Assembly (NCBI GenBank): GCA_030525945.1
Contig: JAUNDT010000002.1
Span: forward strand, 1-64,000
Length of the DNA: 64,000 nt
Source of the DNA: Coriobacteriaceae bacterium
Lineage (GTDB): Bacteria > Actinomycetota > Coriobacteriia > Coriobacteriales > Coriobacteriaceae
Reading direction: 5' to 3'
Below are positions 1-64,000 of this stretch, piece by piece. Position numbers and translations under genes: made by a program. How positions within the stretch are numbered: the stretch's first letter is position 1; every line of letters begins with the position of its first letter. Under the pieces are notes generated by a model that searched no databases, had not been told where the DNA came from, and worked only from the letters and a program-made list of their open reading frames with translations.

Positions 1-171
1 CGGGGAGGAGGGCGGCGTGATGCCATGATGCAGGTGGATTCAGGCAGCGGCCGTCCTCGCAAAATGTCCTACACCAACTTCTCCGACACTACCCCGGTTC
101 CAAAGGATCGGCGTACTCATTTGCCCAGGATGTTGGATTTCAGCAACGGCGGGCGCTGGGAAACAAAATAA
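1..171 (+). other. Open frame at the window edge, possible 3' end of a gene or repeat
   Basis: Frame 1 is open from the first base to a TAA at 169-171, giving 56 residues that end in GRWETK. I recognise no domain. The composition is less GC-biased than true genes nearby, and no start is visible, so this may be the tail of a truncated gene, a mobile-element remnant or non-coding DNA. Nothing convincing is coded between 172 and 287, which holds only a small hairpin just past the end of the next gene. Confidence 0.2.
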
Positions 172-267
172 ATAGCGGCTTGACGTGGCTTAGTGGTTTT
201 ATCGCCATAGTTACAAGTCGAAATAACTAATCAGATACCCATTGCAACGTTGCGCGATATGCTGGCA

Positions 268-283
268 CGGCGCCGTAGCGCCG
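268..283 (-). terminator. Short GC hairpin after the first glycosyltransferase
   Basis: Arms CGGCGC and GCGCCG pair around a CGTA loop, 4 bases past the stop codon of the minus-strand glycosyltransferase. There is no T tract on the minus strand, so intrinsic termination would be weak. Confidence 0.3.
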
Positions 284-287
284 CCCG

Positions 288-1229
288 TCAGTGGGAACGC
301 TTCTTAATGAAATTTGTTATAAGAGAAAAGATGGGTGTCGGGACGATATGAAGAGCGATTTCAAACCATGCAATTGCTGGAGAGGCTTTGCGGTACTTGA
401 ACAGCAGCAAAACGTTGCCCGTTTCTCTGGCATGTGCAAATGATGCAATTTCGTTTGCGTGAATTGAATTTGGGAATCGAGTGCAGAACTCCCTTGCCAT
501 CATTAGGTGTGGTGCGACACGTGTGTCAATCCAATCCTGCTTTGTTTCAACGCCTGTTAGTGTTCCAGAGACGTTTTCACCATGCCTACGGTATTGAACA
601 AGGCAGTCTGTCAGGAAGGCGACTTTACCCAGCTCGCTTGCAATAAGTGTGACCCATAAATCATGGGCGGTGTGCGCTGGGAAGGGGAGAGCCTGTTTAG
701 CGATATCAGCGCGAACCATGGTGGCCATTCCAATAGAATGACAAGACGACGCGGCTCGAACGGTAATATCGTCGCCGGTGTTCCAATTCACTTCGTATAC
801 CTTTGGGTGTGAATCGCGATAGCTTGCTTCTACGATTTCGTCTTTAGCATTAATGATGGAGCGATCGCATGTGACTAGAACTGCCCCAGTTTCCAGCATA
901 TAGTCGACTGCCTTGGTAAGACGGTCTTGTTCCCAGACATCATCTTGGTCACAAAAAACGAAAATATCTTCGTCTGCGTCTTTTACCAGTGCTTCAAAAG
1001 ACGCGATATATCCAATGTTTTTCTCAGATGGCATAAAGACAACTGGAAAGTTATCCAGATGCTTTCTCACAAAGGGCTCGATGGTTGCATCGGATGGAAA
1101 GTCGTTACGAACATAAAGCACAGCATTGGGATAGTTTTGCAAGTTGATGGAAGTAAGCTGCCGGGCAAAGTGCTTGTAGTTGGGCTTATAGACTGACATG
1201 AGAATACCTATGTTTGGTTGCTTTTGCAT
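288..1229 (-). CDS. GT2 family glycosyltransferase (rhamnosyltransferase-like)
   Basis: This 313-residue protein is an inverting GT-A glycosyltransferase that probably adds one sugar to a lipid-linked surface polysaccharide on the cytoplasmic face of the membrane. The N-terminus has the family's nucleotide-binding start (ILMSVYKPN, residues 10-17), and the metal-binding acidic motif is DQDD at about 94-97. A hydrophobic C-terminal stretch near residue 285 may touch the membrane. The ATG follows an AGAAAG ribosome site that overlaps the end of the upstream flippase gene, from which it is separated by 5 bases. It is the last gene of a four-gene minus-strand operon (flippase, DUF2304, GT2). The sugar donor cannot be told from sequence; rhamnose is a guess from the rml genes nearby. 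Confidence 0.85.
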   Translation of the reverse strand: MQKQPNIGILMSVYKPNYKHFARQLTSINLQNYPNAVLYVRNDFPSDATIEPFVRKHLDNFPVVFMPSEKNIGYIASFEALVKDADEDIFVFCDQDDVWEQDRLTKAVDYMLETGAVLVTCDRSIINAKDEIVEASYRDSHPKVYEVNWNTGDDITVRAASSCHSIGMATMVRADIAKQALPFPAHTAHDLWVTLIASELGKVAFLTDCLVQYRRHGENVSGTLTGVETKQDWIDTRVAPHLMMAREFCTRFPNSIHANEIASFAHARETGNVLLLFKYRKASPAIAWFEIALHIVPTPIFSLITNFIKKRSH

Positions 1230-1234
1230 AGTAG

Positions 1235-2458
1235 CTACTTTCTAGATTTAACCGCTCGATAAAGGGCAATTAACATAAGGATTGAACCAACAGCGTATGC
1301 CGCAGAAATTGATACGCTGCATCCATTCATGTCGAGCTTGTCGATAAGGGGCTTCGTCGCAAATATGACGACAACCAGGGGAATGAGATTTCCGAGAAAC
1401 ACCCATTTTGTTTCTCGGGCTGCGATCAGCTGGTCCGTTAAAAAGGATGCCGCCGCGCAGAGCATCACGCTTGCTATCGCTGCATACATGAGGAATGAGT
1501 AGGACGAAGCTTCGGCTCCAAAGGCAATTGTGAGAAAAGGCTTGCCAATAAAGAAGAAGATCAAATCTCCAACAAGCGCCAACCCGAGCATCGCAACGAG
1601 AACTTTGGTAAGAAGCTGAAAGAATCGAGCTGTTTCATTTCGGTCAATGTGTTCCGCAAAGACACCCAACAATGGAGCGTATATATATCCTGCTCCCGCC
1701 TGGACAATGACGACTGGGGTACAGACAGAGGCGTATATTCCCAGGACTTCGGCCCCGGAGGTATCTCCAAGGATTTGACGAGCGACAGAAACAACTGCGG
1801 TGCAACATGCAGTACCAAGCACGGCTGGAAGACAGCTTTTGGCGAGTTCGATTGCTCGGACTGCGCTGATAGCGGGTCTCAGTCGTTCAAATTGTTTGGC
1901 CATTTTCCAGTCGTACGGAATCACCGCCACTGTTGAGAGACACATAGCTGCTATCGACAGCGATAGGGATTTGGTTATGACCATGGTTACGCTGAAAAAG
2001 AAAAGCGAAAGCATCCCGCGTACAGCCATAGACTTTCCGCAGATATCCATTCGCATGTTTTTTTGGTCTATGCCATGTAACACATCAATAAGACTGTCTA
2101 TCAACTTATATATAACATACAGCATGATGGCTGGAATGGTTGCGGGGCTTTCAGTTGCAATGGCATACCCGCATGAGCCTATAAGAGCAACAAGAATAGT
2201 GAGCATTCGAAAGGCAATGTACTCCGATGCGCTGTATTCATTTTTAGTGTCAGAAACCTGGAACACCCTCACCTTAAACTGGGCAATAGGGGTGAATATA
2301 TTTGCAATTGCCATGCAAATAGACAGGACGCCAGCTGTTTCGAAGCTATTTGAAAGCCTTACGACTAATACGGTTATCAGCCATTGGCAAATCAGGCTGA
2401 TAAATGATCCGACAGAGTTCCATATCATGTTGGCGCGCAAGGATACCTGTTGAGCCAA
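1235..2458 (-). CDS. Polysaccharide flippase-like membrane protein (Wzx/MATE-like)
   Basis: This is a 407-residue, almost wholly hydrophobic protein with about twelve predicted membrane segments, the layout of the polysaccharide-exporter (Wzx/MOP) superfamily. Such proteins flip undecaprenyl-linked oligosaccharide repeat units across the membrane. The start is a TTG preceded by AAGGAG ten bases upstream, and the next gene upstream ends 3 bases before it, so translation is probably coupled. Base composition is clearly more AT-rich than in the housekeeping genes of the window, as is usual for strain-variable polysaccharide genes. It lies between glycosyltransferases, which supports the role. 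Together with wzm/wzt further on, the locus holds two different export routes, so two polymers or a composite locus are possible. Confidence 0.75.
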   Translation of the reverse strand: MAQQVSLRANMIWNSVGSFISLICQWLITVLVVRLSNSFETAGVLSICMAIANIFTPIAQFKVRVFQVSDTKNEYSASEYIAFRMLTILVALIGSCGYAIATESPATIPAIMLYVIYKLIDSLIDVLHGIDQKNMRMDICGKSMAVRGMLSLFFFSVTMVITKSLSLSIAAMCLSTVAVIPYDWKMAKQFERLRPAISAVRAIELAKSCLPAVLGTACCTAVVSVARQILGDTSGAEVLGIYASVCTPVVIVQAGAGYIYAPLLGVFAEHIDRNETARFFQLLTKVLVAMLGLALVGDLIFFFIGKPFLTIAFGAEASSYSFLMYAAIASVMLCAAASFLTDQLIAARETKWVFLGNLIPLVVVIFATKPLIDKLDMNGCSVSISAAYAVGSILMLIALYRAVKSRK

Positions 2459-2460
2459 GA

Positions 2461-2823
2461 TTACTTGTCTCCTTTTGATGTGCTGGAGCTTATCGCTGAT
2501 GCTCTGTGAAGGGCAACGTCCTGCGTTAGTGCGGCAGTTTTGCGGCGTAGCTGGGCCAGCTGGGTCTGGATAGTGAATTCACGAATCATTAGCAGGCCGA
2601 TCACCGCAAGAAACACGAAGTTCGAGGGTGATTGGATGCCGAGCAGGTTCGAGAAGAAATACGCGATGCCAGGGAAAATGGCAATGATGAGCAGGCAGCC
2701 GCTTACGAATAGCCAAAAAAGCGAATCTGTGGTGTCAAATTGGGATTTCCGAAGCTTGTGAGTCACAAAAATGAGCATAAGGAGGGCGCAGATAACCATT
2801 GCGCCGCGTAGAACAGAATTCAC
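2461..2823 (-). CDS. DUF2304 family small membrane protein
   Basis: This 120-residue protein has three hydrophobic segments (about residues 5-22, 36-53 and 64-84) and then a polar, partly helical C-terminal tail (about 85-115). That layout fits DUF2304, a family whose members sit beside dolichyl-phosphate-mannose-synthase-like GT2 genes. They are thought to work with these in making or moving polyprenyl-phosphate sugars; the precise function is not established. The GTG start has a GGAGG site five bases upstream and lies 2 bases after the stop codon of just such a GT2 gene, so the pair is probably co-translated. Confidence 0.7.
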   Translation of the reverse strand: MNSVLRGAMVICALLMLIFVTHKLRKSQFDTTDSLFWLFVSGCLLIIAIFPGIAYFFSNLLGIQSPSNFVFLAVIGLLMIREFTIQTQLAQLRRKTAALTQDVALHRASAISSSTSKGDK

Positions 2824-2825
2824 GA

Positions 2826-3512
2826 CTACCTCCTAAACCAAAGGGAAAATAGGATCGCGGAGCAGGTGGTTGCCATATAGGAGATGGATTTCGAGAACGT
2901 GAAATAGCTTTCCCCGGCAGCGCGTTCACGCATGGAAACCTGGCGCTCGACTACAGTCGCACCCTTGCGTTTAATGAGGAATGCAAGGGTTTCTGGTTCG
3001 GGTGTCAGGTCACCTCTGACTGCAAATCGCTCAATAATTGATTTGTTATAGAGACGCATGCCCGAGGTGGGGTCTTTAATGGTCGTACCCGTGGTGAGGC
3101 GAATGAAAGCGGCGATGAGGTTGGAGCCCAGCATGCGTAGCGATGCCGGTTTTCGTTCGGTCACGAATCGAGACCCAATCACGATGTCGGCATGCGTCGT
3201 GTCCATGGCTGCAACGAGATCGGCTATGTGGCTTGGTACGTGCTGCCCGTCTGCGTCAAATTGAATAGCGTGATCGTAGCCGTGCGTATAGGCATACTTC
3301 ATCCCTGTTTGGAAAGCACCCGTCAGCCCCAGATTGACTGGCAGATCGATGAGGTTAAAGCCAAGGTCGCGGCAAATCTGCGCCGTGGAATCACGGGAGC
3401 CATCGTTGACAACGATGTAATCATATTCGGGCGCCTGCTCTCGTAGCTCCATTACTGTGCGCGCTATACATGCTTCCTCGTTGTAGGCGGGGATAATAAC
3501 TAGTGTTGACAA
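2826..3512 (-). CDS. GT2 glycosyltransferase, dolichyl-phosphate mannose synthase-like
   Basis: This 228-residue single-domain GT-A enzyme has IIPAYNEE near the N-terminus (residues 6-13), VVNDGSRDST (about 35-44) and QFDADGQH (about 84-91). These are the nucleotide-sugar and metal motifs of the DPM1/polyprenyl-phosphate glycosyltransferase branch. It probably loads a sugar onto undecaprenyl phosphate for later transfer outside the membrane. The TTG start has an AAGGAG site nine bases upstream. It is the first gene of the minus-strand operon and is divergent from the GT4 gene; the roughly 130-bp gap between them must hold both promoters. The partner DUF2304 gene follows directly. Confidence 0.85.
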   Translation of the reverse strand: MSTLVIIPAYNEEACIARTVMELREQAPEYDYIVVNDGSRDSTAQICRDLGFNLIDLPVNLGLTGAFQTGMKYAYTHGYDHAIQFDADGQHVPSHIADLVAAMDTTHADIVIGSRFVTERKPASLRMLGSNLIAAFIRLTTGTTIKDPTSGMRLYNKSIIERFAVRGDLTPEPETLAFLIKRKGATVVERQVSMRERAAGESYFTFSKSISYMATTCSAILFSLWFRR

Positions 3513-3641
3513 GGTATCGCGCTCCTTGCGAATCAGTGACCATCTTTAGCTTCATCTGATTCATGATACGCTATGCAAGGAAATATATTAATTCTTTCAT
3601 GCATCTTTCGCATGGAGTGGAGTTGAAGGCCGGGTGGCGGT

Positions 3642-4778
3642 TTGTCAACAATTTGCATCTTTTCTGCCTTGTGTTTCCCCAGCATGGGCGGTGTTGAGCG
3701 ATTTACGGACAGTCTTTCTGCTGAGCTGGTCCGGCAGGGCCATGAGGTGATCGTTGTCACGAACGATACGCACGGTTTGGGGATGCATGATGTCTCTTCA
3801 GGTGTCGAGACGTTTCGCTTACCGTGCTTCAATGTGTTGGGTGGTCGCTACCCTGTTCCAGTCTGCAATTTTGATTACCGTGTCGTCATGGATGAGCTCG
3901 ATGCGCGCCAGATCGATGGCATCTTGGTCAACACGCGCTTCTACTTGCATTCGATACTGGGCGTTCGCATTGCTAAGCGTCATGGGCTTCAGGCCGTTGT
4001 GCTCGATCATGGTTCGGCGTACTTAACGCTCGGCTCTTCTGTATTGGATTGGGCGATCGCGCGCTATGAGGATACGATCACGAGGTATCTACGGCGGCAA
4101 CCGGTTGATTTTTACGGTATTTCGCAGAAAAGCACAGAGTGGCTTGCGCATTTTGGTGTGAAGGCGCGTGGGATCATCAACAATTCAATTGATGCTGCGG
4201 CGTATCGAGCGCAGGCATCCAGTAGGTCGTTTAGATCTGAGTTGGGCATCGGCGACGAGTTGATGTTGGCATTCACGGGGCGTTTTATTCTCGAGAAAGG
4301 TATTACCGTCCTGATTGATATGATGCGGCAACTTCAAGGTGAACGAGTGCATCTGGTTATGGCTGGGGATGGTCCGCTGCGTAGCGTGATTGAAGATGCA
4401 AAGCTCGAGGCTGTGCATCTCGTTGGGAGGCTCGATGCGCCCGATATTGCTGCTCTGCTGTTGGAGAGCGATGTGTTCTGTCTCCCTACCCGTTCTGAGG
4501 GTTTCTCGACTTCCCTTCTTGAATCTGCCGCGTGTGGAACACCGTCTCTGGTGACGGATGTCGGCGGCGCACGCGAGCTGATGCCGGATGACTCGTACGG
4601 TTTTGTCATGCATGAGGCCGATGCTCGCGCATTCGCATCGCTTGTTCATCGGATTTTGCGGGGGACCTACGACCTTGCGGACATGGGTGATCGCTGCAGA
4701 TGTCGAGCTGAGGAGTATTGTTCTTGGGATGCTACGGCGCATAAAGTGGTCGAAGCGGTCTGCCCAAATCGACGTTGA
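3642..4778 (+). CDS. GT4 family glycosyltransferase
   Basis: This 378-residue GT-B glycosyltransferase starts with an acceptor-binding domain (SMGGVER, residues 14-20). The C-terminal donor-binding half has GRFILEKG near 205 and the family E-x7-E motif (EGFSTSLLE, about 286-294), followed by CGTPSLVTDVGG. Retaining GT4 enzymes transfer sugars such as mannose, glucose or GlcNAc to lipid-linked glycans in the cytoplasm. The TTG start is chosen because an in-frame TGA lies just upstream at 3624-3626 and the reading begins directly with the expected beta strand. The exact donor is unknown. Confidence 0.85.
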   Translation: MSTICIFSALCFPSMGGVERFTDSLSAELVRQGHEVIVVTNDTHGLGMHDVSSGVETFRLPCFNVLGGRYPVPVCNFDYRVVMDELDARQIDGILVNTRFYLHSILGVRIAKRHGLQAVVLDHGSAYLTLGSSVLDWAIARYEDTITRYLRRQPVDFYGISQKSTEWLAHFGVKARGIINNSIDAAAYRAQASSRSFRSELGIGDELMLAFTGRFILEKGITVLIDMMRQLQGERVHLVMAGDGPLRSVIEDAKLEAVHLVGRLDAPDIAALLLESDVFCLPTRSEGFSTSLLESAACGTPSLVTDVGGARELMPDDSYGFVMHEADARAFASLVHRILRGTYDLADMGDRCRCRAEEYCSWDATAHKVVEAVCPNRR

Positions 4779-4911
4779 GGCGCACACGCCTTTTTCATCT
4801 CCTCGCTACACTGCAATCGGGTGTTGTTGCCTTGACGTTATTATAGGTTTCAATCTAACCTTAATTAGTATCCTTGCTTCCGTTCCTACTGTTTTTTTTG
4901 GAGGCTAATCC

Positions 4912-6975
4912 GTGGGAAAGCATTCCGATGCTGGCATGCAAAAAGATGAACCTGTTGTGCTTGTTCGCGCGATGGCCATGGTTGGGGCTGTACAGCTTGC
5001 CATCTTGGTGATTGGGCTAGTCGTGGCGTTTTTTTTCTTTGCCAAGAGCCCGTCCGCTTCAGTCATTCTCTTTATCGGCGCCAGCATGGTGTTTTTCTCT
5101 CTTTTTGCAATTAAGGATATTTTTTATAAAGGGCAAAAGACATTTTTGGGCTGTCTGAAGCCATATCAGCTAGTTTATTTCTTGGTCATATGTATCGTGC
5201 TGGCCGGGTTTCTAGAGGCTGGTACCTTGGTGGGGGCTGCAACCAAGTCGCCTTTTAATCTTGGTGATTGGAGTATTCAGAGATATCTTTTCTTTGTGTG
5301 TGCCGTGCACCTTTTTTCGGTGCTTTGTCTTGAATATCTACCTTTGGATTTTTTCACGTGTATCAAGGTGTCCGTTGAGAGGGCGAGATCGCGGTCGATG
5401 TTTCGCATGGCTCTCTGTCTGATGGGTGTGTTGGTTGCAGGTGTTCTCGGCGGGCTGTGTCTCCGTCTTTTCATTGGTGTTGCCGCTGCCCCGGCCTCTC
5501 TTTTTTGCGCTTTTATTGCATCCGCAGTTTTGGTCTTGGCTCGTATTTGCAGGCACGGTTCGCGTTTGCGAATTGAGACGGGCTTTTTAGTCGTAGCGCT
5601 TTCAGCTGGCATTGCCTTTATCGTTGCGGTTCCAGCTTCAAATCTGTTTTCCTGGGATGATGAAGTTCATTATGGCAACGCATTGCGGCTGTCTTACATT
5701 AGCGACCCAGAGTTTACATCGAGTGATTTGATGATGACTAAGCTCTTTTCTGTAGAGGGCGGCCATTCGGTTGATGCATCCATGGGTAGATGGCCTCTTA
5801 ATTTCGATCTCACGTGGTCCGAGGACCAGATTGATCATTTGAACGAGGAGCTCGATGCGGGGTTTGAGCGCGGTCCGGTTCAAGTGGGCGAAGGCGTTGA
5901 CCTTTCTGTTCTTAACTATACGATGATCGGGTATATTCCCTCTGCGATGGGGCTTTGGCTTGGCCGCCTTCTGGGTTTGCCGTTCCATATGATTTTCGCG
6001 CTGGGGCGTATTGCCAACCTTCTCTCATATTGTTTGGTTTGCTATGCGGCCATCCGTATCATTCCGTGCAAGAAGGCACTGCTTTGCGCTTTGGCGTTGA
6101 TTCCGACTTCGCTATTCATGGCGTCGAATTATGCGTATGACCCGTGGCTGATTTCTTTTGGGTTCTTGTCGATCGCCCTGCTTGTCCGGGAATTGGCCAG
6201 CCCGGCGCCGTTGAGCGTAAGGTCTGCTTCCCCGATTTTCTTTGCATTTCTTTTGGGGCTGGGGCCGAAGGCTGTGTACTTCCCCTTCATTGGGCTGTTG
6301 TTTTTGATGCCACGCAAAAAAATTGCCCCAGAGAAGCGCCAAGTTTATTACCTTGCCGTCGTTGCCCTTGGCATTATCGTTGTGCTGACTTTTTTGGCTC
6401 CGTTGATTGCTACGAATGGTGGTGGAAGTGGAGATCCGCGAGGAGGGTCAGATGTGAACTCTTCTTTACAGTTGAAGCATGTGCTGGCTGATCCGGCTGG
6501 CTATCTCTTACTAGTGATTCGTTTCCTGTTCTTGAGCTATTTGGTTCCCGCTAATGTGGCGACCGCAATGGTGAACCTTGCCTATCTGGGAGATTTGTCG
6601 ATTTCCTGCCTGCCCTTTGCGCTGGGCATCTTGGTTTATCTTGTCGGTTTGATGCTTGTAGACACCAACGATGCGAGCAGGGCGCTTGCTTCGGCTGGAT
6701 CAAAGGTATGGGCGCTTTTCCTATTTGCGGTTGCGTTGTTTGGCATATGCACGGCACTGTACCTGTCCTTTACTTCGGTTGGCGCAAACGATATCGCAGG
6801 AGTTCAGTCGCGGTATTTCTTACCGTTCCTGCTGCCTCTTGGACTGTTTGTGTTTAATTTTAAGAAGGGCTTTTCAGTCAATGAGAGGGTCTGCGGTGCC
6901 ACCGTCCTCGTAGTGTCGTCGGCGCTGGTGCTCGTGACATGGTGGTTCTTGCTGTTTAGCAGGTTAATGGTTTAG
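4912..6975 (+). CDS. DUF2142 family polytopic membrane protein
   Basis: This 687-residue protein has many membrane segments (roughly twelve or more) and a large extracytoplasmic loop that begins with the sequence WDDEVHYGNA near residue 248. DUF2142 proteins carry a similar D-E-H motif early in the first loop and resemble GT-C transferases, which use lipid-phosphate sugars outside the membrane. A role as such a glycosyltransferase is an inference. The GTG start has a good GGAGG site 7 bases upstream. The coding DNA is T-rich compared with the rml genes. The neighbouring DPM-like GT2 and DUF2304 genes could supply its lipid-linked donor. Confidence 0.75.
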   Translation: MGKHSDAGMQKDEPVVLVRAMAMVGAVQLAILVIGLVVAFFFFAKSPSASVILFIGASMVFFSLFAIKDIFYKGQKTFLGCLKPYQLVYFLVICIVLAGFLEAGTLVGAATKSPFNLGDWSIQRYLFFVCAVHLFSVLCLEYLPLDFFTCIKVSVERARSRSMFRMALCLMGVLVAGVLGGLCLRLFIGVAAAPASLFCAFIASAVLVLARICRHGSRLRIETGFLVVALSAGIAFIVAVPASNLFSWDDEVHYGNALRLSYISDPEFTSSDLMMTKLFSVEGGHSVDASMGRWPLNFDLTWSEDQIDHLNEELDAGFERGPVQVGEGVDLSVLNYTMIGYIPSAMGLWLGRLLGLPFHMIFALGRIANLLSYCLVCYAAIRIIPCKKALLCALALIPTSLFMASNYAYDPWLISFGFLSIALLVRELASPAPLSVRSASPIFFAFLLGLGPKAVYFPFIGLLFLMPRKKIAPEKRQVYYLAVVALGIIVVLTFLAPLIATNGGGSGDPRGGSDVNSSLQLKHVLADPAGYLLLVIRFLFLSYLVPANVATAMVNLAYLGDLSISCLPFALGILVYLVGLMLVDTNDASRALASAGSKVWALFLFAVALFGICTALYLSFTSVGANDIAGVQSRYFLPFLLPLGLFVFNFKKGFSVNERVCGATVLVVSSALVLVTWWFLLFSRLMV

Positions 6976-7111
6976 ATTTTGGCTCCGTGTCGATGCATTG
7001 ATTGTTGCTCCGCTGTTCGTGGGATATGTTTGTAGATGGCTGATTCAACTTCACGGTAATCTATCATGCTTAATGAACTTTTTTACTATTGTGTATCCTG
7101 TGGAGGTTGAT

Positions 7112-8278
7112 TTGAGCGATAAGACGTGTATTTCTCGTCGCGGAGCCCTTGCGTCGTCCTCGCTTATTGCTGCCTCAACGGCGTTGATGGCGGCCGGTCG
7201 TGCGTACGGCGGTGAGTTCGCTGAGGCGATCCCGCTTTCGCCGAACGACACCATCTCATTTTTGTATATCGACAACGCCCAGATCGAGGCGGGTTCCGAG
7301 CAAAATGTTGTCGTTTCCCTCTCGCGTCATTCGGGTGTGTCTGCAGGCGTCTTGACCGTTCAGGACGAGGCAGGCGCCGAGCAGACGTGCACGGCTTGCG
7401 GCGTGCAGGACAACGCCCTACTGTTTACCTATGTTCCCTCGGGGATGGGCTCCTGCGAGGTGGCACGTCTCCGGTTCAGGGTAGACGGCGCCGCCTACGA
7501 GATCGACCTTTCCAAGGTCGACGAATCGTATCGCAGTTATAAGGTTGTGCCCATGGCGCTTGCTTATCCGGATGGTGAGGCGGCAAGTGGTCCCGACCTA
7601 CATGTATATACCGGCGATGGAGGCGATGAGCTGGCGGAGTCGGCGTCTATCGAGGAAGCTGCCTCGACTGCCGTTGCGGCAGCAAGTCGTTCGCGTACAG
7701 CTAACCCCGAGAAGAGTGGTCCGCTGGTGATCGCGCTTGATCCGGGTCATGTGGGCGTAAGCTCCGGTGCCGTGGCAAATGGAACCTCCGAGGTAACCGC
7801 CACGTGGAAGGTTGCCCAGTTCTGCAAGGCAGAGCTCGATACGTACCACAATGTCACCGCGGTGTTCACCGTGACGCCCGATGATCGCTTGGACTCCTCA
7901 AGCGAGCTGCGCGAGCGTATGCAGCGTGCGCTCGACCAAGGTGCCGATGTGCTGGTGAGCCTGCATCTGAACTCTACTGGTCTTGGGAATGCCTATGGCG
8001 CTGAGGTGTGGGCGCCGCACAACACGAGCTACAATAACGAGACGCATGCCGTCGGCACGGATTTGGGCAATCAGATTCTTGCCCAGCTGCAGAAGCTCGG
8101 CTTGACCAATCGCGGTGTCAAGTTCCGTTGGATCGATCCGGACCCGAAGTACGATTATCCCGATGGAAGCAACGGCGATTACTACGGCATTATTCGCGAG
8201 GCGCGCAAGTCCAATCTGCCAGCGATTATCGTGGAGCATGCGTTTCTGGACAATTGGAGCGATTACAACAACTTCTGA
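7112..8278 (+). CDS. N-acetylmuramoyl-L-alanine amidase, secreted; frame broken before its repeat region
   Basis: This reading frame encodes 388 residues. The TTG start at 7112 is preferred over longer options because a GGAGG site lies five bases upstream and because it yields a twin-arginine-type signal (SRRGALASS) followed by a hydrophobic stretch. A beta-rich region of unknown type (about 45-185) precedes an amidase_3 domain from about residue 206: DPGHVG carries the first zinc His, an acidic residue follows in the TSEVTATW region, SLHLNS carries the second His and IVEHAFL the catalytic Glu. The enzyme would cut the bond between muramic acid and the stem peptide. The frame stops at 8276-8278, and the natural continuation is in another frame (next entry), so a one-base deletion or assembly error is likely. 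Confidence 0.8.
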   Translation: MSDKTCISRRGALASSSLIAASTALMAAGRAYGGEFAEAIPLSPNDTISFLYIDNAQIEAGSEQNVVVSLSRHSGVSAGVLTVQDEAGAEQTCTACGVQDNALLFTYVPSGMGSCEVARLRFRVDGAAYEIDLSKVDESYRSYKVVPMALAYPDGEAASGPDLHVYTGDGGDELAESASIEEAASTAVAAASRSRTANPEKSGPLVIALDPGHVGVSSGAVANGTSEVTATWKVAQFCKAELDTYHNVTAVFTVTPDDRLDSSSELRERMQRALDQGADVLVSLHLNSTGLGNAYGAEVWAPHNTSYNNETHAVGTDLGNQILAQLQKLGLTNRGVKFRWIDPDPKYDYPDGSNGDYYGIIREARKSNLPAIIVEHAFLDNWSDYNNF

Positions 8279-8763
8279 ACAGCGATGCGAAGTTGCAGTC
8301 ACTCGGTATCGCGGATGCGCGCGGTATTGCCAACTATTATGGCTTGTCGTATGCCGAGGGCACGGTGTATCGTCTCTACTATGCCCCGACGCTCGACCAT
8401 CACTACACTATGGATGCAAACGAGTACCAGGTGCTCGGCGCGCGTGGTTGGATTCAAGAGGGTGTTGCGTGGCATTCTGACGATAAGGAGCACGGTCGTC
8501 CTGTATATCGTCTGTATTATCCACCTACGCTTGACCATCACTATACGATGGATGAGAACGAGTATCGAGTGCTCGGAGGCCGCGGGTGGACTCAGGAGGG
8601 TATTGCCTGGTACTCCTCGCCTGAAGATGAGGGGCAGCCGGTGTATCATCTTTACTATGAGTCAACATATGATCATCACTACACGAAAGACGCCTGGGAA
8701 TACCAAGTGCTCGGTGGCCGCGGGTGGACCCAGGAGGGTATCGCTTGGTACTCCAAGGAGTAG
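8275..8763 (+). pseudogene. Out-of-frame 3' part of the amidase gene: three DUF5648-like repeats
   Basis: Directly after the amidase stop, the frame one base back runs on without a start codon of its own. It reads LNSDAKLQSLGIADARGIANY, the usual end of an amidase_3 domain, and then three ~40-residue repeats of the form VYRLYY..TLDHHYTMD.NEYQVLG.RGW.QEGVAW. The same repeats occur in the next gene. They resemble DUF5648, found in secreted and wall-associated proteins, where they probably bind a cell-surface or host ligand. Re-reading the C at 8275 restores one continuous protein, so this is the displaced C-terminal half of the upstream gene and not an independent gene. No ribosome site precedes it. 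Confidence 0.7.
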
Positions 8764-8809
8764 GCGGCACTGCATAGTTGTTCAGTGAGCGAATAGGGGA
8801 ACGGCCCAT

Positions 8810-9853
8810 ATGAAGAAGACCTGCGTTAGTGCGTGTATGGCGGTGTTTGCCGCGGCGGGCGTACTGCTTGCGATGCCTTGCCAAGCGGCGTTTGCCGCGC
8901 CCATCAAGACGGTGTACCGCCTGTATCATCCGGTGACCCTTGATCATCACTACACAATGGATGCGAATGAGTATCAGGTGCTCGCCGGTCGCGGCTGGCA
9001 ACAGGAGGGCGTGGCGTGGGATTCGAGCGATTCCTCCGCGGTTCCGGTGTACCGCCTCTACCATGAAGGCACGCGCGACCACCACTACACCAAGGACTAC
9101 AACGAGTACCGCGTGCTCGGCAGCGTCGGCTGGAAGCAGGAGGGTATGGCGTGGTATTCCGATGAGGCGGAGGGTGTGCCGGTGTACCGCCTCTACCATG
9201 AGGGTGCCCTGAACCACCACTACACCAAGGACTACAACGAGTACCGGGTGCTCGCCGGTCGTGGCTGGAAGCAGGAGGGCGTGGCCTGGTATGGCGTGGC
9301 GGAGGAGGACGTCATCCCCGCGAGTCGCACGCCCATCATGGGCGCGTCGCAGGCCTCTGTGGAGCAGATGGCCGCCTACTACCGCAAGAGTCTTGGCGAA
9401 TCCACGTACCCGGCCAGTGTGTACACGAACTACGGTGCACCGACCTTGCAGGATTTCTGTACGATTGTGCTAGAGGAAGCAAAGGCCGAGGGTGTTCGCG
9501 CGGAGGTCGTGTTCGCGCAGGCGATGAAGGAGACGGGCTGGCTGCGCTTCGGCGGGGCCGTCAAGGTCGAGCAGTGCAACTTCTGCGGCCTGGGTGCCGT
9601 GAACTCGGCCCCGGGCAACGCCGTCTCCTTCAAGGATGTTCGAACCGGTATTCGTGCCCAGGTGCAGCACCTCAAGGCGTATGCTTCAACGTATCCACTT
9701 GCGCAGACGTGCGTTGATCCGCGCTTTGACCTTGTAAAACGTGGGTGCGCTCCGCTGCTCGAAGATTTGAATGGCAAGTGGGCGGTCCCGGGGGACGGGT
9801 ACGGCGAGTCTATCGCCAAAATGATCGATACGATGTTGCAGGGTGGCCGCTAG
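8810..9853 (+). CDS. Secreted glucosaminidase-family peptidoglycan hydrolase with DUF5648-like repeats
   Basis: This 347-residue protein opens with a Sec signal peptide (MKKTC, hydrophobic core, AFA-A cleavage near residue 29). Three tandem repeats of about 40 residues follow (about 34-150: VYRLYH..T.DHHYT.D.NEYRVL...GW.QEGVAW). The rest (about 185-340) is a glucosaminidase domain with the expected catalytic Glu in QAMKETGW and the CGLGAV segment. Such enzymes hydrolyse the GlcNAc-MurNAc backbone. An AGGGGAACGG ribosome site precedes the ATG. It sits between the amidase and a large glycosyltransferase, suggesting wall remodelling that goes with polymer export or attachment. Confidence 0.85.
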   Translation: MKKTCVSACMAVFAAAGVLLAMPCQAAFAAPIKTVYRLYHPVTLDHHYTMDANEYQVLAGRGWQQEGVAWDSSDSSAVPVYRLYHEGTRDHHYTKDYNEYRVLGSVGWKQEGMAWYSDEAEGVPVYRLYHEGALNHHYTKDYNEYRVLAGRGWKQEGVAWYGVAEEDVIPASRTPIMGASQASVEQMAAYYRKSLGESTYPASVYTNYGAPTLQDFCTIVLEEAKAEGVRAEVVFAQAMKETGWLRFGGAVKVEQCNFCGLGAVNSAPGNAVSFKDVRTGIRAQVQHLKAYASTYPLAQTCVDPRFDLVKRGCAPLLEDLNGKWAVPGDGYGESIAKMIDTMLQGGR

Positions 9854-9887
9854 GCGGCCGTCCTCCTTGTTGTGGTAAAGGGTTGTT

Positions 9888-12293
9888 ATGCGTTGTACGG
9901 GAATATGTAGAGGTCGCGGGGTCGCGTATCTTGCTGTTGAGTTCGGCATGCACGACCAGGCGAGTGGGGTGCGCTTTTCTTCTCATTCCGAGGAGGGCAC
10001 CGAGCTTCCCATCGAGGCGTACCATGTTGACACGGATGCACAAGGTGTATGCCGCTATGTCGCCGTTGTTCCGCTGCTCGATACCAAGCGCGTGTCGGTC
10101 GAGATGCGCCAGTACGACGAGCGCGGCTCGGTGTTGTGCCGCGCCCGGAAGATCTATTCGCGCTTCGCCATCAAGTGGGCTTCGCGCTTCAATTACAAGT
10201 TCTCATACGACCGCGCTATGGCGATGCGTGACATCGACCGCTCGACGTATTCCAAGCAGATCCACATCACGCCGCAGGTGTTCGTTGAGGCTCCCGCGAA
10301 GCAGCAGTACATCGTCAAGGGATTTGCCTGCCTGCCCGCGGGAGATTACGCCACGTTCCGACTGCTTGATGGTATGGGCCGGGTTATCGAGGCATCTGAC
10401 TTGCGCTTGGGCAAGGTCGAGGAATCGAATGTGTTGGGGATGCCGCGCCGTGAGGTGAGTTTCACGCTCCGGATCCCCGCAGACGGCTCCACCTATTGCC
10501 TGCTGGCGGAGAGCGACCAGGGAAACAGGTCGGGCTTTTTGTGTCTGGACACGGCGGCGCGCGGTGATTATGCCGTTAGCCGTTCGCCATTGCTGTATCG
10601 TTGCGCGGGTTCACACGAGTATCGTGGCCGTATGCTGGCGCGCAAAAAGCTGCTCGCCTCCATCGATGCGGATACATATGCAGATTACCGGGGCCCGCTG
10701 TTCAGCATCATTGTGCCGCTCTATCAGACGCCGCTGCCATTCTTGCACGATATGGTCGCCTCCGTGCAGGGGCAGCTCTATCGTAATTGGGAGCTGCTGC
10801 TGCTGAATGCCAGCCCTGAGAATAAGAATCTCGTTGCCGCCCTCGACGCGCTCGATGACGATCGCATCAAGGTGATTGAGCTGGCCGATAACGCGGGCAT
10901 CGCAGCGAACACCAACGTCGGCATCGAGCAGGCAAGCGGCGACTACATCGTGTTTTTCGACCACGACGATACGCTCGACCCGTTTGCGCTGCTCAAATAT
11001 GCCCAGCGCATCGAGCAGGACCCGACGCTCGATGCCATCTACTGCGATGAGGACTTCCTTAATGAGGAGGGCCAGTATGTTGCCCCGCATTTCAAGTCCG
11101 ACTTCAACCTCGATTTGCTGCGCTGCCACAATTACATCACGCACCTCCTGGCCGTTCGCGCGTCGTATGCCAAGGACCTGATGCTGCGCTCCGAGTTCGA
11201 CGGTGCCCAGGACTATGACTTCCTGCTGCGCTTGGTCGAGCGAACAACCAATATCGTGCACGTGCCCGATGTACTGTATCACTGGCGTATCAGCGACACC
11301 TCAACCGCTAAGAGCGCCGGCAACAAGGGCTATGCGGATGAGGCCGGCCGCAAGGCGCTGCAGGAGCACCTCGACCGCTGTGGGCTTGTGGCTACGGCGG
11401 AGGGCACCGAGAACGCCTGCTTCTACCATGTTTCGTATGAGGTGCCCGACGAGCCACTGGTGAGCATTCTGATTCCGAATAAGGACAGCGTTAAGGTGCT
11501 CAGCCGGTGCATCGAGTCGGTTGAACAAAAGACGACCTACCGCAACTTCGAGATCATCGTCATTGAGAACAACAGCGTCCAGGATGAGACTTTCGCGTAT
11601 TATCGCGAGGTGCAGGAGCGTTACGATAACGTCCGCGTTGTGACGTGGGATGGGCCGTTTAATTATTCTGCCATCAATAACTTCGGCGCTAAGCACGCAA
11701 CCGGTGACTACCTTTTGCTGCTCAACAACGACGTTGAGGTAATCGAGGCGGGGTGGATGTCCGCTATGCTCGGCTTGTGTCAACGTGAGGATGTTGGCAT
11801 CGTGGGCGCCAAGCTCCTGTTCCCGGATGACACGGTGCAACATGCCGGCGTGATGATGATCAAGTGCCTCAACGCCAATGACAATGCGGGCCCGATGCAC
11901 GTCTTTAGCCATCTCGATCGCGACGATCCTGGCTATATGCGTCGTGCCCAGCTTGTGCAGGATCTCAGCGTTGTGACTGCGGCTTGCCTTCTGACGAAGC
12001 GCTCTGTGTTCGATGCGCTGGACGGGCTTAATGAGGACTTTGTCGTCGCGTTTAACGATGTTGACTACTGTTTGCGCGTGCGCGAGACGGGTAAGCTCGT
12101 CGTGTTTACACCCGATGCCCTACTCTATCACCATGAGTCATTCAGTCGAGGTGCCGATACTCTCGATTCGAACGTCGAGCGCTTTATTCGCGAACAGGGC
12201 AAGATGCGCAGCGCATGGAGCCGTTATTATGTTCAGGGCGATCCTTATCATGGCCCTGCGAGCACGGCGATGTATTACACCGAAATGCCTTAA
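9888..12293 (+). CDS. Large two-domain GT2 glycosyltransferase
   Basis: This 801-residue protein has a beta-rich N-terminal region (1-265) of unknown function and two GT-A domains. The first starts at [10 protein letters not shown] (about 273) with [10 protein letters not shown] near 357. The second starts at [10 protein letters not shown] (about 525) with LLNNDVEV near 612 and a late HHESFSRG. This layout matches long, possibly bifunctional, rhamnosyl- or polymer-building transferases found beside wzm/wzt exporters. AAAGGG lies five bases before the ATG. The protein at 18285-20357 has the same general architecture and the same order of motifs, so the two are paralogues. Sugar specificity is unknown; rhamnose is plausible from the adjoining rml genes. 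Confidence 0.85.
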
Positions 12294-12381
12294 TTACTCC
12301 GTTCCTTGCTTGGTTTTTATGCGAGCGCGGAAGTCTAAAAGGGCGTAGCGGTATACTTAGGAAGTTCGTTTCTCATTGTTT

Positions 12382-12387
12382 TAAGGA
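12382..12387 (+). promoter_or_regulatory. Ribosome site that fixes the rmlA start
   Basis: AAGGAG ends ten bases before the ATG at 12398. The frame is open much further upstream, inside the preceding glycosyltransferase gene, so this site decides the start. A TATACT at 12352-12357 could be a -10 box for a promoter of the rml genes, but no good -35 box is seen. Confidence 0.55.
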
Positions 12388-12397
12388 GCTCTTAGCC

Positions 12398-13300
12398 ATG
12401 AAGGGCATCATCCTCGCGGGCGGCTCGGGCACGCGCCTGTACCCGCTCACCACCGTCACCAGCAAGCAGCTGCTGCCGGTCTACGACAAGCCGATGATCT
12501 ACTACCCGCTGTCCGTCCTCATGATGGCCGGCATCCGCGACATCCTGATCATCTCCACCCCGAAGGACCTGCCGAACTTCCGCAACCTCCTCAAGGACGG
12601 CTCCGACTTCGGCGTGAGCCTCTCCTACGCCGAGCAGCCCTCGCCGGACGGCCTCGCGCAGGCGTTCCTCATCGGCGAGGAGTTCGTCGGTGGTGAGCCG
12701 TGCGCGCTGGTGCTGGGCGATAACATCTTCCACGGCAACGGCCTGGGCCGCCACCTGCGCCGCGCGGTGGCCAACGCCGAGGCCGAGGGCCTTGCCACCG
12801 TGTTCGGCTACCACGTGGACGACCCCGAGCGCTTCGGCGTCGTGGAGTTCGACGAGGGGTTCAACGCCGTCTCCATCGAGGAGAAGCCCGCCGAGCCGAA
12901 GTCCAGCTACGCCGTCACCGGCCTTTACTTCTACCCCGGCGACGTCTCCTCCCGCGCGGCAAGGGTCGTCCCGTCTGCCCGCGGCGAGCTCGAGATCACC
13001 GACCTCAACCGCATGTACCTAGAGGACGGCCTGCTCTCCGTCGTCACCCTCGGCCGCGGCTACGCGTGGCTCGACACGGGCACCATGGAGTCCCTCTACG
13101 AGGCTGGCGAGTTCGTCCGCGCCGTGGAGCGCTCCCAGGACATGCCCGTGTCCGTGCTGGAGGAGATCGCCTACGAGAACGGCTGGATCGACCGCGACAC
13201 GCTTCTCGCCTGCGCCGAGCGCTACGGCAAGTCCGAGTACGGCAGGCACCTCAGGCGCGTCGCCGACGGCGAGTTCGTGAACCAGAACCTCGAGTACTAA
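12398..13300 (+). CDS. rmlA: Glucose-1-phosphate thymidylyltransferase
   Basis: This 300-residue enzyme makes dTDP-glucose from dTTP and glucose-1-phosphate, the first step of dTDP-L-rhamnose synthesis. The nucleotide-binding signature [11 protein letters not shown] starts at residue 8, followed by [26 protein letters not shown] near 107 and the later EIEKP-type segment ([11 protein letters not shown]). Length is typical for the family. Codons are almost all G/C-ended, quite unlike the wzm and wzt genes just downstream. It shares this bias with rmlB and rmlCD, which suggests that these three genes have a common history and that the exporter was inserted or exchanged between them. Confidence 0.97.
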
Positions 13301-13333
13301 TACCGATTGCTTAGAGGGGAAACGGATACCGTT

Positions 13334-14176
13334 TTGTTCGAAAAGCTGAAAACACGCTATCGTGAGTCTTGGGTGATTCTGCGGGAGCTCGTCAAGACTG
13401 ATTTCTTGCTGCGTTATCAGGGGTCTTTTTTGGGCATCGCGTGGTCGGTGCTCAAACCCTTGATGTTGTTCTGCGTCATGTACGTCGTGTTCGTCAAGTT
13501 CCTGCGCTTCTCCGACGGCACCGAGACGTTCCCCTTGGTGCTGCTGCTCGGCATCAGCCTGTGGAACTTCTTCACCGAGGCGACGACACTGGGTCTGTGC
13601 TCCATGACGACGCGTGGCGACCTGCTGCGTAAGATTAACTTCCCCAAGTACATCATCGTGATTTCTGCCACAATCAATGCGTTGATTTGCCTTTCTATCA
13701 ACCTCGGGGTCGTCGTTGTGGCGTGCATCCTGAGCGGTGTGCAGTTCACGGCCAACATTCTGTGGCTACCGCTTAACCTGGCGCAGCTCTATGTGCTGGC
13801 GCTTGCGGTCGCGTTGCTGCTGTCCACCCTGAATGTCTATTTCCGCGATGTGCAGCACATCTGGGAGGTGTTTCTGCAGGGCCTATTTTATGCGACTCCC
13901 ATCATTTACCCGTTATCTATGGTGGGGGACAAACTGGCGTCAGTGGCTCCCGGCGTCGGCTTGTTGGTCGAAAAGCTGATGCTGCTTAATCCCGCCGCGC
14001 AGATCATTCAGGATATTCGCCACAATTTGATTGCGCCCATGACTACCGATACGATCTGGACGCTGTCGGACAACCTTGTGTTTCAGCTTATTCCAGTGGC
14101 GCTCACATTTGTTTTGCTGGGGCTTGGCATCCATGTGTTCAAGAAGTACAGCCCCAAGTTCGCCGAGGTGATGTAG
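13334..14176 (+). CDS. wzm: Polysaccharide ABC exporter, permease subunit
   Basis: This protein of about 280 residues has six membrane segments and the ABC-2/Wzm start (FLLRYQGSFLGIAWSVLKPL, residues 20-39). It forms the channel that exports a finished, undecaprenyl-linked polymer. The TTG at 13334 follows AGGGGA by 13 bases. A TTG at 13307, 6 bases past rmlA, is the other possibility and would add 9 residues. The ATPase gene begins only a few bases after its stop, so the two are certainly co-expressed. The gene has lower GC and less biased codons than rmlA and rmlB on either side. Confidence 0.9.
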   Translation: MFEKLKTRYRESWVILRELVKTDFLLRYQGSFLGIAWSVLKPLMLFCVMYVVFVKFLRFSDGTETFPLVLLLGISLWNFFTEATTLGLCSMTTRGDLLRKINFPKYIIVISATINALICLSINLGVVVVACILSGVQFTANILWLPLNLAQLYVLALAVALLLSTLNVYFRDVQHIWEVFLQGLFYATPIIYPLSMVGDKLASVAPGVGLLVEKLMLLNPAAQIIQDIRHNLIAPMTTDTIWTLSDNLVFQLIPVALTFVLLGLGIHVFKKYSPKFAEVM

Positions 14177-14181
14177 TCGTG

Positions 14182-15399
14182 ATGGCGGAAGACCGTAAAG
14201 TTGTCCTAAAGGTGGACAACGTTGAGAAGTCGTTCCGGTTGCCCACTGAACAGGCTTCTGGAGTAAAACAGCTACTCATCAATTGGACAAAGGGGATTAA
14301 GGGGTATCGTGAGCAGCAGGTGCTTCGCGGTGTGTCTTTTGAGGTGCGACAGGGCGACTTTTTTGGAATTGTGGGGCGCAATGGCAGCGGTAAATCAACG
14401 CTGCTAAAGTTGATTTCCCAAATATATGTGCCCGAGTGTGGCTCCATCACAGTCGATGGCAAGCTGGTTCCATTTATCGAGCTCGGTGTTGGTTTCAATC
14501 CCGAGTTGACCGGTCGTGAGAATGTGTACCTTAATGGTGCGCTGCTCGGCTTTTCGCGCACCGAAATCGATGCGATGTACGATGACATCGTCGATTTTGC
14601 TGAGCTGCATGACTTCATGGATCAGAAGCTTAAGAATTACTCGTCCGGAATGCAGGTGAGGCTTGCGTTTTCCGTGGCGATTAAGGCTCAGGGCGATATC
14701 CTCGTGCTCGATGAAGTGCTTGCCGTTGGCGATGAGGCGTTCCAGCGCAAGTGCGACAATTTCTTCGCATCAGTTAAGAAAGATCCTACCAAGACGGTCA
14801 TTCTGGTGACGCACAGCATGGATGCCGTTAAAAAGTATTGCAACAAAGCAATTCTCATCAAGGATGGCAAGATCGTCGCATCGGGCGATAAGGATGATGT
14901 CGCAGATCGCTATTCTATCGAGAACGTGGCCTCTTCGGATCGCGAGCTCTCGCCAGACGGGTATGAGGTGGGGCTGAACAAAACCGTTCGCAACCTATCG
15001 ATTGTCCCTGAATCTCCAATAATCACTAATGGGCGTGACCCGTTTGTCTTTTCTGTCAAATATGATGTTCGAGATCTCGACACGTTTTACCTTGCTATTA
15101 TGCTCCACGATTTAAAGCGTGGCGGTATGCCCTTTTACTCGGATGATATTCCCATGGGTGTTTCTGGGGCCGGTGTGGCAAGGTTCTCTCTGCCTCTAGA
15201 TGCGCTCAACCCTGGCCAGTATAAACTTGTAGCCTATGTTCGCAAGCTCGTCGATGGAGCATCGCCCGAGTATCCCGATACTGAGTTTGTCGGGTTTACG
15301 AATGACGCGCGTTCATGTGCTTTTATCATTCGGAATCCCGAATTGAATAGCTATGCGCTTCTTACCAAATCGGCGCTTGCACTCGAGCGCTTAGACTAG
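14182..15399 (+). CDS. wzt: Polysaccharide ABC exporter, ATP-binding subunit with C-terminal domain
   Basis: This 405-residue protein has an ATPase domain with Walker A GRNGSGKST (about 66-74), signature YSSGMQVRL (about 155) and Walker B ILVLDEVLAVGD. It lacks the usual LSGGQ wording, as is typical of Wzt/TagH ATPases. Residues from about 250 to the end form a beta-rich C-terminal domain like the carbohydrate-binding domain of O-antigen Wzt, which recognises the terminal cap of the polymer. ATG 14182 directly follows a GTG that could also start translation. Its partner is the permease just upstream. The presence of a C-terminal domain suggests a capped polymer; that is an inference. Confidence 0.92.
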   Translation: MAEDRKVVLKVDNVEKSFRLPTEQASGVKQLLINWTKGIKGYREQQVLRGVSFEVRQGDFFGIVGRNGSGKSTLLKLISQIYVPECGSITVDGKLVPFIELGVGFNPELTGRENVYLNGALLGFSRTEIDAMYDDIVDFAELHDFMDQKLKNYSSGMQVRLAFSVAIKAQGDILVLDEVLAVGDEAFQRKCDNFFASVKKDPTKTVILVTHSMDAVKKYCNKAILIKDGKIVASGDKDDVADRYSIENVASSDRELSPDGYEVGLNKTVRNLSIVPESPIITNGRDPFVFSVKYDVRDLDTFYLAIMLHDLKRGGMPFYSDDIPMGVSGAGVARFSLPLDALNPGQYKLVAYVRKLVDGASPEYPDTEFVGFTNDARSCAFIIRNPELNSYALLTKSALALERLD

Positions 15400-15433
15400 T
15401 CTTTTCCAAGATTTTGCTATGGCTATCGATTAA

Positions 15434-16468
<1,035 letters not shown>

Positions 16469-16555
16469 GCGAAGACCCCGCGCCGCCGCGCGACGCCGCC
16501 TCCCCGCGCGAGGGAGGGGCGGTCCCGCGGCGGCGCCGTCGAAGAAGGAGGAGCC

Positions 16556-18028
16556 ATGGCGCTCGAGTTCGAGAAGCCCCTCAACGCGAAGACCACGAAC
16601 ATCCCCGGGATGCTCGTGTTCGACCTGCCCGTGCACGGCGACGCGCGCGGCTGGTTCAAGGAGAACTGGCAGCGCGAGAAGATGCGCGCGCTCGGCCTGC
16701 CCGACCTGGGCCCCGTGCAGAACAACATCTCCTTCAACGCCGAGCGCGGCGTGACGCGCGGCATCCACGCTGAGCCGTGGGACAAGTACATCTCTGTGGC
16801 CTGCGGGTCCGTGTTCGGCGCGTGGGTGGACCTGCGCCCGGGCGATTCCTTCGGCGAGGTCTACACCTGCGAGATCGACCCCTCGAGGGCCGTCTACGTC
16901 CCGCGCGGCGTGGGCAACTCCTTCCAGGCGCTCGAGGACGGAACGGCCTACGCCTACCTGGTGAACGCCCACTGGTCGGCGGAGCTGAAGAAGACCTACA
17001 CCTTCGTGAACCTTGCCGACCCGGGGCTCGCGATCCCGTGGCCCATCCCGCTGACGGAGTGCGAGCTCTCCGACGCTGACAGGGCCCATCCCATGCTCGC
17101 CGACGCCCTGCCCATGGAGCCCCGTCGCACGCTCGTGACGGGCTGCGGCGGCCAGCTCGGCCGCGCGGTGCGCGCCGAGGCCGAGAGGCGCGGCCTGCCC
17201 GGCTTCGACTACTGCGACATCGACACGTTCGACCTGTCGGACCCCGCCGACTACGCCGAGTACGACTGGTCCCTCTACGGCGCCGTCATCAACTGCGGCG
17301 CCTACACCGCCGTGGACCGCGCCGAGACGGGCGAGGGCCGCAAGGCGTGCTGGGCCGCCAACGCGGCCGGCCCCGCGCTCATGGCCCGCACCTGCGCCGA
17401 GCACGGGATCACGCTCGTGCACGTCTCATCGGACTATGTGTTCGACGGGACCGCCTCGAACCACCCCGAGGGCGAGCCCCTCTCGCCGCTCTCCGTCTAC
17501 GGTCAGTCCAAGGCGGCGGGCGACCTGGCCGTTACGGGCTGCCCGAGGCACTACATCGTGCGCAGCTCCTGGGTCATCGGCGACGGCAACAACTTCGTCA
17601 AGACCATGAGGCGCCTGTCCGACCGCGTGGCCGACCTCGCCGACGCGCTCGAGCGCGTCACCGTCGTCGACGACCAGCTCGGCCGCCTCACCTTCGCCGA
17701 CCAGATGGCCGCGGGCATCCTGCACCTGCTCGGCTACCGCGATGGCGACGTCGAGCCGAGCGAGCCCGCACCGCACGGCACCTACAACCTCACGGGCTCC
17801 GGAGCCGTGCGCTCCTGGGCTGACATCGCCCGCGCGGTGTTCGAGGCCGCCAACGGCAACGGCTCCGCCGTCGCCCCCGTCTCCACCGCCGAGTACTACG
17901 CGGGCGCCGAGGGCCCCATCGCCCCGCGCCCTGCGCACTCCGACCTCGACCTGACGAAGATCGCGGCCGTGGGCTTCTCCCCGCGCGACTGGGAGGACGA
18001 GCTCGCCGAGTACATGGCGGCGCTGTAG
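16556..18028 (+). CDS. Fused dTDP-4-dehydrorhamnose 3,5-epimerase / dTDP-4-dehydrorhamnose reductase
   Basis: This 490-residue protein joins the last two steps of dTDP-L-rhamnose synthesis. Residues 1-180 are an RmlC-type cupin (NNISFNAERGVTRGIHAEP with the expected His, then VYVPRGVGNSFQ). Residues from about 190 are RmlD: Rossmann motif VTGCGGQLGRAV, then NCGAYTAVDRAE, HVSSDYVFDGT and YGQSKAAGD with the Tyr-Lys pair. In usual RmlC proteins the second motif ends in HGF, whereas here it is GNSF, so the epimerase half is divergent. GAAGGAGGAG precedes the ATG. With rmlA and rmlB it completes the pathway in this window. Both halves look intact. Confidence 0.93.
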   Translation: MALEFEKPLNAKTTNIPGMLVFDLPVHGDARGWFKENWQREKMRALGLPDLGPVQNNISFNAERGVTRGIHAEPWDKYISVACGSVFGAWVDLRPGDSFGEVYTCEIDPSRAVYVPRGVGNSFQALEDGTAYAYLVNAHWSAELKKTYTFVNLADPGLAIPWPIPLTECELSDADRAHPMLADALPMEPRRTLVTGCGGQLGRAVRAEAERRGLPGFDYCDIDTFDLSDPADYAEYDWSLYGAVINCGAYTAVDRAETGEGRKACWAANAAGPALMARTCAEHGITLVHVSSDYVFDGTASNHPEGEPLSPLSVYGQSKAAGDLAVTGCPRHYIVRSSWVIGDGNNFVKTMRRLSDRVADLADALERVTVVDDQLGRLTFADQMAAGILHLLGYRDGDVEPSEPAPHGTYNLTGSGAVRSWADIARAVFEAANGNGSAVAPVSTAEYYAGAEGPIAPRPAHSDLDLTKIAAVGFSPRDWEDELAEYMAAL

Positions 18029-18080
18029 AATCGGCGACGATGCTGTAACCCCGCAGTACTGTCGCGTTACTTGACCCCGA

Positions 18081-18120
18081 GCGCGGTTGAGCGGCGTTCC
18101 GCTGTACTGCTCAACCGCGC
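18081..18120 (+). terminator. Hairpin after the rml genes
   Basis: Twelve-base arms GCGCGGTTGAGC and GCTCAACCGCGC pair perfectly around a 16-base loop, followed by CTTTG. It lies 50 bases past rmlCD. Confidence 0.55.
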
Positions 18121-18138
18121 CTTTGCCAAGCGTGCACT

Positions 18139-18178
18139 AAGCCCCCGATGCCCATCGTGAGATGGATGTCGGGGGCTT
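18139..18178. terminator. Strong stem-loop between convergent genes
   Basis: An 18-base-pair stem (AAGCCCCCGA...TCGGGGGCTT at the base, two G-T pairs and one mismatch) closes on a GTGA loop. It lies between rmlCD and the convergent glycosyltransferase gene, so it may act in both directions, though T tracts are short. Confidence 0.6.
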
Positions 18179-18284
18179 CATTACTGGGGGCGGGTGTGTC
18201 ACATACTAGGTTCGCGGCACGTCGACATGATGGAGCCGTAGGTTCCGTGAGCTTCTGACGAGCCAACAAGGAGGGTCCTCTTCG

Positions 18285-20357
18285 CTATCGTTTCCCTTTG
18301 ACAAGGTTGTATAGGTAGATGCGGCGAGCTTCCCGATTGATATCGCGCTCGACCGCTAGATTTGGATAGCCGTTGCCCCATGCTGCATGCGGGTTGGCAA
18401 GCGGGTCGTGCGTGAGTTTCCCGGCCCAGCGGCGCTCGAGCAGTTCACGGTCCGCATCGGGTACGTGATGCGCTCGAGCATCGCTCCAATCCCACACGAT
18501 GGGCGAGCACACGGTGGCGGTCGCCTCGGGGAGCACCATGACGTGCCGCCCGTTTGCCCGCGCAGCGCAGGCGAGATGGTGCACGAGCGCCTCCAGGCTC
18601 TCGAACGAGGGCAGGTCTTCGTGTGCGTCCTCAATCCGCGCGGGCGTGAGCATCAGGCAATTGGGGCCAACGGATCCGTAATCGCACGAGCACTCTGCGA
18701 TTCCGAGGTAGCCGCCGCCCATATGTGGGGCGAATCCCTGGTTGGGCATGGTGGCGTGCAGGCCGTTGTCAAGCTCGAGATAGCAGCCGGCATGTTGTAC
18801 GAGGCCGTCCGAGCTTAGGAGCTTGGGCGCGGCGATCGCGACGTCTGGTCGGCGGAAACAGCCGCTCAACCGCCCGATGCAGTTCGCATCGGTGAAACTC
18901 ACGTAGTCGGTACACAGCATCATCATCGCCTGCTCTGTACATGCCCGATCGAAGAGGGAGGCGATGCGCGCGGAAAGGATGCCGTTCTCCGAGGCGGCGG
19001 TGCAAGCAGCAAGCTCGGATTCCTCGATGATGTGCGTCGCCTGATCGGTATCGGGTCCGAACGCCGCCACGTGAAGCAATGTGTGATGCGTCTGCCGCTC
19101 AAGTTCCGCAACGCGCGCCTGCAACCCCTCCAAGGTTCGATAGCGCAGCGCGACGTAAACAGGGGTCTCCAGCGGCTCGTAGGCAATGGAGAACACGCAA
19201 GGGATATCCGTCTCGTGCGCGCGCGCCGCAACACCCGTGCGCTCAAAATGACGGTCGAGCGCGCGTATGCTCGCCTCGATGGCGTAGGGCTTGCCCTCCA
19301 TGTTGCCACCGTTGGTGGAGCCGGGATGCGCGCGCCAGTGATAGAGCAGATACGGCTCATGATGGATGGCGCGTGCGATTTCCGCCACCTTGAGCGTGAG
19401 ATCGTAGTCTTGGGCACCGCGCACATCGTGGGGGGAGAGCTCCACCTGCTCCAACGCGGTACGACTCACCATGAGGAAATGTTCGACGTAGTTGTGCGAA
19501 TACAGCAGATCGATATTGAAGTCGGGTTTGAAGATGGGGGAGTAGCGGTCCGCGAGCGTCTCGCGGAAATTGTCCTCATCGCAATAGAACAGGTCAATCT
19601 CTGGCTGCTCATTGAGCGCTTGGACGTACATGTGCAGCGCCAGCGGGTCGAGCATGTCATCGTGATCGAGAAACGCGATGTAGTCGCCCGTGCAGGCACG
19701 GATGCCGATGTTGGTGTTGCCGGCTATGCCGAGGTTCTCCACCTGCTCGATGACGCGGATGCGCTCATCGGGGTGCTCGCTAATTACACGGGCGAGGGCC
19801 TCGTTATCGGGGCTCGCGTTGACGAGCACGAGCTCCCAGTTTTCGTAGCGCTGCTCCAAGACCGACCGGATCATGTCGCGCGCATAGGCGATGGGCGTAT
19901 TGAAAAGCGGCACGATGATGCTAATGCGGGGATTCACCTGGAACGAGTCCATGCCCTCGGCTTTTGTCTGTAACATCGCGTCGTGTGTGGGGAGGTACGC
20001 GTGGAATGCTCCGTCGATTCCGGGGTTCACCATGAGGAGGTTTTGCCTGTTGCGCAGCATCGCGTGGCGACGCGGGGTCATGCGGGCGAGCGCGGCGCCG
20101 CGGTGCATAACGGTGAAGCGCGGTTCCTCCTGGAGCAGCGTGACGGACAGCACGACAGAGTTCGCATCGTGTAACGGGGATGGGGCGTCGCCCTCCGGGA
20201 GGCAAAACTCTGCAGGCAGTTGGCGCGCTCCCGAGCGAACCTCGAGGGCTGTCGTGTCTATACCTGCGCCATTGTGCACAAGCAGGCGATACACCACGCC
20301 GTGCTCTGCTTGCAAGATTTGTATAAAAGATCCCCGTGGGCTGCGATTGGAAGACAC
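18285..20357 (-). CDS. Large GT2 family glycosyltransferase
   Basis: This protein of 690 residues has an N-terminal beta-rich region followed by one clear GT-A domain. That domain begins ISIIVPLFNTPIAYARDMI (near residue 140) and has FLDHDDMLDP near 225 and a YLLYHWR..PGST segment. The C-terminal third looks like a second, degraded GT-A domain (LLSSDGLVQHAGCYLEL), without a clear DxD. The GTG at 20357 is preferred because AAGGAG lies five bases upstream; an ATG at 20399 would add 14 residues but has no ribosome site. It resembles the 801-residue protein at 9888-12293 in layout and motifs. It converges on the rml genes and is divergent from the next GT2. Confidence 0.8.
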   Translation of the reverse strand: MSSNRSPRGSFIQILQAEHGVVYRLLVHNGAGIDTTALEVRSGARQLPAEFCLPEGDAPSPLHDANSVVLSVTLLQEEPRFTVMHRGAALARMTPRRHAMLRNRQNLLMVNPGIDGAFHAYLPTHDAMLQTKAEGMDSFQVNPRISIIVPLFNTPIAYARDMIRSVLEQRYENWELVLVNASPDNEALARVISEHPDERIRVIEQVENLGIAGNTNIGIRACTGDYIAFLDHDDMLDPLALHMYVQALNEQPEIDLFYCDEDNFRETLADRYSPIFKPDFNIDLLYSHNYVEHFLMVSRTALEQVELSPHDVRGAQDYDLTLKVAEIARAIHHEPYLLYHWRAHPGSTNGGNMEGKPYAIEASIRALDRHFERTGVAARAHETDIPCVFSIAYEPLETPVYVALRYRTLEGLQARVAELERQTHHTLLHVAAFGPDTDQATHIIEESELAACTAASENGILSARIASLFDRACTEQAMMMLCTDYVSFTDANCIGRLSGCFRRPDVAIAAPKLLSSDGLVQHAGCYLELDNGLHATMPNQGFAPHMGGGYLGIAECSCDYGSVGPNCLMLTPARIEDAHEDLPSFESLEALVHHLACAARANGRHVMVLPEATATVCSPIVWDWSDARAHHVPDADRELLERRWAGKLTHDPLANPHAAWGNGYPNLAVERDINREARRIYLYNLVKGKR

Positions 20358-20378
20358 GCCGACTCCTTGGTCAGGTAC

Positions 20379-20396
20379 ACTCGTAAACGGTAAAAT
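20379..20396 (+). promoter_or_regulatory. Possible -10 region of the divergent glycosyltransferase pair
   Basis: TAAAAT at 20391-20396 lies 18 bases past a TTGGTC in the short gap between two divergent glycosyltransferase genes and could drive the plus-strand gene. A TATGAT reads the other way nearby. This is judged by eye only. Confidence 0.25.
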
Positions 20397-20434
20397 CATA
20401 GCAAAGACTGCGACTTCTCCGAGTTGGGGGCCAT

Positions 20435-21535
20435 ATGCAAACCGATGCCCAAGCGCTCGTTTCCGTTATCGTGCCTACGTATAACACGGAAGCTTTCCTG
20501 GATCAGTGCCTTCTGAGCATTCGCAACCAGACCTATCGGAACCTCGAGATCATCTGCGTGAACGACGGTAGCACCGATGGATCGCTCGCCATCATGCAGC
20601 GACATGCGGCCGAGGACCCGCGCGTTCGCATCATCGACAAGCAGAACGCGGGCTATGGCGCCGGCTGCAATCGGGGCATCGCCGAGGCGAGGGGCGCGTG
20701 GATTTCCATTATTGAGCCGGACGACTGGATTGACTCGACGATGTACGAGGAGATGCTCGCGTTTGCCGCCACGTTCTCCGATACGGTGGACATCATCAAG
20801 ACCCCGTGGTGGGACGTGAAGTTCTGGAACGACCCGGAGCGCATGAAGGCCTACCCGTGCCTGCTCACGGGGCGCATCCATCGCTCGACCGTGCCTCAGC
20901 CGATCCAGGGCATCCCCCAACTGCTCGCGTATCACCCGGGCATCTGGTCGGCGCTGTATCGCAAGGATTTTCTGGTCGAGCATGACGTTCGGTTCCCGGA
21001 GTATCCCGGCGCGGGCTGGGCTGACAACCCGTTCCTCATCGACACGATGTGCCAGGCGCGCGGCATCGTGTACCTGGACCGGCCGTTCTACCGCTATCGG
21101 GCGGATCTCCCGGGCTCCACGCTCAATCACGCGACGCCCGATGCCGTCATGCGCCCCTTCGATCGCTGGCTGACGATGCTCGACCGCATGGAAGAGCTGG
21201 GCTGCACGGAGCACGATGTCCTCGAGGCGATCTACGCGCGCGGCTTCACGTACGTCGATGGCGCCATCTACGATGACGGGGCAGATAACCCGCTGGTGAT
21301 CGATGGCGCCAAGCGCGTGTTCTCCCGTATGGACGAGCAGATCGTCATGGGGAGCGCCCGCATCAGCGGTCGCCGCAAGAAGCTTTTCTGCGAGATGCTC
21401 GGCAAGCCGTATACATCCTCCATCGACCCCATCCGCATGCGGTATGTGCTCGAGGATGCCCGCTGCTATCTGCGGGTCTATGGCGTATCCGAGTTCGCCG
21501 AGCGTGTCGCTCAGCGCATTACAGGCAGGCGATAG
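20435..21535 (+). CDS. GT2 family glycosyltransferase
   Basis: This 366-residue protein has a standard GT-A domain at the N-terminus: VSVIVPTYNTE (about 8-18), CVNDGSTDGS (about 41-50) and IIEPDDWID (about 95), where the DxD-type motif reads EPDD. The C-terminal 130 residues are helical and without a known domain. Such enzymes work in surface-polymer assembly. Its ATG lacks a strong ribosome site; GGGGG is six bases upstream. It is a single gene, followed by a bidirectional terminator and divergent from the 690-residue glycosyltransferase. Confidence 0.85.
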   Translation: MQTDAQALVSVIVPTYNTEAFLDQCLLSIRNQTYRNLEIICVNDGSTDGSLAIMQRHAAEDPRVRIIDKQNAGYGAGCNRGIAEARGAWISIIEPDDWIDSTMYEEMLAFAATFSDTVDIIKTPWWDVKFWNDPERMKAYPCLLTGRIHRSTVPQPIQGIPQLLAYHPGIWSALYRKDFLVEHDVRFPEYPGAGWADNPFLIDTMCQARGIVYLDRPFYRYRADLPGSTLNHATPDAVMRPFDRWLTMLDRMEELGCTEHDVLEAIYARGFTYVDGAIYDDGADNPLVIDGAKRVFSRMDEQIVMGSARISGRRKKLFCEMLGKPYTSSIDPIRMRYVLEDARCYLRVYGVSEFAERVAQRITGRR

Positions 21536-21626
21536 CCGAACTGCCGACGTGCACTGAACCCGCTGCGCGCGTTGAGCGGTCCCAGGTGCTCGCTTCCAAG
21601 CCAGGCTCCAAGCCCGACGCATGAAA

Positions 21627-21660
21627 AACGGCCCCCGCATCGTATGCTGCGGGGGCCGTT
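21627..21660. terminator. Bidirectional rho-independent terminator
   Basis: Thirteen-base arms AACGGCCCCCGCA and TGCGGGGGCCGTT pair perfectly around an 8-base loop. Read on the minus strand, the stem is followed by TTTTTC, so it should stop the DUF4012 gene. It also lies 90 bases past the plus-strand glycosyltransferase. Confidence 0.85.
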
Positions 21661-21691
21661 GCCGTTGCAATCGCACGGGGCAGGTCGCGCG

Positions 21692-23788
21692 TTAGGCGCT
21701 CTCCCAGCCGGCAGATACCTGCGAGGTGGGCGTGGAGCGCACGGCGAGCGGCTCGGTCGCCTCAGCGGGCGTCGTCACCGTGTAGGTGAAGGTCGCCTGC
21801 TGCTGGGCGGAGAGGCGAATCATGCATGTGGTGACCTGCGTGCCGTTGTACGTGGAGTCGCTCAGCACGGAGCTCGGCGCGAAGTCGGCATCGGCCTGCA
21901 TGTTCGTGATGCTTCCACCCGTCGGCGCGTAGAAGAACAGCTTGATCGCCATGTCGGAGCGGTCGCGCTTGAGCGGGCTGTAGCCGTAGATATACGGGGG
22001 AATCGCCTCGGCCTCCTGTGCGGTGATGTTGTTCTTGAACGTGGAGGTGACCTGGTAGGTCTTGGTGCCGTCAGCGTTTTCGACGGGCTCGCCCACCGTG
22101 GTGGTACGGCTCAGGTACCAGCCCATCTTCGCCCACGTCTCGTCGTGGATATACACGCCGAGCTCCGGCTTGGTGGGGTCGGTCCCGATGGAGCCGGCAA
22201 AGCCGAGGCGCGCGATGGCGCTCTCCTCGTCCGGGTTGGCCATCCAGACCTGCAGGCGGCCTTCCTTGGAGTTGTCGGAGATTGTCTTGATGAGTGTGCC
22301 CATGTCGATGGAGCCGAGGTTGCCCATGATTTGACCGGCGGCGGCGTCGGCTGCGAGCGCGAAGTAGGCGTCCTGCATGATGGGGTCTTCAAAGCGAATA
22401 TACACATCATGGAGCAGGACACGGGCGGCGTTCGTATGGTCGATGGTCGTGCCATCTGGCAGAGTGGTACCGCCGGTGAGAGCGAGCAGGTTCTGCAGGA
22501 ACGTCGGGTCGACCGCGATAACGCCGTCGGCCTGGACGCCCAGGCGTTGCGCGCACAGGTCGTGCACGTGCTGGCCGGTCGCGGGGAAGTCGGGGTTAGA
22601 GGTCATGTGCTGGACGGTGTTGGAGATTGACTCGCCGAAGAGCGCGATTTCCTCCTCGGTCACGGGGATCGCGCCACGCTCGGGGCCGCCGAATGCGGAA
22701 ACGCCCTGGAACTCGCCGAGATCTATCTTACCGTCCGTGACGGTAAGGGTTCCGGTGGCACCGGCGAATCCTCCTGTTGCGCGCAGCTCGGAGTTGTTCT
22801 GCGCCACGATGATGTATGTTCGGGTCTGGCCGTTGGCACCGAGCATCTGCGGCAGGTACGGTGCGATCTCGGACGCCACGTTCACGCCGTCGTTCAAGGT
22901 GGTGACGAGCGGCTTCGCCTTGTCGAGCGCCTCCTGGAGCTGGCCGATGTGCGCCTGCGGAAGCGCGTCGATGTCCTCGGCCACCTGGTTGATGGTCGTC
23001 TTGGAGCCGGTGAGGGTGTCGGCAAGGGTGCTCAGGGCATCGACGTTGATCGCGCCCTCGGTCGTGAACAGCGAGGAGGACTCCATCCCGCGCATGCTCG
23101 TCGCCAGCGGGACGATAACGTCGCCGGAGATGGCGTCGAGCGACGAGGCGACTGTCTGCACAGTGCGCACGTCCTCGCCGTATACGGGCACGAGCGTCGC
23201 GAGGCCCCACAGCGGGCCGTGGGTGATCTCGTTCATGCGCGAAGCGCGCGTGTCGATGTCGCTGGCGACGGTCTCAAGCGTGTTATCACTACCGGACGTG
23301 AGCGTGTCTTTCAAGACGGTCGCGCTGTCGACGATCGCCAAGGCGTCGTTCTTGACCGTCTTAACGTCGTTGAGGAGTACGAAGCCCGCGCTAGCAACGG
23401 CGCCGATGAGCGCTATTGCAAGTATGCTGAGCGTAATAATCCGGCGGCGACGCTTTGTATGCGATCTTTGGGTATAGGGTCTATTGGATCCTCCTGTGGT
23501 GTAGATGGAGGCACTTCGATTCTCTCCGGTATCTTCAATACTGGGTGAAGCCTCCGACATGTAGGCTTCTTCCGGATCCGTTGCGCTCACGTACGGATAT
23601 GCCATTCGGTCTTTCAGCGGCTCGTTCTGGTTGGAATATGGCCATGAATCTTCGGCGTTTGGCCGATCGGCTTGCGTGGGCGGATAAGTTTGGATTGACT
23701 CATCCGACTGCTGAGTCTGACGGAAGCGCTTTCCCTGATATTGGGGTGGTGTGCTTGAGTTTCTATTTTGAGCGAAGTGATTGCCCAT
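21692..23788 (-). CDS. DUF4012 domain membrane-anchored protein
   Basis: This 698-residue protein starts with a polar, Gln/Ser/Pro-rich cytoplasmic tail of about 115 residues. One membrane segment follows basic residues (RRRRIITLSILAIALIGAVASAGFVLL is the region near 112-138). A large extracytoplasmic part then contains the DUF4012 signature around AQNNSELRATGGFAGATG (near 325). DUF4012 proteins are found in actinobacterial and other Gram-positive envelope loci; their function is not known, and wall-polymer attachment or assembly is only a guess. AGGGAG lies eight bases before the ATG. A clear terminator follows the gene. Confidence 0.8.
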   Translation of the reverse strand: MGNHFAQNRNSSTPPQYQGKRFRQTQQSDESIQTYPPTQADRPNAEDSWPYSNQNEPLKDRMAYPYVSATDPEEAYMSEASPSIEDTGENRSASIYTTGGSNRPYTQRSHTKRRRRIITLSILAIALIGAVASAGFVLLNDVKTVKNDALAIVDSATVLKDTLTSGSDNTLETVASDIDTRASRMNEITHGPLWGLATLVPVYGEDVRTVQTVASSLDAISGDVIVPLATSMRGMESSSLFTTEGAINVDALSTLADTLTGSKTTINQVAEDIDALPQAHIGQLQEALDKAKPLVTTLNDGVNVASEIAPYLPQMLGANGQTRTYIIVAQNNSELRATGGFAGATGTLTVTDGKIDLGEFQGVSAFGGPERGAIPVTEEEIALFGESISNTVQHMTSNPDFPATGQHVHDLCAQRLGVQADGVIAVDPTFLQNLLALTGGTTLPDGTTIDHTNAARVLLHDVYIRFEDPIMQDAYFALAADAAAGQIMGNLGSIDMGTLIKTISDNSKEGRLQVWMANPDEESAIARLGFAGSIGTDPTKPELGVYIHDETWAKMGWYLSRTTTVGEPVENADGTKTYQVTSTFKNNITAQEAEAIPPYIYGYSPLKRDRSDMAIKLFFYAPTGGSITNMQADADFAPSSVLSDSTYNGTQVTTCMIRLSAQQQATFTYTVTTPAEATEPLAVRSTPTSQVSAGWESA

Positions 23789-24006
23789 GGCTCAATCTCC
23801 CTAGCGTTCATTATGTATCTCACCTGGAAGTTTATCAGTAGGCAGTACACGCCATAAAAGAAGCGTCTGCATTTTCTAATTCGATGCATTTAGATGTGGT
23901 TTTGGACGCCGGTCGCCACTGCTGTTGGTGCCCTATTTTGATAAAAGAGAAAGGCGGTTTCAAGTGCTTTCAATTGCTTGCGTCTGCACATTTAGCTACG
24001 CTGGGC

Positions 24007-24012
24007 TATAAT
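24007..24012 (+). promoter_or_regulatory. -10 box of tRNA-Arg
   Basis: A perfect TATAAT sits 30 bases upstream of the tRNA. No good -35 hexamer is present at 16-18 bases distance. Confidence 0.5.
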
Positions 24013-24041
24013 TAACCGGCTGCCTTCATAAGGTGTTTCAT

Positions 24042-24115
24042 GCGCCATTAGCTCAGCTGGATAGAGCACCGGACTTCTAATCCGATGGTCGAGGGTTCGA
24101 ATCCCCCATGGCGCA
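24042..24115 (+). tRNA. tRNA-Arg(TCT)
   Basis: The acceptor stem GCGCCAT/ATGGCGC, D arm GCTC...GAGC, anticodon loop CTTCTAA with TCT at 24076-24078, and T arm GAGGGTTCGAATCCCCC form a complete cloverleaf. CCA is not encoded (CCT follows the discriminator A). The outermost pair of the anticodon stem is C-A, a mismatch; the other four pairs are sound. It reads AGA codons, which are rare in this genome. Confidence 0.95.
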
Positions 24116-24130
24116 CCTGTTGTCGCTTTC

Positions 24131-24160
24131 GCCCGGGCCTCTTCGAGGTCCGGGCGTTTT
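24131..24160 (+). terminator. Rho-independent terminator of tRNA-Arg
   Basis: An 11-base-pair GC-rich stem (GCCCGGGCCTC with GAGGTCCGGGC, one G-T pair) is followed by GTTTT. It lies 16 bases past the tRNA. Confidence 0.85.
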
Positions 24161-24392
24161 GCTGTGAACGCGAAGCTTCAGTCGGGCAAGTTGATTTCTA
24201 ATCTTCTTTAATTGCTATGAGATTGTTGCGCGCTCTTACTCACGGAGAATTCAACGGCTATCGTACGGTGACGCCACGAGTGTTTTGTCAGCTGGGCACG
24301 TAGACAGCGCTGTTCCGCTGGCGCGGAGCGCGTTTCGGTGCGAGGAGTTTCCGATACCCTTCAATCGTGCCGATGACCATTCCATCGGCTCC

Positions 24393-25400
24393 CTACCGCG
24401 GCATCGGCACTCGAATCGCGTGATGCTCGACGCTGATCGCCAGCTTGGTCGCGCACAGGCGCTCGCCGTCCACCTGGATGGGGTAGCCGGCCTCGGCAAA
24501 CGTGAGCGCCACGGTGCGCGCCTGCCGCATGTGGATGCGTTTGTGCCCCACATGCCTGCCGTTCTTCGCTGACAAGAACACGGGCAGCGCGATGGCGCGC
24601 GGCGCCGGGCCTTGCGCGTAGCAAATATCGAGCAGCCCGTCCGACGCGTTCGCGTCAGGGCAAATGCGAAAGCCCGACCCGTACGTCGGCCCGTTCTGTA
24701 CCGCGAAGGTGATGCTGCGCAGATGCTCGGCGCGCTCTCCGTCAAACGAGGCGAACGAGTCGAAGCAGCGGTAGTTGCGTCCAAAGGTTTGCAGGCCGCT
24801 GGCAGTGTAGAGCGCCGCGCCGGTGAGTCCCGTGGATTTGCGCAGCTCATGCGTGCCCAGGCCAATCGCAGCATCGAGCCCCATGGAAAACGTCTCGATT
24901 GCGTACGTCGTGCCGCGCGAAGACTGGTCCGCAAGCGCAGGAGCATCGGGCCGCGGGTCGGCGCTCGTGTTCTCCCAATCCACACGCATTACGTCGACGG
25001 GCGCCGGCTGGCAGCTGAACAGGGCCGAAAAGTCCGTCCCGCGCACGTCGGCGATCTCGGTGAGGCCGAGCGTGCGCGCGAAGTCGTTGCCCGACCCCAC
25101 GGGCACCACGCCCAGCACGGGCCGCTTGCACGCGCGTATGCGCATGAGCCCGTTGACCACCTCGTGAACGACGCCGTCGCCGCCGAGTGCGAGCACCGTG
25201 TCGTAGCTTTCCGCGCGGGCAGCGAGCTCGATGGCGTGCCGCGGGCGCTCGGTTTTCGCGACGTCGAACGCATCGCGATGGCAGTACAGGGTGAGGAAGC
25301 GCTGCAGCCGGTCTGCGGCGGCAGCGGCGGCCCCGCTTTGCGCGGCGGGGTTCACAATGATGAGCGTGCGGCCCAGGGCGGCCAGATTGGGTTGAGTCAT
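24393..25400 (-). CDS. Diacylglycerol kinase-family lipid kinase
   Basis: This 335-residue protein has the DAGK catalytic signature ALGGDGVVHEVVNG (about 68-81) and the PVGSGNDFARTLG loop (about 99-111), as in DagK/YegS kinases. These phosphorylate diacylglycerol or related lipids at the membrane to recycle phosphatidate, here perhaps from wall-polymer synthesis. The ATG at 25400 is preferred to one 9 bases upstream because AAAGGA is then 8 bases away. Its start follows the stop of the channel gene by a single base, so it is translationally coupled. The specific lipid substrate cannot be deduced. Confidence 0.88.
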   Translation of the reverse strand: MTQPNLAALGRTLIIVNPAAQSGAAAAAADRLQRFLTLYCHRDAFDVAKTERPRHAIELAARAESYDTVLALGGDGVVHEVVNGLMRIRACKRPVLGVVPVGSGNDFARTLGLTEIADVRGTDFSALFSCQPAPVDVMRVDWENTSADPRPDAPALADQSSRGTTYAIETFSMGLDAAIGLGTHELRKSTGLTGAALYTASGLQTFGRNYRCFDSFASFDGERAEHLRSITFAVQNGPTYGSGFRICPDANASDGLLDICYAQGPAPRAIALPVFLSAKNGRHVGHKRIHMRQARTVALTFAEAGYPIQVDGERLCATKLAISVEHHAIRVPMPR

Positions 25401-25401
25401 G

Positions 25402-26985
25402 TTAGGCATCCTTTCGGCTGGACGCATCTGAATTGAGCGAAGAGGCAGGCACGGTAGGCACGGTGGAGGGCGCGGCCGGGGGTGTGGCTGGGGGCGCGGC
25501 GGGCGTGGCGGGTGCGGCAGCAAGCGTGGCTGCGGGTGTGACGGCGGGCGAGCTGGCGGACACGACGGCGAGCGAGTCGGCGTTGTGCTCGGCCACGGGC
25601 CCGCCACGCTCGGCATCAGACCCGCCACGCCCGGCATCGAGCGCGGCGAGCTCCGCGCGGCGCTGCTCGAGCGCGTGCTCCACGCTCAGATCCGCCTCGC
25701 TTTTCAGGCTGCGCCGCTTGGGTGTCACAATGCGCTGAGCGGGGTACACGGCATGGTGCCCGGCAACGAGGTAGCTGACGAACGCCACGATGACGAAATA
25801 TGCGGCGCCGCTCGCCCCGAACATGTCAATGCCGAGCATGATGGTGGTAATGGGCACGTTGAGCGCCGCGCCGAACACGCCGAGCATGCCGAGCGCCGCC
25901 ATAAAGCTCGGGTCATCGAGTGCCACCTCGCCCAGCCAGCCGCCGAGCGACGCGCCAATGCCGAAGAGCGGCGTGACCTCGCCTCCCTGAAAACCGGCTC
26001 CCACGGTAAGGGCAGTCATGCCGAGCTTGGCAAGCGGGTCGGCAAGCGTCGTGTTGCCTGAAAACGCCGCGGGGACGAGCCATTCCGACAATCCGCCGTA
26101 CGCGGAGAGCCCGAACCCCAAAAAGAGCGCCGTCAACACGGCGCCGCCCACCCCGGCGGCAACGAGGTAATTGGTGAAAAACCGCGCGTAGAGGCGCTTG
26201 ACCGTGCGGATGCAGAAGGTGAACAGGCGCGCGGTGAGGCCGAACGCGACGGCGGCCGCGAGCACGACCGCGAGCACGCGCGGGCCCATCTCGGGCACGG
26301 ACGCGATCCGTTCGAACACGAAGGGGCTGCCAAGCGCGCGGCTCACGGTGTTGCCCACGAACGACCCGGTGAGGCAGTAGAGCGCCGCGCTGTAGTCGAG
26401 CTTGCCGATGAAGCACATCTCCATGCCGAAGAACGCGCCCGCGAGCGGCGTGCCAAAGGCGGCTCCGAACGCGGCGGAAATGCCCGCCATCATGAGGTCA
26501 CGGCGGTCGTGCCCCCGAATGCCAAAGACCTGCGCCACGTTGCTCGCAATGGTGCCGCCCATCTGCACGGCGGCTCCCTCGCGACCCGCGGATCCTCCGG
26601 CCAGATGTGTGGCAGTGGAGCACGCAAAGGTGAGCAGCGCCATGCGCTTATGGATTGGGGAGCCTCCGAGCGTGCTGTCGATTACGAGGTTGTTGCCGCG
26701 CTGGGCGCGCAGGCCGTGGTTTCGGTAGAGCCAGGCGGTGGCGACGTTTACCACGGGGAGCAGGAAAAACAGCCACAGATGTGCCTCACGGGCTCCGGTG
26801 GCAAGGCGGAGGGCCGCCAAAAAGGCCCAGCCCGCAACGCCCATGAGGAGCGCGACCAGAATGCTCAGCGCGTAAATGCGCGCCGACTCGAGCAGGTTGC
26901 GCGCGTTGCGCTTGCTGCTCGCCGCCAGGCCCCGTGTGCCAAGCCGCAGGTCATCGCGCGTGTTTTTAAGTGCGTCGTGCGGCAT
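25402..26985 (-). CDS. ClC-family chloride channel or transporter
   Basis: This 527-residue protein has many membrane segments and the ClC selectivity motifs: GGSAGREGAAVQ (near 125, the GREGP region) and GAGFQGGEVTPLFGIGASLG (near 325, the GGxFxP region). Family members move chloride or fluoride, often by exchange with protons. It lacks CBS domains. Instead the last ~110 residues are hydrophilic and then Ala/Pro/Thr-rich, with no known domain. The ATG at 26985 follows GGGGGA by three bases; an upstream ATG would add eight residues. It is coupled to the lipid kinase gene; a functional link between the two is not obvious. Confidence 0.85.
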   Translation of the reverse strand: MPHDALKNTRDDLRLGTRGLAASSKRNARNLLESARIYALSILVALLMGVAGWAFLAALRLATGAREAHLWLFFLLPVVNVATAWLYRNHGLRAQRGNNLVIDSTLGGSPIHKRMALLTFACSTATHLAGGSAGREGAAVQMGGTIASNVAQVFGIRGHDRRDLMMAGISAAFGAAFGTPLAGAFFGMEMCFIGKLDYSAALYCLTGSFVGNTVSRALGSPFVFERIASVPEMGPRVLAVVLAAAVAFGLTARLFTFCIRTVKRLYARFFTNYLVAAGVGGAVLTALFLGFGLSAYGGLSEWLVPAAFSGNTTLADPLAKLGMTALTVGAGFQGGEVTPLFGIGASLGGWLGEVALDDPSFMAALGMLGVFGAALNVPITTIMLGIDMFGASGAAYFVIVAFVSYLVAGHHAVYPAQRIVTPKRRSLKSEADLSVEHALEQRRAELAALDAGRGGSDAERGGPVAEHNADSLAVVSASSPAVTPAATLAAAPATPAAPPATPPAAPSTVPTVPASSLNSDASSRKDA

Positions 26986-27055
26986 GGTTCCCCCTTTGCA
27001 AGGTCGCACTCAGATGTATGCAAGTATACGCGCGCCCCATGCACGCCGTCGCCTC

Positions 27056-27083
27056 TTGAATTATTCTGTAACGAGAATATAGA
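27056..27083 (+). promoter_or_regulatory. Promoter of moeA with dyad operator in the spacer
   Basis: TTGAAT (27056-27061) and TATAGA (27078-27083) are 16 bases apart. The spacer holds an inverted repeat, TATTCT...AGAATA at 27062-27079, that also appears, slightly altered, in front of modA. A regulator of molybdenum genes may bind here; that is inferred. Confidence 0.5.
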
Positions 27084-27136
27084 TGTCGAGCGCGACCACG
27101 AGGTCACGCCCGACCGCACGCAGGGAGGTTGCCGCC

Positions 27137-28417
27137 ATGACAAGCAAGGAAAACCCGGACGCCCATATGATCACGGTCGAGGATGCGCAGCGCATCATCC
27201 TGGAGCGCGCGTGCCCAACGCCCATCGAGCAGGTGCCGACTTGGCTCGCCGCCGGCCGACCTTTGGCCGAGGACGTCGCCACCGACATCGACCTCGCTCC
27301 CTTTGCGAACAGCGCCATGGACGGATACGCCGTGCGCGCTCAGGATTTGGCGGCTGCGGAGGCGGGCGCCCCGGTTGAGCTCGAGGTCATCGGCCACGAG
27401 GCGGCGGGCCATGTGTTCGAGGGTGCAGTCGAGCCCGGCACGACGGTTCGCATCATGACGGGCGCCCCCGTCCCTGAGGGAGCGGACGCCGTGGTCAAGT
27501 ACGAGATCGTCGAGGTGCTCGAAGGCGACGGCAACGAGGGGTCGCGCGTGTGTTTTGCCGCTCCCGCGCGCGTGGGCGACAACATTCGCGAGGCGGGCCT
27601 CGAGGCCAAGCGCGGCGAGGTGGTCATGCATGCGGGTGAAGTGGTGACGGCTGCGGGGGCGGGCCTGCTCGCCAACGCCGGAAAGGCGACCGTTGCGGTT
27701 CACCGCGCCCCGCGCATCGGCATCGTTTCGCTCGGAACGGAGCTCGTGGACGCAGGCACCGTCCCGGCGCGCGGGCAGATCCGCGACGTGAATGCCCCGG
27801 CGCTCATGGCCGCGGCGCGCGATGCGGGTGCCGAGGCGACGTTTTACGGCATTGCCCCCGATGACGAGGAGCGCATCTGCGAGCTCGTCCGCCGCGCCGC
27901 TGCCGAGTGCGATTTGGTCGTCACCTCGGGCGGTGCCTCCGCGGGCGACTACGACTATGTGACCGCTCTGGTGGAACGCGAGGGCGAGGTCCAGTTCGAC
28001 CGCATCTCCATGCGCCCGGGCAAGGCGGTGACGTTCGGCATGCTCGGGAACACGCCGTTCTTCGGGCTTTCCGGCAACCCCGCCGGAGCGTTTATCGGCT
28101 TTGAGCTGTTCGTGCGCCCGGCGGTGCGCAAGATGATGGGGCATGCGGAGCTGTTCCGCCCCGTTCAGACGGCGCGCGTGGCGCACGATGTTAAGAAGCG
28201 CCAGGAGCGCAGGTTCTACAACCGCGCCCGTGTGGAGCGCCGCAGCGATACGGGCGAGCTCGAGGTCACGCAGGCGCCCACGCAGAACTCCGCGATGCTC
28301 GTGGACCTGCACCGCGGTAACTGCCTGCTCGTCATGCCCGACGGCGTGGGCGGCGCGAAAGCGGGCGACGAGGTCTCGGTGCTTCGCTACGACCTGCCCG
28401 AGGGCGCGGTCCTGTAG
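27137..28417 (+). CDS. moeA: Molybdopterin molybdotransferase
   Basis: This 426-residue enzyme inserts molybdate into adenylated molybdopterin, the last step of molybdenum-cofactor synthesis. The N-terminal domain has the family segment APFANSAMDGYAVRAQDL (residues ~55-72) and GTTVRIMTGAPVPEGADAVV. The central domain has GIVSLGTELV, TSGGASAGDYDYV and GLSGNPAGAFIGFE, and domain IV follows. The start is the ATG with GGGAGG nine bases upstream; an open frame extends further upstream but lacks a ribosome site. It forms a unit with mogA, 27 bases on. Confidence 0.96.
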   Translation: MTSKENPDAHMITVEDAQRIILERACPTPIEQVPTWLAAGRPLAEDVATDIDLAPFANSAMDGYAVRAQDLAAAEAGAPVELEVIGHEAAGHVFEGAVEPGTTVRIMTGAPVPEGADAVVKYEIVEVLEGDGNEGSRVCFAAPARVGDNIREAGLEAKRGEVVMHAGEVVTAAGAGLLANAGKATVAVHRAPRIGIVSLGTELVDAGTVPARGQIRDVNAPALMAAARDAGAEATFYGIAPDDEERICELVRRAAAECDLVVTSGGASAGDYDYVTALVEREGEVQFDRISMRPGKAVTFGMLGNTPFFGLSGNPAGAFIGFELFVRPAVRKMMGHAELFRPVQTARVAHDVKKRQERRFYNRARVERRSDTGELEVTQAPTQNSAMLVDLHRGNCLLVMPDGVGGAKAGDEVSVLRYDLPEGAVL

Positions 28418-28444
28418 TTTTCGCGATGTTCGAAAGGATCTCCC

Positions 28445-28951
28445 ATGGATATCACCTTTGCCATCATCATCTGCTCGGATACGCGCACGGTTGCCGAGGA
28501 TGAGGCCGGCGCGGCGCTGCGCGACCTCATCGAGGGCGCGGCGTGGCGCGTGGTCTCCCATGCCGTGGTGCGTGACGACGCGGGCGCCATTGCGAGCGCC
28601 ATCGCCTCCGCAACCGATCGCGCCCAGGCGGACATCGTCCTGACCTGCGGGGGCACGGGACTGTCGCCGCGCGACGTGACGCCCGAGGCCACGGCTGCGG
28701 CGTGCGACCGCGATGTGCCCGGTATCGCCGAGGCGATCCGCGCCTACTCACTTGCGAAAACGCGCCGCGCCATGCTGTCTCGCGCACGCTGCATGCAGCG
28801 CTGGGTGCGCGATGAGGCGGGTGAACGAACGGGCAAACTCGCGCTCGTGATCAACTTCCCCGGGTCGACGAAGGCGGCCAGGGAGTGCTGGGAGGCCATT
28901 TCCGACCAGCTGGAGCACGCCATGAAGATGTCCGCGGGCGGCGGGCATTAG
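28445..28951 (+). CDS. mogA: Molybdopterin adenylyltransferase (MogA/MoaB-like)
   Basis: This 168-residue protein has the MoaB/MogA fold: IIICSDTRTVAEDEAG near the N-terminus, TCGGTGLSPRDVTPEAT (about 67-83) and VINFPGSTKAARECW near 139. It activates molybdopterin with AMP so that MoeA can load molybdate, and it lies directly behind moeA. AAAGGATC precedes the ATG. MogA and MoaB cannot be told apart by sequence alone, so the symbol is a choice. Confidence 0.9.
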   Translation: MDITFAIIICSDTRTVAEDEAGAALRDLIEGAAWRVVSHAVVRDDAGAIASAIASATDRAQADIVLTCGGTGLSPRDVTPEATAAACDRDVPGIAEAIRAYSLAKTRRAMLSRARCMQRWVRDEAGERTGKLALVINFPGSTKAARECWEAISDQLEHAMKMSAGGGH

Positions 28952-28964
28952 GTGAGGGGTCAGC

Positions 28965-28989
28965 GGCGAGAAAGCCCCGGTCTCTCGCC
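28965..28989 (+). terminator. Weak hairpin after mogA
   Basis: Seven-base arms GGCGAGA and TCTCGCC enclose an 11-base loop just past mogA. No T tract follows, so it may only attenuate transcription into the mod genes. Confidence 0.35.
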
Positions 28990-29002
28990 CGTGTATCCTG
29001 CC

Positions 29003-29030
29003 TCGTCAATTATTCTCATGCGAGTATAAT
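29003..29030 (+). promoter_or_regulatory. Promoter of modABC with dyad operator in the spacer
   Basis: A perfect TATAAT (29025-29030) is preceded at 16 bases by a weak TCGTCA. The sequence TATTCTCATGCGAGTATA at 29011-29028 is an imperfect palindrome, aligned base for base with the one in front of moeA at the same place relative to the -10 box. Confidence 0.55.
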
Positions 29031-29088
29031 TTCGACCAGCAGGCATTGTGCATTCCCGGTCCAGGGGATGCGGGGAAAGGAAGGTTCC

Positions 29089-29958
29089 ATGAACATGCAC
29101 GCATTTTCACGCAAGGGCTTGGTGATGCTCGGGGCATCTGTCCTGCTCGCCGGGGCGCTTACGGGCTGTGGAGCGGGCGCGGCAACGAGCGGCTCCGGTT
29201 CGGCATCGGGCGCGTCCTCTCAGGCTGAGCCCGTCGAGCTGCAGGTGTTCGCTGCCAACTCGCTCGAGAAGGCCCTGCCCGAGGTGCAGAAGCTGTATAC
29301 GGAGCAGACCGGCGTCACGTTCACCGATACGCAGTTCAAGGCATCGGGCGACCTGGTGGAGCAGATGCGTGCGGGCGCCCCGGTCGACGTGCTTATCACC
29401 GCCTCCAAGGGGACTATGGACGACGCCGCCGCGGGCGAGCTTGTGGATGAGTCGACGCGCCTGGACATGTTCAACAACGACCTGGTGGTCGCGCGCGCGG
29501 AGGGGTCCGATATCAAGATCGAGTCCCTCGCCGACGTCGCCAACGTTGACGGCAAGATCGCCATCGGCGACGCCATCACGGTTCCCGCGGGCAAGTACGC
29601 CAACCAGGCGCTGCATTCGGTTGGCCTCTACACGGGCGCCGAGGGTGACGACGGCGAGTACGCGCCCGAATTTGCCGGCCGCGTGGCGCTTGCCGACAAG
29701 GTGGGCACCGCCGCCAAGTATGTGAGCACCGGTGACGCCGCCATTGGCTTTGTCTACAGCTCCGACATTTTCCGCTATGAGGGTATTGAGCAGGCGTTTG
29801 TTTGCCCGGACGACTCGCATAAGCCCATCGTGTACCCGGGCGCCGTCTCCGCCTCCTCCAAACACGCCAAGGCCGCCCAGGATTTCCTGGACTTTTGCAT
29901 GAACAACGCCGAGGCGCAGAAGATCTGGGCCACCTACGGCTTTGAGCTTGCCGAGTAA
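29089..29958 (+). CDS. modA: Molybdate-binding lipoprotein of the ABC importer
   Basis: This 289-residue protein has a lipoprotein signal (lipobox LTGC, Cys27), then a Ser/Gly-rich linker. A periplasmic-binding-type domain of the ModA family follows: VFAANSLEKALPEVQKLY, FKASGDLVEQMRAGAPVDVLITAS, and later FVYSSDIF. It captures molybdate, or possibly tungstate, outside the membrane. GGAAAGGAAGG precedes the ATG. It starts its own transcription unit with modB three bases on and modC after that. Confidence 0.93.
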   Translation: MNMHAFSRKGLVMLGASVLLAGALTGCGAGAATSGSGSASGASSQAEPVELQVFAANSLEKALPEVQKLYTEQTGVTFTDTQFKASGDLVEQMRAGAPVDVLITASKGTMDDAAAGELVDESTRLDMFNNDLVVARAEGSDIKIESLADVANVDGKIAIGDAITVPAGKYANQALHSVGLYTGAEGDDGEYAPEFAGRVALADKVGTAAKYVSTGDAAIGFVYSSDIFRYEGIEQAFVCPDDSHKPIVYPGAVSASSKHAKAAQDFLDFCMNNAEAQKIWATYGFELAE

Positions 29959-29961
29959 CCC

Positions 29962-31596
29962 ATGCGATGCGCGCGCCCGTACCCCCAGATGATGCTGCTA
30001 CGTGTGCGGGCGTATGCGCTTGCGCTGCTCGCCGTGCTCGTGTGCTGCGCAGCGAGCGCGTGTTTTGCGACCGCCGCGCCTGCGTGCGCATGGGGGGACG
30101 AGGCGGGCGAGAGCGCCGCGGCCCCCGGCGAGGTGGCGGCTCTCGATACGTCCTATGTCCCCGATAACGTCGAGTTCCTTTCCGAGGGAGCCGCTCGCTT
30201 CGAGGGCGTCCCCTTCGGCATCTCCGCCTTCGAGCGCATTGCCAAGGGCACCCAGCGCGCGGGCGAGGGCATGCCTGCGGGCTACCGCATTCCCATTCAG
30301 GCGGACGCGAACTTCGCGGTGGTGCGCACGCCCGAGCAGGCGCTCGTGTACGTTGACCAGGGGGCGGCGGGCCTTAAGGACTCGGGGCTCACGAGTACGC
30401 CCGAGCATGCGTCCGCGTTCTGGTCGATGGTTCTTACCTTGGACGAGGCGGGAAGCATGAGCGGTCCGACGCTTACCGAGGAGGCCCCGAAGCCCCTGCT
30501 GTGCACGAGGAGCACGGTTGTGGTGGGGCCGTATCGCTATCGCTTCGATGCTGAGGACGCGGACGGGAACCGCTATGTGACCGTTACCCCGGCTGCGCTG
30601 GCGGAACATGAGCTCACGCCCGATATGATCCGCGCCACGGGGCTTGATTTGGGCGATGGTGCCCGGTGGGTCGACAGCGGCATCGTGGTGCCGGCAACCG
30701 GGCTCGCCGGCCCCGCTTCCCAAAGCGCGCTTGACCAGGCGCTCTCGTTTGTAGCCTCGATCGATATGCGACCTTTGTGGGTGTCCCTCAAAACGGGCGT
30801 GGTGGCGCTCGCTATTTCGTTTGTGCTCGGTCTGTTGGCGGCATGGCGGGTCATGGGCACGTCAAGCCGTCTGAAGGGCGTGCTCGACTCGGTTTTCACG
30901 ATCCCCATGGTGCTACCGCCCACGGTCTGCGGCTTTTTGCTGCTCATGCTCTTTGGCAACTCGACCGCGATGGGCCGTTGGCTCGTGGAGCACGGCATCG
31001 AGGTCGTGTTCACCTGGCAGGCTGCGGTGATCGCCGCCGTGGTGGTGAGTTTTCCGCTCGTGTACCGCACGGCGCTTGGGGCGTTCGAGGGCCTCGACGC
31101 CTCGATGCTCGACGCCGCCCGCACGCTCGGATGGTCCGAGTGGCGCATTTTCCGCTTCATCACGCTTCCGCTCGCATGGCCCTCGATCGCGGCGGGTACG
31201 GTGCTCGCGTTCGCTCGTGCCATGGGAGAATTCGGCTGCACGCTCTTTTTCGCCGGCAACTATGCGGGTATCACTCAGACCATTCCCATCGCCATTTACT
31301 TTGAATGGATGGGCGGAAACACGGACGTGGCGCTCTTTTGGGTCGTCGTGGTGATCGCGTTCAGCTTCTTAGTGGTGCTGGGTATCAACTCCTATACCGC
31401 GCGTCAGCAGGCGTATCGCACGGGTGCACCCGCTCGGGCGCGGCGCGGGGGCGCGGCTCGCAAGCGCGACGCTGCGCCCTCCGCCCGCCCACTCGACGAG
31501 ATCGACGCGATGGGCGGAGACGCCGTCCGCATCGACCAGCGCGCGCTGGCGGAGCTGCTTGCGGAATCCGGCGCCGACGGCAACGGGGGTGCATGA
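29962..31596 (+). CDS. modB: Molybdate ABC permease with large extracytoplasmic N-terminal region
   Basis: At 544 residues this is about twice the normal ModB length. The permease proper is residues ~270-485, with membrane segments starting PLWVSLKTGVVALAISFVLG. The coupling loop is GLDASMLDAARTLGWSEWRIF, followed by LPLAWPSIAAGTVLAFARAMGEFG, as in ModB. It is preceded by a signal-like hydrophobic segment (11-37) and about 225 residues of soluble, presumably external sequence that I cannot assign to a family. The C-terminus adds about 60 polar residues, rich in Arg and Ala. It should pair with ModA and ModC. Confidence 0.88.
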   Translation: MRCARPYPQMMLLRVRAYALALLAVLVCCAASACFATAAPACAWGDEAGESAAAPGEVAALDTSYVPDNVEFLSEGAARFEGVPFGISAFERIAKGTQRAGEGMPAGYRIPIQADANFAVVRTPEQALVYVDQGAAGLKDSGLTSTPEHASAFWSMVLTLDEAGSMSGPTLTEEAPKPLLCTRSTVVVGPYRYRFDAEDADGNRYVTVTPAALAEHELTPDMIRATGLDLGDGARWVDSGIVVPATGLAGPASQSALDQALSFVASIDMRPLWVSLKTGVVALAISFVLGLLAAWRVMGTSSRLKGVLDSVFTIPMVLPPTVCGFLLLMLFGNSTAMGRWLVEHGIEVVFTWQAAVIAAVVVSFPLVYRTALGAFEGLDASMLDAARTLGWSEWRIFRFITLPLAWPSIAAGTVLAFARAMGEFGCTLFFAGNYAGITQTIPIAIYFEWMGGNTDVALFWVVVVIAFSFLVVLGINSYTARQQAYRTGAPARARRGGAARKRDAAPSARPLDEIDAMGGDAVRIDQRALAELLAESGADGNGGA

Positions 31597-31599
31597 GGC

Positions 31600-32700
31600 A
31601 TGTCGCTTGAGCTCGACATTAAAAAGCACTACGCGGACTTTGACCTGGATGTCCAGCTCGAGGTGGGGCAGGAGCGCGTGGCCCTGCTCGGCGCCTCGGG
31701 TTGCGGCAAGAGCCTGACACTGCGCTGCATCGCGGGCGTTGAGACACCCGATGAGGGGCGCATCGTTGTGGATGGCGTCACGTTTTTCGACTCGGTACGC
31801 GGTATCAACCTCTCTGCCCAGGAGCGCCGCTGCGCCCTGCTATTCCAGAACTACCAGTTGTTTCCCCACATGACGGTCGAGGAGAACGTATGCGCCGGCA
31901 TGCGAGGGGCTCTGAGACGGTGGGGGCACGGTGGGCCCGTGGCCAGCGCGCGCGAGGAGGCGCGGGTGTTTTTACGGATCTTTGGCGTGGAGGCGCTGGC
32001 GGCTCGCTATCCCGCCCAGCTTTCCGGCGGCCAGCAGCAGCGCGTGGCGCTCGCCCGCATGCTCGCGGCCCGACCGGGCATCCTCATGTTCGACGAGCCG
32101 CTCTCTGCCCTCGACGCGTATCTCAAGAGCGCGCTGGAGCAGAATCTCATCGACGTGTTCTCCCTCGTAAACCGGACTGTTTTGTATGTGAGCCATGACA
32201 TCGACGAGGCATGCCGCCTGTGCGACCGCATTTGCGTGCTGCATAACGGCCGCATTGAGGAGCAGGGAAGCCCCGAGGATCTGCTGGTGCGCCCCCAAAC
32301 GCTCGCGGCGTTGCGGCTGACGGGCTGCAAGAACACCTCGCGTGCCCGCAAGGCGGGACCTCGTCAGGTTGAGGCGATCGACTGGGGCATGACGTTCGAG
32401 ACGGGATGCGACGTGCCCGACAACGTGGCATTCGTGGGTATTCGCGCGAGTTATATCCACCGCGAGCACGCGGGCCATGCGGGTGAGCGGGCGCGCAACA
32501 GCTTTGATTTGCGCGTGGCGCGGGTGAGCGATGCGCGTTTTGAGCGCCTGGTGTTGCTCGATCCGCCGCGAAGCGATGCGCCAACACGAATTCAGTGGAA
32601 GGTAGGGAAGGTGGACGCGGACCCGGCGTCCCTTCCGCATGAGGGCGATGTGCTGCGACTGCATTTCGACGCGCGCCGCCTCATGATGGTGACCCGGTAG
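31600..32700 (+). CDS. modC: Molybdate ABC importer, ATP-binding subunit
   Basis: This 366-residue protein has Walker A GASGCGKS (about 30-37), the Q-loop LLFQNYQLFPHMTV, signature LSGGQQQRVALARML and Walker B ILMFDEPLSALD, then the H-loop YVSHDIDEA. Residues from about 270 form one TOBE-like regulatory domain, the usual ModC arrangement. It powers import through ModB. The start ATG comes 3 bases after modB's stop, which fits one polycistronic mRNA. Confidence 0.93.
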   Translation: MSLELDIKKHYADFDLDVQLEVGQERVALLGASGCGKSLTLRCIAGVETPDEGRIVVDGVTFFDSVRGINLSAQERRCALLFQNYQLFPHMTVEENVCAGMRGALRRWGHGGPVASAREEARVFLRIFGVEALAARYPAQLSGGQQQRVALARMLAARPGILMFDEPLSALDAYLKSALEQNLIDVFSLVNRTVLYVSHDIDEACRLCDRICVLHNGRIEEQGSPEDLLVRPQTLAALRLTGCKNTSRARKAGPRQVEAIDWGMTFETGCDVPDNVAFVGIRASYIHREHAGHAGERARNSFDLRVARVSDARFERLVLLDPPRSDAPTRIQWKVGKVDADPASLPHEGDVLRLHFDARRLMMVTR

Positions 32701-32801
32701 CCAGTGCCTCGGCGTGAGATTTCACACAACGCGAACATGAGATACCGTTGGCAACCGATTATCTACCATTCATCTAATAGTGCCCCGAGAGCCCGCGGAT
32801 G

Positions 32802-32829
32802 TTGCGTAACCTAAATCCTTAGGTATATA
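32802..32829 (+). promoter_or_regulatory. Promoter of the sialidase gene with dyad operator
   Basis: TTGCGT (32802-32807) and TATATA (32824-32829) are 16 bases apart. The spacer contains a perfect inverted repeat, ACCTAA-ATCC-TTAGGT at 32809-32824. A repressor bound here would block RNA polymerase. Both the promoter and the operator are read by eye. Confidence 0.45.
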
Positions 32830-32877
32830 TCCGCGATCCCATGCCGCGAGGTGTGGGTGCTCGCAAGGGGGATGCAC

Positions 32878-35800
32878 ATGATGCACAACGGACGTCGGTC
32901 CTGGGCGGTTACGGTGACGGGCGCGGCGGTTGCCGCCAGCACGTGCCTCGCGCTTTCGTGGGCGCCGTCGGTCGCTATCGCCGCCGAGGCACAGGCCGGC
33001 GCGGTCCAGCTGGCCGCGCAGTTCAGCAACGGCCTGCCGAAGACCGTTCAGTTTGAAAAGGTGACTGGCGAGGTCGCCTCTGGTGAGACGTTCACGATCG
33101 TCTCCACCACGTCCAACGACGCTCACAAGCGCGTGATTCATATTGGGGCGACGGGCACGAAGCTCGACCGCTGCAAGGCTACCAAGGTCGATGCCACGCT
33201 CAATCCCATTGACTGCGAGGTCAAGGGCAACGAGAAGACGGGCGCTCACGAGTGGACCGTGACCAAGGCCGACGGCGGCTACACGGTCGAGAGCAAGCGC
33301 CAGAAGGGCCAATATCTCAATATTAAGAGCGGTTCCGCTGCCCTGGGTAGCGAGAAGCAGGTCCTGCAGCTGGAGAAGGCGGGCGAGGATGCCTTTACGC
33401 TGAGCTGCACGATTGACGGTGCCAAGTACTACCTCTCCTACGCTTCGACTGGCTGGACCTCCTCCACGACGGCACAGAACGTGTATCTGTACCAGCGCAA
33501 GGAAGTCACTCCGAACGTCGTTCCCAACGAGAAGCCCAAGCCGGGTACCACGGTTGACCAGCCGTTTGCCAGCAACACCGCCGGTAGCCGCTTCTTCCGC
33601 ATTCCCGCCATGGTTGCCCAGCAGGACGGAAGCCTGCTTGCCGCGATTGACGCGCGCTGGAACACGACGGGTGACGCCGGCGGCCTCGATACCATCGTGA
33701 GCCGCTCCACGGACGGTGGCAAGACCTGGAGCTACAGCTTCCCCAATTATTTCAACGACAGCGCCGATGCATACAATAGCCGCGCTACTGCGTTCATCGA
33801 TCCCGTTTTGGTCCAGAAGGGCAACACGACCTACATGATGGTCGACCTGTGGCCGGGCGGCGTCGCACTCAACTCCGCGGCGAACAACCATCCTGTTGAC
33901 GCGAGCGGTTACGTCGAGATTGACGGCCATCAGCGTCTGGTGCTGTTCGCTTCGGCAAACCCCGATGAGCAGCGTGCAGCTGGTGCCGAGCGCGGCGAGG
34001 GCTATACGCACTACGTGGGCGACTTCGATGCCTCTGGGTATGCGCCGGTTATCAAGAAGGACGGCGGCGAGACGTCGTATTACGTCAATCGCGAGTTCTA
34101 CCTGTTCAATGCTGACAAGGAGCCCGTGTACTGCCAGCAGCTCGGCACAAGCGATTACGTCCAGCAGAACGTGTTCTACTACAACGCCGATTTGCATGTG
34201 ACTGCTACGTCTTACCTGTGGATGGTCAACTCGACTGACGGCGGGGCGACCTGGTCTGCACCTCTCATGCTCAACGAGCAGGTTCGCACGAACCTGAAGG
34301 AAAAGAACTCCAGCTTCTACGGCGTTGGACCTGGCCGCGGCTTGGTGACGTCCTCTGGTCGCATTGTGCTGCCTTGCTATACGTTCGAGTACGGTAAGGG
34401 CGACGGCAAAACGAGCGTCATCTACTCCGATGACGGTGTGAACTGGAAGCGCAGCGAGTCGCTCGACCACCAGACCTCCGAGGCCACGGTTGTCGAGGCA
34501 GACGGCAAGCTCTACATCTTCGCGCGCCACGGTTGGTACGCGGTGTCCACGGACGGCGGTGCTACCTGGGGCGAGGAGAAGAGCCTGCGCGAGACCGGCA
34601 TCCCGGTCGATACCGGTTGCCAGATTAACGCCATCACCTATTCCGAGAAGATCGACGGCAAGACCGCGATCCTGCTCTCGTGCCCCACGGGTTCTTCCCG
34701 CCGCACGAACGGCAGCATTTTCGTGGGTCTCGTCCAGCCCGACGGCAGCCTTTCCTGGGACTACGAGTACAAGGTCACGACGGGCGGTACGTGGTACGCC
34801 TACTCCTGCCTGACCGAGCTTCCCAACGGCTCCGTCAGTGTTCTGTATGAGACCACGGGCGATACCGCGAAGTATGAGAACTTCGCCATCGAGGACATCG
34901 CCAAGAACGCGCAGATCGGCAACGAGCGCGAGCTCGCCGTCCCGCTGTACGGCGAGGTCGAGTTCAAGGTCAAGGGCAGCCTCACTGGCTTTGACGCCGC
35001 CGACAAGAGCATCGCCGGGATTAGCGTGAAGGACAACGGCGACGGCACGTCCACGGTGACGGTCAAGGGCCTCAAGGAGGGTAAGACCTCCTTTACCGGC
35101 AGCGACGACGTGGATTACTCGATCACCGTTGCGCCCGAGCAGCTCGTTGAGAAGACCATCAATCCGGGTGAGACCTTTACCGCCCCGGTGAAGTCCGACA
35201 AGTTGACTCACGAGCCCGACACCTCCATCGCCACTGCCAAGATCACCGTGGGTAAGGCCTCCGAGGTCCTGGGCGAGACGGTGGGAACGCTGGGCAGCGA
35301 CGCCAACTACAAGGGCGACGTCGAGGTCCTGAGCAAGTCCCTCTACACGTTCGACAAGGGCGAAGACGGCAAGTGGACGGTTTCCGCCACGCTGGAGAAC
35401 GGCACCAAGACCTACGTTAAGCTGGGCGATAAGGGCAAGCCGAACAAGAAGCAGGCCGGCAAGATCGAGATCAAGGCCGGCACGGGCGATCGCGCGGGCC
35501 AGTTCAAGCTGTACGACTCCTCGGTTCAGGGCGGCGGCAAGCATCTGCACTTCTGGCGCGACGGCAAGAACGTCTTCGACCAGTGCGGCGGCTCTACCTG
35601 CAACGATGACTATCTCGAGCTCTACCGTCCCGCTAAGGACGGCGAGCAGTCGAGCACGGCTATCCCGGGCTACGTACAGGTTAAGACCGCTGATGAGGTG
35701 ACCTCGGGCGGGAAGTACCTGGTCGCCGCGAACTATCAGAACACGCGCTACGTGCTGCACCCCACCACCGAGCAGGGCAGCATGTACGACAACGTCATCA

Positions 35801-36336
35801 AGGTCAATCCGGATGCGCCCTACAACGTCCTCACCGTCACGGGTGTTGCCGCCGGCACCACCGATGTCGCGGTTGACGGCGTGGTGTATCGCGTGACCGT
35901 CCGCGGCTACCTCGCACCGGTCTTTACGTGGGCGGACGATTACTCCTCCGCGACGGCGACCTTCAACCGCAACGACGGCGGCGACGCCAAGACGGTTGAT
36001 GCCGTGGTGACGAGCGAGCGCGTTGAGCCTACGCCGACCGAGGATGGCCAGATCACCTACACGGCCACGGTCGAGTTCGAGGGCAAGACCTACACGGATA
36101 CCAAGACCGTCGTCCTGCCTGCCACGGGCGAGACCGATCCGGAGCAGCCCGAGAAGCCTGAGAAGCCCGAGCAGCCGACGGATCCGCAGCGTCCCGGTAA
36201 GCCTTCCAAGCCGAGCGAGAGGCCTGGTTCCGCGCTGCCGCAGACGGGCGATCCCGCTGCCTTCGCCGGCATCGCCGCCGCTGTGGGCGCCGGCATCTCC
36301 GCGCTGGGCGCGCGCATGAAGCGTCGCTGGGAGTAA
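32878..36336 (+). CDS. Cell-wall-anchored sialidase (GH33)
   Basis: This 1152-residue exo-sialidase probably releases sialic acid from mucin and other host glycans. A signal peptide (to about residue 37) is followed by a beta-rich, possibly carbohydrate-binding region (50-215). The catalytic propeller starts at RFFRIPAM (Arg of RIP at 241) with AIDARW next. Asp boxes are STDGGKTW at 277, STDGGATW at 452, SDDGVNW at 517 and STDGGATW at 557. The late Tyr nucleophile region is WYAYSCLTEL. Further Ig-like and repeat regions lead to a Pro/Glu/Lys-rich wall spacer and an LPQTG sortase signal at 1120, with a hydrophobic stretch and KRRWE tail. ATG 32878 has AAGGGG 7 bases upstream. Confidence 0.95.
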   Translation: MMHNGRRSWAVTVTGAAVAASTCLALSWAPSVAIAAEAQAGAVQLAAQFSNGLPKTVQFEKVTGEVASGETFTIVSTTSNDAHKRVIHIGATGTKLDRCKATKVDATLNPIDCEVKGNEKTGAHEWTVTKADGGYTVESKRQKGQYLNIKSGSAALGSEKQVLQLEKAGEDAFTLSCTIDGAKYYLSYASTGWTSSTTAQNVYLYQRKEVTPNVVPNEKPKPGTTVDQPFASNTAGSRFFRIPAMVAQQDGSLLAAIDARWNTTGDAGGLDTIVSRSTDGGKTWSYSFPNYFNDSADAYNSRATAFIDPVLVQKGNTTYMMVDLWPGGVALNSAANNHPVDASGYVEIDGHQRLVLFASANPDEQRAAGAERGEGYTHYVGDFDASGYAPVIKKDGGETSYYVNREFYLFNADKEPVYCQQLGTSDYVQQNVFYYNADLHVTATSYLWMVNSTDGGATWSAPLMLNEQVRTNLKEKNSSFYGVGPGRGLVTSSGRIVLPCYTFEYGKGDGKTSVIYSDDGVNWKRSESLDHQTSEATVVEADGKLYIFARHGWYAVSTDGGATWGEEKSLRETGIPVDTGCQINAITYSEKIDGKTAILLSCPTGSSRRTNGSIFVGLVQPDGSLSWDYEYKVTTGGTWYAYSCLTELPNGSVSVLYETTGDTAKYENFAIEDIAKNAQIGNERELAVPLYGEVEFKVKGSLTGFDAADKSIAGISVKDNGDGTSTVTVKGLKEGKTSFTGSDDVDYSITVAPEQLVEKTINPGETFTAPVKSDKLTHEPDTSIATAKITVGKASEVLGETVGTLGSDANYKGDVEVLSKSLYTFDKGEDGKWTVSATLENGTKTYVKLGDKGKPNKKQAGKIEIKAGTGDRAGQFKLYDSSVQGGGKHLHFWRDGKNVFDQCGGSTCNDDYLELYRPAKDGEQSSTAIPGYVQVKTADEVTSGGKYLVAANYQNTRYVLHPTTEQGSMYDNVIKVNPDAPYNVLTVTGVAAGTTDVAVDGVVYRVTVRGYLAPVFTWADDYSSATATFNRNDGGDAKTVDAVVTSERVEPTPTEDGQITYTATVEFEGKTYTDTKTVVLPATGETDPEQPEKPEKPEQPTDPQRPGKPSKPSERPGSALPQTGDPAAFAGIAAAVGAGISALGARMKRRWE

Positions 36337-36384
36337 CGGCGAGCCGTTAGCATAGGAGCCGATTGGCTCATTCCGTGCACGCGT

Positions 36385-36421
36385 AACGGGAGGTTGACCT
36401 GCGGGTTGGCCTCCCGTTTTT
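36385..36421 (+). terminator. Rho-independent terminator of the sialidase gene
   Basis: A 15-base-pair stem (AACGGGAGG...CCTCCCGTT at the base, three G-T pairs) is followed by TTTTT. It lies 48 bases past the gene. Confidence 0.9.
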
Positions 36422-36557
36422 GCTCACCGCAAAAACCGTGGGCTTTTTGCGCTTCCGAAACGCGAAAAATCAAAAGACTGCAATCATTCGGGTAGCATAT
36501 TCAGGCCTATGTAAGGCAATGCATAGACCAATGGCCACTATCAAGGAGATAGCGACT

Positions 36558-39500
36558 ATGAGAAAAAAGATCCTCATTGCTGGATCGATTGTGGGTGCGC
36601 TTGCCGCGACCGCGCCTGTGGGACCCGTGCCCGCCCGTGCTGATGAGCCGGTGCCTCCGAGTCCCAACACGCCGAACAACCTCATAGGGATGGACGAGTT
36701 CAACGCTCCGGGCGCTTCGAATCATGCCGAGGCCGATGCTGAGCTCGCGCTTGAGCAGGAGCTTGCGGCTGGGTCCGCGCAGGAACTCCCGCTCGCGTTC
36801 GAGCTCAAGACCGTCGAGGAGTACAACGAGCTCATCCAGGCATACGAGTCCTCCCATCCAGAGCTCACGGTTGAGCAACTTGCGAGCGACACACAGTACA
36901 TGTCTCTCATCCTGTGCCGTCATATCGTGAAGTCCGCCGGGCATGCCGAGCTCGCCAAAAAGGCAGCGGAGGATCCGGGCTTCTCCGCCATGCTCACCTG
37001 GCTCTTCAATGACTACGAGATGCTCCGCTACATGACCGACAACGGCGTGCCTGAGGCTGCCGAGGGTTCGAAGTCCTATAAGGTCGCCGATGAAAAGACT
37101 TGGCAGGCGGCTTTGGATGTCTTGAACAAACTGTATGCCGCGCATCGTGACGACGTGGTTGCCAAGGCGGGCAACCAGGCGCCGCTCAACAAGCGCATGA
37201 TGGCGGCGACCGCGCTCACGCACAGCATCCGCATCAAGCACGTGTACCAGCTGTGCCCCATCGGCCATGAGTACAAGTGGGACCACGACTCCGAGCCCGT
37301 GGGGCGCTACGAGGTGTTCAAGCGCCTGTACGAGCACGGCATGCTGGTGAGCTCGTTTGACAAGCTCAATATGGCCGAGCTGCGCATGGTCTTTGGCATC
37401 CCGGTCGACAACAACGAGCTTCAGTGGATCAACTGGTACTACCACAACAAGGTGTGGAACAACACCGACTACCTCACCAACCCGCTCAAGTTCGACATCG
37501 GCTACGCGCGTCCGCTGGGCGGCATGTTCCCGTACGGCACGTATGACCATCGTCCGAACATGCTGGGTGCGCATTACTATGCGCAGGAGAATTATCAAAA
37601 GTGGAACGAAAAGTACCACTTTGAGCACCACGACGAGGTTTATGACTTCAAGGTTGACTACGGCTACAAAGACAACGACGGTAAGACCTACTACAGCCCC
37701 ATCTGGATGACGCTCGACACCGATGGCGTGTGCTGGGACATCTCCTACACGTCCTGGATCGGCTACGGCGCCCTGGGCGCCCCCTCGGCGTACATCTACC
37801 AGCCCGGTCACGCGTCGTTCCTTACGTACAGCACGGATGACCAGGGCAAGAGCTACTGGGGCAGCGGCTACGACCTGTACGGCATGCGTCAGAGCGGCAA
37901 GAAGACGGGCGGCTCCAGCTACATGCCGCTCGGCTGGGGCGACCTGCCGTGGACGGATTTCTACAACGTTGGCTACTGCTTCATTGGCATGGACGCTAGC
38001 AAGAGCCTGTACGGCACCGACTTCCAGCAGGCTCAGAACCTGAACTTCATCGGCGACTACCGCCTGAGCACGGGTCAGGCACAAGAGGCGCTCGACACGT
38101 TCGTCAAGGGCGTTGAGGCCCAGTACATTAATCTCGGTTCATGGGACGGCATCGCGCGCTCGTGCAAGGCGCTCAGCAAGGGTGCCGACGTGTGGATGGA
38201 GCTCGCCCGCGGCATCAGCGAGCGGCTTAAGCTGTTCCCGCTGCCGGTGTTCGACTACGTGTACAACTACATCGCGCCGGAGCTCGCTAACGATCCCGTT
38301 AAGCGCTACACGTTGCTGGCGGAGCTTGAGGCGTCGCTGAACAAGAGCATCGAGGCGGCGCGCACCGACACGATGCTGTCGCAGCCCAAGTACGTCATTG
38401 AGCTGGCGGAGTACTGCCGCGATTGGCGCCTGGCCAAGCCGCTTTCGTTTAGCCTGAACACACGCGCGTTCACAGTGGAGAAGTCCTTCCTCGAGACGGA
38501 TGTGGACTTCGAGTTCTCCTTCGACGGGGGAGCGACGTGGCATAGGTGGTCGCGTGGCGCTTCCGAGCATTCGTATGAGCTGCCTGAGGTGGAGTTCGCC
38601 AAGATCAACGTCGATCAGGACGTGCTGTACCGCGCCGTGGGTTCGCAGGCGAGCTTCCGCGTGGACATCACGCCGCAGAAGCCGCCCGTAAGCAACGGTC
38701 AGGCGAATACGCTGAATGACGACGAGGACGTGTTCATGAACGTCCAGAAGGGCATCGAGTACTCCACCGACGAGGGCGCGGTGTGGCAGCCCCTGACGTC
38801 CAAGGTGTCCTTCGAGGGTGACCAGGCGGTGTGGATCCGCTGGGGCCACCAGACGCACAAGTTCGCAAGCGAGCCGCTCAAGCTGCAGTTCACCAAGGGC
38901 GAGGGCACCGCCGAGCGCAGCTATATCAAGTCTCAAAACGGGAAGATTAAGGTTGTCTCCGCTCCTGAGCAGATGAAGAACTCAAAGATCGAGTGGCTCA
39001 TCGACGGCAAACCAGAAACTGAGTGGGTTAATAAATACACCGTCTCCTACGTAGTCGGTGACTCGGGCACCCCGCTACCTAAACATGAGCATGAGTTTGT
39101 TTTTGAGCTGGAGAAGCCGACGTACCTTTCGGCATTAGAGTATGACCCCGCTAAACCTCTTAAGCTCGGCACCGCGTACTATAGTGGCAGCATCCGGTCA
39201 TGTGAGGTCTATGTAAGCATCGACGGTTCTACTTGGACTCTTGCCGGCTCTTCTGATAACTGGTCATCCGATACCAAGCGAAAGAAGCTCGAGCTCGGTA
39301 ACCCGTCGTTGGCTAAATATGTGAAGGTCAAGACTAGTCAGGTTGGCATTGTTCCGTTTGCGGGCGCGGAGTGCGGTCTCGTATCGGTTGGTGACTTCCG
39401 TTTCTTCGAGAATTACCAGGTTCGCTCCCTTGGCGTGAAGGCGCTGGAGCTCAATGACAGTGAAGCTCGCAAGGATTACAAGGTCGGCGACCGTATCGAT

Positions 39501-42500
39501 TTCTCCGGCATGAAGGTGACTGCGACCTACGAGAACGACACGAAGGCGATTATCCCCGCTGCCGCGCTCGACTGGGATGTCGATGTGTTCGATAAGGCTG
39601 GTGCCTGCACGGTAACGGGTATCTACGAAGGCAAGCACGTGAGCCTGAACGTCCAGATTGCCAATAACGACCGCGTCGCCACGAAGATTGATGCCGTCGT
39701 TGTCGAGCCTGACAGGACGTTCTATGCTGGAGAGGACCTGCCCAAGGATGCTTTGCAGGTCAAGGTGTCGGGCGGTAACGAGTCTTGGTATCTGCTGCCG
39801 AGTGAGTTTGCTGTCAACAAAAAGCTTGAGGTGGGTAAGTCGACCTATACCATTGCCCTTGTCGCGTCTTCTGACCTGACAGCGCAGGTGGACATCACTG
39901 CTGAGACGGGCGTTAAGGACCTGAGTGTTCAGGCTGTCGAAGGATTCTCGGGTAATTACGTTCTGGGTGATTCCTTCGATTATGAGTCCGCGGTCGTTAC
40001 GCTCACGCGTGCGGACGGCTCAATCGAGCCGCTCGCCCCCGAGCGCTACACGCTGAACGTGGTGACGCAGGTCAAAGATGAGCAGGGCAAGGACAAGGAG
40101 CACATTGCCCCTATTGCTGAACTTGCCGAAACCCCTGGCCAGAAGAAGATTCGCTTTACGCTGAAGGACCACAGCCTGCACGCTGACCTTTCCGTCATGG
40201 TGTTGCCGTATATCGAGTCGGCACCCTTTACCTTTGAGGTCAATGACAAGGGCACGGTATGCGCGGTGACTGGATTCAACCCCGAGCCTGGCTATGAGAC
40301 CGAGACCGTTGTGATTCCGGCGAGCGTCGAGCACGGTGGAAAGTCGTATCCGGTCGAGTCCATTTCGACTGGTGCATTTGCGACCGCTTCCGCCATGACG
40401 AGCGTGCAGCTGCCCGGCAGTATCAAGACGGTTGCATCGGGCGCCTTCTCCAACTGCACTGAGCTGCGCAGCGTCTTGATGATCGAACACAAATCGCTTT
40501 CTGGGTTCAAATGCGAGGATGACGCCTTCGCGAAGCCGAGTGACGCCTACGTGTACCTGCATCCTTCCGCGGGCTCGGAGTCTCCCATTGCGGGCTACAA
40601 GGTTGGTGATATTTCCGCCATGGCGGCGAGCCTTGAGGTTGTGGCACCCGAGCGCACGCACTTTTCCTTGGGAGAGGAATTGAATACTGAGGGCATGGAG
40701 GTCTACGGCGTCCTCAAGAACGGTACGAAGGTGCCGGCCGTGGGCTACGAGATCTCCGGTTACGACAAAGACACCGTGGGTGAGCAAACCGTTACGGTGT
40801 CGATGCCTTCGAACGAAAAGCTGAACGCGACGTTTAAGGTGCAGGTTGAGTTCGCAAAGATCGTTCTCGACGAACAGCCGATTGGCGGTGCATACCGCTC
40901 CCTCGAGGACGTCAAGCCGCTTTCGGTCGCGGTGTCCGTACCGTTTGTCGAGCCTCAGTACCAGTGGTATTTCCAGAGTTCTGAGAGTGGGACTCCAGAG
41001 GCTATCTCGGGGGCGACCAATGCAGGCTACCAGCCAGACAAAGAGGGTTTGTACTACGCCGAGATCTACGTCCAGGACAAAACGGGTGCGACTCATCCTA
41101 ATCCGAAGCTAAAGACTGATGTTGTCCATGTTGATGTGGATGCGTCCTACGTAGCCTCTGTGAACGGCAAGGGCTTCTCAAATGTGCTTCATGCAGTAGA
41201 TCGGACTTCGGGTGACGTTACTGTCGAGATGCTCTGCGATTCCACGTTGGAGAATACGGTCAAGATCGAAGGCCGTGCCGTCCGTATTAACGGTAATGGA
41301 TACACGCTCACACGTGGAAGATTTTCCGATGAGATGTTTAGGCTGAATAGGTACGATACCGCGCAATCGCTCACTCTCAACGAAGTCGTGGTTGATGGCG
41401 GTGTGAAGTGGTCTGGAGAGATCGATCCGATTCTCGGCCGTGGAACGGTCGATGTAAGTGGTCGCGAAAAGCGTAGGCCCATCATCAACGCAAGGGGCAC
41501 GAAGACCTCGCTGACGCTCGTGCGTACGCTGCTGCAAAACAACTATTCCAATATGGATAGTGAGGGCGGCGGTGCCGTATACGTTCGAGATAATGTTACC
41601 TTCAAAGCGAGAGAAGTTGGTATTCGCAACTGTGCCACTAGCGCCTATGGCGGAGCTGTTTGGGCCAAGCATAAGAATGTCGATAGCCTTCCATTCAATA
41701 TCGCTATGTCCAACATCGAGATCAGCGGTTGTTCCGCAGCGAAAAACGGCGGTGGCTTGTTTGTTGGTGAGAAGGTTGCATTTGAGGGCAGCAACATGCT
41801 GCTGCGCGGTAACAAGGCGGATGGAAACGGCGGCGGTGCAAGTATTGATACCGCTGTGGCGTCGGTAAACCTTTCCAATATCAGCATGATGGGTAATGGC
41901 GCCCAATACGGTGGTGGCATGGACGCCCGGGTTCCTGTTGAGCTGCGTGGCACTTCACTTACGGCTAACTCCGCCGAGGTTTCAGGCGGCGCTGTTTATT
42001 CGACTGCCGCTTTCACCCTCTCCGATGGGAGTGAGGCACGTGGCAATATTTCCAAGCGGGACGGTGGCGCCATCTACGGCACCAACGTGAGGGTGAGCGA
42101 CTCGTCGCTTGTCGATAACGAGGCATCCGCTGACGGCGGCGCTGTTTACGCTCAGGAGCTGTCTACATCGAGCGCGCTGTTTGAGCAGAACAAAAGCAGG
42201 CGCAATGGCGGCGCCGCTCATGCTGGAAAAGTTTCTGCAACAAGAGGATCTTTTATTGGTAATGCATCTGATGGCAATGGCGGTGCAGTCTACGCCCAAA
42301 TAGAGTTTTCGCAAAATGGTGCGTTGTTTAACGAAAATGATTCGAAGCTAGACGGAGATGCCGCATTTCTAACTACAGGTGCCAAGGCGACTGTGTTTTC
42401 ACGTATAGATCAGGAGGTCTTTTGCTCAACGCTCGGCGATGAGATGGTTCGCGTGCTAACCGATTTGAAGGGTGCCTCGCTGCGTCTCGCTACGGACGCG

Positions 42501-43223
42501 CCGCTCACAGCCGACACGGTCATCGCCGGCGCGACCGGGCAGACTGGGGAGCTCAATATCACCATGAACGGCGGCAAGCTCAGGCTCGATGGCGCCAAGC
42601 TCAAGCTGGCCGACGGCTGGATGGACGTCACTCCATTCCGTTCGGGTAAGAACGGCTTCACCGCGCCCACGCAGGACGGCAAGGTCTTCGCCGGCTGGTT
42701 CACCACCGATGACCCGACCAAGATGAGCTCCAAGACGGCGCTCGGCGCGGATGTCAAATCCCGCCGGGTCGCGTTCGCCAAGTTCGTCGACAAGAACGTG
42801 CTCGGACTCAAGTTCCAGACCAACGCCGGAGTCAAGGCCGATGACGCGCGTGCGAACATCCGCATGCTCTCCTCGGTTGATTCGCTGGTGTACCAAAAGG
42901 TCGGCTTCTTGCTCAGCATCAACGATGGCCCGGTGACGCGCGGCGAGACTTCCAAGGCGTACCCCTACATTTACGCCGGCGTTCGCGGCGGTGCCGACGA
43001 GCTGCTCCCGCAAAAGACGTTCTGCGAGCAGAGCAGCCATTTCACCGCCTATGAGCTGCGCAATGTTCCGCAGTCCGCCTTCGAATCCCGCCTCAGCGTC
43101 ACGCCGTTCTGGGTCACGTTCGACGGCACCGAGGTTCAAGGCGACAAGCGCACCGAGAAGGTCGGGGACCTGGTTCGCACCAGCTCCTCCATGTATGACG
43201 CGGGGCAATCCCATGCAGAGTAA
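36558..43223 (+). CDS. Giant secreted mosaic protein with transglutaminase-like and beta-helix parts
   Basis: This 2221-residue protein has a Sec signal (ends near ARA-D, residue 29). Residues ~60-640 include a transglutaminase-like core with Cys392 (DGVCWD) and His418 (GHASFL). Then follow Ig-like segments, an F5/8C-like region (about 790-950), more Ig-like domains (975-1220), a BspA-type leucine-rich repeat stretch (about 1232-1350) and two further Ig-like domains. About ten beta-helix repeats centred on GGAVYA/GGGLFV come next (1670-1915), then an InlB/Listeria-Bacteroides-type repeat (GKVFAGWFTTDD, about 2040) and a C-terminal domain with MLSSVDSLVYQKVGF. There is no LPXTG. AAGGAG precedes the ATG. 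Function is probably adhesion to or processing of host material; the transglutaminase assignment rests on motif spacing only. Confidence 0.85.
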   Translation: MRKKILIAGSIVGALAATAPVGPVPARADEPVPPSPNTPNNLIGMDEFNAPGASNHAEADAELALEQELAAGSAQELPLAFELKTVEEYNELIQAYESSHPELTVEQLASDTQYMSLILCRHIVKSAGHAELAKKAAEDPGFSAMLTWLFNDYEMLRYMTDNGVPEAAEGSKSYKVADEKTWQAALDVLNKLYAAHRDDVVAKAGNQAPLNKRMMAATALTHSIRIKHVYQLCPIGHEYKWDHDSEPVGRYEVFKRLYEHGMLVSSFDKLNMAELRMVFGIPVDNNELQWINWYYHNKVWNNTDYLTNPLKFDIGYARPLGGMFPYGTYDHRPNMLGAHYYAQENYQKWNEKYHFEHHDEVYDFKVDYGYKDNDGKTYYSPIWMTLDTDGVCWDISYTSWIGYGALGAPSAYIYQPGHASFLTYSTDDQGKSYWGSGYDLYGMRQSGKKTGGSSYMPLGWGDLPWTDFYNVGYCFIGMDASKSLYGTDFQQAQNLNFIGDYRLSTGQAQEALDTFVKGVEAQYINLGSWDGIARSCKALSKGADVWMELARGISERLKLFPLPVFDYVYNYIAPELANDPVKRYTLLAELEASLNKSIEAARTDTMLSQPKYVIELAEYCRDWRLAKPLSFSLNTRAFTVEKSFLETDVDFEFSFDGGATWHRWSRGASEHSYELPEVEFAKINVDQDVLYRAVGSQASFRVDITPQKPPVSNGQANTLNDDEDVFMNVQKGIEYSTDEGAVWQPLTSKVSFEGDQAVWIRWGHQTHKFASEPLKLQFTKGEGTAERSYIKSQNGKIKVVSAPEQMKNSKIEWLIDGKPETEWVNKYTVSYVVGDSGTPLPKHEHEFVFELEKPTYLSALEYDPAKPLKLGTAYYSGSIRSCEVYVSIDGSTWTLAGSSDNWSSDTKRKKLELGNPSLAKYVKVKTSQVGIVPFAGAECGLVSVGDFRFFENYQVRSLGVKALELNDSEARKDYKVGDRIDFSGMKVTATYENDTKAIIPAAALDWDVDVFDKAGACTVTGIYEGKHVSLNVQIANNDRVATKIDAVVVEPDRTFYAGEDLPKDALQVKVSGGNESWYLLPSEFAVNKKLEVGKSTYTIALVASSDLTAQVDITAETGVKDLSVQAVEGFSGNYVLGDSFDYESAVVTLTRADGSIEPLAPERYTLNVVTQVKDEQGKDKEHIAPIAELAETPGQKKIRFTLKDHSLHADLSVMVLPYIESAPFTFEVNDKGTVCAVTGFNPEPGYETETVVIPASVEHGGKSYPVESISTGAFATASAMTSVQLPGSIKTVASGAFSNCTELRSVLMIEHKSLSGFKCEDDAFAKPSDAYVYLHPSAGSESPIAGYKVGDISAMAASLEVVAPERTHFSLGEELNTEGMEVYGVLKNGTKVPAVGYEISGYDKDTVGEQTVTVSMPSNEKLNATFKVQVEFAKIVLDEQPIGGAYRSLEDVKPLSVAVSVPFVEPQYQWYFQSSESGTPEAISGATNAGYQPDKEGLYYAEIYVQDKTGATHPNPKLKTDVVHVDVDASYVASVNGKGFSNVLHAVDRTSGDVTVEMLCDSTLENTVKIEGRAVRINGNGYTLTRGRFSDEMFRLNRYDTAQSLTLNEVVVDGGVKWSGEIDPILGRGTVDVSGREKRRPIINARGTKTSLTLVRTLLQNNYSNMDSEGGGAVYVRDNVTFKAREVGIRNCATSAYGGAVWAKHKNVDSLPFNIAMSNIEISGCSAAKNGGGLFVGEKVAFEGSNMLLRGNKADGNGGGASIDTAVASVNLSNISMMGNGAQYGGGMDARVPVELRGTSLTANSAEVSGGAVYSTAAFTLSDGSEARGNISKRDGGAIYGTNVRVSDSSLVDNEASADGGAVYAQELSTSSALFEQNKSRRNGGAAHAGKVSATRGSFIGNASDGNGGAVYAQIEFSQNGALFNENDSKLDGDAAFLTTGAKATVFSRIDQEVFCSTLGDEMVRVLTDLKGASLRLATDAPLTADTVIAGATGQTGELNITMNGGKLRLDGAKLKLADGWMDVTPFRSGKNGFTAPTQDGKVFAGWFTTDDPTKMSSKTALGADVKSRRVAFAKFVDKNVLGLKFQTNAGVKADDARANIRMLSSVDSLVYQKVGFLLSINDGPVTRGETSKAYPYIYAGVRGGADELLPQKTFCEQSSHFTAYELRNVPQSAFESRLSVTPFWVTFDGTEVQGDKRTEKVGDLVRTSSSMYDAGQSHAE

Positions 43224-43263
43224 GTACACCCATAGCACCATCCGTTGTTTGAAAGGAGCCATC

Positions 43264-43437
43264 ATGGCCGAATCCACTTCCGCACGTCGCCCGTTCGTCG
43301 ACCCCGTTGTCGAGGTGATCACCTTCGACCCGCACGAGGATATCGTGTGCACTTCCGGTCTTACACCCACCACGCCCGACCAGGGTTTTGACGGCACGAA
43401 CTGGCCGCTCTTCTATGGCGAGGATTTTGAGGGCTAG
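43264..43437 (+). CDS. 57-residue peptide, candidate precursor of a peptide-modification system
   Basis: This short gene has an excellent AAAGGAGC ribosome site and encodes 57 residues. The first half is basic then acidic and contains VVEVITFDPHEDIVCTSG; the second half is aromatic and acidic (GTNWPLFYGEDFEG at the end). There is no signal peptide. Small proteins with a KPxxEVxxFxxEDVIxTSG-like core are common in gut bacteria as I recall, with no settled function. It is 40 bases after the giant protein gene and touches the next gene. Its position in front of HprK-like and PqqD-like genes suggests that it is the substrate of the operon, but this is inferred. Confidence 0.75.
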   Translation: MAESTSARRPFVDPVVEVITFDPHEDIVCTSGLTPTTPDQGFDGTNWPLFYGEDFEG

Positions 43438-43438
43438 G

Positions 43439-43990
43439 ATGTTCGATAAATCTGATGAGGCCGGTCGTTACGGCGCGATCGGCCTGGGTCTTGGGTGCCT
43501 CGTGGTGAGCGCGCTCGTGCTCGCACTCGCTTTCTTTGGGGGCGGTGCTGGGCATGACCTGGGCAGCGCGGGCGAGGATTCGGGCCGCAATCATGCTGTG
43601 AAGGACTCCGCACCGGATGACGGGGAGGATGGCGTTGACTTTTCCGAGCTTGGAAAGGACGGGGGTGCTTCGGCATCCGGGTCTAAGGGCTCGGGCGGTC
43701 TTGTTGAGGCAAATGACCGGCGCTCGGGCGGGTCTTCGTCCAAGGACTCCGGCAAGGGCGATGAGAGCTCGAAGCCTGCGGGCGGTGCCTCGCATGACGA
43801 GAATGGTGGCGCTGGCGGCGCGGACGCACCGGATGCTGGCGGGCCCGGCGATGCTCCAGGTCAAGGTGATGATTCTGGCGATAAACCCGGCCAGGGCGGT
43901 GGGGACCAGGGCGGCGATTCCGGCGGGAGCGGCGGCTCCGGCGATGCGAAGCCCGACGAGCCTGTAACTGAGTGGGGCCCGGTGATGTAG
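43439..43990 (+). CDS. One-helix membrane protein with Gly/Ser/Asp-rich tail
   Basis: This 183-residue protein starts one base after the preceding stop. A short cytoplasmic head (MFDKSDEAGRYGA) leads into one hydrophobic helix (about 12-34). After that the chain is low-complexity and very rich in Gly, Ser, Asp and Lys to the end, which reads PDEPVTEWGPVM. No catalytic motif is seen. It could be a surface spacer, an anchor or a modified substrate. Its tight packing between the peptide and kinase genes ties it to the operon. I do not recognise a family. Confidence 0.7.
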   Translation: MFDKSDEAGRYGAIGLGLGCLVVSALVLALAFFGGGAGHDLGSAGEDSGRNHAVKDSAPDDGEDGVDFSELGKDGGASASGSKGSGGLVEANDRRSGGSSSKDSGKGDESSKPAGGASHDENGGAGGADAPDAGGPGDAPGQGDDSGDKPGQGGGDQGGDSGGSGGSGDAKPDEPVTEWGPVM

Positions 43991-43991
43991 C

Positions 43992-44966
43992 GTGCCGCAA
44001 GTCGGTTCGTTTACCGCGCGGATTGCCGGACTCACCTGGGAGATTGTTCCTCGGTATTCGATGATTCGTGCCATGTGTCGCCCGTATCACGCACCAGAGA
44101 CTGGCTCGTTCGGGCAGGCAGTGGCCACGATTGCGCCGAGTGAGGCGGACATCGAGCGCGAGCGCCTCAAGGCGGACGGGGAGTACCCGGACGCGTATCT
44201 TGAGACGCTCGCGGTGCTGCGCGGCATGGCGGAGGTGGCGCCGTTGCACGGGCGTCTGCTCGTCCACGCGGTTGCCCTGGAGTATCGCGGAGACGGGTAT
44301 CTGTTCTGCGCGCCCAGCGGCACGGGCAAGTCGACCCATGCGCGCCTGTGGTGCGAGCACTTGGGTGCGGATGCGCGTATTCTGAACGGGGATAAGTGCT
44401 TTATCGAGGTGCCCGTGCCTGGGGCTGAACGCATACGTTCTGAGTGCAGTGAACGTGCTGACGATGCCCGTCCCGCCGAGGGGGACATGCCCGTTGAGGG
44501 CTCCTTGCGTGCCGATGGCCGATCGGATGCTCAGGACCTCGTGCGTCCCGAAGGGTCCATGTCCGCTGAAGGCTGCCCCTGTGGAGAGATTCGTGCGGGC
44601 ACGGAGGACCTTCTGTATCCCGAGGGTATTGCACACCCCGAAGTTCCTCGTGTGTACGGTTCCCCCTGGATGGGCAAGGAAGGCTGGGGCTTTCCCGGCG
44701 ACGCGCCGCTCAAGGGTATATGCATGCTTTCGCGAGCTCATGGCGAGCCTCCGCATGCCGAGCGTCTTGACGCCGCTTGCGCGTTGTCCGCCTGCGCGGC
44801 GTGCCTGTACATGCCGCACGCCGCTGCGCCTCGCGTGGCAAGTCTGCAGCTCATTGACGCTTTGCTGCACACGGTTCCCGTCGTAAGCGCGCGGGTGAAC
44901 ATCGACGTGGAGTCGGTCGAAGTGGTTCGTCAAGCCCTCGCGGCGTGTGAGGGTTCGGTTACATAA
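43992..44966 (+). CDS. HPr kinase-like (HprK-related) ATPase
   Basis: This 324-residue protein has the HprK-type P-loop APSGTGKSTHARLW (about 108-121), the following NGDKCFIEV segment and VYGSPWMGKEGWG, which is conserved in HprK-related kinases linked to PqqD proteins. In lasso-peptide clusters, such kinases phosphorylate the peptide. Here the N-terminal half lacks the usual HprK regulatory domain. An insertion of about 65 residues (about 150-217) with imperfect ~25-residue repeats (RPEGSMSAEG-like) separates the two active-site segments. The GTG start is one base after the previous stop. What it phosphorylates is unknown; the 57-residue peptide is the best candidate. Confidence 0.8.
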   Translation: MPQVGSFTARIAGLTWEIVPRYSMIRAMCRPYHAPETGSFGQAVATIAPSEADIERERLKADGEYPDAYLETLAVLRGMAEVAPLHGRLLVHAVALEYRGDGYLFCAPSGTGKSTHARLWCEHLGADARILNGDKCFIEVPVPGAERIRSECSERADDARPAEGDMPVEGSLRADGRSDAQDLVRPEGSMSAEGCPCGEIRAGTEDLLYPEGIAHPEVPRVYGSPWMGKEGWGFPGDAPLKGICMLSRAHGEPPHAERLDAACALSACAACLYMPHAAAPRVASLQLIDALLHTVPVVSARVNIDVESVEVVRQALAACEGSVT

Positions 44967-44976
44967 GGTGGTTGTT

Positions 44977-45243
44977 GTGAGCAGGATTCGCCCTGGATTT
45001 GAGGTTCATGTCGTTGCCGACTGCCCGGTGGTTATCGCCACGGGTGATGCGGTGCGCGAGTTTGCCGGGATGATTCGTCTCAATGAGACGTCGCTGGAGA
45101 TCTGGCGCGCCCTTGAGGACGGCCTGTCGAACGAGCAGATCGCCGAGCGCTTGTGCTTGTTGTTCGAGGTCGCCGAGCGCGAGGCTCTTGCGAGTGTGGA
45201 GCGTGTTGTGGATGAGCTCTCCCGCGCCGGCGCGCTTCGGTAG
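44977..45243 (+). CDS. PqqD family peptide chaperone-like protein
   Basis: This 88-residue protein matches the PqqD fold: an N-terminal beta hairpin (VVIATGDAVREF), MIRLNETSLEIWRALEDG, and then three helices (SNEQIAERLCLLFEV...VERVVDELSRAG). PqqD proteins bind the leader of a ribosomal peptide and present it to the modifying enzyme. The GTG at 44977 has AAGGTGG six bases upstream and sits 10 bases after the kinase stop; a longer frame upstream lacks a ribosome site. It strongly supports the view of this operon as a peptide-processing system. Confidence 0.85.
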   Translation: MSRIRPGFEVHVVADCPVVIATGDAVREFAGMIRLNETSLEIWRALEDGLSNEQIAERLCLLFEVAEREALASVERVVDELSRAGALR

Positions 45244-45254
45244 AGGTTCGTTCC

Positions 45255-45692
45255 GTGCGTATAGAACAGCTGCTTGACCAGAGGGTTCCGTATGTGGGGC
45301 CCGTGAGCGGCGACAGCATGAAGCCGCTTATCCGCCCCGGGAGGGACCGCGTTGTCATTGCGCCGCTTGCGCCTGACCGCGTGCCCGTGACGGGCGATGT
45401 CGTGCTGTTGTGCGCTGGCGGCGTCAATGTATTGCACCGGGTGATTCGAACGGACGGCCGCGCGTTCACGCTGTTGGGTGATGCGTCGGTCGTACCGGAG
45501 CAGGGCGTTCTCCGCGAGCAGATTCGCGGAGAGCTGGTTGAGCTGTGGCGGGATGGTAAGCGCGTCGACTTGCGGGGCGGCGCATACCGAGCGTACGCGC
45601 GCCTGATGCTCGTGTGCCCGCCGGCACGGTGCGCTGCTCGCCGCGCCGTGGGGCGGTTGGCCCACGTGTTGTCAAAGTGCGGCAGGCGGTAG
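45255..45692 (+). CDS. S24/S26 family peptidase-like protein
   Basis: This 145-residue protein starts with VSGDSMKPLIRPG (Ser at about 19-21 in the SGxSM motif of signal peptidase-like enzymes) and continues GDVVLLC...NVLHRVIRTDG. The His in LHRV replaces the Lys of bacterial signal peptidase I, as in SipW-type Ser-His enzymes. No membrane helix is evident, so it may work in the cytoplasm. The GTG follows GAGG; the gene lies 11 bases past the PqqD-like gene. It could cut the leader from the modified peptide, which is inferred from context. Confidence 0.75.
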   Translation: MRIEQLLDQRVPYVGPVSGDSMKPLIRPGRDRVVIAPLAPDRVPVTGDVVLLCAGGVNVLHRVIRTDGRAFTLLGDASVVPEQGVLREQIRGELVELWRDGKRVDLRGGAYRAYARLMLVCPPARCAARRAVGRLAHVLSKCGRR

Positions 45693-45731
45693 CTTTTGTG
45701 TAATCAATGCAGCGACGAAAAGGGAGGGCGA

Positions 45732-46997
45732 ATGCCTGTGACGAGTGGAACGGCGGCGGGCGATGAGCGTCTGATCGCCGCCGCGCGAACGCTCATGGAT
45801 ATGGTGAACGCGTCGTTTGACGGAGCGTCCTGCGCAGACCGCCCCTGCGTTTTGCCGGAGGGCGTGACGTGGGCGAACATGCTTAGCCTCGCCATTACCC
45901 ATAGCCTGGACGCCGCCAGCTGGCCGTACGTACAGGGCCGCTCGGACATTCCCGAAAAGGTCCGCTCGGCATGGGAGCGGCGCTCCCAGCTCTCGTTGTT
46001 CCGGCACGTTCGCATGGACGCAGAGCGCGAGGCGGTGTTTGCGGAGCTCGACCGCGCGGGCATCGCCTACATGCCTCTGCGCGGCACCTTGATTGCGAAC
46101 TACTATCCGTGCCCCGAGATGCGCACCATGTCGGACAACGACTTCCTATATGGCTATGTTGAATGCGATGGGCAGGGCGTGTACCGCGGTCTGGGTTCCA
46201 ACGACACCGCTCGCGCGCGCAATGCCGAGCGCGCCATGCTGGCGGTCCGCGACGTGTTCGCCGGCCGCGGGTACGAGGTCAAAAACCTGCGCGGCGGCAA
46301 TCACGACAGCTATCACAAGGAGCCGTGTTACAACTTTGAGCCGCACCGGCACCTTATCACGCCCACGGGTCCTCACGGGTTTTATTACGAGAATCCGTGG
46401 CGCTTGGCCAAGCCGGTGCATGAGGGCGGCCTTCGGTTTGCGATGGATGCGACCGACGAGTACATCTACACCGTGGTTCACGCGTACAAGCATGTTGTTG
46501 GGTCGGGGCTCGGCTTGCGGATTGTTGCGGACGTGCGTGCGTTTTGGGCGTGCCGCGGCGATGCGATGGATGAGGGACGCCTTGTGCATGAGCTCGATGT
46601 TCTCGGTTTGGTTGAGTTTGAGCGGGCGCTGAGATGGTTGGCGCAGGATGGGCCCCAAGCGTGCGAGGAGTGCGACTCTGCGAAAAATCTCTTCGAATAT
46701 CTCGCGCGCTGCGGTGCGTACGGCACACGCGAGCAGGGGATTGCCAACCGTCTCAGTGCGGTTGCCGGCAAGGCAGGCCCGCTTGGTGGGCCGGCGGGCA
46801 AGGTTGATGCGCGTGCCCGCGTTCACTATGTGCTTGGACGGTTGGTCGATAGGGAAGTAATCGAAGCCTCGTTTCCCCATGCGTCACGCGTGCGCCTGCT
46901 GCTTCCGGCGCTCGTGGTGATCCGTGCCGTTCGCGGGTTCGCGCGGCATCCCAAGCGCCTTGCGCGTGAGCTCGGCCAGGTGCTGCGAAGCCGGTAG
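45732..46997 (+). CDS. Nucleotidyltransferase-like protein (NTP_transf_5 type)
   Basis: This 421-residue protein has the segment AGIAYMPLRGTLIANYYPCPEMRTMSDNDFL (about 100-130). In the NTP_transf_5 family this carries the K/R-G and R-x-M-x-D-x-D motifs; here the last reads RTMSDNDFL. A helical C-terminal half follows (YTVVHAYKHVVGSGLGLRIVADV). Family members occur in capsule and peptide-modification clusters and may transfer a nucleotide. GGGAGGG lies in front of the ATG; the frame is open further upstream without a ribosome site. It closes the operon that begins with the 57-residue peptide. Confidence 0.75.
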   Translation: MPVTSGTAAGDERLIAAARTLMDMVNASFDGASCADRPCVLPEGVTWANMLSLAITHSLDAASWPYVQGRSDIPEKVRSAWERRSQLSLFRHVRMDAEREAVFAELDRAGIAYMPLRGTLIANYYPCPEMRTMSDNDFLYGYVECDGQGVYRGLGSNDTARARNAERAMLAVRDVFAGRGYEVKNLRGGNHDSYHKEPCYNFEPHRHLITPTGPHGFYYENPWRLAKPVHEGGLRFAMDATDEYIYTVVHAYKHVVGSGLGLRIVADVRAFWACRGDAMDEGRLVHELDVLGLVEFERALRWLAQDGPQACEECDSAKNLFEYLARCGAYGTREQGIANRLSAVAGKAGPLGGPAGKVDARARVHYVLGRLVDREVIEASFPHASRVRLLLPALVVIRAVRGFARHPKRLARELGQVLRSR

Positions 46998-47354
46998 AGC
47001 CGGGGACGTCGGCAACGACGGTGGGGCTGGTGGCGCCGATGGGCGCGCCGGTGGAGCCGGGAGCGCCGGTGGATCCTGGAGCGTCGGGGGTTCCGGTGGA
47101 GCCGGCGGCGCCGGGAGCCTTGCGGCCGTTCACTTCCAGGCTCGGGTGCGGGCTTGGGGACGGGGCTTGGGTTCGGGTTTTGGCGTGGGTATCTGTCAGC
47201 ATTTTGGTGGTGCTCGGCATCAATTCCCGGGCTTGAGCTCGGTTTTTTGGCGCGGGCGCCTGTCAAGCCCAGCGCGAGCCTCGGCTACGGCCTGCGGGCT
47301 TGAGCGCAGGTTTTGGCGTGGGTATCCGTCCTCGGGGTGTTCATATGAACTCCG
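46998..47354. other. Non-coding stretch with GC-rich low-complexity repeats
   Basis: After the nucleotidyltransferase gene there are about 110 bases of imperfect GGxGCC repeats, readable as Gly/Ala-rich nonsense in several frames. Three degenerate ~66-bp repeats follow up to the tRNA promoter. I see no gene with a ribosome site here. Confidence 0.5.
47163..47330 (+). repeat. Three imperfect ~66-bp direct repeats
   Basis: Units begin at 47163, 47229 and 47296 with GGGCTTG and share a core like GGTTTTGGCGTGGGTAT followed by CYGTC. The first ~36 bases of each unit match best; the rest has diverged. Confidence 0.65.
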
Positions 47355-47383
47355 TTGCCCCGAACTGCGAAATGCCGTATACT
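47355..47383 (+). promoter_or_regulatory. Promoter of the tRNA-Pro/tRNA-Gly pair
   Basis: TTGCCC (47355-47360) and TATACT (47378-47383) are 17 bases apart, about 50 bases upstream of the first tRNA. Confidence 0.65.
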
Positions 47384-47431
47384 TGCAAAGCCTTGGGACG
47401 CAGGAAATCGTATCCTCGCCGCTCAAGCCTT

Positions 47432-47508
47432 CGGGATGTGGCGCAGCCTGGTAGCGCGCCTGCTTTGGGAGCAGGATGTCGCAGGTTCGAATCCTGTCAT
47501 CCCGACCA
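47432..47508 (+). tRNA. tRNA-Pro(TGG)
   Basis: The acceptor stem CGGGATG/CATCCCG, anticodon stem CCTGC/GCAGG with loop TTTGGGA (anticodon TGG) and T arm GCAGGTTCGAATCCTGT are all intact. CCA is encoded at 47506-47508. Confidence 0.97.
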
Positions 47509-47513
47509 CATAC

Positions 47514-47587
47514 GCGGGCGTAGTTCATCGGTAGAACCTCAGCCTTCCAAGCTGATGAGGCGGGTTCGACTCCCGTCGCCCGCTCCA
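47514..47587 (+). tRNA. tRNA-Gly(TCC)
   Basis: The acceptor stem GCGGGCG/CGCCCGC, anticodon stem TCAGC/GCTGA with loop CTTCCAA (anticodon TCC) and T arm CGGGTTCGACTCCCG form a full cloverleaf, with CCA encoded. It is 5 bases past tRNA-Pro and shares its promoter. Its 3' end is repeated 193 bases further on. Confidence 0.97.
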
Positions 47588-47610
47588 GAACATTATTGAA
47601 GCCCGGTGCC
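47567..47610 (+). repeat. 44-bp direct repeat, first copy (tRNA-Gly 3' end and terminator arm)
   Basis: This stretch covers the 3' end of tRNA-Gly, its CCA and the first arm of the terminator. It matches 47760-47803 at 41 of 44 positions. Confidence 0.85.
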
Positions 47611-47630
47611 ACATGAGGTGCCGGGTTTCT
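47602..47630 (+). terminator. Rho-independent terminator of the tRNA pair
   Basis: Nine-base arms CCCGGTGCC and GGTGCCGGG (two G-T pairs) enclose ACATGA and are followed by TTTCTT. Confidence 0.8.
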
Positions 47631-47759
47631 TGCAACTAAAGGACGACGGGGGTCGAACCCGATTGCGGGTGCGGAGCTGAGGACATGCGTGAGCATGTTC
47701 CAGCGAAGCACGCAAGGCGCGTGAGCGCCGCAGCGGAATGAGCGTGCGCCAGCACGCGG
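47631..47759. other. Insert between two tRNA-Gly 3' ends: inverted T-arm fragment and three hairpins
   Basis: No gene is seen. CGACGGGGGTCGAACCCG at 47644-47661 matches the reverse complement of the tRNA-Gly T arm except for one base. Three small perfect hairpins follow: 47683-47698 and 47716-47729, both with GTGA loops, and 47742-47757 with a GCCA loop. Confidence 0.6.
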
Positions 47760-47803
47760 CGACTCCCGTCGCCCGCTCCAGGACATGATAGAAGCCCGGT
47801 GCC
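47760..47803 (+). repeat. 44-bp direct repeat, second copy (displaced tRNA-Gly 3' end)
   Basis: This copy has the last 21 bases of tRNA-Gly with CCA, unchanged, and then the same terminator arm; only three bases differ from 47567-47610. There is no 5' tRNA half in front of it. Such copies mark integration or duplication at a tRNA gene. Confidence 0.8.
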
Positions 47804-47827
47804 GTTGCGGCGCCGGGCTTCTTGCTC
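47791..47827 (+). terminator. Second copy of the tRNA terminator
   Basis: Fourteen-base arms (GAAGCCCGGTGCCG and CGGCGCCGGGCTTC, one T-G pair) with a TTG loop, followed by TTGCTC. It precedes gdhA by 120 bases. Confidence 0.7.
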
Positions 47828-47920
47828 AGCACCCCAGGGGGTGCGCATGGGAAATGAAGTCGAAACCTGGCGGCTTCTCCACAAACGCTTTATTTGGCCG
47901 TAGTACCATATCTCGGATGA

Positions 47921-49303
<1,383 letters not shown>

Positions 49304-49356
49304 CTGGCGCTGTGGGCGTCAGGGCATTGAACTGACATGATATAGCTGGTTTGCCG

Positions 49357-49388
49357 GGGGAGGAAGTGCTGCTTCTTCCCCTTTTTTA
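49357..49388 (+). terminator. Rho-independent terminator of gdhA
   Basis: A ten-base-pair stem (GGGGAGGAAG with CTTCTTCCCC, one G-T pair) and a 5-base loop are followed by TTTTTT. Confidence 0.92.
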
Positions 49389-49401
49389 ATTGCAGCAAGG
49401 T

Positions 49402-49650
49402 GAACCTAGGCGTTGCTAGGCCCCGTTGGGTTGTGCCTTACGAGTTCAGGTGTTATTAGGGCACTGTTGTGTTGTGCCACTGTGAACCAGTTTTTGCCGG
49501 ATGTCGATGGGTTGTGTCCTTGCGTGCCCTGATGTTGCCAGGACGCTGTTGGGTTGCGCTGCTGTGAACCCCAGGTATTGCCTGGGTGTCGCAAAACCCG
49601 CGCTGCTTTGAACTCCAGGTAATGCCGGGATGCCGACGAGCTGTGCCGTT
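49402..49650 (+). repeat. Six imperfect ~41-bp tandem repeats
   Basis: Units start at about 49402, 49442, 49484, 49524, 49566 and 49610. Each resembles GAACCCCAGGTRTTGC, then an R-rich GGRYG segment, then GGGTTGTGCC. They have diverged from each other and encode nothing in a consistent frame. Confidence 0.7.
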
Positions 49651-49683
49651 AATCCGTGTCGCCTTGGTTTGAGAGCTCGTCAG

Positions 49684-49961
49684 CTGATAAAAAAGTCGCG
49701 GCTTGGTCAAAACCACTCTCGACTGGGCGGTTTGGGGGTGCGGCTTGGCTGCTTGCGGCCTCGTTTACTGGTAAAAACTCGGCCGCATGGTCAAATCGGT
49801 CCGTGACTGGGCTATTTTGTCGCGCTTTTCTCTGGTAGAGATCCGACTATTGAGATTCCGTCCGCCCATTCACGGGGCTATTTGACCAGGGATTGCGCAA
49901 TTTGGCTATTTTCGAAGCTGGTTGCGGGCTGCGCGCCACCCACTCACGGGCTGATTTGACC
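49684..49961. repeat. Repeat family with two direct and two inverted copies
   Basis: The ~24-bp core lies at 49705-49728 and 49789-49812 (plus) and at 49864-49887 and 49938-49961 (minus). It begins GGTCAAA and ends CGTGACTGGGC or similar, with more loosely related flanks of 20-30 bp. The mirror arrangement could fold into large hairpins. Confidence 0.65.
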
Positions 49962-50005
49962 ACTTGATTGGAAAATGGCTCGGCGCGTTGGCCTGCGTTT
50001 AGTCC

Positions 50006-50694
50006 AAAGTGGCAATGCGTGCTGCTCTCGTGCAGACCAGCACGCATGGCCACTTTTCCTATCAGTTTCATCGTGAAAAGTGGCTATTACTGCTGATTGG
50101 TTACGGGTCAGCACGTATCGCCACCTTTCCTATTTGATCTGCATCAAGAAGTGGCTCAACGTGCTGCCCTGCCGCAGACAAGCACGGTTGGCCATTTTCC
50201 CATCAGTTACGTGGGCAGGAAGTGGCATTGCGTGCTGGTCTGTGCGGGGCGGGGTATCTGGTTGTTTTGACCACACATTCCAAGTAGTTTCTTCGAGTGA
50301 CTGATGGCGGCGCAGCAGGTATGGCTATTCGGGTGCCCATGGCTTCGTGCCCTATATGGTCATGCGTGCTGCCCTGATGCAGACCAGCACGTTGAGCCAC
50401 TCTTCCCATTAGATTTGTGGTGAAAAGTGGCACATTGTGCTGGCCTGCTGCAGGGCAGCGCATTCGGCCGATATGGTCACTTTGGTCACCTTGTCAGTGC
50501 GAGCCCAATGGTTGCTTCAGTTGACCGGTAACTGGTCAGCGGGTTTTACCAGTCTGACTGCCTTGCATCTGCAGCCCATGGGCTCAAAGTGCTGCCTTGC
50601 TGGAGGCCAGCAAAGTTGTCCACCTTTCCCTCCTGTTTTGAGGCAAAAAGCGGCACTTTGTGCTGGCCTGCTGCAGGGCAGCACAAAGTGCCGC
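50006..50694. repeat. Series of about eight related hairpin elements
   Basis: Around 50006-50056, 50076-50128, 50147-50199, 50218-50245 (half), 50358-50405, 50423-50470, 50585-50629 and 50650-50694 the sequence repeats the pattern AAGTGGC-N-GTGCTG...CAGCAC-N-GCCACTT. Most can fold on themselves. The last is a perfect 16-bp stem (GCGGCACTTTGTGCTG with its complement) with a further 4-bp stem in the loop. No gene is seen. Confidence 0.7.
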
Positions 50695-50772
50695 TCTCTG
50701 GGATGGGCCGGTTGAGGGATGTCGCCCGCTCCGCGTCTGGCCTGTTAGGTATCTCACGGATGGATCGTGATC

Positions 50773-50912
50773 GGTTGATCGAGGGATGCCGCTGGTGGTC
50801 AGGGTCTGGCTGGTTGAGGGGTGCCGCGGGCGGCATGGGTTTGGCTGGCTGAAGGGTGCCGAGGGTGGTCAGGGTTTGCTGCTTGAAGGGTGCCGCGGGC
50901 GCCGCAGTGCCG
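50773..50912 (+). repeat. Four imperfect ~35-bp tandem repeats
   Basis: Units at 50773, 50812, 50847 and 50881 share GGYTGARGGGTGCCG and then GGTCAGGGTTTGGCT or similar. A related unit lies at 50710. They end close to the stop codon of the minus-strand permease gene. Confidence 0.6.
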
Positions 50913-50988
50913 CGGACGCTTCGCATCCAGCAGCTCTAGCCACTTTGACAAAGCTGCCCACCTTCCCAGTGTGGCCAAAGCGCCCTCG

Positions 50989-52224
50989 TCACTGGTACCG
51001 CAGACACTCCACAGGGTCGAGCTTGGCTGCGCGGCGCGCGGGGTAGTATCCGAACACGAGGCCGATGAGAACCGAAATGTCCACGGCAACAGCAATTGCA
51101 ACCGGCTCGATCGCAGGGGTGAGCGCCGCACCGCCGGCTCCCGTGCCGGCGATCGAGCTCAGGTCGAACCCAAGCACCCCTGCGGCAAACGAGAGCCCCC
51201 AGGCAATACCGTAACCCGCAAGCGTACCGATGATGCCGCCGGTGACGCACAGCGCGGCGCTCTCGGCGAGGAACTGGCACGTGATATCGTGCCCCGTGGC
51301 GCCCAGTGCTCGTCGCACGCCGATCTCGCGAATGCGCTCGGTCACGTTGGTGAGCATCATGTTCATGATGCCAATACCGCCCACCAACAGGGAAATGCCC
51401 GCAACAGCTCCCATCATGAGCTGGAACGACATCATGAACGTGTTGAGCTGGTCTATGGAGGACTTCATCGAGTACACCGAGATCATGTTCTCTGCTTCGG
51501 CGTCGTCGATACCCTTGAGTTTGGCGAGCTGCGTGATGGTCTCCTGCTGCAGGGCCTCAATGTCCACGCCCTCACGCGCGAGGCCGGCGACCTGCGATAG
51601 GTACTCCCAGCCGTTCGTGAAGTTGTTCTTAACGGTCGTGGCCGGCATGTAGGCGGTCACGTAGTCCGTGCCGGTCTGCCCGTCGTCCACAATGCCGATG
51701 ACGGTGTAGCTTTTGCCGCCGAGCTGGATCGACTTGCCGATGGCCCCAGCGTTGGCATTGCCAAAGAACGCCTCGATACCGTTGCGGCCGATCAACGTCA
51801 CGCGCGCGGCGGACGCGTCTTCCTGGTCGGTGTACAGGCGGCCCTCAGCGACTTTGCTGGCCATGCCGGTCATCTCGAGGAACGTGGTATCGGATCCCGA
51901 AATGCCGCAGTTCACAGTCTTGTCGCCCACCTGCGTCTCGGCGAAGCCGCTGTACGAGCCGCCCACGGCTTCGAAGTCGGGGACGGCGCGCGCCAGGTCC
52001 TCCATGTCGTCCTCGTCGAGCGGTTCGCCGCAGTTGATATAGACGAGGCGCGCGGCGTTAAGTCCCATGCCGCTGATGAGCCCGTTGCGCACGCCGCCAA
52101 TGAGCGAAGTCATGGCGATCACCGCCGCGATGCCGATGACGATGCCCAAGATAGTGAGGAGACTGCGGCCCTTGTTCGCCTCGAGCGAGCGCAGGGCCTC
52201 GTGTGCGAGGTCGGTCAGGTTCAT
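50989..52224 (-). CDS. MacB-like ABC exporter permease
   Basis: This 411-residue FtsX-type permease has four membrane segments: one near the N-terminus (SLLTILGIVIGIAAVIAMTSLIGG) and three at the C-terminus. The last third has the family signatures GGIGIMNMML, TERIREIGVRRALGAT and GYYPARRAAKLDPVECLRYQ. The external loop between is about 220 residues long, as in MacB permeases. Its ATG overlaps the ATPase stop by four bases. With the ATPase and the adaptor, it should export a peptide, lipid or drug; the substrate is unknown. Confidence 0.9.
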   Translation of the reverse strand: MNLTDLAHEALRSLEANKGRSLLTILGIVIGIAAVIAMTSLIGGVRNGLISGMGLNAARLVYINCGEPLDEDDMEDLARAVPDFEAVGGSYSGFAETQVGDKTVNCGISGSDTTFLEMTGMASKVAEGRLYTDQEDASAARVTLIGRNGIEAFFGNANAGAIGKSIQLGGKSYTVIGIVDDGQTGTDYVTAYMPATTVKNNFTNGWEYLSQVAGLAREGVDIEALQQETITQLAKLKGIDDAEAENMISVYSMKSSIDQLNTFMMSFQLMMGAVAGISLLVGGIGIMNMMLTNVTERIREIGVRRALGATGHDITCQFLAESAALCVTGGIIGTLAGYGIAWGLSFAAGVLGFDLSSIAGTGAGGAALTPAIEPVAIAVAVDISVLIGLVFGYYPARRAAKLDPVECLRYQ

Positions 52225-53030
52225 AGCGCGCCTCCAATCGGGGCTGTGGCTGCGGAGGTGTTCTTGGGTTGCAGGGCGCCGGTCATGTCCGAACTGCTAC
52301 GCGCTCCAACGGGCACGTAGGCTCCCTCGAACAGGCGTCCGTCGCGGATCTGCACGGCGCGGTCGGCCTCGGCCGCCACGCCAGGATCGTGGGTGATGAG
52401 CACGATGGTCTTGCCCGAGCGCTTGAGCGCGTGGAAGGTGTCGAGCACCTGGCGCCCCGTGGTCGAGTCGAGGTTCCCTGTGGGCTCGTCGGCCAGGATG
52501 ATGTCCGGGTCGTTCACGAGCGCGCGGGCGATGGCCACGCGCTGCATCTGGCCGCCCGAAAGCTCGTTGGTGCGGTGGTCGTAGTGGTCGACGGGCAGGC
52601 TCACCGCGCGCAGCGCATGCACGGCGCGCATCTCTCGCTCGCGCCGCGGCGTGCCGGTGTATGAGAGGGGGAGCATCACGTTGTCGAGGACGCTCATGCG
52701 CGGCAGCAGGTTGAAGCTCTGGAACACGAACCCGATGCTCGTGGCACGGACCTCGGCAAGCTCGTCGTCGTTGAGGTCGGCAACGTTCAGCCCGTTCAGG
52801 CGGTAGGCGCCCGAGGTGGGCGTATCCAGGCACCCCAGGATGTTCATGAGGGTCGATTTGCCCGAGCCGGAAGGCCCGGTGATCGCCAGGAACTCGCCGC
52901 GGTTCACGCTGAGCGACACGTCGTGCAGGATATGCGCGAGCCCCGCCTCGCTCTCGAAAATGCGGTGGATATGGCGAATGTCGATAACGGGCCGCGCATG
53001 TGACGCGGCCGGCGTGCTGGTGGCGGTCAT
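52221..53030 (-). CDS. MacB/LolD-type ABC ATPase
   Basis: This 269-residue protein has Walker A TGPSGSGKSTLM (about 51-62), the Q-loop FVFQSFNLLPRMSV, signature LSGGQMQRVAIARAL, Walker B IILADEPTGNLDS and the H-loop THD. The wording is that of the LolD/MacB group. A polar C-terminal tail of about 40 residues follows. The ATG directly abuts the adaptor gene's stop codon, and the gene overlaps the permease start, so all three genes form one translational unit. Confidence 0.93.
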   Translation of the reverse strand: MTATSTPAASHARPVIDIRHIHRIFESEAGLAHILHDVSLSVNRGEFLAITGPSGSGKSTLMNILGCLDTPTSGAYRLNGLNVADLNDDELAEVRATSIGFVFQSFNLLPRMSVLDNVMLPLSYTGTPRREREMRAVHALRAVSLPVDHYDHRTNELSGGQMQRVAIARALVNDPDIILADEPTGNLDSTTGRQVLDTFHALKRSGKTIVLITHDPGVAAEADRAVQIRDGRLFEGAYVPVGARSSSDMTGALQPKNTSAATAPIGGAL

Positions 53031-54527
53031 CTACAACACGACCATTCCGCCGCCCGACGCCATGCCGTCGCCCTCGCCGCTCGGCATACCGCCCGCGACA
53101 ACGAGCACGTCGTCTCCGCCAATGGGGGCATCGGCCATGTCGGGGTTGGAGTCCGCGGGAGCGTCCTTCATGCGGCCGATCACGGCGAAGTCGTCGTTTT
53201 GCGCGTACACCGTAACGTCCACGCGGCGGGTCTCGTGCGACTCGGCATCGACCTCGATATCAACGTAGTAGCTCTGCCCGTCGTCGGACATCAGCGCGGC
53301 GGTGGGCACCATGACCACGTTGTCTATCTGCTGGGTGGTGAGCGTGACCTGCGCAGTCATGCCGGGCTTGAGGCGCGCGTCGGGCGCGTCGATGAGGATG
53401 TCGACGGCAAACGTGGGGGAGGTCGAGCCGTCGTAGGACATGACAGACGGGTCGTTCGACGCGATTGAGGCGATGCCCGTCACACGCCCGGTGAGTGCGA
53501 CGTCGGCGAAGGCCGGGCAGGTGATTGTGGCCGTCTGGTCAACGGCGACGCTGGCGATGTCCTCCTCCGACACCTGGATGGTGACCTTCATCTTGGAGAG
53601 ATCGGCGATCTGCATGAGGGGGCCGGACGGCGTGCCTGTGCCCCCGGAGCCTCCGCCGAGCTGCCCCAAATCGGCACCGACCTGCGCGTTCAACGCGACG
53701 ATCGAACCCGCGGCAGGTGCCTTCACCGTGCGCAGCGCCGCCTTGGCAACTGCGTCGTCGTAGGCCGCCTGCGCGGTCTCGAGGGCCGCCTGGGCCGCGT
53801 TCACGCCCTGCTGCGCGCTCGCGACGAGTTCCTGCCCGCTCTGACCGCCGTCCTCACCGGGCTCGGCGGGCGCGTTCTGGGCGTTGCGGAGACCCTGCTG
53901 CGCCGCCGCCAAATCGGCGCGCGCCTGCCTGAGGCCGCGCTCGGCTTCCGCCACCGCGCGATCAAGGTCGGGGTTCTTGATGGTCATGAGCACGTCGCCG
54001 GCCTTGACGCCCTGGCCCGCCACCACGTTGACCGATTCGATCTGCCCGTCGATCTCGGGCGTGACGACGGTGGAGGAAAGCGGCTGCAGGGTTCCCTTGG
54101 CATCCACGGTGGTGGAGAACGTGCCTTCCATCGCCATCTCGGTGACGGGTTCCGCGACCTGCTCGGGCTTGTGGGAGAGCACGTTGATCGCAATGGCGCC
54201 GGCGGCCACGATCGCTACGGCCACGCCGACGATGATGCCGCGCCGCACGAGCTTCTTGCGGCGGCGCTCGGCGCGCTTGGCCTTGAGGGCGGCGTAGGCC
54301 TCGGCGTCCGACCCCTCAAGCGGCTGCTCTGTGGCGCCATCTCCCGTGTCCGTGGCACCCGGCGCGCCGGTGGAGCCAGCGGCGTTCGCGCCCGCCGGCC
54401 CGCGCTTGATCACGGGCACGATACTCGGCAGACTCAGGCGGCGGGTCGAGCCGGCGTCCGTCTCGGGTTCGCTTCCCAGCGTGTCCAGGAACTCGCGCTG
54501 GGCGTCATTGCTGTTGAGATTTGACAT
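53031..54527 (-). CDS. HlyD/MacA-like membrane fusion (adaptor) protein
   Basis: This 498-residue protein has a polar head of about 95 residues with a Gly/Ala/Thr-rich part, then one membrane segment (near 97-116). An adaptor region follows: barrel-sandwich halves (TVVTPEIDGQIESVNVVAGQGVKAGDVLMTIKNPDLD and TVKAPAAGSIVALNAQVG) around a coiled coil of about 75 residues (RGLRQARADLAAAQQG...). A beta-barrel with VTLTTQQIDNVVMVPTAAL is next, and the end is Gly/Met-rich. In Gram-positive bacteria such adaptors work with MacB-like permeases at the single membrane. It is the first gene of this operon. Confidence 0.9.
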   Translation of the reverse strand: MSNLNSNDAQREFLDTLGSEPETDAGSTRRLSLPSIVPVIKRGPAGANAAGSTGAPGATDTGDGATEQPLEGSDAEAYAALKAKRAERRRKKLVRRGIIVGVAVAIVAAGAIAINVLSHKPEQVAEPVTEMAMEGTFSTTVDAKGTLQPLSSTVVTPEIDGQIESVNVVAGQGVKAGDVLMTIKNPDLDRAVAEAERGLRQARADLAAAQQGLRNAQNAPAEPGEDGGQSGQELVASAQQGVNAAQAALETAQAAYDDAVAKAALRTVKAPAAGSIVALNAQVGADLGQLGGGSGGTGTPSGPLMQIADLSKMKVTIQVSEEDIASVAVDQTATITCPAFADVALTGRVTGIASIASNDPSVMSYDGSTSPTFAVDILIDAPDARLKPGMTAQVTLTTQQIDNVVMVPTAALMSDDGQSYYVDIEVDAESHETRRVDVTVYAQNDDFAVIGRMKDAPADSNPDMADAPIGGDDVLVVAGGMPSGEGDGMASGGGMVVL

Positions 54528-54563
54528 GGTTCAACTCTTTTCCGGTCGGTCGGGCCCGTCGGG

Positions 54564-54662
54564 GCTATCGTCCCGTGCTCGGACAGTCCTGCTCGCACGA
54601 AGGCTACATTAAGCGACCTTCGGCTCGTGCGGAACTGCGCGCGGGACGATATGCCCGCCGGG
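54564..54662 (+). repeat. ~90-bp palindromic dispersed repeat, copy 1
   Basis: This spacer element between two ABC operons begins CCCGTGCTC, contains CAGTCCTGCTCGCACG, CTACATTAAGCG and GGCTCGTGCGGAACTGCGCG, and ends GCGGGACGAT. The halves pair imperfectly, so it can fold into a long hairpin. A closely related copy lies in inverted orientation at 58948-59051. Confidence 0.75.
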
Positions 54663-54713
54663 CCCTGCGGCGCTTCGGGTAGAGGGCGGACAGGTCTTGC
54701 GGTCACAAGCTCG

Positions 54714-57700
54714 TTAGATCGTGTCCTCGCGCAGGGTCTGGACGATGGACGCGGCACTTGACTTGCGTAAAGCGTACCAGGTAGACAGGGCGAGAACGCC
54801 AATGACTAGGCCAAAGGCAGCTAAAACCCAGCCGAACGGTAGCATGAGGTCGATCCCATAGAAGCTCGCGCGCATGGCCTGCCACACGAGGAATGTCACG
54901 CCCGCGCCGAGTACGAGGCCTATGGCGAGTCCGCGCCAGGCGTAGGACAGGCATTCGAGCGTGATCATTTTGAGAAACGCGCGGTTGCCCATGCCCGCGC
55001 TCTTGAGCATGGCGAACTCGCGGCGGCGCAGGATGATCGAGTTCGTGAGTGTGTTGAACACGTTAGCCACGGCGATGGCGGAGGTAATCGCGATGAAGCA
55101 GTTGATGAACAGCTGAATGGCCTCGTAGACCAGGCGCGCCTGTCGGGCGTCTTCGGCGTTGTTGATGAGATACGTGTTCCCCCACGGTCCGCCCGTGAGC
55201 TCGCTTTCCCGAATCTCCTGCATGGCCGCCTCCGATTTGCGCGGGTCGCTCGAGTCGAAGGAGAGGGCCACGTGGATGTCGCTCTGGCTGGATTCGCCCT
55301 GGTGGAAGGCAAAGGGCATTGCCAGCTCGCCCGCATAGGTCTCGCTTTGCAGATCATCCACGCCGGCGGCAAGGGTGGGCAGCGCCTCAGCTGGCAGCAC
55401 GAGCGTGGGCCACGCGGTGGTGAAGGCCTTGAGCGCGCCGCCGAACTCGGTGATGGTCGCCCCCACGGCAAGTTCGCGGCTGCTGCGCACAACGCTTTTG
55501 AGCGGCTCGTTGGTCGTGTGGTAGATCGGCTGGCCGTACTCGTCGAACTCCATCTGCTCGTCTGAGCCGTAGCCCTCGAAGACGGCGACCGGCGCGCCCG
55601 ACTCATCCACGCTTACGGATTTGAGCATGTTCTCGGCCGGTGTGGCGATGTGCGTGAACAGGGTGGCTGTGCCCGTGCCGTGGAACATGTCGCGCACGGC
55701 GTAGCGCTCGCCATCGTTTGCCTTCACGTTGTTGAGGCCGAGCGCGACGGGGTTGCTCGGGTCGTCAAGCTTGGATGCGTCGAGGTTGTTGCTCTCGATC
55801 AGCTCGTGCCAGGTGGCTTCGTCGACAAAGAGGAGGCTCACGGGCGCGTACGCCGTGCCGTCAGGTGCGATACCGTATTCGGGCATGTCGTACATTTCCG
55901 CGGAGGTTTTGAGCTCCTTCGCGTCGAGCATGCCGGGCGAATAGCTGGCGCACAGGGTGTTGTGGATGAGGAATCCCGCGGCGGTCGTGTTCGGCGTCGC
56001 GCTGAGCTTGTCGTATACCGCTTGGATGTTCTCGATTCCGTCGTGCGTGGTTTCCGTCTCCCCGAGCGTGCGGGATGTCGAGATCTCGATGTCGTGCGCT
56101 CTCGTGTTCGAACGCTCGGCCAAATACCCCATGTAGTGGGCGATGGAGCCCGAGATGATGATTAGGGCGACGGACACGGCGAGCGATGCTACGGCCACGC
56201 GTCCCTTGCTGCTGGCGCGGGTGAGATTGCGGTGCGCCATGAGCCCGGGCACGCCCAGCGTGCGCAGGCGCAGGTTGTCGAGGGCTTGGACGCGTGCGGG
56301 GCGCGGGGGGGCTACCGTGCGCGCATGAGCGCCCGCGCGGCGCTCGGCACGTTTGGCGGCGCGGCGCTCGCGGCGGGAGAGACGTACGTCGCGCGCCTGG
56401 CGGATGGCGCCGATCGCAGAGACGCGGCTCGCGCGCCAGGCGGGCACGGCGGCGCTGATGAGCACCGTGGCGAGCGCGAGCAGGGCGCAGACGGCCAGGG
56501 CGCTGGGGTTCACCACAATGGAGGTGAGGCCCAGCACCTCGAACACTTCGGCATCGATAAGCAGGCCGATACCCTCGCCCGCGATGTTGAAGACGACGAA
56601 CGTGCCGGCAAGTCCGAGGAGAAGGCCCGCGGGGATGCCGATTACGGCCAGCATGAGGGCCTCGGCAAAGACTGTGCGCCGCAGCTGCGCCTTGCTCGCA
56701 CCCAGGGAGGCAAGCAGGCCGAACTGGCGCGTGCGCTCTGCCACGGTGATGGCGAACGAGTTGTAGATGAGCGACACGGAGGCCACGATCACCACGCCGG
56801 CGAGGATGGCGGCCAGGGTGTAGAGCGTGCCCCAAATGGCGCGGTCGTCCGTCATGCCCTGGTAGCGCAGGAGGCTGTTGTGCGTGTACGCGGAGGTCTG
56901 CTGCTTCATCTGCTCGCCGCCGCCGCGGTTGCCGCCGCCGTTGAAGGTGGCGTGGTCCAGGTCGGTGTAGTCCTTCACGATCTTGTTGATGCCGGCGAGG
57001 CTCGTGAGATTGGTGGACATGTACACGTCGGTCGACTGCACGGGCAGGTCGCCCGGCGCGGAAAAGCCGAGGTATCCGGCGGAGTTTTGCCAGGCGCCGG
57101 TGGAGCGGGTGGGGGATTCCTCGTAAAAGCCCACGACCTTGAGCTCGCGAGCCGGCTGGATGTTCCCAAGGTACTCGCATATCACGTCGCCTTTTGGCGA
57201 GCTTGCGGTATAGAGGCTCTCGTCGGCGAGGCAGGGGTATTCACTGCCGGTCTCGGGGTCCACGTAGGTGCGCTGACCCAGCGGCAGCGCGATGTGGGAG
57301 CCAATCTCAAGCCCGTTTTCCCAGGTGGCGCAGGGAGCATCGGTGTCTTTGCCGGTGGTGGGCATGGAGGTCGCGCGCGGGTCCTGCTGGTTGGTCGTCG
57401 TTCCCTTGAGCTCGAGCGGCAGGGCGATCTCACCGGGTGCGTTGGGCTCGCGTCCCTCTGCGATGAGGGGCAGCGGGCGCAGGGTGCCGACCTCGCTTTC
57501 CTGCGGCCATTCCTGCACGGTGAGATAACGGCCCCAGTAGTCCCCGTGGCCCTCGGGCATGAGGGCGGCGCCTGCGTAGTTCAGGATATAGCTCTGCTCG
57601 ATGCGATCGTCTTTGGCCGTGCGCTCGAGGCCCGCCTGGTCGAGGTTGATGAGCGCGACCTGCCACGAGCCGTCGCGGGCGAGCTCAGCGGTGAGCAGGC

Positions 57701-58025
57701 CCGAGTACAGGGTGGATACGCTGGTGAAGATAGCGGTGATGAGCGCGCAGGACAGCGCGATGCCGATGATGGACACGAAGGTGCGTGTGCGATTTTGCTT
57801 GAGTGAGCGCAGGGCAAAGCGGGTGAAGATGCCGCGCGGGGGCTTGGCGGGGGAGGTGCCGGGCGTCGTGGCGCATGCGGGCTGCGGGGTGCTGGTGGGG
57901 GCGGTGCCGGGTGCTGTGGCGTTGGCGGGGTGCGGGCCTCTGGCGCCGGCGTGTTCGGAGGTGTTGTGCCGGTTGGCGCCGCCGGGAGCCTGCCTGCGTT
58001 TGCGCGGGTTGAACGGGAGGTTCAT
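54714..58025 (-). CDS. Large FtsX-type ABC permease
   Basis: This 1103-residue protein consists of a Pro/Ala-rich head (about 1-55), a membrane segment (SIIGIALSCALITAIF) and a large external region. A first set of three membrane segments with an FtsX domain follows (AILAGVVIVASVSLIYNSFAIT...GLLASLGASKAQLRRTVFAEALML), then a second external region of about 400 residues and a last FtsX domain (REFAMLKSAGMGNRAF...ALSTWYALRKSS). This is the layout of the large permeases paired with single ATPases and regulated by two-component systems. ATG 58025 has GGAGG close upstream, inside the end of the ATPase gene. Substrate unknown; antimicrobial-peptide defence is possible. Confidence 0.88.
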   Translation of the reverse strand: MNLPFNPRKRRQAPGGANRHNTSEHAGARGPHPANATAPGTAPTSTPQPACATTPGTSPAKPPRGIFTRFALRSLKQNRTRTFVSIIGIALSCALITAIFTSVSTLYSGLLTAELARDGSWQVALINLDQAGLERTAKDDRIEQSYILNYAGAALMPEGHGDYWGRYLTVQEWPQESEVGTLRPLPLIAEGREPNAPGEIALPLELKGTTTNQQDPRATSMPTTGKDTDAPCATWENGLEIGSHIALPLGQRTYVDPETGSEYPCLADESLYTASSPKGDVICEYLGNIQPARELKVVGFYEESPTRSTGAWQNSAGYLGFSAPGDLPVQSTDVYMSTNLTSLAGINKIVKDYTDLDHATFNGGGNRGGGEQMKQQTSAYTHNSLLRYQGMTDDRAIWGTLYTLAAILAGVVIVASVSLIYNSFAITVAERTRQFGLLASLGASKAQLRRTVFAEALMLAVIGIPAGLLLGLAGTFVVFNIAGEGIGLLIDAEVFEVLGLTSIVVNPSALAVCALLALATVLISAAVPAWRASRVSAIGAIRQARDVRLSRRERRAAKRAERRAGAHARTVAPPRPARVQALDNLRLRTLGVPGLMAHRNLTRASSKGRVAVASLAVSVALIIISGSIAHYMGYLAERSNTRAHDIEISTSRTLGETETTHDGIENIQAVYDKLSATPNTTAAGFLIHNTLCASYSPGMLDAKELKTSAEMYDMPEYGIAPDGTAYAPVSLLFVDEATWHELIESNNLDASKLDDPSNPVALGLNNVKANDGERYAVRDMFHGTGTATLFTHIATPAENMLKSVSVDESGAPVAVFEGYGSDEQMEFDEYGQPIYHTTNEPLKSVVRSSRELAVGATITEFGGALKAFTTAWPTLVLPAEALPTLAAGVDDLQSETYAGELAMPFAFHQGESSQSDIHVALSFDSSDPRKSEAAMQEIRESELTGGPWGNTYLINNAEDARQARLVYEAIQLFINCFIAITSAIAVANVFNTLTNSIILRRREFAMLKSAGMGNRAFLKMITLECLSYAWRGLAIGLVLGAGVTFLVWQAMRASFYGIDLMLPFGWVLAAFGLVIGVLALSTWYALRKSSAASIVQTLREDTI

Positions 58026-58026
58026 C

Positions 58027-58707
58027 TTAGGCCCTCCGTTCATCGCGCACGATGCGCCCGTCCTCGATGGCGATCACGCGGTCGGCCATGAGGGCGATGT
58101 CCTCGTCGTGGGTGATCACCACGAGCGTCTGCTTGAACTCGCGGTTCGAGGCGCGCAAAAGGCTCATGATTTCGGCGGAGTTCTTGGAATCGAGGTTGCC
58201 GGTGGGCTCGTCGGCGAGCACGACGGAGGGTGCGTTCATGAGGGCGCGGCCGATGGCGACGCGCTGCTGCTGGCCGCCGGAGAGCTGATTGGGCAGGTTC
58301 TCCTCGCGCCCGGTGAGGCCGAGGGCGCGCACTAGGGCGGCAAGGCGCTTTTCGTTGACGGGGCGGCCGTCCATGAGGACGGGCAGCGTCATGTTCTCCA
58401 CCACGTTGAGCACGGGGATGAGGTTGTAGAACTGGTAGACCAGGCCGACCTCGCGGCGGCGGAAGACTGCGAGCTGCTCGTCGCTTTGGGCGAAGATGTC
58501 CTGACCCTGCAGCTTGACGGTGCCGCTCGTGGGGCGATCGACACCGCCCATAAGATGCATGAGGGTCGACTTGCCCGAGCCCGAGCTGCCGATGATGGCG
58601 ACGAACTCGCCCGCCTCGATCTCGAAGCTGACGTCGGACAGGGCGGTGACCGCGGTGGAGCCGGTGCCGTACACGCGGCTGAGGTGCTCAACGGAGAGGA
58701 TGCTCAT
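58027..58707 (-). CDS. ABC ATPase partner of the large permease
   Basis: This 226-residue protein has Walker A GSSGSGKSTLM (about 39-49), Q-loop YQFYNLIPVLNV, signature LSGGQQQRVAIGRAL, Walker B VVLADEPTGNLDS and H-loop THD, as in the LolD/BceA group. ATG 58707 follows AAAGGCG; a longer frame upstream runs into the repeat region and is rejected. Its stop is one base from the start of the permease gene. A perfect 16-bp dyad lies 75 bases upstream of the start. Confidence 0.93.
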   Translation of the reverse strand: MSILSVEHLSRVYGTGSTAVTALSDVSFEIEAGEFVAIIGSSGSGKSTLMHLMGGVDRPTSGTVKLQGQDIFAQSDEQLAVFRRREVGLVYQFYNLIPVLNVVENMTLPVLMDGRPVNEKRLAALVRALGLTGREENLPNQLSGGQQQRVAIGRALMNAPSVVLADEPTGNLDSKNSAEIMSLLRASNREFKQTLVVITHDEDIALMADRVIAIEDGRIVRDERRA

Positions 58708-58781
58708 GACGCGCCTTTCGTCTGATGCGGATAGGTATCTACCATACTGGACGCGCCTCCTTGCGCGCACGTGACCGCCGC

Positions 58782-58797
58782 GTGACAGTTCTGTCAC
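58782..58797. promoter_or_regulatory. 16-bp dyad upstream of the ABC operon
   Basis: GTGACAG-TT-CTGTCAC is a perfect inverted repeat. A related sequence, GTGACATATCTGTAAG, lies upstream of the response-regulator gene, so both could be sites of that regulator. Confidence 0.45.
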
Positions 58798-58840
58798 GAA
58801 CGCCTTGGTTGTCTGTCCCATCGCCCCGCCCCTTGCGCAT

Positions 58841-59040
58841 ATCATCCCGTGCTCAAACAGCGCTGCGCTTGCCTGCTCCGCGCCAAAATGCGTCATTTAG
58901 GGTCAGACCCTAAATGACGCATTTTGGCGCGGAGACAGCCCCGTAGGCCGGAGCGCATCATCCCGCGCGCAGTTCCGCACGAGCCGGAGGCCACTTAATG
59001 TGGCCTCCGTGCGAGCAGGACTGTTTGAGCACGGGATGAT
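58841..59040. repeat. Inverted-repeat-bounded block with a 59-nt perfect palindrome
   Basis: The outer ends, ATCATCCCGTGCTCAAACAG at 58841-58860 and its exact complement at 59021-59040, are 20 bases each. Between them lies a perfect palindrome with 29-base arms (58876-58904 and 58906-58934) around a single A. The block fills most of the spacer between the ABC operon and the sensor kinase gene, and no gene is seen in it. Confidence 0.85.
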
Positions 59041-59051
59041 GCGCGCAGGCC
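58948..59051 (-). repeat. ~90-bp palindromic dispersed repeat, copy 2
   Basis: Read on the minus strand this matches the element at 54564-54662 over most of its length, including CAGTCCTGCTCGCACG and GGCTCGTGCGGAACTGCGCG. The centre GAGGCCACATTAAGTGGCCTC differs by paired changes (for example G-C for A-T), which keep the stem. Confidence 0.75.
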
Positions 59052-59066
59052 TTCGGGGCGGTCGGG

Positions 59067-60200
59067 TCAGATAGCGGCTTTGAAGAACGTGAGGGTGAAG
59101 GCGGCGCCGGTTACGTGGCCCTGCTCGTCGCGTACGTTTTCGGCGGTGAGCTTGCCGCCTTGTGCGGTCACGAGGCTGTGGGCGAGGGCAAGTCCGATGC
59201 CCACGCCCGTGGGGTTGACTTCGGACGCCGCGCGGCGGTCGCCCTCGCCGCGGTAGAAGCGCTCGAAAATGTGGGGTAGATCCGCCTCGGCAATTCCGGG
59301 CCCCGTGTCCTCGATGCGAATGCGGCATGCCAGGGCATCCTCGGTGGCGCTCACGCGTACATGTCCGCTGGCGGGAGTGTGCTCCATGCAGTTCTTGAGG
59401 ATGTTCTCGAGCGCCTCTGCGCTCCATGCAGGGTCGCCTTCAAACGAGGCACCGCGCTGCACGGATGCGGTAAATGTAACGTCCGCGATGTCGAACGCGA
59501 CGGCGAGCGACTCAAAGCTCTTGCGGACAAGCTCTCCAGCGTCGACGGGCACGCGGGTGAGCTTGATGACTCCGGCATCGATACGCGCGAGCTTGAGCAG
59601 GGCCGACACGAGGTCCTCCACGCGCCCCTGCAGGCGCTGGATGAGCTCGATGCGCGCAAGCGTGTCGCCCTCACAACCCTGTCGCGCCAGGCGGTCGCGT
59701 ACGAGCTCGGTTGTGATGGCGATCGAGGTCAACGGCGTTTTGATTTGATGTGAGATGTCGGCCAGGGCATCGGAGAGCGCGAGTTTTTCGGCCTGCAGCT
59801 CATCAACCGCGAGATGCAGGCGCGCGATGACCTTGTCGAGCTCGCTAGCCAGAATCGCCAGCTCGCCCTCGTTCATAGCATGAAAGCTCACGGCGCGTTC
59901 ACCTGCCAAAACGCGGTCGAGCTTGGCTGCCATCGTCGCCAGCGCGCGGTAGCGCATGCGGGTGGCGAGCATGAATACGCCGGAAACGAGTGCGCCCACA
60001 GCAAGCGCGCCAAATGCCGCCGCGCCTGCCGCCGCATTGCCTGCGGCCTTAAGCGCGGTCTCGGGCGTGCTCGTGTAGGCGTTCAGCGCCACCGTGCCCA
60101 CGGCAACCCGCGCCGCTGCAAAAGCAAAGGCCGCCCCCGCAATCGTGCAGATTACGGCGGCGGCAAACGTGCGGCGCACCTCCTTGTTCCTCAGCAGCAT
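59067..60200 (-). CDS. Sensor histidine kinase
   Basis: This 377-residue kinase has two membrane helices (about 12-36 and 57-79) joined by a very short outside loop of about 20 residues, then a HAMP-like linker. The phospho-acceptor is His151 in DISHQIKTPLTS. ATP-binding boxes follow: N box ENILKNCMEHTP, G1 EDTGPGIAEADL, F box IFERFYRGEG and G2 GVGIGLALAHS. With so short a loop it may sense through the membrane or through the ABC permease, as BceS-type kinases do. It lies three bases behind the response-regulator gene and next to the second ABC operon. Confidence 0.92.
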   Translation of the reverse strand: MLLRNKEVRRTFAAAVICTIAGAAFAFAAARVAVGTVALNAYTSTPETALKAAGNAAAGAAAFGALAVGALVSGVFMLATRMRYRALATMAAKLDRVLAGERAVSFHAMNEGELAILASELDKVIARLHLAVDELQAEKLALSDALADISHQIKTPLTSIAITTELVRDRLARQGCEGDTLARIELIQRLQGRVEDLVSALLKLARIDAGVIKLTRVPVDAGELVRKSFESLAVAFDIADVTFTASVQRGASFEGDPAWSAEALENILKNCMEHTPASGHVRVSATEDALACRIRIEDTGPGIAEADLPHIFERFYRGEGDRRAASEVNPTGVGIGLALAHSLVTAQGGKLTAENVRDEQGHVTGAAFTLTFFKAAI

Positions 60201-60203
60201 GAT

Positions 60204-60893
60204 CTAGCCCCTTGCCTTGTAGCCCAGGCCGCGCACGGTTTGGATGAGCGTGGGGTGCGCGGGGTCGTCCTCAATCTTGTCACGCAAGCGCTTGATGTAG
60301 ACGGACAGGGTGTTCTCCTCGATGTAGGTCCCGGCGCTGTCCCAGAGAGCGTCGCGGATCTGCTCGCGCGTGATGAGCTTGCCGGCATTGGTGGCGAACA
60401 GCAGCAGCAGGCGGTATTCGAGGGCGGAGAGGGCGAGCTCCGCGCCCGCGCGCTCCACGTAGGCGCGCTCGGTGTCCACGCGCACCGGCCCCAGGCTCAC
60501 GATGCGGCGGCTCGGCTGGGAGCGGCGGATGGTGGCGGCGATGCGGGCAAGCAGCTCGCGCGGGCGGAACGGCTTGGCCACGTAGTCGTCGGCGCCCATG
60601 GTAAGTCCTGTGACTGTGTTGAATTCGTCGTCGGAGGCGGTAAGGAAGATCACGGGCGTCTCGGGCGCGGCTTCTTTCACGGCGGAGCACACGGCAAAGC
60701 CGTTGCCCTGGCGCAGGGTCACGTCAAGAAGAACGAGCTGGTAGGGGGAGGTAGCACCGGTGCTCGCCACCAGCTCGATCGCGCGGTCTTGCGTGTCGGC
60801 GGAATCGACCGAGTACCCCGCCTGCACGAGCAGCTCGGTAAGCGCCTCCACGATGATGGGGTCATCTTCGACAAGCAGGATTCTTGCAGGCAT
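60204..60893 (-). CDS. OmpR/PhoB-family response regulator
   Basis: This 229-residue protein has a receiver domain with the acidic pair at 9-11 (VEDDP), phospho-acceptor Asp57 (VLLDVTL), a Thr in FLTASDDE and Lys in DYVAKPFRPRELLARI. A winged-helix DNA-binding domain with EYRLLLLFATNAGKLITREQI and YIKRLRDKIEDDP follows. ATG 60893 has AGGAG six bases upstream; an ATG 27 bases earlier lacks one. It is the first gene of the regulatory pair and should answer to the kinase behind it, probably controlling the ABC operon and perhaps the divergent L,D-transpeptidase. Confidence 0.94.
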   Translation of the reverse strand: MPARILLVEDDPIIVEALTELLVQAGYSVDSADTQDRAIELVASTGATSPYQLVLLDVTLRQGNGFAVCSAVKEAAPETPVIFLTASDDEFNTVTGLTMGADDYVAKPFRPRELLARIAATIRRSQPSRRIVSLGPVRVDTERAYVERAGAELALSALEYRLLLLFATNAGKLITREQIRDALWDSAGTYIEENTLSVYIKRLRDKIEDDPAHPTLIQTVRGLGYKARG

Positions 60894-60971
60894 AGCGGCT
60901 CCTAGCATGTTGGCTGCCACAAGGGGCGGGTCGTTCCTTCTCTATTGTAAAAAGGACGGCAGCGGCGGCGC

Positions 60972-60987
60972 GTGACATATCTGTAAG
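60972..60987. promoter_or_regulatory. Possible response-regulator site in the divergent spacer
   Basis: GTGACATATCTGTAAG matches the dyad at 58782-58797 at 12 of 16 positions. Just beyond it, TGTAAGAG and CGTAAGAG form a direct repeat. The spacer separates the response regulator from the L,D-transpeptidase gene. Confidence 0.35.
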
Positions 60988-61084
60988 AGCAGGCTGGGTC
61001 GGCCGTAAGAGAGGGTTACGTCGGCTTGCCGCGCTATAATGTGTCGATGGTAAAAAACAGGGCGGGAAGGAAAGGTCTGCCTGC

Positions 61085-62701
61085 ATGAATAGTTCGATGC
61101 GCTCCGGTTCTCGCGCGACTGTGCCTGCGCATTTCTCACCAAAACCAGATCCGGCGCCGGCGCCCAAGCGCGGCAAAAGCGCCCTTATCGCGCTGGGCGT
61201 CGTGGCCGGCATCACTGCGGGCGCCTACATTGCGGGCGTGATCGCCTTCTCGAACATGTGCTACCCCAACACCGTGATCGCCGACACGGACGTGTCGCTC
61301 ATGACGCGCTCCATGGCGGCGGGCCGCATTCGTTCGGCTGCGGAGAACTACCGGCTGACGGTTGAGGGCGACGGGTTCAGCTGGACCTACGAGCCCGAGT
61401 CGTCGAGCGAAATCATCGATGCCGACGCGGCGGTTGGTCGCGTGATCGAGGCGAACGACCCCTTGGCCTGGCCGGTTCGCATCGTGGACGCGCTGGCGCA
61501 CGAGCCCGAGGCTGCGCAGCCCGTGGAGTCTCAGGGGACCGCGGAGGGTAAGGGCGGAACGTCTGGGGGCGCGGCCGCTGCTGGCGACGCCGGGGACGCG
61601 GCTGCCTCGAACGACGACATCCATCTGCCGGATTCCTTCGACCGTGAGGCGTTTTCTGCCGAGCTCGGCGCGGCGCTCGACGCGTACAACAACACCCGCA
61701 CCGGCACCTTCGATGCCGCAGGCGCTTACGACTCGGAGGCCGGCAAGTTCACGCTCGAAAAGGCCCGTTCGAACCAAAAGCTCGACAAGGAGGCCATCGA
61801 GCGCGCCGCCCTGCAGGCGATTTCCACGCTGGCCAAGTCTGTGACGCTTGACGACGGCAGCTATATCCCGCTGGCGGGCGGTGCCAGCAAGAAGGACGTG
61901 CAGGCGGCCATCGACGCCGCGAACGCGCTGATCGGCACCGACGTCGACCTCAAGATGGGCGGCGCCACCGTGGCCACGCTCGACGGCGCCACGTTCGCGC
62001 AGTGGATGACCTTCGATGAGTCGCTCAAGCCCACGCTCACTACCGAGCCCCTGACTCAGTGGGTCCACGAGCTGGCGGTGAGCAAGCTCGACACCGTCGG
62101 TAGCGAGCGCACGTACACGCGCGCGGACGGCAAGAAGATCACGGTGAGCGGCGGCACGTACGGCTGGAACAGCAACGAGGCTGAGCTCGTCAAGCTACTT
62201 CAGGATGCCGTGGCGAACAAGAAGGTGGGCGAGGTCGAGATCCCCACCCTGCAGCAGGCGTCCACCTGGACTGCCAAGGGCGAGCGCGACTGGGGCGCGT
62301 ACTGCGACATCGACCTTACTGAGCAGCGCGTGCGCTATTACAACGCCGCCGGCGCGCTCGCGTGGGAAAGCGGCTGTGTGACCGGCAACCCCAACGCGGG
62401 CGACGCGACGCCCACCGGCGTGTTCATGCTGAACGCCAAGCGTCAAAATGAGATGCTGATCGGCTTTGACGAGAACAAGGACGGCAAGCCCGATTACAAG
62501 TCGCCGGTTGCCTACTGGATGCCGTTTGTGGACAATGCGATCGGCCTGCACGATGCGAACTGGCAGCCCATGGAGTACTTCTCCAACCCGCAGGCGTATA
62601 CCTGGGCGGGCAGCCACGGCTGCATCAACCTGCCCACCGATAAAGCCGCTGAGCTCTACAACCTCATCCAGGTGGGTGACTGCGTGATCGTCCACGGGTA
62701 A
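61085..62701 (+). CDS. L,D-transpeptidase (YkuD family), membrane-anchored
   Basis: This 538-residue protein has a short basic cytoplasmic head, one membrane helix (about 36-58), and a large external part. A PG_binding_4-like region is seen twice (around 70-200 and 200-330), with an Ala/Gly-rich insertion near 155-175. The YkuD catalytic domain runs to the end with SHGCINLP (Cys513), preceded by the His of IGLHDANW. It forms 3-3 cross-links or attaches partners to peptidoglycan. AGGAAAGG lies ten bases before the ATG. It is divergent from the two-component genes. Confidence 0.93.
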   Translation: MNSSMRSGSRATVPAHFSPKPDPAPAPKRGKSALIALGVVAGITAGAYIAGVIAFSNMCYPNTVIADTDVSLMTRSMAAGRIRSAAENYRLTVEGDGFSWTYEPESSSEIIDADAAVGRVIEANDPLAWPVRIVDALAHEPEAAQPVESQGTAEGKGGTSGGAAAAGDAGDAAASNDDIHLPDSFDREAFSAELGAALDAYNNTRTGTFDAAGAYDSEAGKFTLEKARSNQKLDKEAIERAALQAISTLAKSVTLDDGSYIPLAGGASKKDVQAAIDAANALIGTDVDLKMGGATVATLDGATFAQWMTFDESLKPTLTTEPLTQWVHELAVSKLDTVGSERTYTRADGKKITVSGGTYGWNSNEAELVKLLQDAVANKKVGEVEIPTLQQASTWTAKGERDWGAYCDIDLTEQRVRYYNAAGALAWESGCVTGNPNAGDATPTGVFMLNAKRQNEMLIGFDENKDGKPDYKSPVAYWMPFVDNAIGLHDANWQPMEYFSNPQAYTWAGSHGCINLPTDKAAELYNLIQVGDCVIVHG

Positions 62702-62728
62702 CGCCGGCCGTACATGCCTGATGTGAAC

Positions 62729-62770
62729 ATGCCGAACAGCTCGTTGCGTGCGGGCTGTTCGGCATTGTTT
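62729..62770. terminator. Terminator between the L,D-transpeptidase and serine dehydratase genes
   Basis: Twelve-base arms ATGCCGAACAGC and GCTGTTCGGCAT pair perfectly around a 13-base loop, followed by TGTTTG. It lies between convergent genes. Confidence 0.75.
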
Positions 62771-62808
62771 GTATGCGTTTGAAAGGTGCGCTGGATTTCT
62801 TGTTGCTG

Positions 62809-64000
62809 CTAGGAGCACATGCCACAGCGGGCGCAGGCGGAAAGCGCTGTGGGAGCGATGGCGATGCCGCCCTGCGCCGTCTCGCGCAGGGTTGCCGGCA
62901 GGGCATGGCCCACGGCGAGCATGGTCGCCGCCATTTCGTCGAACGGTACGAGTGAGCGCACGCCCGACAGCGCGAGCTGCGCGCCGGTGAACGCCGCCGC
63001 GACGCCGATGGCGTTGCGGTTTTGGCACGGAACCTCCACCAGGCCGCCCACGGGGTCGCAGACGAGTCCCAGCAGATTGGCGATGGTGATGGACGCGGCG
63101 TCGAGCGCCTGCTCAGGCGTGCCGCCGTGCATCTGTACGAGCGCTGCGGCGGCCATAGCGGCAGCCGAGCCGACCTCGGCCTGACAGCCGCCCTCGGCTC
63201 CCGCCACACATGCCGAGGTGGAGAGGATGAGTCCCACGGCTGCGGCGCAGTAGAGGGCTTCTTCGAGCATGGCGTCCTTGGCGCTGGCTCCATGGGGGTC
63301 GCAGGCGCGCGGGTCGTCTGATGAGGAATCGCGTGCGGTATCCGTTCCGTCGGCGCTGAGGGGATTCGCTGCGGCGCCGCCTGACGCGGCTTGGCCAACA
63401 GCGGTCTGCGCCTCGCCACATGCCCGCGCGTCAAGCGCATCGCCGACGGCGAGCACGCACCCAGGGACAACGCCTGCGGACCCCGCTGTGGGTGCGGCGA
63501 CGATCACGCCCATGGTTGCCGAGCGCTCGAGCACGGCCATAGCGCGGGCGACGGCCTCGGACTGCACGGCTCCGAGCAGCGTGGCCGAGAGCGCGTTTCG
63601 CGCCTGGTCGACGGCGCGCGCCTCGCCGTTGAGGAAGCCGCCGAGCGAGCGCTGCGGATGGGCGAGGGGCTCCGTGGTCTCCTCGCGCATGACCTCGATC
63701 ACACGGCGCATCAGCGCACGGGCACGTTCAGCACCGACCATCTGCTCCTCGCGCTCGCGCATGACAGCGCCGATGCTCGCGCCGCGTTCGCGGCAGGCGT
63801 CGAGCAGCTGGGCGGCATCGTCGAACAGGTCGGGGGTCGAAACACCCGGGCCGAGCGCCGCGGCAGAGCCCGGCAGTTCGATGAAGGTGGCATAGGTCAC
63901 CAGGTCGAGCGCGCGCACGGCCGGCAGCACGGCGCGGTCGGGGGCGCCGTCGGTCTCGAACACCGAGTACGCGGTACCGCCCGCCTCCGTTCGGTACGTG
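62809..64000 (-). CDS. sdaA: L-serine dehydratase, iron-sulphur type (5' end outside the window)
   Basis: At least 396 residues are visible, and the frame is open to the window edge, where it reads TEAGGTAYSVFETDG; the start lies outside. The protein deaminates L-serine to pyruvate with a 4Fe-4S cluster. The remaining part of the beta domain is followed by the alpha domain from about ACRERGASIGAVMREREEQM. Cluster and active-site segments are PTAGSAGVVPGC, SACVAGAEGGCQAEVGS, GLVCDPVGGLVEVPCQNRNA and the terminal CARCGMC. An insertion of about 45 polar, Ala/Asp-rich residues follows VVPGCVLAVGDAL and is not part of the usual fold. Confidence 0.9.
   Translation of the reverse strand, partial: TYRTEAGGTAYSVFETDGAPDRAVLPAVRALDLVTYATFIELPGSAAALGPGVSTPDLFDDAAQLLDACRERGASIGAVMREREEQMVGAERARALMRRVIEVMREETTEPLAHPQRSLGGFLNGEARAVDQARNALSATLLGAVQSEAVARAMAVLERSATMGVIVAAPTAGSAGVVPGCVLAVGDALDARACGEAQTAVGQAASGGAAANPLSADGTDTARDSSSDDPRACDPHGASAKDAMLEEALYCAAAVGLILSTSACVAGAEGGCQAEVGSAAAMAAAALVQMHGGTPEQALDAASITIANLLGLVCDPVGGLVEVPCQNRNAIGVAAAFTGAQLALSGVRSLVPFDEMAATMLAVGHALPATLRETAQGGIAIAPTALSACARCGMCS

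Follow-up and report, generated by a model that had tools for sequence, protein, structure and literature searches.

In the 64,000-nucleotide stretch of DNA analysed, here called the window, six genes follow one another with intergenic gaps of 1, 1, 10, 11 and 39 bases (Table 1), and the tight six-gene set of the preliminary description is borne out by the coordinates. The genes encode a short peptide, a one-helix membrane protein, an HprK-like kinase, a PqqD-like protein (with an alternative start at 44968), an S26-like protease and an NTP_transf_5 nucleotidyltransferase. The gene of a giant secreted protein, ending 40 bases before that of the peptide, is probably the first gene of the operon unit. 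A Shine–Dalgarno-like sequence is clearest 5′ of the peptide gene (GAAAGGAGCC), and promoter and terminator counts do not exceed those in shuffles. A Pfam search of the operon genes found neither a radical SAM enzyme nor a lasso cyclase, two of the absences that had been noticed at first reading.

Table 1. Genes and peptide features of the operon, in positions of the window
Feature	Position	Strand	Basis
Giant secreted protein, 2221 aa	36558..43223	+	Pfam and NCBIfam matches; 40-base gap to peptide
Precursor-like peptide, 57 aa	43264..43437	+	Leader-profile match, family alignment
FxxP motif F11-V-D-P14, proposed PqqD (RRE) recognition site	43294..43305	+	Family counts, lasso RRE motif
C29-T30-S31, proposed cleavage boundary after Ser31	43348..43356	+	Family residue counts; putative cleavage
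One-helix membrane protein, 183 aa	43439..43990	+	Recurrent near module
HprK/PEPCK-fold kinase, GTG start	43992..44966	+	Conserved residues, predicted structure
PqqD-like peptide-binding protein (RRE), GTG start	44977..45243	+	PF05402
S26/S24-fold serine protease, GTG start; proposed leader peptidase	45255..45692	+	Ser21/His61, predicted structure
NTP_transf_5 nucleotidyltransferase, ATG start	45732..46997	+	PF14907

By sequence, the kinase matches no HprK model of Pfam or NCBIfam above cut-off; its predicted structure (pLDDT 83) is matched by Foldseek with probability 1.00 to the PEPCK and HprK/P folds, and it carries the P-loop of that superfamily as SGTGKST. From the His-Lys-Asp-Asp set of paeninodin-type kinases, the conserved H92, K113 and D134 are kept and position 133 is Gly, where the family consensus is Asp; a disordered insertion is predicted at residues ~150–215. 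The PqqD-like protein matches PF05402 (E = 2.5e-11) and, judged by sequence, is the expected leader binder, the NCBIfam lasso PqqD models all staying below cut-off (30.8 bits against 70 for the lasso PqqD model). The protease reaches Peptidase_S24 below cut-off only (18.6 against 23.3 bits), a further match is to SEC11A (E = 1e-5), and its structural model (pLDDT 94) is matched to LexA, type I signal peptidase and SEC11; in the family alignment Ser21 is at least 90% conserved and His61 and Asp76 are invariant, giving the S26/S24 fold with its catalytic Ser and base, and there is no membrane segment. The nucleotidyltransferase matches PF14907 (E = 8.1e-31; 107.9 bits, cut-off 31.2), and D135 and D137 do not vary across the family alignment; a PDB sequence search gave nothing useful. 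All four assignments of the preliminary description thus stand: the kinase by predicted fold and not by sequence models, the Ser-His peptidase by modelled fold and conserved Ser21 and His61, and the other two by Pfam matches above cut-off.

The short peptide divides into a leader, MAESTSARRPFVDPVVEVITFDPHEDIVCTS, and a tail, GLTPTTPDQGFDGTNWPLFYGEDFEG. Its family, which no Pfam or NCBIfam model matches, has 51 distinct members from 42 loci, almost always on the same strand as the module, and aligns to the pattern [Y/F]xx[P/L]..EVIxF..EDVIxTS followed by a variable tail, with Asp26 and Ser31 conserved to at least 90%. When the window peptide is left out of the leader profile, the profile still finds it as its sole match in the 64 kb (E = 5.9e-5, the next being 4.8); with the alignment, this places the supposed substrate in a leader-bearing, precursor-like family. 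The leader carries FVDP, an RRE motif of the YxxP type known, with LxxP variants, from lasso peptides (PMC12710340); [YF]xxP is found in 28 of 45 family peptides, against 14% in shuffles, and [YF]xx[PLAV] in all 45. At the end of the leader, position −1 is Ser in 44/45 peptides and position −3 is T, A, C or V in 37/45. Because this TxS boundary fits the −3/−1 rule of signal peptidases, the S26-like protease is proposed as the cutter; the earlier suggestion that the peptide is cut has gained a plausible site in the peptides, while cleavage itself remains a prediction from sequence. Ser31, at the boundary, is the only near-universal hydroxyl of the family. Ten of the 45 tails lack Ser, Thr and Tyr altogether, and a hydroxyl-free tail is also what the clostridial set of L109 has; tail phosphorylation can therefore not be the general case, and we rejected it as a rule; the phosphorylation site is a guess. 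A C-terminal Ser, as in paeninodin-type precursors, occurs in 3/45 peptides, and the window peptide ends in Gly. A lasso ring in the window core (Gly1 and Asp8) was dropped because there is no cyclase.

A neighbourhood scan with profiles on six frames, seeded with the kinase alone, yielded 79 distinct named loci, mostly from gut and rumen Clostridia and also from Bifidobacterium and Coriobacteriia (L040 and L121, apparently the same contig, were counted once); more than 500 kinase relatives were confirmed among the matches listed. Cultivable commensals such as Bifidobacterium tissieri and Ruminococcus albus are among the carriers of relatives. PqqD and S26 genes lie within 6.5 kb and on the same strand in 50 of the 79 kinase-fetched loci, 25 of the 50 having the nucleotidyltransferase too; for loci with enough flanking DNA, the figures are 34 of 48 and 16 of the 34. 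Across 398 genomes of the host's class, the S26 protease is present in 22, the NTP_transf_5 protein in 24 and both in 18 (Fisher p = 1.4e-22). The window order—peptide, one-helix protein, kinase, PqqD, S26, nucleotidyltransferase—is found again in L077 and, with an exporter inserted before the nucleotidyltransferase, in L043, L089, L090, L100 and L109, as well as in L118, which has a second peptide. The ABC exporter family was seen in 37 loci. The window operon has no exporter, and outside it the genome offers a best homologue of only 28% identity; an exporter partner elsewhere was rejected, the candidates being only general exporters at 28–30% identity. Of the 50 loci having PqqD and S26, 23 yielded a leader peptide, and in the remaining loci it is therefore absent or diverged.

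The families thus occur together across phyla, from Coriobacteriia to Clostridia, and the six genes did not turn out to be the rare companions that would have spoken against the preliminary description. The enzymes could still be chance neighbours acting on other substrates; order and membership conserved over such a range argue against this, and we consider it very improbable. The gene combination is not described in the open-access literature searched, which is not proof that no description exists, and the operon belongs to what is apparently an undescribed, widespread gut-bacterial system that seems to mature a short peptide.

Parts of the set are familiar from other systems. The SynChlorMet cassette has a kinase-like ScmC and a PqqD-like ScmD together with radical SAM enzymes. 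Its HprK-like and PqqD-like pair stands next to a peptide, as in the operon, and ScmC is the best, though sub-threshold, NCBIfam match of our kinase (18 bits against a cut-off of 125); membership was rejected on that score and on the lack of a radical SAM enzyme in the operon, although such enzymes do occur in a sister subtype, including one genome of the same genus. The HPr-rel-A system (HprK_rel_A, PqqD_rel_X) shows the same pairing of kinase and PqqD, and was rejected on its scores (TIGR04352, 14.9 against 200 bits; TIGR04353, 16.7 against 35). The nickel SOD maturation protease, which removes a leader, is of the S26 type like the operon protease, but the match to its model TIGR02754 reaches 20.2 bits where 63.25 are required.

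The paeninodin (PadeK) and pseudomycoidin (PsmK/PsmN) lasso clusters share several features with the operon: a PqqD-type leader binder, an HprK-like kinase, a nucleotidyltransferase and a YxxP-type leader (PMC9266682, PMC12710340). Unlike phosphorylated or glycosylated lasso clusters, however, the operon lacks both a cyclase and a B2 transglutaminase-like protease, uses an S26/S24-fold protease instead, encodes a precursor without a C-terminal Ser and adds the one-helix and giant surface partners. The B2-type leader peptidase (PF13471) has no match in the whole genome and an asparagine-synthetase-like cyclase is missing from the operon, on which grounds a lasso cluster was rejected; genome-wide, PF00733 (Asn_synthase) has one strong match only, in a 627-aa frame from another contig whose length is that of an AsnB, size being the only basis for this identity. 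One might still see a decayed lasso cluster that has lost its B2 and cyclase genes, given that PqqD, kinase and nucleotidyltransferase are known companions in lasso clusters (PMC7533575) and that the leader is like lasso leaders. Yet an intact set recurs from one phylum to another, it includes an S26 protease and a one-helix protein that are not lasso parts, the genome has no B2, and no lasso enzyme is found among the neighbour families present in at least four kinase-selected loci; the odds of such decay are, in our view, slim.

We class the system as RiPP-like, with lasso-type recognition and tailoring enzymes and without the lasso-forming ones, and we put at roughly 60% the probability that this is an operon for producing and placing a ribosomal peptide in RiPP fashion. 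The PqqD protein would bind the FxxP leader and present the peptide to the enzymes. Cleavage after Ser31, behind the conserved TxS, would fall to the soluble S26-fold protease in place of the lasso B2; the HprK-fold kinase would phosphorylate the peptide, most likely at or beside Ser31; and that phosphate would then receive a nucleotide or a sugar from the NTP_transf_5 enzyme, in the way proposed for PsmN of pseudomycoidin. Export would go through a dedicated ABC exporter in many loci and through another exporter in the window genome. Surface partners of the product would be the giant protein and the one-helix protein, whose C-terminal tag copies the peptide tail in many loci. The sequences show which genes are present and in what order, that they co-occur across phyla, a leader family with a conserved boundary, the folds and the shared tail; each chemical step, the order of the steps, export and the surface role are inferred. 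Counting against the model are the lack of an exporter in the window operon, the detection of a leader peptide in 23/50 loci only, the action of lasso kinases on a C-terminal Ser that the window peptide lacks, Gly133 in place of the common Asp of the kinase family and the 10/45 tails without Ser, Thr or Tyr. If true, the animal gut would harbour an abundant and as yet unnamed system for maturing peptides, with a kind of protease that has not been described for lasso-like maturation, and there would be an answer, open to direct testing, to the role of HprK-like kinases and NTP_transf_5 enzymes outside lasso clusters.

The lasso precedent also suggests another product. An HprK-like kinase and the nucleotidyltransferase PsmN are at work on lasso peptides; the target of PadeK and its relatives is a C-terminal Ser, and that of PsmN is the phosphorylated Ser (PMC9266682). 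A cut after Ser31 would create a new C-terminal Ser that might be phosphorylated and capped by the nucleotidyltransferase, making the conserved N-terminal part the product and the tail a discarded address tag. The near-invariance of Ser31, beside variable tails that may contain no hydroxyl residue, fits this; the conserved part, however, resembles a lasso-type leader with an RRE motif, and tails and one-helix protein vary together, a sign that the tails matter. We think an N-terminal product unlikely.

The one-helix protein has a Gly/Asp/Ser-rich linker and a short C-terminal stretch, EPVTEWGPVM; no role was assigned to it at first reading, but its kind proves to be a recurrent partner, detected near the module in 31 loci. 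Its C-terminus resembles that of the peptide of the same locus (0/20,000 permutations), a resemblance that in the window itself is near background (16 against 14.9). A DNA search with the C-terminal tag pattern ELPF[VI]P alone finds more one-helix proteins and leader peptides, two previously unfetched loci being among the matches; the genome-wide total of 18 is barely above the 14 of the reversed-pattern control, and only C-terminal placement in one-helix proteins and leader peptides is telling. The giant protein has a signal peptide, F5/8 type C, Big_3 and PMP-type repeats (Pfam, NCBIfam) and, at its end, no LPXTG-type anchor. Among 70 loci (those fetched by the nucleotidyltransferase and by the kinase together), 29 have a large polar secreted-type ORF in the 3.5 kb preceding the kinase, and the placement directly behind a giant secreted protein, already remarked on for the window, is thus a recurrent one.

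These observations could also point to surface docking, in which one partner, for example the giant protein, recognises the tag shared by peptide and one-helix protein, the membrane protein tethering the giant protein and the matured peptide decorating it or competing. The within-locus tail resemblance, the retrieval of further proteins by the tag and an upstream giant protein that in the window shows no LPXTG-type anchor all favour such docking; against it stand the detection of the one-helix protein in 31 loci only, the near-background resemblance in the window and the diversity of the giant proteins among loci, and we regard it as quite improbable. One may tentatively go further and suppose, though we doubt it on balance, that gut bacteria have a new class of surface system: the cytoplasmic kinase, PqqD, protease and nucleotidyltransferase would mature a secreted peptide, a dedicated membrane tether would carry a second copy of its C-terminal tag, and peptide, tether and giant protein would form one surface assembly. 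The C-terminal region of the window's giant protein is, by eye, similar to those of the partners in Bifidobacterium (L068 and L070) and Lachnospira (L097).

All six open reading frames of the preliminary description were found in the window at the positions given there, with intergenic gaps of 1, 1, 10, 11 and 39 bases, and its PqqD and NTP_transf_5 labels both scored above the Pfam cut-off. The labels of an HprK-like kinase and an S26-like protease were weak by sequence and were therefore checked by predicted structure; in structure comparison, the kinase model (pLDDT 83) resembles PEPCK and HprK/P, and the protease model (pLDDT 94) resembles LexA, type I signal peptidases and SEC11. Family alignments show conservation of H92, K113 and D134 in the kinase, Ser21, His61 and Asp76 in the protease and D135 and D137 in the nucleotidyltransferase.

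The reading of these genes as one system gained support from gene neighbourhoods, surveyed with profiles run over six-frame translations. A kinase profile scan, with one genome per species, gave 80 loci, the matches listed including more than 500 confirmed relatives; L040, which has the gene order of the window, and L121, from Atopobiaceae, carry the same genes and were treated as one duplicate contig, leaving 79 distinct loci picked by the kinase alone, partner genes playing no part in the selection. Through this pair, the window's gene order probably occurs in Coriobacteriales. Both PqqD and S26 lie within 6.5 kb of the kinase on the same strand in 50 of the 79, and the nucleotidyltransferase joins them in 25 of the 50; in the 48 loci whose flanks extend 2.5 kb or more ahead of the kinase and 5 kb or more behind it, the corresponding numbers are 34 and 16. 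Complete sets most often run from kinase through PqqD, S26 and exporter to nucleotidyltransferase, with the ABC exporter family found in 37 loci; the exporter-less order of the window was seen again in L077. As neighbours in this kinase-selected set, neither the lasso cyclase nor the radical SAM family occurred in four or more loci. A sister subtype carrying radical SAM exists in Coriobacteriia, including a genome of the window's genus (G018), where L146 holds a radical SAM enzyme, PqqD, kinase, S26 and exporter, close to polysaccharide genes.

Among the matches listed, the kinase loci come mostly from gut and rumen Clostridia, and also from Bifidobacterium, Atopobiaceae, Synergistaceae and a few Bacteroidota; within the window's genus, 2 of 45 genomes have the kinase. 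Across the 398 genomes of the class, NTP_transf_5 occurs in 24 from 15 genera; 22 have strong S26 matches, and 18 have both (Fisher p=1.4e-22, which overstates independence because the genomes are related).

Short open reading frames beside the module have a common leader, [YF]xx[PLAV]..EVIxF..EDVIxTS, ahead of a tail that is acidic and differs between peptides. There are 52 such peptides from 43 loci, or 51 from 42 once the duplicate contig is discounted, with 49 on the module's strand and none matching a Pfam or NCBIfam model. YxxP is a known recognition sequence of the lasso RRE, in which hydrophobic substitutions such as LxxP occur (PMC12710340). As the window peptide had seeded the first leader profile, it was retested with a profile built without it and was the only match among 1431 window ORFs (E=5.9e-5, next 4.8). 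Conservation reaches 90% or more at Asp26 and Ser31, and at the proposed boundary Ser occupies -1 in 44 of 45 peptides and T, A, C or V occupies -3 in 37 of 45, a pattern that fits the rule of small residues at the cleavage site of signal-peptidase-fold enzymes. Judging from the protein families and, by analogy, the chemistry of pseudomycoidin (PMC9266682), PqqD would bind the peptide, which may be phosphorylated near Ser31, cut after it and given a nucleotide or sugar.

A one-helix protein, with one N-terminal helix or lipoprotein signal and a low-complexity linker, turned up close to the module in 31 loci (35 candidates, minus three judged spurious and one duplicate contig). Within a locus its C-terminus resembles that of the peptide, with a mean score of 19.6 versus 14.0 +/- 1.1 permuted in 21 loci, equalled in none of 20,000 permutations. 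The signal comes mainly from L109, L110, L128, L090, L100, L040 and L118; the remaining loci, the window included (16 versus 14.9), are near background. Among all ORFs of the locus, the peptide is the top C-terminal match in L090, L097 (where it was discovered this way), L100, L109, L110, L118 and L128. In ten whole genomes, the DNA pattern for ELPF[VI]P was found at 18 places versus 14 in the control; the C-terminal ones belong to one-helix proteins and leader peptides, two unrelated ends excepted. Two of them come from loci outside the earlier set, in which a surface protein is followed by peptide, one-helix protein and kinase.

Locations and tail sequences of features in the window and in related loci
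Feature	Location	Strand	Detail
Kinase insertion, ~65 residues	window 44440-44640; kinase residues ~150-215		Gly/Pro/Glu-rich; predicted disordered; missing in most aligned relatives
C-terminal pair	L109		GELPFVPAE / IELPFVPAF
C-terminal pair	L110		EDELPWVPANE / EDELPWIPA
C-terminal pair	L128		VDPFAG / LDPFE
Secreted LRR_5 protein	L110:3534-3953	+	third copy of the L110 tail tag, EDELPWLPA
Five leader peptides in tandem	L120:685-1333 (Synergistaceae MAG)	+	ahead of kinase
Large secreted protein, BNR (sialidase-type) repeats	window 32851-36336	+	immediately upstream of giant protein
MoeA, solute-binding protein, permease and ATPase genes	window 27083-32700	+	consecutive

The gene of the giant secreted protein ends 40 bases before that of the peptide. 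Of the 70 loci with 4 kb of upstream sequence, some of them fetched by the nucleotidyltransferase, 29 have a large polar ORF of secreted type no more than 3.5 kb ahead of the kinase; as a raw count without a matched background rate, this supports a functional link of the giant protein to the module but does not prove it. Farther upstream, the row of genes that includes MoeA is probably a molybdate uptake set, the substrate being suggested by MoeA.
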